Positions 1 through 17,827 of a stretch of DNA of 17,827 bases are shown piece after piece. The position numbers and the translations under genes are program-made. How positions within the stretch are numbered: position 1 is the first letter of the stretch; every line of letters begins with the position of its first letter. The DNA comes from an uncultured candidate division Zixibacteria bacterium (lineage in GTDB: Bacteria; Zixibacteria; MSB-5A5; GN15; FEB-12): the NCBI GenBank assembly GCA_913009765.1, contig CAJVYT010000038.1, positions 1 through 17,827 of the forward strand, in the 5' to 3' direction. The notes under the pieces are model-generated. The model had not been told where the DNA came from, ran no database searches, and saw nothing but the letters and a program-made list of their open reading frames with translations.

Positions 1-92
1 TGATGAACTTGACGATAGAGTATGTTTTTATTTTTTTATTTTTTTGTTTAGTCTTTTTTTTTTTTTTTCTTTTTATATTTTTTTTTTTTTTT
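1..92. other. Low-complexity T-rich sequencing artefact
   Basis: The stretch is dominated by long T runs broken by occasional other bases and directly abuts the outer end of an Illumina P7 adapter. On the other strand this reads as insert, adapter, P7 end and then poly-A with errors, which is what a sequencer emits after running off the end of a short library molecule. It should not be treated as genomic sequence. Confidence 0.9.
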
Positions 93-158
93 CAAGCAGA
101 AGACGGCATACGAGATATATCAGTGTGACTGGAGTTCAGACGTGTGCTCTTCCGATCT
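93..158 (-). other. Illumina P7/TruSeq index adapter left in the assembly
   Basis: Bases 93-116 match the P7 flow-cell sequence (begins CAAGCAGAAGACGGCATACG). Bases 117-124 are an 8-base index slot. Bases 125-158 match the TruSeq read-2 adapter ending GCTCTTCCGATCT. Read on the minus strand the index begins ACTGAT, which I recall as a standard TruSeq index (number 25). The insert begins at 159. This is a library artefact and the contig was not trimmed. Confidence 0.97.
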
Positions 159-272
159 AGAGAAACAGCAGTTTCTGCCTATAGCAATGATAAAGGCATA
201 CCTCCTCTATATAATGAAAAAATTATTTTAATTGTAGATAAATGTAATAAAGCATTGCAAGATGTTATTTAA
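159..272 (+). CDS. 3' end of an unrecognised upstream gene (partial)
   Basis: An open frame runs from the first genomic base to a TAA at 270-272 and gives 37 residues, with the segment SNDKGIPPLYNEKIILIVDK followed by a short tail ending LQDVI. The residue mix is protein-like and the frame is open from the insert edge, so this is probably the C-terminus of a real gene cut by the contig end. I cannot assign a family from 37 residues. It lies in the same direction as hrcA, but 340 bases separate it from the hrcA start, so it is probably a separate transcription unit. Confidence 0.55.
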   Translation, partial: RETAVSAYSNDKGIPPLYNEKIILIVDKCNKALQDVI

Positions 273-515
273 TTCTTTTGCGTCTATGAATAAAAAAACA
301 CAGCCGAATCAAGAATTCTGGGCAAGTAGACTCCAAGGCTTTTATTATAATTGTATCATTAGTTTTCTGCCATTATAACAGTAATTTAGCTCATTTTTTT
401 CAACTATATTTTATCAAAATTTCTCGAAATTAGCTTTGAGTTCTAAAAATTCTCAAAAAAAAGACAAAATCTTACTTTTTTTCAAAAAATATTCATAAAA
501 ACTAAACCTTTTACC

Positions 516-544
516 TTGACAACCGTTACAATAATTGTTACTTA
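516..544 (+). promoter_or_regulatory. Candidate hrcA operon promoter
   Basis: A perfect TTGACA -35 box lies at 516-521. With a 17-base spacer the -10 hexamer would be TACTTA at 539-544, which is a poor match to TATAAT. Transcription would begin near 551, about 60 bases before the hrcA ATG. The strong -35, weak -10 and palindrome in the spacer would suit a regulated promoter, but no sigma-32-like pattern is evident and the -10 is uncertain. Confidence 0.4.
525..541. promoter_or_regulatory. Near-perfect 17-bp palindrome, possible operator
   Basis: GTTACAATAATTGTTAC is symmetric about base 533, with 7 of 8 base pairs matching; the only mismatch is 527 against 539. It fills the spacer just downstream of the TTGACA box, where a bound repressor would block RNA polymerase. 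It does not resemble CIRCE. The AT-rich background raises the chance of such a dyad arising randomly. Confidence 0.35.
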
Positions 545-552
545 CATACGCA

Positions 553-579
553 CTGCCACCATAGATGACAAAATGGCAG
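553..579. promoter_or_regulatory. 27-bp dyad (CTGCCA-N15-TGGCAG), possible diverged HrcA operator
   Basis: Perfect 6-bp inverted arms at 553-558 and 574-579 span 27 bp, the same span as CIRCE (9-N9-9). Taken as 9-bp arms, only the outer 6 positions pair, and about 4 of 9 positions in each arm match the CIRCE consensus TTAGCACTC/GAGTGCTAA. It lies in the presumed leader, 33 bases before the hrcA ATG. It could be a diverged operator, an mRNA hairpin or chance. Confidence 0.3.
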
Positions 580-612
580 AAGTAGATAAAACCTGTATTA
601 TTGGTGCTTAGA

Positions 613-1653
613 ATGGCTTTTGAAAACTTATCTGAACGTGAAAAGATGATTCTGTCGAATCTGATAAATTTTTATATTTCGTCTGCCGATGCGGATCCGG
701 TCGGGTCGAGAGTTATTGCAAATAAGTTCGATATGGGTATTTCACCGGCGACTATCAGGAATACTTTGCAGGATTTGGAAGAACTCGGATTAGTTCAACA
801 GCCTCATACGTCGGCGGGTAGAATACCTACTGATATAGGCTACCGTTTTTATGTAGATTATTTGCTGAAACCGGAAGAACTGACAGAGGTTGAAAAAGAG
901 CATATTAAAAATACTTTATTGCAGCAGGGAAGAGGTATAAATGAAATCCTCGGACAAACCTGCAAAGTTCTTTCCTCAATTTCAAATCAGTTAGGTGTTT
1001 CTATTGCTCCGCAGTTTCGTTCAGGTATTTTAAAACGGATGAACCTCATCCCGGTCACATCAGAACGGGTTATGATTGTCATCGTTCTGAAATCCGGTTT
1101 GGCACGCTCTATGGTTATCGAAGTGGAAGTATCATTTAATGAAAGAGAACTGCAGGAGGTTGAGGTACTTCTCAACGAACGACTCGGAGGACTTACGCTT
1201 GGCGAAATCAGCGAAACAATTTCAAAACGTTTGGCAGATGTTAGTGGAAACGGCAAATTGGTAAAGCTTTTTGTTGATTCAAATGATAAAATTTGGACAG
1301 AATCAAAAGCGAATGATATTTTTGTGTCAGGTGCTGAAAATTTAGTTGTAAAACCTGAATTTTCTGACCTGCTTCGAGTATCTGATTTGATGAAACTTCT
1401 TGAGGACGGTTCAGTTTTATCGGAATTTATCGCTAATGCCGAAGAGGAAGGATTGCTTATTACTATCGGTGCTGAAAATAAATTTAAAGAAGTTATGAAC
1501 TGTTCGATGGTTACATCAAAATATAAAGTTGGAAAAGTGACCGGTACGATTGGAATAGTAGGACCAACAAGAATGGCATACAGTAAACTTTTGTCAGTTG
1601 TTGACTATACCGCCCGTACAATCACAGATATGCTTTCAGGGTTTAAACAATAA
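613..1653 (+). CDS. hrcA: Heat-inducible transcription repressor HrcA
   Basis: HrcA represses class I heat-shock genes by binding CIRCE operators, with GroEL as its usual activity partner. The protein has 346 residues from ATG 613, normal for the family. Residues 1-75 form the winged-helix DNA-binding domain. They contain GISPATIRNTLQDLEELGL and then QPHTSAGRIPTDIGYRFYVD, which is the HrcA signature. The C-terminus has the family ending GTIGIVGPTRMAYSKLLSVV. The reading frame also offers TTG 601 and GTG 604, but ATG 613 gives the expected N-terminal length; no clear ribosome-binding site precedes any of them. It is the first gene of an operon with grpE 14 bases downstream, an autoregulated arrangement common in bacteria. 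No classical CIRCE is visible upstream, so its operator here is unclear. Confidence 0.95.
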   Translation: MAFENLSEREKMILSNLINFYISSADADPVGSRVIANKFDMGISPATIRNTLQDLEELGLVQQPHTSAGRIPTDIGYRFYVDYLLKPEELTEVEKEHIKNTLLQQGRGINEILGQTCKVLSSISNQLGVSIAPQFRSGILKRMNLIPVTSERVMIVIVLKSGLARSMVIEVEVSFNERELQEVEVLLNERLGGLTLGEISETISKRLADVSGNGKLVKLFVDSNDKIWTESKANDIFVSGAENLVVKPEFSDLLRVSDLMKLLEDGSVLSEFIANAEEEGLLITIGAENKFKEVMNCSMVTSKYKVGKVTGTIGIVGPTRMAYSKLLSVVDYTARTITDMLSGFKQ

Positions 1654-1667
1654 GAAGGAACAATATA

Positions 1668-2327
1668 GTGTCAAAAAATAAAGGAAAAGAAACTCTCGCA
1701 ACAGAGAATCAAAAAGAAAAAGATGATGCCAAGGTTGAAGTAGAAGTTTCATCAGAAAAATCTGCTGAAGCTACGGCTGAAACAAAAGAAGAAGTTGTTG
1801 TCGATGAGTTGTCAGAAGAAGAGAAACTGAGAAATCGGGTTGCTGAACTTGAGGATAAAATTGCCCGCAAGTCAGCAGAATTTGAAAATTATAAAAAAAG
1901 AACTGCCCGACAATATGATGATATGATAAAATTTGCCAATGAAAAAACTATCGGCGATATTTTAGATGTTGTCAGTGATTTTGACAGAGCCATATCTCAT
2001 GAAGATAACAATGTTACTTTGGAGTCATTTAAAGAAGGTATTAAAATGATTCATAATAAATTACATGCAATCATTGATAAGTATGATGTCAAGCCAATTG
2101 AAGCAATCGGCAAACAGTTTGACCCCAATTTACATGAAGCCCTGATGCATGTTGAATCAGATGAATTTGATGAGGGTATAGTCGCTTTTGAAATGAACAA
2201 GGGATACACCATGGGCGGTAAAGTAATCCGTCACAGCCGTGTAGGTGTGGCAAAACCAAAAGAACAAAAAATGGACGATGAACAAGAAAATAAGATAGAA
2301 GAAAAAAACGAAGATAATAATGAATAA
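1668..2327 (+). CDS. grpE: Nucleotide exchange factor GrpE
   Basis: GrpE releases ADP from DnaK to reset the chaperone cycle in the cytoplasm. The product is 219 residues. The first 45 or so are acidic, Lys/Glu-rich and low complexity. A long helix or coiled coil follows at about 50-110 (EEKLRNRVAELEDKIARKSA, then ENYKKRT). The beta domain ends with GYTMGGKVIRHSRVGVAKPK, matching the GrpE C-terminal signature. A GTG start at 1668 is chosen because AGAAGGA lies at 1653-1659, about 8 bases upstream. The C-terminal tail is charged and longer than usual, about 20 residues after the signature. It sits between hrcA and dnaK in one operon. Confidence 0.95.
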   Translation: MSKNKGKETLATENQKEKDDAKVEVEVSSEKSAEATAETKEEVVVDELSEEEKLRNRVAELEDKIARKSAEFENYKKRTARQYDDMIKFANEKTIGDILDVVSDFDRAISHEDNNVTLESFKEGIKMIHNKLHAIIDKYDVKPIEAIGKQFDPNLHEALMHVESDEFDEGIVAFEMNKGYTMGGKVIRHSRVGVAKPKEQKMDDEQENKIEEKNEDNNE

Positions 2328-2355
2328 TTGGCACAAAAACAATAATATATATAAT
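2328..2355 (+). promoter_or_regulatory. Weak candidate internal promoter before dnaK
   Basis: TTGGCA (2328-2333), 16 bases and then TATAAT (2350-2355) resembles a housekeeping promoter in the short gap between grpE and dnaK. The predicted start near 2362 falls on the dnaK ribosome-binding site, giving a leader of about 10 bases. That makes function doubtful, and the gap is very AT-rich. Confidence 0.2.
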
Positions 2356-2371
2356 ATAAAGGAATTTTATT

Positions 2372-4315
2372 ATGAGTAAAATTATAGGTATCGACTTAGG
2401 CACGACAAACTCGTGTGTATCGGTTTTAGAAGGTCAAGAACCGGTCGTAATTCCAAATTTAGAAGGTGCCAGAACGACACCTTCAGTAGTTGGTTTTACA
2501 AAATCAGGAGAACGTTTAGTAGGGGCAGCAGCCAAAAGACAAGCTGTTACAAACCCTGAAAACACAATTTTTTCTGTGAAACGTTTTATGGGACGTATGC
2601 ACAATGAAGTAAGCTCCGAAGAGAAAACTGTTCCATACAAAATAACAGAAAACGAAAAAGGTGCTGTTATTATTGAAGCTGCCGGTCAAAAATATACACC
2701 GCCTGAAATTTCAGCGATGATTTTACAATCTTTAAAATCAGCGGCTGAAAGCTATCTCGGTGAAACTGTTACGCAGGCTGTTATAACAGTCCCTGCATAT
2801 TTTAATGACTCCCAGCGTCAGGCAACAAAAGATGCCGGTAAAATTGCAGGTTTAGAAGTCTTACGTATTATTAATGAACCTACGGCGGCATCACTTGCCT
2901 ACGGTTTACAAAAAGATTTTTCTCAAAAAATTGCTGTCTATGATTTAGGCGGCGGTACTTTTGATGTTTCTATCTTAGAAATTGGTGATGGTGTTTTTGA
3001 GGTTCGTTCTACCAACGGTGATACTCACTTAGGTGGTGATGATTTTGATGAAGCTATTATCAATTGGATGGCGGAAGAATTCTTGAAATCAAACGGTATT
3101 GATTTACGAAAAGACAACATGGCTTTGCAGCGTCTAAAAGAAGCTGCCGAAAAAGCTAAAATTGAACTGTCTTCCACTATGCAGACAAATATCAATCTTC
3201 CGTTTGTTACAGCCGACTCTTCAGGTCCAAAACATCTCGACCTTACTCTTTCACGTGCGAAATTTGAGCAATTAACAGATGCTCTTATTCAAAGAACGGT
3301 TGAGCCTTGTAAAGCTGCAATTCGTGATGCGAAACTGTCTTTATCTGAAATAGATGAAATTGTGTTAGTTGGTGGTATGACCCGTATGCCGAAAGTTATC
3401 GAAATTGTAAAAGGTCTCTTTGGAAAAGAACCTCACAAAGGTGTGAACCCTGATGAAGTTGTTGCTATTGGTGCCGCAGTTCAGGCGGGTGTTCTTTCGG
3501 GCGATATGAAAGATATCGTGCTTCTCGATGTTACTCCGCTCTCTTTGGGTATCGAAACATTAGGTGGTGTTATGACAACTCTTATAGAGCGTAATACAAC
3601 TATTCCAACCCAAAAATCACAAATTTTCTCGACTGCTGAAGATAATCAACCGGCTGTTTCTATTCATGTTTTACAGGGTGAACGTAAAATGGCTATTGAT
3701 AACAGAACACTTGGAAAATTTGATTTAACCGATATTCCACCTGCACCAAGAGGAATGCCTCAAATTGAAGTTACATTTGATATTGATGCTAACGGTATTG
3801 TGCATGTTTCTGCCAAAGATAAAGCTACTAATAAAGAACAATCAATTCGTATTGAAGTTTCTTCAGGACTTTCAGAAGCTGAAATTGATGGTATGGTAAA
3901 AGATGCCGAGAAACATGCTGATGATGATAAACAAAAAGCTGATATCATTCAAGCACGTAACGAAGCTGACCAGTTGATTTATGCCACTGAAAAAACTTTA
4001 AAAGAGCAAGGTGACAAAATAGATGTTGGAGAAAAAACAAAAGTTGAAGAAGCTATTGTGAAACTCAAAGGAGTTATCTCAGGAGAATCTTTAGAAGCTA
4101 TCAACACAGCCAAAGAAGATTTAATGAAAGCATCTCATAAAATTGCTGAGGAGATGTACAAAAAAGCACAGGAAGAACAAGCAGCAGCAGGTCAAGCTGA
4201 ACCGAATGTCAACCAAGGTGCAGAACAACCTCAGACTGATGCTCAAGATAATTCCCAACCGGGCGATGGTGCTGTTGATGCTGACTTTGAAGTTGTTGAT
4301 GAAGATAATAAATAA
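2372..4315 (+). CDS. dnaK: Chaperone protein DnaK (Hsp70)
   Basis: This is an ATP-dependent Hsp70 chaperone that binds unfolded polypeptides in the cytoplasm with DnaJ and GrpE. The product has 647 residues, close to the usual length of about 640. The nucleotide-binding domain shows [11 protein letters not shown] at residues 5-15, [12 protein letters not shown] from 191 and VGGMTRMP at 333-340. The interdomain linker and start of the substrate-binding domain are [11 protein letters not shown] at 386-396. The helical lid follows, then a Gln/Ala-rich disordered tail ending [12 protein letters not shown], typical of bacterial DnaK. AAAGGA at 2358-2363 lies about 8 bases before the ATG. dnaJ starts 7 bases downstream. 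Confidence 0.99.
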
Positions 4316-4322
4316 ATAGCCT

Positions 4323-5504
4323 ATGTCAAAAAGAGACTACTACGAAATTCTTGGTGTTGACAAGGGTGCCGATGAAGCAGCAATAAAATCTGCATATCGT
4401 AAAAAGGCTATGAAATACCACCCTGACCGCAACCCCGGAGACCATACTGCTGAGGATAAGTTTAAAGAAGCAACCGAAGCGTATGAGGTTCTTAAAGACC
4501 AGCAAAAAAGACAGATGTATGACCAGTATGGTCATGCAGGTCTTGGTCAAGGTGGAGCAGGCGGTTTTGGCGGTGGACAAGGATTTGAGGGCTTCGATTT
4601 AAGCGATGCCCTCAGAGCATTTATGCGTGACTTCGGAGGAAGCGGTGGCGGAGGCGGAGGCTCTGTTTTTGAAGAGATGTTCGGAATGGGCGGCGGTAGA
4701 ACTCGTCAACGTCGCAATCGAGGCGAAGATTTACGTATACGTGTCAAACTGACTCTTGAAGAAATTGCCAAAGGTGTTGAAAAGAAAGTCAAGGTAAACA
4801 GATTAGTTGCCTGTAATACATGCGGAGGTTCGGGCGTTGCTGCCGGATCTTCTAAAAAAACATGTCCGCAATGTAAAGGGCATGGACAAGTCCGCACTCT
4901 TTCCAAAACATTTTTGGGTACTGTCCAGCAAGTCACTACTTGTAACTCCTGTCGAGGTACCGGTGAGATAATTGCCGATGCGTGTAAAACATGTCGGGGC
5001 GAAGGACGGGTGCATGGTTCTTCTGAAGTAAGTATTCATATCCCTGCAGGTGTCTCTGCCGGTAATTATATGACAATTGACGGAATGGGGAACGCAGCTC
5101 CAAATGGAGGAGAAAGTGGTGATTTGATTGCTATCTTTGAAGAAGTTGAACATGAGCATTTTGAAAGACACGGCGATAATATTATCTGCAATTTACCTAT
5201 CTCATTTATAACAGCTGCCATGGGTGGTACTGTCAATGTGCCTATTTTGGGTGGTATGGCAAAGCTTAAAATCCCTGCCGGTTCACAACCCGGCAAAACT
5301 CTAAAAATGCGAGGTAAGGGAATTCCCCATTTGCACCATCATGGTCATGGCGACCAGTTAGTTCGTTTGGTTGTGTGGGTGCCTACGAAACTATCATCCG
5401 AAGATAAAGTAATGCTGAAAAAATTAGAACAGTCAGAATCTTTTGTGCCGCCTAAAGCAAACAAATCTTTTTTTGATAAACTTCGTGACTCTTTAGGGGT
5501 GTAA
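4323..5504 (+). CDS. dnaJ: Chaperone protein DnaJ (class A Hsp40)
   Basis: DnaJ delivers substrates to DnaK and stimulates its ATPase. The 393-residue product has the full class A layout. The J domain (1-70) has HPD at 33-35. A long Gly/Phe-rich linker covers about 73-135. The zinc-binding region begins near residue 164 with four CxxCxGxG repeats (CNTCGGSG, CPQCKGHG, CNSCRGTG, CKTCRGEG). Two C-terminal substrate-binding beta domains follow. The ATG is 7 bases after dnaK with no obvious ribosome-binding site, so translation is probably coupled. Everything expected of a functional protein is present. Confidence 0.98.
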   Translation: MSKRDYYEILGVDKGADEAAIKSAYRKKAMKYHPDRNPGDHTAEDKFKEATEAYEVLKDQQKRQMYDQYGHAGLGQGGAGGFGGGQGFEGFDLSDALRAFMRDFGGSGGGGGGSVFEEMFGMGGGRTRQRRNRGEDLRIRVKLTLEEIAKGVEKKVKVNRLVACNTCGGSGVAAGSSKKTCPQCKGHGQVRTLSKTFLGTVQQVTTCNSCRGTGEIIADACKTCRGEGRVHGSSEVSIHIPAGVSAGNYMTIDGMGNAAPNGGESGDLIAIFEEVEHEHFERHGDNIICNLPISFITAAMGGTVNVPILGGMAKLKIPAGSQPGKTLKMRGKGIPHLHHHGHGDQLVRLVVWVPTKLSSEDKVMLKKLEQSESFVPPKANKSFFDKLRDSLGV

Positions 5505-5511
5505 CCGGAGT

Positions 5512-6393
5512 ATGCCAAATCAAGAATTCGTAGAAGTATCAGTTGTGTTACCGTATCAATTTGTTGATGCGGTTTCTGACTTTATATCTGAAAATATATC
5601 AGCGGGATTAGTCTTTGAAGAGATTAATAATAATACTGTTATTAAATTTTATGTCCCTGAAAATGTCAACGATAATTATGCTGAGAAGCTAAATTATTAT
5701 TTCAAATCTTTGATGGAACTGCATGATGATTTTAATCATCTCCCCGAGATGAAAGAACGAATTGTTGAGAATGTCGAATGGGAAGAAGCCTATAAAGAAT
5801 CTGTAAAAGCAGTATTGATTGCAGAAGATATTTCCGTGCGTCCTCCTTGGGATGAAAAACCGTCTGAGGCAGTGTATGATATAGTGATCGAACCAAAAAT
5901 GGCATTTGGAACAGGTTCACATGAAACCACCAGAAGTTGTTTAGAAATTATCCGTCATACTTTTAAACCGAATATGACATTTCTTGATATGGGATGCGGT
6001 TCCGGTATTCTGTCTATTTTAGCTGACCAATTAAAAGCGAAATCAATTAAGGCGATTGATTACGATGAAATCTCAGTTGAAAATACTATTGAGAATTTTA
6101 CTCTTAATAATGTAACGACACCTTATGAGACCGGTCATGGTTCTATTGAATTATGTGAACATGATACTCCTTATGATTTTGTCTGTGCCAATATGATTAA
6201 AAAAGCTATTCTCTCAATGCTTGATAAATTATGCCTTCTTATAAAACCTGGAGGAATTTTACTTCTCTCCGGTCTTTTAGAGGAAGATGTAGAAGAGGTC
6301 GAAGAAATCCTATTTCGATGCAATATGCATGAGTTTGAAATAATCGAAGATAACGAATGGCGTTCAATTCTTGTGCGGAAAAGTTCAGAATGA
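5512..6393 (+). CDS. prmA: Ribosomal protein L11 methyltransferase PrmA
   Basis: PrmA is an S-adenosylmethionine-dependent enzyme that methylates ribosomal protein L11. The product has 293 residues, the family length. The N-terminal substrate-recognition domain covers about 1-110. The family hallmark AFGTGSHETTR follows, then the SAM-binding glycine motif FLDMGCGSGILSIL and the acidic strand KAIDYD. The usual ANIL-type motif is CANMIKKAIL here. It follows dnaJ by 7 bases. The only Shine-Dalgarno-like bases (GGAG, 5507-5510) end one base before the ATG, too close for normal use, so coupling to dnaJ termination is likely. prmA next to dnaJ is a recurrent bacterial arrangement. Confidence 0.93.
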   Translation: MPNQEFVEVSVVLPYQFVDAVSDFISENISAGLVFEEINNNTVIKFYVPENVNDNYAEKLNYYFKSLMELHDDFNHLPEMKERIVENVEWEEAYKESVKAVLIAEDISVRPPWDEKPSEAVYDIVIEPKMAFGTGSHETTRSCLEIIRHTFKPNMTFLDMGCGSGILSILADQLKAKSIKAIDYDEISVENTIENFTLNNVTTPYETGHGSIELCEHDTPYDFVCANMIKKAILSMLDKLCLLIKPGGILLLSGLLEEDVEEVEEILFRCNMHEFEIIEDNEWRSILVRKSSE

Positions 6394-7136
6394 ATCCTCC
6401 AATTTTTCATGTTGAACCTCATACCGTTGTAGATGACAGCTTAGAATTAAACAAAACAGAAAGCCATCACGCTCTTTCGGTCATGCGGTTATCTCTTGGA
6501 AATATCGTAATAGCTGTAGACGGGCTCGGAACAGCTTATAGGGGAGAGATTGTTCTTGCGAAAAAGAACAAGTCGGTTCTAATTAGGATTCATTCATCTG
6601 TTCGTAATTTTGGGGAAACCGATACAGTTGTTACTTTAGCAGCCGGACTATCGGCTATTTCAAAATTTGATTCTGTTATAGAAAAAGCTGTTGAGTTAGG
6701 AGTCAAAAGAATCATCCCTCTTGTATGTCAAAAGGGTAAAGTAAAAGTCGATGACCCTAAACGTATCAAAACAAAACAGGCGAGATATAAGAAAATTGCC
6801 TTGGCAGCGATAAAACAATGTCGAAGGTCATATCTTCCCGAAATTGTGGCACCTACTAATTTTAGAGATTTGATGGTTCAAATTGATGATGAGTCTCTTA
6901 ACCTGATTTTTCATCCTTCACAAAAATCAAGAAAACTTTCAGAAATTGATTTTAAACAAAATATTAAACGGGTAACCATTATAGTCGGACCCGAATCCGG
7001 TTTTTCAGGTGAAGAAATTGAACTATCTCAATCTAAAAATATTATTCCAATATCTTTAGGAGAGAGAATATTACGTACCGAAACAGCCTCACCATCTATT
7101 TTAGCTATTATTATGAATTTACTCGGAGAAATATAG
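6390..7136 (+). CDS. rsmE: 16S rRNA (uracil-1498-N3)-methyltransferase RsmE
   Basis: RsmE is a SPOUT-fold methyltransferase that makes m3U1498 in 16S rRNA, using SAM. From ATG 6390 the protein has 248 residues, the usual size. The N-terminal PUA-like domain includes ESHHALSVMRL. The C-terminal knot shows VGPESGFSGEE and LGERILRTETASP, the RsmE SAM-binding signatures. GPES replaces the commoner GPEG. The frame opens further upstream (ATG 6357), but 6390 is preferred: its ATG overlaps the prmA stop as ATGA and it begins at the conserved N-terminus (MNPPIFHV). The 4-bp overlap implies translational coupling with prmA. Confidence 0.92.
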   Translation: MNPPIFHVEPHTVVDDSLELNKTESHHALSVMRLSLGNIVIAVDGLGTAYRGEIVLAKKNKSVLIRIHSSVRNFGETDTVVTLAAGLSAISKFDSVIEKAVELGVKRIIPLVCQKGKVKVDDPKRIKTKQARYKKIALAAIKQCRRSYLPEIVAPTNFRDLMVQIDDESLNLIFHPSQKSRKLSEIDFKQNIKRVTIIVGPESGFSGEEIELSQSKNIIPISLGERILRTETASPSILAIIMNLLGEI

Positions 7137-7168
7137 ATATATAATAAACTGCCGATATAATTAACACG

Positions 7169-7954
7169 ATGGAAAACATAATTCTCACAGCTTTTATTGC
7201 ATTTATTGGACTTCTGATAGGTTCTTTTTTGAATGTTGTCATATATAGAGTACCACTCAAGATTATGTTTAAAAAGTCTCGTTCTGAATGTCCAAACTGT
7301 CATGCTCAACTAAAATGGTATCATAATATTCCGCTTTTGAGTTATCTCTTTTTACGGGGTAAATGCTCATTTTGTAAAGAGAAAATTTCAATTAGGTATC
7401 CGTTAGTAGAACTGCTTAATTCTGTTTTTTATGGATTATTCTTTTGGAAATTCTCCTTATCATCTGAATTTTTTGTATTTGCTCTTATAATTTCTGCATT
7501 AATTGTTATATTCTTTATAGATTTAGATCATCAGATAATCCCCGATGTTATTACCTTGCCCGGAATTATTGTTGGCTTAGCGGTTTCATTTTTACCTGAC
7601 GGTATAGGTATTCTGAATGCTTTTATCGGCTTCTTAGTTGGTGGTGGTTCTCTTTATTTAGTTGCTGAATTGGGAGAGTTTCTTTTTAAAAAAGAGTCAA
7701 TGGGCGGGGGAGATATAAAAATGGCGGCAATGCTCGGTGCTTTTTTAGGATGGCAGAAAGTTCTGTTGATATTTATTCTTTCTTCAGTTGTCGGTTTGGT
7801 GGTTTCAATAGCAGTTATGACTGTGTCTGAAAAGCTGAGAAAAGAGCGTATTATTCCCTTTGGACCTTTTATCGCAATTGCCGCTGTCATAGCAATCAGC
7901 TATGGTGATCAAATAATAAACTTTTATCTACAAAATTTCTTATATAACAACTGA
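7169..7954 (+). CDS. Prepilin peptidase / N-methyltransferase (PilD/GspO type)
   Basis: This inner-membrane aspartyl protease cleaves type IV prepilin or pseudopilin leaders and methylates the new N-terminus. The 261-residue product is full length for the bifunctional class. The first membrane helix contains GSFLNVVIYRVP. A cytoplasmic loop has two zinc-type pairs, C41-x2-C44 and C66-x2-C69, marking the methyltransferase domain. Several further membrane helices carry the two catalytic aspartate motifs: FIDLDHQIIPD (Asp118/Asp120 region) and GGGDIKM (Asp182). The start has no clear ribosome-binding site and lies 32 bases after rsmE. No pilin or secretion gene is nearby, so it probably serves a pilus or type II secretion system encoded elsewhere. 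Confidence 0.95.
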   Translation: MENIILTAFIAFIGLLIGSFLNVVIYRVPLKIMFKKSRSECPNCHAQLKWYHNIPLLSYLFLRGKCSFCKEKISIRYPLVELLNSVFYGLFFWKFSLSSEFFVFALIISALIVIFFIDLDHQIIPDVITLPGIIVGLAVSFLPDGIGILNAFIGFLVGGGSLYLVAELGEFLFKKESMGGGDIKMAAMLGAFLGWQKVLLIFILSSVVGLVVSIAVMTVSEKLRKERIIPFGPFIAIAAVIAISYGDQIINFYLQNFLYNN

Positions 7955-8001
7955 TTCCCTCATTTAGAAATATTTTAAACCGATAGACATACTATAAAGT
8001 T

Positions 8002-9843
8002 ATGTATAAAAAGAAAAAAAAATATGAATTAGAAGTTCATTTTGGACTCTTAGTGCTGGTTATTATTATGCTCTGTTTGAACATTGTTTCAAACTATGTA
8101 ATTTATAATGCCAAAAATATCTTCAAAGATGATATAAACAGTGATTTGTACAAATCATCTCTGATACTGAGTCGATACATTCAAAATAATCAAGTAACCT
8201 CAATTTCTGAAGCTGATGAAAAACAGTTTTTATATAAGTACAAGCTCGATGATATTGTTCTGCTCCCATCAATGCCAAAAGAATATAGTAAAGAAGCAAA
8301 ACTTCGATGGCTAAACAGCATATTGTTTCATGTCCCTCAAGAAGATATTTTGAAAATATCAGGAATTATATTAACATCGGAATTCTATACTCTTACACGC
8401 GGTGAAAATGACCAATACTACTTTGTTGTACCGGTCTCGATGGGCAGAAACAACAACATTCTCATCCTCTCAAAGAAAATTCGCAAGTTAGCATATCTTG
8501 ATGATGCTTCCGACACGCTTGTTATAATTTCTATGATTACACTGTTTGCTATAATGCTCATTTATTTTCTGCTGTACAGGTTTATTTTATCACCATTTAG
8601 GAAGTTAAAAGATAAGGCAAAATCAGCGGGTCGAACAATACCATCTGAGAGCTATGAAGTAAATTCTGTTGTTGATGAATATCAGACCATTATAAAAGAG
8701 TTAAAAGAAAAAGAGTCCGAATTAGTTGAACTTCATAAAGAAGCGTCTACACGTGCTGAGTCATTTGAACAGTTTAATGAATATCTGCTTGGCTCTATGC
8801 AGGCGGGAATTATTACTATTGATAAATCAGGTACAATATTAACAATTAATAATGCTGCCGAAAAAATTTGTAGTTTGGATTCTTGTATATTTGTAGGAGC
8901 TGATTTTAATCAGCTTCCTTTTTTATTTGATAGTCTCAAAGGTAAAATTTATCAAACTCTTACAAATAAGATATTTCATTCGTACGAAGAATATGAATTC
9001 AATAATCCTTATCTGAGAATTGGTATAACAATTTCACCGATATGTGACAGCAAAACCCATCAAATTGGTGCTTCAATTTTATTAAATGATATTTCTAAAA
9101 TAAAAGAACTCCAAAGCGAAATAGAAAAAAACAGACAAATGTCAGCTTTAGGTGAAATGTCTGCCGGATTAGCTCATCAGTTACGAAACTCATTAGGTGC
9201 CATTGTCGGGTATAATCAACTTATGAAAAAAAGATTAACTCAGAATGATATTGAAACAACAACTATTGATTCAATGGCACTTGAGCTGCGTGAATCAGAA
9301 ATGCTCATAAAACGATTTCTCAATTTTACAAAACCGTATGATTACTCTGCTGAAAAAGAGTATATCGTTCCATTTATAGAAGATATAATAGATACGCTGA
9401 GTATCAGAAATGATTTTGCCCATATCAAGTTGAACTTTGAAAATAAATTACATCATAACACCCGCATTGATATAGACCAATTATTGTTAAAACAGGCAAT
9501 GACGAATATTTTGGAGAACAGTAAAAACGCTTATAATAATGAAAATGGTGTGATAGATGTTAAAATATATGATGAAAATAATAACGTAGTAATTACAATT
9601 CAGGATTATGGGTGTGGAATTGATAAAGATAAAATAAAAAAAATATTTACTCCTTTTTACTCAACGAGTCCCTCCGGCACAGGTCTTGGTTTACCGCTTG
9701 CCCAAAAAGTCATAGCTCTCCATAATGGGCAGCTTTTGGTCGAATCAACTCATGGAGAGGGTACTATTTTTAAAATAATTATTCCTTTAGAAAATCAAAC
9801 AAGAGAAGAGAATTCTGAAATTTTCCTTTCAAATCCTAAATAA
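8002..9843 (+). CDS. Membrane PAS-containing sensor histidine kinase (NtrB/ZraS-like)
   Basis: This is a two-component sensor kinase of 613 residues. A Lys-rich cytoplasmic start (MYKKKKKYELE) precedes membrane helix 1 (about 14-35). An extracytoplasmic domain of about 135 residues follows, then helix 2 (about 174-196), a linker and coiled coil (about 215-250) and a PAS-like domain (about 254-375). The HisKA H-box is GLAHQLRNSLGAIVG with phospho-acceptor His392. The ATPase domain has N-box NILENSKNAY (Asn506), G1 DYGCGID, F-box IFTPFYST and G2 GTGLGLPLAQ. All catalytic motifs are intact. No response regulator lies beside it. The neighbouring prepilin peptidase hints at pilus control, but that is only positional. 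No ribosome-binding site is obvious. Confidence 0.95.
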   Translation: MYKKKKKYELEVHFGLLVLVIIMLCLNIVSNYVIYNAKNIFKDDINSDLYKSSLILSRYIQNNQVTSISEADEKQFLYKYKLDDIVLLPSMPKEYSKEAKLRWLNSILFHVPQEDILKISGIILTSEFYTLTRGENDQYYFVVPVSMGRNNNILILSKKIRKLAYLDDASDTLVIISMITLFAIMLIYFLLYRFILSPFRKLKDKAKSAGRTIPSESYEVNSVVDEYQTIIKELKEKESELVELHKEASTRAESFEQFNEYLLGSMQAGIITIDKSGTILTINNAAEKICSLDSCIFVGADFNQLPFLFDSLKGKIYQTLTNKIFHSYEEYEFNNPYLRIGITISPICDSKTHQIGASILLNDISKIKELQSEIEKNRQMSALGEMSAGLAHQLRNSLGAIVGYNQLMKKRLTQNDIETTTIDSMALELRESEMLIKRFLNFTKPYDYSAEKEYIVPFIEDIIDTLSIRNDFAHIKLNFENKLHHNTRIDIDQLLLKQAMTNILENSKNAYNNENGVIDVKIYDENNNVVITIQDYGCGIDKDKIKKIFTPFYSTSPSGTGLGLPLAQKVIALHNGQLLVESTHGEGTIFKIIIPLENQTREENSEIFLSNPK

Positions 9844-9849
9844 AATCCT

Positions 9850-9878
9850 TTTGTTCTGACCGAATTTTACTATATTTG
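9850..9878 (+). promoter_or_regulatory. Candidate efp promoter, Bacteroidota-like
   Basis: TTTG (9850-9853), a 17-base gap and TATATTTG (9871-9878) fit the TTTG / TAnnTTTG pattern of Bacteroidota housekeeping promoters, with a predicted start about 15 bases before the efp ATG. A classical TTGACA/TATAAT pair is not present. I did not find the same pattern convincingly before the other transcription units, so it could be chance in AT-rich DNA. Confidence 0.35.
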
Positions 9879-9888
9879 AGAGAATTTT

Positions 9889-9895
9889 AAAGGAG
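9889..9895 (+). promoter_or_regulatory. Strong ribosome-binding site of efp
   Basis: AAAGGAG ends 5 bases before ATG 9901. It is the best Shine-Dalgarno in the window and fixes the efp start. Confidence 0.85.
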
Positions 9896-9900
9896 ATTAT

Positions 9901-10464
9901 ATGTATTCACCATCAGATTTTAGAAAAGGTTTACGTATTTTAGTAGATGACCAGCCTTATTATGTTATAGAATATCAACATTTTAAAATGGGTCGTGGTA
10001 AAGCGAATATTCGTACAAAATTAAAACATATCAAAACCGGCGGTGTCGTTGAGAAAGTATTTTCATCAAATGACTCTTTTAAGCCACCGGATATGCAGGA
10101 TGTTAAAATGCAGTACCTCTATGAAAATACCGGTAATTTTGCCTTTATGGACATACAAACTTTTGAACAGGTTGAAATTGATATTGAGTCTCTTGGTGAT
10201 GCCAAGTGGTACTTAATCGAAAATGAAGAATATAAAGTTCTCTTTTTAGACGGCGAAGCTCTCTCAGTTGATTTACCTACTTCGGTTGTCTTGGAAGTTG
10301 TCGAAACAGAACCGTCGGCTAAAGGTGATACGGTCAGCAATGTTACAAAACCTGCCAAACTAAATACCGGTTTGACTGTTAAAGTTCCTCCTTTTATTAA
10401 AGAGGGTGACAAAGTTAAAGTTGATACCAGAACCGGGGAATACCTCGAACGTTATAATAAATAA
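9901..10464 (+). CDS. efp: Elongation factor P, Arg-tipped
   Basis: EF-P binds stalled ribosomes between the P and E sites and rescues polyproline synthesis. The 187 residues give the three-domain family length, with the C-terminal signature KVDTRTGEYLERYNK. The domain I loop reads FKMGRGKANIRTK. Aligned to the E. coli loop (VKPGKGQAF), the modified Lys34 position is Arg32 here (codon 9994-9996), and the Pro of KPG is Met. Arg at this site is rhamnosylated by EarP in Pseudomonas and Neisseria, but the surrounding residues here look more like the Lys-type loop (GxGxA) than the SGRNAAV type. The modification state is therefore open. The rnhC-like gene overlaps its stop codon. Confidence 0.96.
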   Translation: MYSPSDFRKGLRILVDDQPYYVIEYQHFKMGRGKANIRTKLKHIKTGGVVEKVFSSNDSFKPPDMQDVKMQYLYENTGNFAFMDIQTFEQVEIDIESLGDAKWYLIENEEYKVLFLDGEALSVDLPTSVVLEVVETEPSAKGDTVSNVTKPAKLNTGLTVKVPPFIKEGDKVKVDTRTGEYLERYNK

Positions 10465-11114
10465 TGTCTGCCATTAATCATATTGTTGGTGTCGATGAAT
10501 CCGGTAAAGGTGATTTTTTCGGCTCATTGGTTATTGCATCTTTTTTAGCTGACACAAAAGATGAATCCCGTTTAAAAGCTCTAGGGGTGCGGGATGGAAA
10601 ACTTATTGCCAATAAAAAAATACTTGAGATTGATAATACCTTACGCCAAGACTACCCTCATAAATTAGTAATTTTTGATCCTCAGAAATACAATGCTATG
10701 TATAAGAAAATAAAAAATCTCAATATTCTTTTAGCTGAAGGACATGCCGAAGCAATAGATACCATTGCTTGCGAAAATTCTGTTGACCTTGCTATTTCTG
10801 ATAAATTTGGGAAAGCAGAGCTTATAGAGAACGCATTAAAAAAACGTAAATGTAATATTGTTCTCAAACAGATGGTGCGAGGAGAGTCTGTTATTCAAGT
10901 AGCGGCAGCATCTATTTTGGCAAGAGCAGCTTTTTTGCGTGAAATGGACAGGCTCTCTGAAATTGTTCAGTTTGAGCTTCCTCGTGGTGCAGCACCGCAG
11001 GTAGACTCTGCCGGTCGTGAGTTAGTCGCCCAGCAGGGAGTTGAAGTTTTAACCAAAGTTGCCAAACTACATTTTAAAAATTATTATCGTATCGTACATC
11101 CAACACTGATTTAA
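10464..11114 (+). CDS. Ribonuclease HIII-like, catalytic domain only
   Basis: The product probably cleaves the RNA strand of RNA-DNA hybrids. The 216 residues begin almost at the active site: VGVDESGKGDFFG puts Asp11-Glu12 and the GKGD(Y/F)FG pattern typical of RNase HIII rather than the GRGP pattern of RNase HII. Further active-site candidates are the Asp in AISDKFGK and the Glu in GESVIQVAAASILARAAF. Usual RNase HIII proteins are about 300 residues, with an N-terminal TBP-like substrate-binding domain that is absent here. The preceding bases encode efp, so the domain is not merely missed. ATG 10464 overlaps the efp TAA by one base (TAATG), implying coupled translation. rnhC would be the symbol if HIII is confirmed. 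Confidence 0.85.
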   Translation: MSAINHIVGVDESGKGDFFGSLVIASFLADTKDESRLKALGVRDGKLIANKKILEIDNTLRQDYPHKLVIFDPQKYNAMYKKIKNLNILLAEGHAEAIDTIACENSVDLAISDKFGKAELIENALKKRKCNIVLKQMVRGESVIQVAAASILARAAFLREMDRLSEIVQFELPRGAAPQVDSAGRELVAQQGVEVLTKVAKLHFKNYYRIVHPTLI

Positions 11115-11124
11115 AAATATATTG

Positions 11125-11159
11125 GTAAAAAAAAAGCCCGCCAAAAGCGAGCTTTTTTA
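11125..11159. terminator. Bidirectional rho-independent terminator
   Basis: AGCCCGC (11135-11141) pairs with GCGAGCT (11147-11153) with one C-A mismatch and a CAAAA loop. The hairpin is flanked by an A run on the left and a T run on the right that extend the stem. It lies between the convergent RNase H gene and lipoprotein gene and has a U tract in either direction, so it can serve both. Confidence 0.85.
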
Positions 11160-11187
11160 CTGGAGGTCTCATTTACATGAGATAAGG

Positions 11188-11910
11188 TTAATAACCATAA
11201 TTTGATATCTCGCCTACAATATCACCATTTGGATAACTTGAGGCTGTCGCACCAATCACATATCGCACTAAGCCAATTCCCTGAACATACCAATAATAAT
11301 TCATACGTGAACCATTTGGGGTGGAAAGACGAACTGCTTGGCTGTAAATATTTCCATTATCCAGTTCAAGTGATTCTGTTGCCTCAACTGTAAAATTGAG
11401 TGCCGTAGTAGTTGGGAAAGTTTTAGCATTAACATCCGAACCATTAATGGTATCTGTCTGAACACCTGTGATAATATCAGTATAGTCATTTGAATTAATA
11501 TCGTTAGTCGCCCAGCTTATACCGTTTGACAATGGAAGTTGGAGTATCTTTTCAGGTGCTGCACTTATTGAAGAATAATAATACAAAGCATTTCCGGAAG
11601 CATAGAAATATCCTTTGTCTAAACTGTTAGCACTGCTGCCTATCCATTCGACAGCACTAATTCCTTGAAAACTGACAGTCTTACCGGCACGAAATGTAAT
11701 CTGTTCTGTGCCACCGCTAACGTATGTAACATTGTAGATAATAGTATACCCTTCGCTGAGAGGGAAATATGCTTCCACCGGTTCTACCTGTTCTGCAATG
11801 TTAGGATTATCAACGTATGTCACTATAGTATCATCAGTACATCCTATCCATATAAATGCTGTCATACTTAATAGAGTTAATATCATAGTTGTTTTTTTCA
11901 GTATAGGCAT
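11188..11910 (-). CDS. Predicted secreted lipoprotein, function unknown
   Basis: This is a 240-residue protein. Residues 1-24 look like a lipoprotein signal: Lys5-Lys6, a hydrophobic core and IWIGC with Cys24 as the likely lipidated residue. The -3 position is Trp rather than the usual Leu, so the lipobox is imperfect. The mature part is rich in Ser, Thr, Tyr and Asn with alternating hydrophobic residues, suggesting a beta-structured cell-envelope protein. It ends with YYWYVQGIGLVRY, a WYxxGxGLV-like motif I have seen at the end of small envelope lipoproteins, but I cannot name a family. GGAGG (plus-strand CCTCC, 11915-11919) supports the ATG. It is a single-gene unit, convergent with the RNase H gene and divergent from the sensor cluster. 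Confidence 0.85.
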   Translation of the reverse strand: MPILKKTTMILTLLSMTAFIWIGCTDDTIVTYVDNPNIAEQVEPVEAYFPLSEGYTIIYNVTYVSGGTEQITFRAGKTVSFQGISAVEWIGSSANSLDKGYFYASGNALYYYSSISAAPEKILQLPLSNGISWATNDINSNDYTDIITGVQTDTINGSDVNAKTFPTTTALNFTVEATESLELDNGNIYSQAVRLSTPNGSRMNYYWYVQGIGLVRYVIGATASSYPNGDIVGEISNYGY

Positions 11911-12051
11911 GCTGCCTCCCTACGTTAGAGTCTCGTTTCATTATTTCTATTTCTTTGTTCAGCAATTGAAAGACCAATTTGCAAATTACTTTTAATTTAC
12001 TGTGGTATAACTGTTTACGTTTTATTATACCCTTGGTTTACACGTTCCATT
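11911..12051. other. Divergent intergenic region between lipoprotein and sensor genes
   Basis: These 141 bases separate two divergent genes and should carry both promoters. The plus-strand frame of the downstream sensor gene is open from 11929 through to its assigned start, but has no ATG or GTG in that stretch. A paired -10/inverted-repeat structure lies at 12003-12031. Confidence 0.7.
12003..12031. promoter_or_regulatory. Inverted repeat carrying opposed -10 boxes
   Basis: GGTATAA (12004-12010) and TTATACC (12025-12031) are a perfect 7-bp inverted repeat 14 bases apart. The left arm makes an extended -10 (TGGTATAAC, 12003-12011) for rightward transcription into the sensor genes. The right arm gives TATAAT on the minus strand (12029-12024) for the lipoprotein gene. 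Both predicted starts fall near 12017-12018, so the two promoters would overlap and compete. Neither has a good -35 box. The repeat might instead be an operator. Confidence 0.4.
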
Positions 12052-14109
12052 TTGATAACAATAGGAATTATTCAATACTGCATAGATTTATTTCAACTAT
12101 ATAGAAATACTAACAATAAGGGGAAAAATGCCGATATATATCTTGATGATAAGGAGTTACTTACGCCGGAGGCTGGTTTGGTTTATACAATAGAATTTAT
12201 CTCATCTGTATTCTTTTTTGCAGGTCTTATAGTTGTATATAATTTACGTGATATTATTAGCAATGATAACAAAACAAGTTTTCATAACATTACTGCCGGA
12301 TTGATTACTTTGTCGCTTTGTTCGATTGTGTCTGTATTTGAACAACAGCAATTATTTACTCGTGTCCCGTTTCTAAATATTCCAATATTTTTCCAACTGC
12401 TTTACTGGATTGGGATGATTACCGGTTTGACTATGCTGTTAAATGGAGTTAGTAATTGGCTGCCTGTATACCGAAAACATCTGAAATATAATATTAACGA
12501 ACTTAATAAATCAGAACTTTTCAAACAAATAGAACAACTCATTCGTTTTGAAAATCGTAACCATGTTATCCTGCTTCAGGCTCTTGAGATGATAAACAAA
12601 CAATATAATTTTACAGAGTCAGGCTGCCATCTTTTTTCTCAACAAGAAAAAAAAATGATATTTTTAGGTGCTGCCGATAAAGAAAATAATACGGAAATAA
12701 AATCTCAAAAAATTCACTTTTATAATTCAGCAATTGTTGATTCAATCCAAAATAATAATATTAAACTGGTTTATATCACTGAATCATTTAACTCAATACC
12801 GGATTTACTACTCCCGATGGAAGTAAATAATAAATTGTTAGGTGCTTTCAGCTTTTATGCAGAACTACCTATAGATGAACAAAGTGTTACGAGCTTAAAA
12901 CTTATCATTGATATTTTATCTGATAAATTGTATCGAGATTCAAAAGATATTCAAAATGAATCAAATAAACGTCGAGAAGAGTGGTTAGATAACATTAATG
13001 ATTCAATAGATAATACAAAAACTCTCAAAGAAAATATCAGCAGAGTAAAACAATTACTACAGTCTGAAATCGGAATAGACTATTTATCTATCTCATATAT
13101 ACATCAAGGCAAGAAGCATAATTTGAAAATCTCTGACAACAATCAGGTGCTGGAAAGTTTAATGGATTCATACTCTGAGCAAAATGAAATAGAACAGTAT
13201 GTATTAAACACAAATCTTCCGGTTGTTATAAATAACTTGGACATAGAAACAGATTTTATTGTCGATTTAGTTGCCCTGCAAAATGATATGAAATCAATGG
13301 CAGCATGCCCTATCAGCAATAGCCATGAACAAGTTGGTGTTATTGTTGTCGGTTCTAAAAAATATCAAAATTTTTCAAAAAATAGTTTACAGTATGTAAG
13401 CATACTAAATAACAATCTTGAAAGACTTATAACAAATTCACAATATAAACTTCTTGAAAAATCAGAATCTTTACGTCGTTCCACATTGAATAAGTTACTT
13501 TTTGATACTACTACAAATATGAGTTCAGCTCAGTTATATAAAAAAGTATCAGATTTTATAGCAAAAGAATTAAACGCTTCAATGGTACGAATTTCATTGT
13601 TTGGACAAGATAAACGATTTTTAACTTCTCAAGTTTTATCTGCTGCAGAAAATTCTCCTTTTACCACCCCTGAAGATGCTACTATGATGCTTTCTTTAAT
13701 GCCGAACCATCGAAAAGTTTTACAACTGAGAAAAACTATATCTGTTTTGGTAGATGAAACAGCTACTAAAGAATCAAAGATGGAGCAGCGACAGATCTTT
13801 GGAAATGACTTATCTCACTATATGGTTACTCCTTTATTTAATGGAAGAATGATATACGGAGTTATTACTGTTGGATATACAAGTGATAAGCGTGTTGTAA
13901 CTCCTAATGATGTTTTGATAGTAGAAGATGCCGCAGCAATATTGACAATACAGAACAAAATAAATAGACAGGCAATTAAAATAAAAAATATGCAAACACA
14001 ATTACAGCCTAAAAAAGTTCAAAAAATAAAAGAACACTTTCAGAAACAAAATATAAAATCATCACGACGAATTACAAATCTACGACAGGAAGAGCTGATT
14101 GGGAATTGA
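12052..14109 (+). CDS. Membrane-anchored multi-GAF protein without kinase domain
   Basis: From TTG 12052 the product is 685 residues. The first 145 are membrane-like, with hydrophobic segments at about 42-63, 79-96 and 110-131. Three GAF-like alpha/beta regions appear to follow at about 160-300, 325-465 and 490-650. The tail is basic (AIKIKNMQTQLQPKKVQKIK, then KSSRRITN). No H-box, ATPase, GGDEF or output domain is present, so it is probably a sensor or scaffold subunit. The GAF calls rest on pattern, not on conserved ligand residues. The start is uncertain: TTG 12052 has no ribosome-binding site, and the frame stays open back to 11929, encoding another hydrophobic stretch (LLLIYCGITVYVLLYPWF) but with no usual start codon. 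Gene two begins 3 bases after its stop. Confidence 0.75.
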   Translation: MITIGIIQYCIDLFQLYRNTNNKGKNADIYLDDKELLTPEAGLVYTIEFISSVFFFAGLIVVYNLRDIISNDNKTSFHNITAGLITLSLCSIVSVFEQQQLFTRVPFLNIPIFFQLLYWIGMITGLTMLLNGVSNWLPVYRKHLKYNINELNKSELFKQIEQLIRFENRNHVILLQALEMINKQYNFTESGCHLFSQQEKKMIFLGAADKENNTEIKSQKIHFYNSAIVDSIQNNNIKLVYITESFNSIPDLLLPMEVNNKLLGAFSFYAELPIDEQSVTSLKLIIDILSDKLYRDSKDIQNESNKRREEWLDNINDSIDNTKTLKENISRVKQLLQSEIGIDYLSISYIHQGKKHNLKISDNNQVLESLMDSYSEQNEIEQYVLNTNLPVVINNLDIETDFIVDLVALQNDMKSMAACPISNSHEQVGVIVVGSKKYQNFSKNSLQYVSILNNNLERLITNSQYKLLEKSESLRRSTLNKLLFDTTTNMSSAQLYKKVSDFIAKELNASMVRISLFGQDKRFLTSQVLSAAENSPFTTPEDATMMLSLMPNHRKVLQLRKTISVLVDETATKESKMEQRQIFGNDLSHYMVTPLFNGRMIYGVITVGYTSDKRVVTPNDVLIVEDAAAILTIQNKINRQAIKIKNMQTQLQPKKVQKIKEHFQKQNIKSSRRITNLRQEELIGN

Positions 14110-14112
14110 TGG

Positions 14113-16227
14113 ATGAAAATATTATCTGAAAATGAAACAGCTCTTTTAATTGGAGATTTAAGCAAAATCACTTTGCCTGAAGATATAGAACTGTATGTAT
14201 CAATGGGGATCCCACAGATATTTCAAAGAATCTCACACTCTACTGATGCTGATATAAGAAGAGATTGGCTTTATCTTCCGCTTGATATTTTAGGCACTCT
14301 CAAACAAAAAATAATTAATATCCCGGGAGATACTGTAGATTGTATTAATGAGATTGAACCTTTGAGTTGTGAAAACTTTTTCCTGTTTCCGATTTTTGCT
14401 GACCAACAGGTTGACATAATTTTAGTAAGTAAAAAGAAAAATTTAGGCTCTTTTAAAGAAGAAATAATTCAATGTCTGCTTAGTACATGTCGAGTGTATA
14501 AAGAAAAAAATCAAAAATATGGCGAGAGCCATGATAAGTTTATACAAACTTTAACAGAAAATTCCGATTCAAACATAGGGTTGACAAAAGCAATTTTAAA
14601 TTTATTGGTGAAAAATATTCCAAGGAGTTGTGCGGGATACTATTCAGATGAGCTGTGTAAATTATCACGCCGCATGATAGTTGGAGATTTAAGTAAGTTT
14701 GATCATATCCCTCCATATATTATAGACGAAGAAAAAGATAAATGGGAAAAAGCAGTCAAACAAGATTCAACGTTTATTCCGGCGATCAATCTTTTAAATG
14801 AGGTTCAATTTCTTGTTAATCCTCCACTGTTTTTGTTTGTTCACAGAGGTCTAAAATCAAATTGCTCTGAAAATATTATTTCAGTGCTTATCCCGGGAAA
14901 TACCGACTTATCAGCTGTCTATTTTTTGAAAGCTATTATAAAAATGACCGGTAAATTGTCAGAATCTCAATTTTTAAATTCGGTATCTATAATGGATTAT
15001 TATAAAAAGTATATGTTAAATACTAATATTTATCTTACGCCATTTATCCTACTTGAAAAAATGTTTACTTTGTTGAATAAACAATTACGAATTACCAGAG
15101 TTTTGTTATTTGAAGAAGATAATACTATTGAAATTAGTTTTTCAAAAGATGGTGTGTATAATGCTTTTGAAAAATCATCATTAAAATTGCTTCCTCAAGT
15201 AAAAGAAGAATTTACAGAAACAAACATCTTACGAAAAACAAATTCTGAAAATTGTTATGAAAATTATTCGCAGTATTCTCATGCCGATGTACAAACTGAA
15301 TTTATTTATAAAATAAATATGCCTAATAATTCAGTTCACTATCTTGCTGTCGGAACTTCAAGAAGAATTGAAGTTCTTGAAATGTTTAAACAATTCATTG
15401 ATGATGCTGTAGAAACATTTGTAAAATGCTGTTCTTGTTTATATATGCAATCTGCTTTAGATGACTCTAAAAGAAAGGAAAAAACTTATAAATCAAGACT
15501 TAACTTATCATATAAATTAAGTGTTGGTTATTTTCACCGGCTTTTTTCTAAAATGACAGTGCTGCTTGGAAATATAGAAAATGCCAATAAACACCTTGCA
15601 GCTCAAGAACAAAAAGATGATACTGATAAAATATTAAAACATCTTGTTGTTATTGAAAATAATGCTGATTTAGTAGGTGGTTATATCGATGTATTGCATG
15701 ATTTAACTCATACTGATAATAATTATTATACTAATGAAATTGAAGCTTCTGAAATGCTTAAAAGATTACCAAGAATTTTAGAAGGCTATTTACACTATAT
15801 AAATATTACGAAAAATGTATCCTTACGGATTGACGTATTAACTCATACAAAACCTTGGTTTTTTGTTCTCGGAAGTGATGTTGATGATATTATTATTCCG
15901 GCAATATTGTCAATTGCTGATGCAGCAGTACAAGATGGTACTATTGCTCTTGAAGCACACAAAGAACTGGGTGGTGCGTATATCAAAATTTCTTTACATA
16001 ATTCTTTAATCAATAGTGCGAATATAATAAAAATAATTGCAAAAGCATTTGATGAGTTTGAATTGCAGAATGTTGATGATGACAATTTCACCTTCGGCGG
16101 TACAGTTGTTTCAAATGTCATATCAAATGATTCAACTATTTCTGTAAAAATACAATGTAAGCAAAAATCAGTATCACACACTACTGATATAATACATAGA
16201 CAAAAAGAGGTAATAGATCGTGTCTGA
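14113..16227 (+). CDS. GAF-containing degenerate histidine kinase (pseudokinase)
   Basis: This is a soluble protein of 704 residues. Residues 1-440 look like two or three divergent GAF-like units. The C-terminus follows histidine kinase order but is eroded. The dimerisation helix has VGYFHRLFSKMTVLLGN with His475, which aligns with the GVAHEFNNMIGG of the next gene, but the acidic and Asn residues after the His are gone. In the ATPase-like region (about 580-690) the N-box is replaced by IIIPAILSIADAAVQ, the G1 position by SLHNSLINS and the G2 box by FGGTVVSNVI. ATP binding is therefore unlikely. Intact length without stops argues for a maintained protein rather than a pseudogene. It probably acts as a regulatory partner of the kinase encoded next, whose start codon lies inside its last codons. 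Confidence 0.75.
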   Translation: MKILSENETALLIGDLSKITLPEDIELYVSMGIPQIFQRISHSTDADIRRDWLYLPLDILGTLKQKIINIPGDTVDCINEIEPLSCENFFLFPIFADQQVDIILVSKKKNLGSFKEEIIQCLLSTCRVYKEKNQKYGESHDKFIQTLTENSDSNIGLTKAILNLLVKNIPRSCAGYYSDELCKLSRRMIVGDLSKFDHIPPYIIDEEKDKWEKAVKQDSTFIPAINLLNEVQFLVNPPLFLFVHRGLKSNCSENIISVLIPGNTDLSAVYFLKAIIKMTGKLSESQFLNSVSIMDYYKKYMLNTNIYLTPFILLEKMFTLLNKQLRITRVLLFEEDNTIEISFSKDGVYNAFEKSSLKLLPQVKEEFTETNILRKTNSENCYENYSQYSHADVQTEFIYKINMPNNSVHYLAVGTSRRIEVLEMFKQFIDDAVETFVKCCSCLYMQSALDDSKRKEKTYKSRLNLSYKLSVGYFHRLFSKMTVLLGNIENANKHLAAQEQKDDTDKILKHLVVIENNADLVGGYIDVLHDLTHTDNNYYTNEIEASEMLKRLPRILEGYLHYINITKNVSLRIDVLTHTKPWFFVLGSDVDDIIIPAILSIADAAVQDGTIALEAHKELGGAYIKISLHNSLINSANIIKIIAKAFDEFELQNVDDDNFTFGGTVVSNVISNDSTISVKIQCKQKSVSHTTDIIHRQKEVIDRV
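16207..16210 (+). promoter_or_regulatory. Ribosome-binding site deciding the GTG start of the last gene
   Basis: GAGG lies 9 bases before GTG 16220, inside the end of the preceding gene. It supports the GTG start and the 8-base overlap. Confidence 0.6.
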
Positions 16228-17827
16228 ATCTACAAGATTGATTAAAAGATATTACCATTCTATCAAAAGTATTAACCTCAGAACATTAGTAGATCAGGTG
16301 GATAATATCTCTGTTTTGTTGGCAGATTTATTCGATGCGGATTTTTTGGCGGTATATTATAAAAAAGAGGGGAATGAACATTTGATTCCGGTTGGCTATC
16401 ACAATAATGGAAAACTCATCTCTCCGAATATCCAAATGATTGAAAAAGAATATTGTTCTCATAAAGAGGGAGCAGAACAGCTTGTTGCAGGTTTGCTCTG
16501 TCTCAATGAAGTTGAAGTTAAGGATAATTCGAAATATCTTTTTGCTAAAGAAAATAATTTAAAGTATGTATATCAATTTCCGTATTATAAAAATAATGAT
16601 ATTAAAATATTGATATTAGCGTATTGGTATGAACATCCAAAATATGAAGAACAAAATCTTCAAAAAACGATACAGACTATTTTTAACCTTTTGCAAAGTA
16701 TTTTGAATTCTATTGATGAACACAAAAAAGTTAATGATTATACTATCAGGCTTTCTGACCTTATTTCACTTTTTGAAATTGATATTTCAGAGTATCGGTA
16801 TGACGAATTAGTCCAAGAATTAGTACTCAGATTAAAAAATATAATCCCAAGCGGTTATTTTGTCTTTTCAGCAGATAAAACGAATAGATGTGAATTTATT
16901 GAAGCAATTAATATTGATAAGCCAAGTGACAATTTTATCGCAAAATTTGAAAATGAACTTGAAAATTTCTCGAATGAACTTGATGAGGTTGCAATTCAAA
17001 ATGGCATTTGGGTCGATTATGCCGGTCAGATTAAATGTAAGTATAATACAATTTTAGTTTCTCCTATTTGTAAAGATAGTAAACGGAAAACATATTTAAT
17101 CTATGTCTCTGATCAAGTGAATTCGCTTACTGATAACGACAAACAATTATTGTCATTATTTTCACTCTTTTCCTCTTTGATTTTACAAACATCTTTATTA
17201 GTTGAATCAGAAAAAAAAGTTAATAAACTTCTGAAAAAATCAAGCTCGCAAATAGCTGATATTGAAACATTAGCAGCATTAACAGACTTAACCTCCGGGG
17301 TTGCTCATGAATTCAATAATATGATTGGCGGTATTGTAGGAAGAGTACAGCTGCTGAAATTAAAAGTCCATGACAACGAAGTTCTTGATAAACTGGATAA
17401 AATTGAAATGATTGCTCAAGATGGAGCAGAAACAGTTCGCAGAATCCAAGAATTCTCTTCGGGAGCAAAGTATAAAAAAACAAAACAGTTTGATTTAGTT
17501 ACTCTTATTGAGAAGTTTAAAGAAAACCATAATAGCAAATGGTATAAGGATGCTCAACTCAAAAATGTTACGATACAGCAAAATATAGAGCTGCATACAG
17601 CAATTATTGATGGTATCTTTGATGATGTTCTTCTTGCTTTAATTAATGTTGTAGAAAATGCTGTTGAACACGCCAAAGAAAACTCTTCTGTTCTTATTAA
17701 ACTGTCAGAAGGTTTAAATCATTATGAACTTGAAGTACATAATGTAGGTACAGAAATAAATCAGATGGAATTGAAACGTATTTTCTATCCATTCTTCACC
17801 AAAAAAGATACTTATGGTGCCGGTATG
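16220..17827 (+). CDS. Soluble GAF-containing sensor histidine kinase (3' end outside window)
   Basis: An open frame of 536 codons runs from GTG 16220 to the window edge without a stop. There is no membrane segment. Two GAF-like regions (about 20-165 and 185-335) precede a coiled linker (SEKKVNKLLKKSSSQIADIE). The H-box is SGVAHEFNNMIGGIVGRVQL with phospho-acceptor His363. The ATPase domain shows N-box ALINVVENAVEHA, a relaxed G1 (VHNVGTEIN) and F-box IFYPFFTKK, and the window ends inside G2 (GAGM). Asn for Asp in G1 is tolerated in many kinases, so it looks active. It overlaps the pseudokinase gene by 8 bases. A response regulator or effector may lie just beyond the window. Confidence 0.9.
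   Translation, partial: MSESTRLIKRYYHSIKSINLRTLVDQVDNISVLLADLFDADFLAVYYKKEGNEHLIPVGYHNNGKLISPNIQMIEKEYCSHKEGAEQLVAGLLCLNEVEVKDNSKYLFAKENNLKYVYQFPYYKNNDIKILILAYWYEHPKYEEQNLQKTIQTIFNLLQSILNSIDEHKKVNDYTIRLSDLISLFEIDISEYRYDELVQELVLRLKNIIPSGYFVFSADKTNRCEFIEAINIDKPSDNFIAKFENELENFSNELDEVAIQNGIWVDYAGQIKCKYNTILVSPICKDSKRKTYLIYVSDQVNSLTDNDKQLLSLFSLFSSLILQTSLLVESEKKVNKLLKKSSSQIADIETLAALTDLTSGVAHEFNNMIGGIVGRVQLLKLKVHDNEVLDKLDKIEMIAQDGAETVRRIQEFSSGAKYKKTKQFDLVTLIEKFKENHNSKWYKDAQLKNVTIQQNIELHTAIIDGIFDDVLLALINVVENAVEHAKENSSVLIKLSEGLNHYELEVHNVGTEINQMELKRIFYPFFTKKDTYGAGM

What the first reader, a model, noticed from the sequence alone, without database searches (positions are those of the whole stretch)
12052..17827. 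Three-gene GAF sensor array: membrane sensor, pseudokinase and active kinase
Seen: three plus-strand genes separated by 3 bases and then overlapping by 8. Each has a long run of GAF-like domains. Only the first has membrane segments, only the third has a near-complete set of kinase motifs, and the second keeps the kinase order with eroded motifs. Known: histidine kinases dimerise through DHp helices, and some systems pair an active kinase with a modulatory partner. Inference: the three proteins form one signalling complex in which the membrane protein senses, the pseudokinase integrates or restrains, and the third phosphorylates a regulator encoded outside the window. I do not recognise this as a described system.
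Basis: partly seen in the sequence, partly recalled or inferred. Interest (0 to 1): 0.75.

Follow-up and report, generated by a model that had tools for sequence, protein, structure and literature searches.

The report
One kinase, two kinase-like partners
An uncultured bacterium carries three adjacent sensor genes that look like one working histidine kinase plus two relatives that have lost the working parts, which suggests a multi-part sensor, although it is a new arrangement of a kind of signalling already known.

Summary
The three genes are real, co-oriented and, judged by matching contig lengths, recur together on four other contigs, at 36-59% (gene 1), 37-49% (gene 2) and 68-73% (gene 3) identity to the window. 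Gene 1 is a membrane protein with GAF domains and, at its end, what looks like a DHp vestige; one relative keeps a HisKA-like hairpin. Gene 2 is a pseudo-histidine kinase: its model shows a GAF and a DHp-CA core, but the ATP-binding boxes are gone and the acceptor is H, Q or N. Gene 3 has two GAFs and a DHp-CA core cut by the window end; 12 of 12 full-length relatives go on into a receiver, so it is very probably a hybrid kinase. A physical complex is inferred, not shown. DivL-CckA, RetS-GacS and FasB-FasC already pair kinases with non-catalytic or heterodimeric partners. New variant of a known kind; the organism's phylum was not identified and its gene neighbourhoods elsewhere were not seen.

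The parts
12052..14109 (+). Gene 1 (p1): membrane-anchored multi-GAF protein; true start possibly TTG 12178
   Evidence: ORF; Pfam GAF/GAF_2; homologues P0006-P0011; start codons
12172..12441 (+). p1 hydrophobic N-terminal region, about three membrane helices
   Evidence: Kyte-Doolittle scan: three regions in P0007, P0008, P0009; two in the window; fewer in P0010 and P0011
13051..13407 (+). p1 GAF domain (best Pfam stretch, residues 334-452)
13708..13938 (+). p1 C-terminal GAF-like stretch (residues 553-629), below Pfam cut-off
   Evidence: GAF_3 19.6 bits, cut-off 27
14047..14106 (+). p1 tail QNIKSS-RRITNLRQEELIGN, read as the vestige of a DHp hairpin; P0009 has HNLKSS and 32 further residues at the junction
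   Evidence: alignment of tails; HisKA-like match in P0009
14113..16227 (+). Gene 2 (p2): GAF-containing pseudo-histidine kinase
   Evidence: ORF; homologues P0001-P0005; AlphaFold2 model; fold searches
14974..15468 (+). p2 GAF domain (residues 288-452)
15472..16167 (+). p2 DHp-CA core without ATP-binding motifs (residues 454-685)
15535..15537 (+). p2 His475 at the phosphoacceptor position; Q in P0003 and N in P0004
   Evidence: alignment, position
16220..17827 (+). Gene 3 (p3): GAF-GAF-DHp-CA histidine kinase, cut by the window end; full-length relatives continue into a receiver domain
   Evidence: ORF; homologues; Pfam of P0012, P0018, P0013, P0019; model
16220..16227 (+). 8-base overlap of the p2 stop and the p3 GTG start
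   Evidence: sequence
16271..17209 (+). p3 tandem GAF domains (residues about 18-330)
17306..17308 (+). p3 phosphoacceptor His363 (VAHEFNN)
17477..17827 (+). p3 CA domain, cut at the start of the G2 box (GAGM)
   Evidence: HATPase_c residues 471-533

Best explanation
The trio is one signalling module with a single catalytic subunit. Gene 3 is a cytoplasmic hybrid histidine kinase (two GAF domains, DHp, CA and, very probably, a C-terminal receiver): it autophosphorylates on His363 and passes the phosphate to its own receiver, and from there to an HPt protein or another target encoded elsewhere. Genes 1 and 2 are former histidine kinases that lost catalysis and serve as regulatory inputs. Gene 1 keeps the membrane anchor and GAF sensors but only a stub of the DHp hairpin; gene 2 keeps a GAF-coil-DHp-CA body with no ATP-binding motifs. 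They most likely act by docking on gene 3 through coiled coils and DHp helices, setting its kinase/phosphatase balance and its place at the membrane. Shown here: gene order in the window, domain anatomy, loss of motifs, intact reading frames in relatives. Inferred: expression as one operon, the receiver in the window's own copy, the descent of gene 1 from a kinase, the complex, and the direction of regulation.
For: Four other contig lengths (28315, 10871, 17838, 132195) each hold a homologue of all three. Gene 2 reads at full length (704-706 aa) in 5 of the 6 aligned sequences, window included, down to 37% identity, so it is maintained. Gene 2 fold. A kinase-core HMM built from 47 of the 52 p3 hits scores the five p2 proteins that have a C-terminus at E 4.5e-8, 3.8e-5, 9e-4, 1.5e-3 and 0.038; the best of 120 shuffles is 0.46. 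No N, G1, F or G2 box can be read, by eye, in the p2 alignments, and the acceptor position is H/H/H/Q/N. Gene 1 tail against the HisKA-like hairpin of P0009. Receiver with Asp and Lys in 12 of 12 full-length p3 relatives. 3-base gap and 8-base overlap; p2 relatives P0002 and P0004 end in Val and their p3 partners P0012 and P0013 begin M-S-E, as the same overlap would dictate. Between two p3 clades identity is DHp 64%, receiver 66%, CA 35%; among 8 control hybrids DHp 59%, receiver 43%, CA 52%, which fits a tightly held DHp-receiver output.
Confidence: 0.55

Rival explanations
1. Gene 2 is a DivL-like reader: it does not heterodimerise with gene 3 but uses its dead DHp-CA body to bind a phosphorylated receiver (that of gene 3 or of a separate regulator) and relays this to gene 3.
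For: DivL 4q20 is among the Foldseek hits (rank 37, E 5.2e-5); DivL is a pseudokinase that binds DivK~P (PMC4211667, passages) and toggles the kinase CckA (PMC12189002, passages).
Against: DivL is one of many kinase cores in the list and not the best; gene 2 has a GAF domain before the core and H/Q/N, not Y, at the acceptor.
Confidence: 0.18
2. The three are co-transcribed but independent homodimeric sensors; genes 1 and 2 act on other partners, with no shared complex.
For: Profiles of p1-p2 and p2-p3 do not align significantly; no interface was tested; P0011, P0017 and P0018 have no detected partners.
Against: Recurrence as a trio, tight spacing, and loss of catalytic parts only in genes 1 and 2 suggest dependence on gene 3.
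Confidence: 0.15
3. Gene 2 is a phosphorelay intermediate like RcsD, taking phosphate from gene 3's receiver on His475.
For: His475 is present in the window, P0001 and P0002.
Against: The position is Q in P0003 and N in P0004; no HPt match in gene 2 at E<=1.
Confidence: 0.05
4. Gene 3 is itself poorly active alone (non-canonical G1 box, fast-evolving CA) and needs gene 1 or 2 as an allosteric activator.
For: N-x-G-x-x in 7 of 7 near-clade sequences that cover the box against D-x-G-x-G in 6 of 6 far-clade relatives; CA 35% against DHp 64% between the clades.
Against: ThkA (3a0r; name) has N-x-G-P-P in the same place; that ThkA is an active kinase is recalled. So the Asn need not mean inactivity.
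Confidence: 0.04
5. Genes 1 and 2 are decaying pseudogenes beside a working hybrid kinase.
For: Both lack motifs of an active kinase.
Against: Intact frames and similar lengths at 36-59% (gene 1) and 37-49% (gene 2) identity on the four other trio contigs (P0005 is cut); gene 2 residues 141-290 are 44-62% identical to P0002-P0005.
Confidence: 0.03

Closest known systems
DivL-CckA (alphaproteobacteria)
   Same: [quoted passage not shown] PMC4211667, passages). NCBIfam CckA models (116.7 and 115.6 bits) and a CpdR receiver model match gene 3's relative P0012, all far below their cut-offs.
   Different: DivL has PAS domains and Tyr at the acceptor; gene 2 has a GAF and H/Q/N. That DivL-CckA lacks a membrane GAF partner in one operon is recalled, not tested.
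FasB-FasC-FasA (group A Streptococcus)
   Same: Two kinase-like proteins from one locus proposed to heterodimerise, the kinase domain of one dispensable (PMC12675982, abstract and section list).
   Different: Separate ComE-like regulator FasA; two kinase-like genes, not three; no hybrid receiver mentioned in what I saw.
RcsC-RcsD-RcsB
   Same: Kinase RcsC with a phosphotransfer partner and an extra sensor (PMC12189002, passages); RcsC a hybrid sensor (PMC3762810, abstract start in listing).
   Different: RcsD is a phosphotransfer protein; gene 2 has no HPt match at E<=1. RcsD's kinase-like region is recalled.
RetS-GacS
   Same: Heterodimerisation with a second kinase inhibits autophosphorylation (PMC12189002, passages).
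   Different: Both partners are called hybrid kinases there.
ChrS pseudokinase with HrrS (C. glutamicum, laboratory-evolved)
   Same: A CA-dead kinase forms heterodimers with an active one and changes output (PMC9491836, abstract).
   Different: Arose in laboratory evolution; two separate two-component systems.

Membership tests
Histidine kinase (gene 3) | Phosphoacceptor His in DHp and N-box Asn in CA | tested here: met
   His363 in VAHEFNN, Asn480 in VVENAVEH; HATPase_c above cut-off, HisKA below it
Histidine kinase (gene 3) | D-x-G-x-G G1 box | tested here: not met
   N-x-G-x-E in the window; N in 7 of 7 near-clade sequences covering it. ThkA shows the same Asn, so I do not treat this letter as defining
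Hybrid histidine kinase (gene 3) | C-terminal receiver with phosphoacceptor Asp | tested here: inconclusive
   Present in 12 of 12 full-length relatives, but the window ends inside the CA domain
Active histidine kinase (gene 2) | N, G1, F and G2 ATP-binding boxes | tested here: not met
   None readable, by eye, in the 5 p2 sequences that have a C-terminus
Histidine-kinase fold (gene 2) | DHp-CA fold | tested here: met
   [not shown]
DivL | Tyr (Ala in one species) at the acceptor position | tested here: not met
   H, Q or N; definition from PMC4211667
DivL | PAS sensor domains | tested here: inconclusive
   GAF at 288-452; no PAS match at E<=1, but residues 1-287 are poorly modelled
RcsD | C-terminal HPt domain (definition recalled) | tested here: not met
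   No HPt match at E<=1; only about 19 residues follow the modelled CA domain
FasBC-type heterodimer | Physical heterodimer of kinase-like proteins | not testable with these tools
   Only single-chain prediction was offered
NreA-type GAF accessory sensor (gene 1) | NCBIfam NreA equivalog score | tested here: not met
   16.6 bits, cut-off 175

The most novel reading that the evidence does not exclude
A constitutive three-subunit histidine kinase in which up to eight GAF-like segments on three polypeptides (about five supported here) feed one catalytic core: two subunits are kinases frozen at successive stages of erosion (DHp stub; dead DHp-CA) and kept as dedicated allosteric sensors, so that a hetero-oligomer replaces the usual homodimer.
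Probability: 0.3. Interest if true: 0.7.

Novelty: new variant of a known kind. Interest (0 to 1): 0.45.

Why it matters
Pseudo-histidine kinases are known to me mainly from single cases such as DivL. A conserved gene set that keeps three graded stages (active hybrid, dead kinase, sensor with a DHp stub) side by side would let one ask directly how kinases become regulatory subunits, and whether histidine-kinase signalling can work as obligate hetero-oligomers that pool many sensor domains.

Tried and rejected
Viral contigs with A3: none. No positive control lies in these sets, so they say nothing about absence. Plasmids with p2 and phages with p1: no match.

Profile comparison of p2 with p3, whole and C-terminal only, gave no significant alignment; p1 with p3 gave a borderline one over a GAF region (probability 53%, E 1.3e-4). 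The kinase nature of p2 therefore rests on the predicted fold and on a kinase-core HMM. A pattern for the p2 H-box was too strict and matched only P0003; the letters were read from the alignment. The idea that the Asn in p3's G1 box means a dead kinase was dropped. Rfam and tRNA scans of the window found nothing. Paper searches (titles and abstract starts seen) listed no three-gene GAF module of this kind; the library is open-licence only.

Full report
What is there. No whole genome is held for the window. It runs hrcA (NCBIfam), grpE, dnaK, dnaJ, prmA, an RNA methyltransferase, a type IV leader peptidase, a histidine kinase with PAS-like matches below cut-off, efp, an RNase HII-family gene (Pfam), a minus-strand gene with no family above cut-off, and then the trio. 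Gene 1's start may be TTG 12178, preceded by GGAGG, rather than TTG 12052; but P0009 begins about 18 residues before that and shares the segment NADIY..DKELL.PEA with the window, so an upstream start is not excluded.

Gene 1. Six homologues, 99% to 27% identity. Its GAF score passes the Pfam cut-off, with two stretches at E<=1; a profile of six sequences also finds a solved sensor GAF chain (3o5y, E 3.6e-4; that it is a GAF is recalled). The N-terminus is hydrophobic, with three regions in P0007, P0008 and P0009. The C-terminus is informative: P0009 ends in a HisKA-like hairpin (26.2 bits, cut-off 26.9) with HNLKSS; the window and P0007 have QNIKSS at that place, then skip 32 residues to a similar ending. 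The simplest reading is that gene 1 is a kinase that lost its CA domain and then most of its DHp hairpin and the acceptor His; the direction of change is inferred. P0008, P0010 and P0011 show no clear hairpin.

Co-occurrence. P0008/P0002/P0012, P0007/P0003/P0014, P0010/P0004/P0013 and P0009/P0005/P0016 share contig lengths 28315, 10871, 17838 and 132195, which I take as the same contigs. Pairwise identities correlate across the genes (p1-p2 0.86, p1-p3 0.69, p2-p3 0.62; 10 pairs that are not independent). P0002 and P0004 end in Val and P0012 and P0013 begin M-S-E, as the window's 8-base overlap would dictate; this fits adjacency without proving it. Against: P0011 (p1-like), P0017 and P0018 (p3-like) have no detected partners, and P0001, P0006 and P0015 lie on contigs of 4.8-6.3 kb, too short to judge. 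Each protein search scored only about 8,000 candidates.

Mechanism. The best reading is a module with one catalytic subunit and two non-catalytic, formerly kinase, sensor subunits, acting on the kinase/phosphatase balance of a hybrid kinase. The complex is inferred from recurrence, from coiled-coil-DHp architecture and from precedents: DivL with CckA (PMC4211667 and PMC12189002, passages), RetS with GacS (PMC12189002, passages), FasB with FasC (PMC12675982, abstract) and the ChrS pseudokinase with HrrS (PMC9491836, abstract). Which way genes 1 and 2 push gene 3 is unknown.

Verdict. The finding is real and largely well read. It is best called a new variant of a known kind: a hybrid kinase with two adjacent, eroded-kinase partners. 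The organism's phylum was not identified.

Noticed in passing
8002-9843: A second histidine kinase (best NCBIfam match AtoS, 252 bits, cut-off 646) sits between a type IV leader peptidase gene and efp; by reading the ORF list I see no response regulator gene in the window.
   Followed up: no
11188-11910 (-): Minus-strand 240-aa protein, lipoprotein-like by eye (hydrophobic N-terminus then Cys), beside the trio; no Pfam match above cut-off and no NCBIfam match at E<=0.01.
   Followed up: no
12052-17827: The trio has 30-31% G+C against 34-45% for ten of the eleven upstream genes measured; the kinase at 8002-9843 has 32%.
   Followed up: no
P0012-P0026 (gene 3 relatives): DHp and receiver are nearly twice as conserved as the CA domain between two clades, while in 8 control hybrids CA is more conserved than the receiver; a conserved unknown downstream partner of the receiver would explain it.
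   Followed up: partly
P0005 and P0016: p2 and p3 homologues assigned to the 132195-base contig both end at exactly 416 aa, possibly scaffold gaps.
   Followed up: no
2372-4315: The window's DnaK was closest (70% identity) to a Poribacteria genome among 15 genomes tried, which does not place the organism.
   Followed up: no
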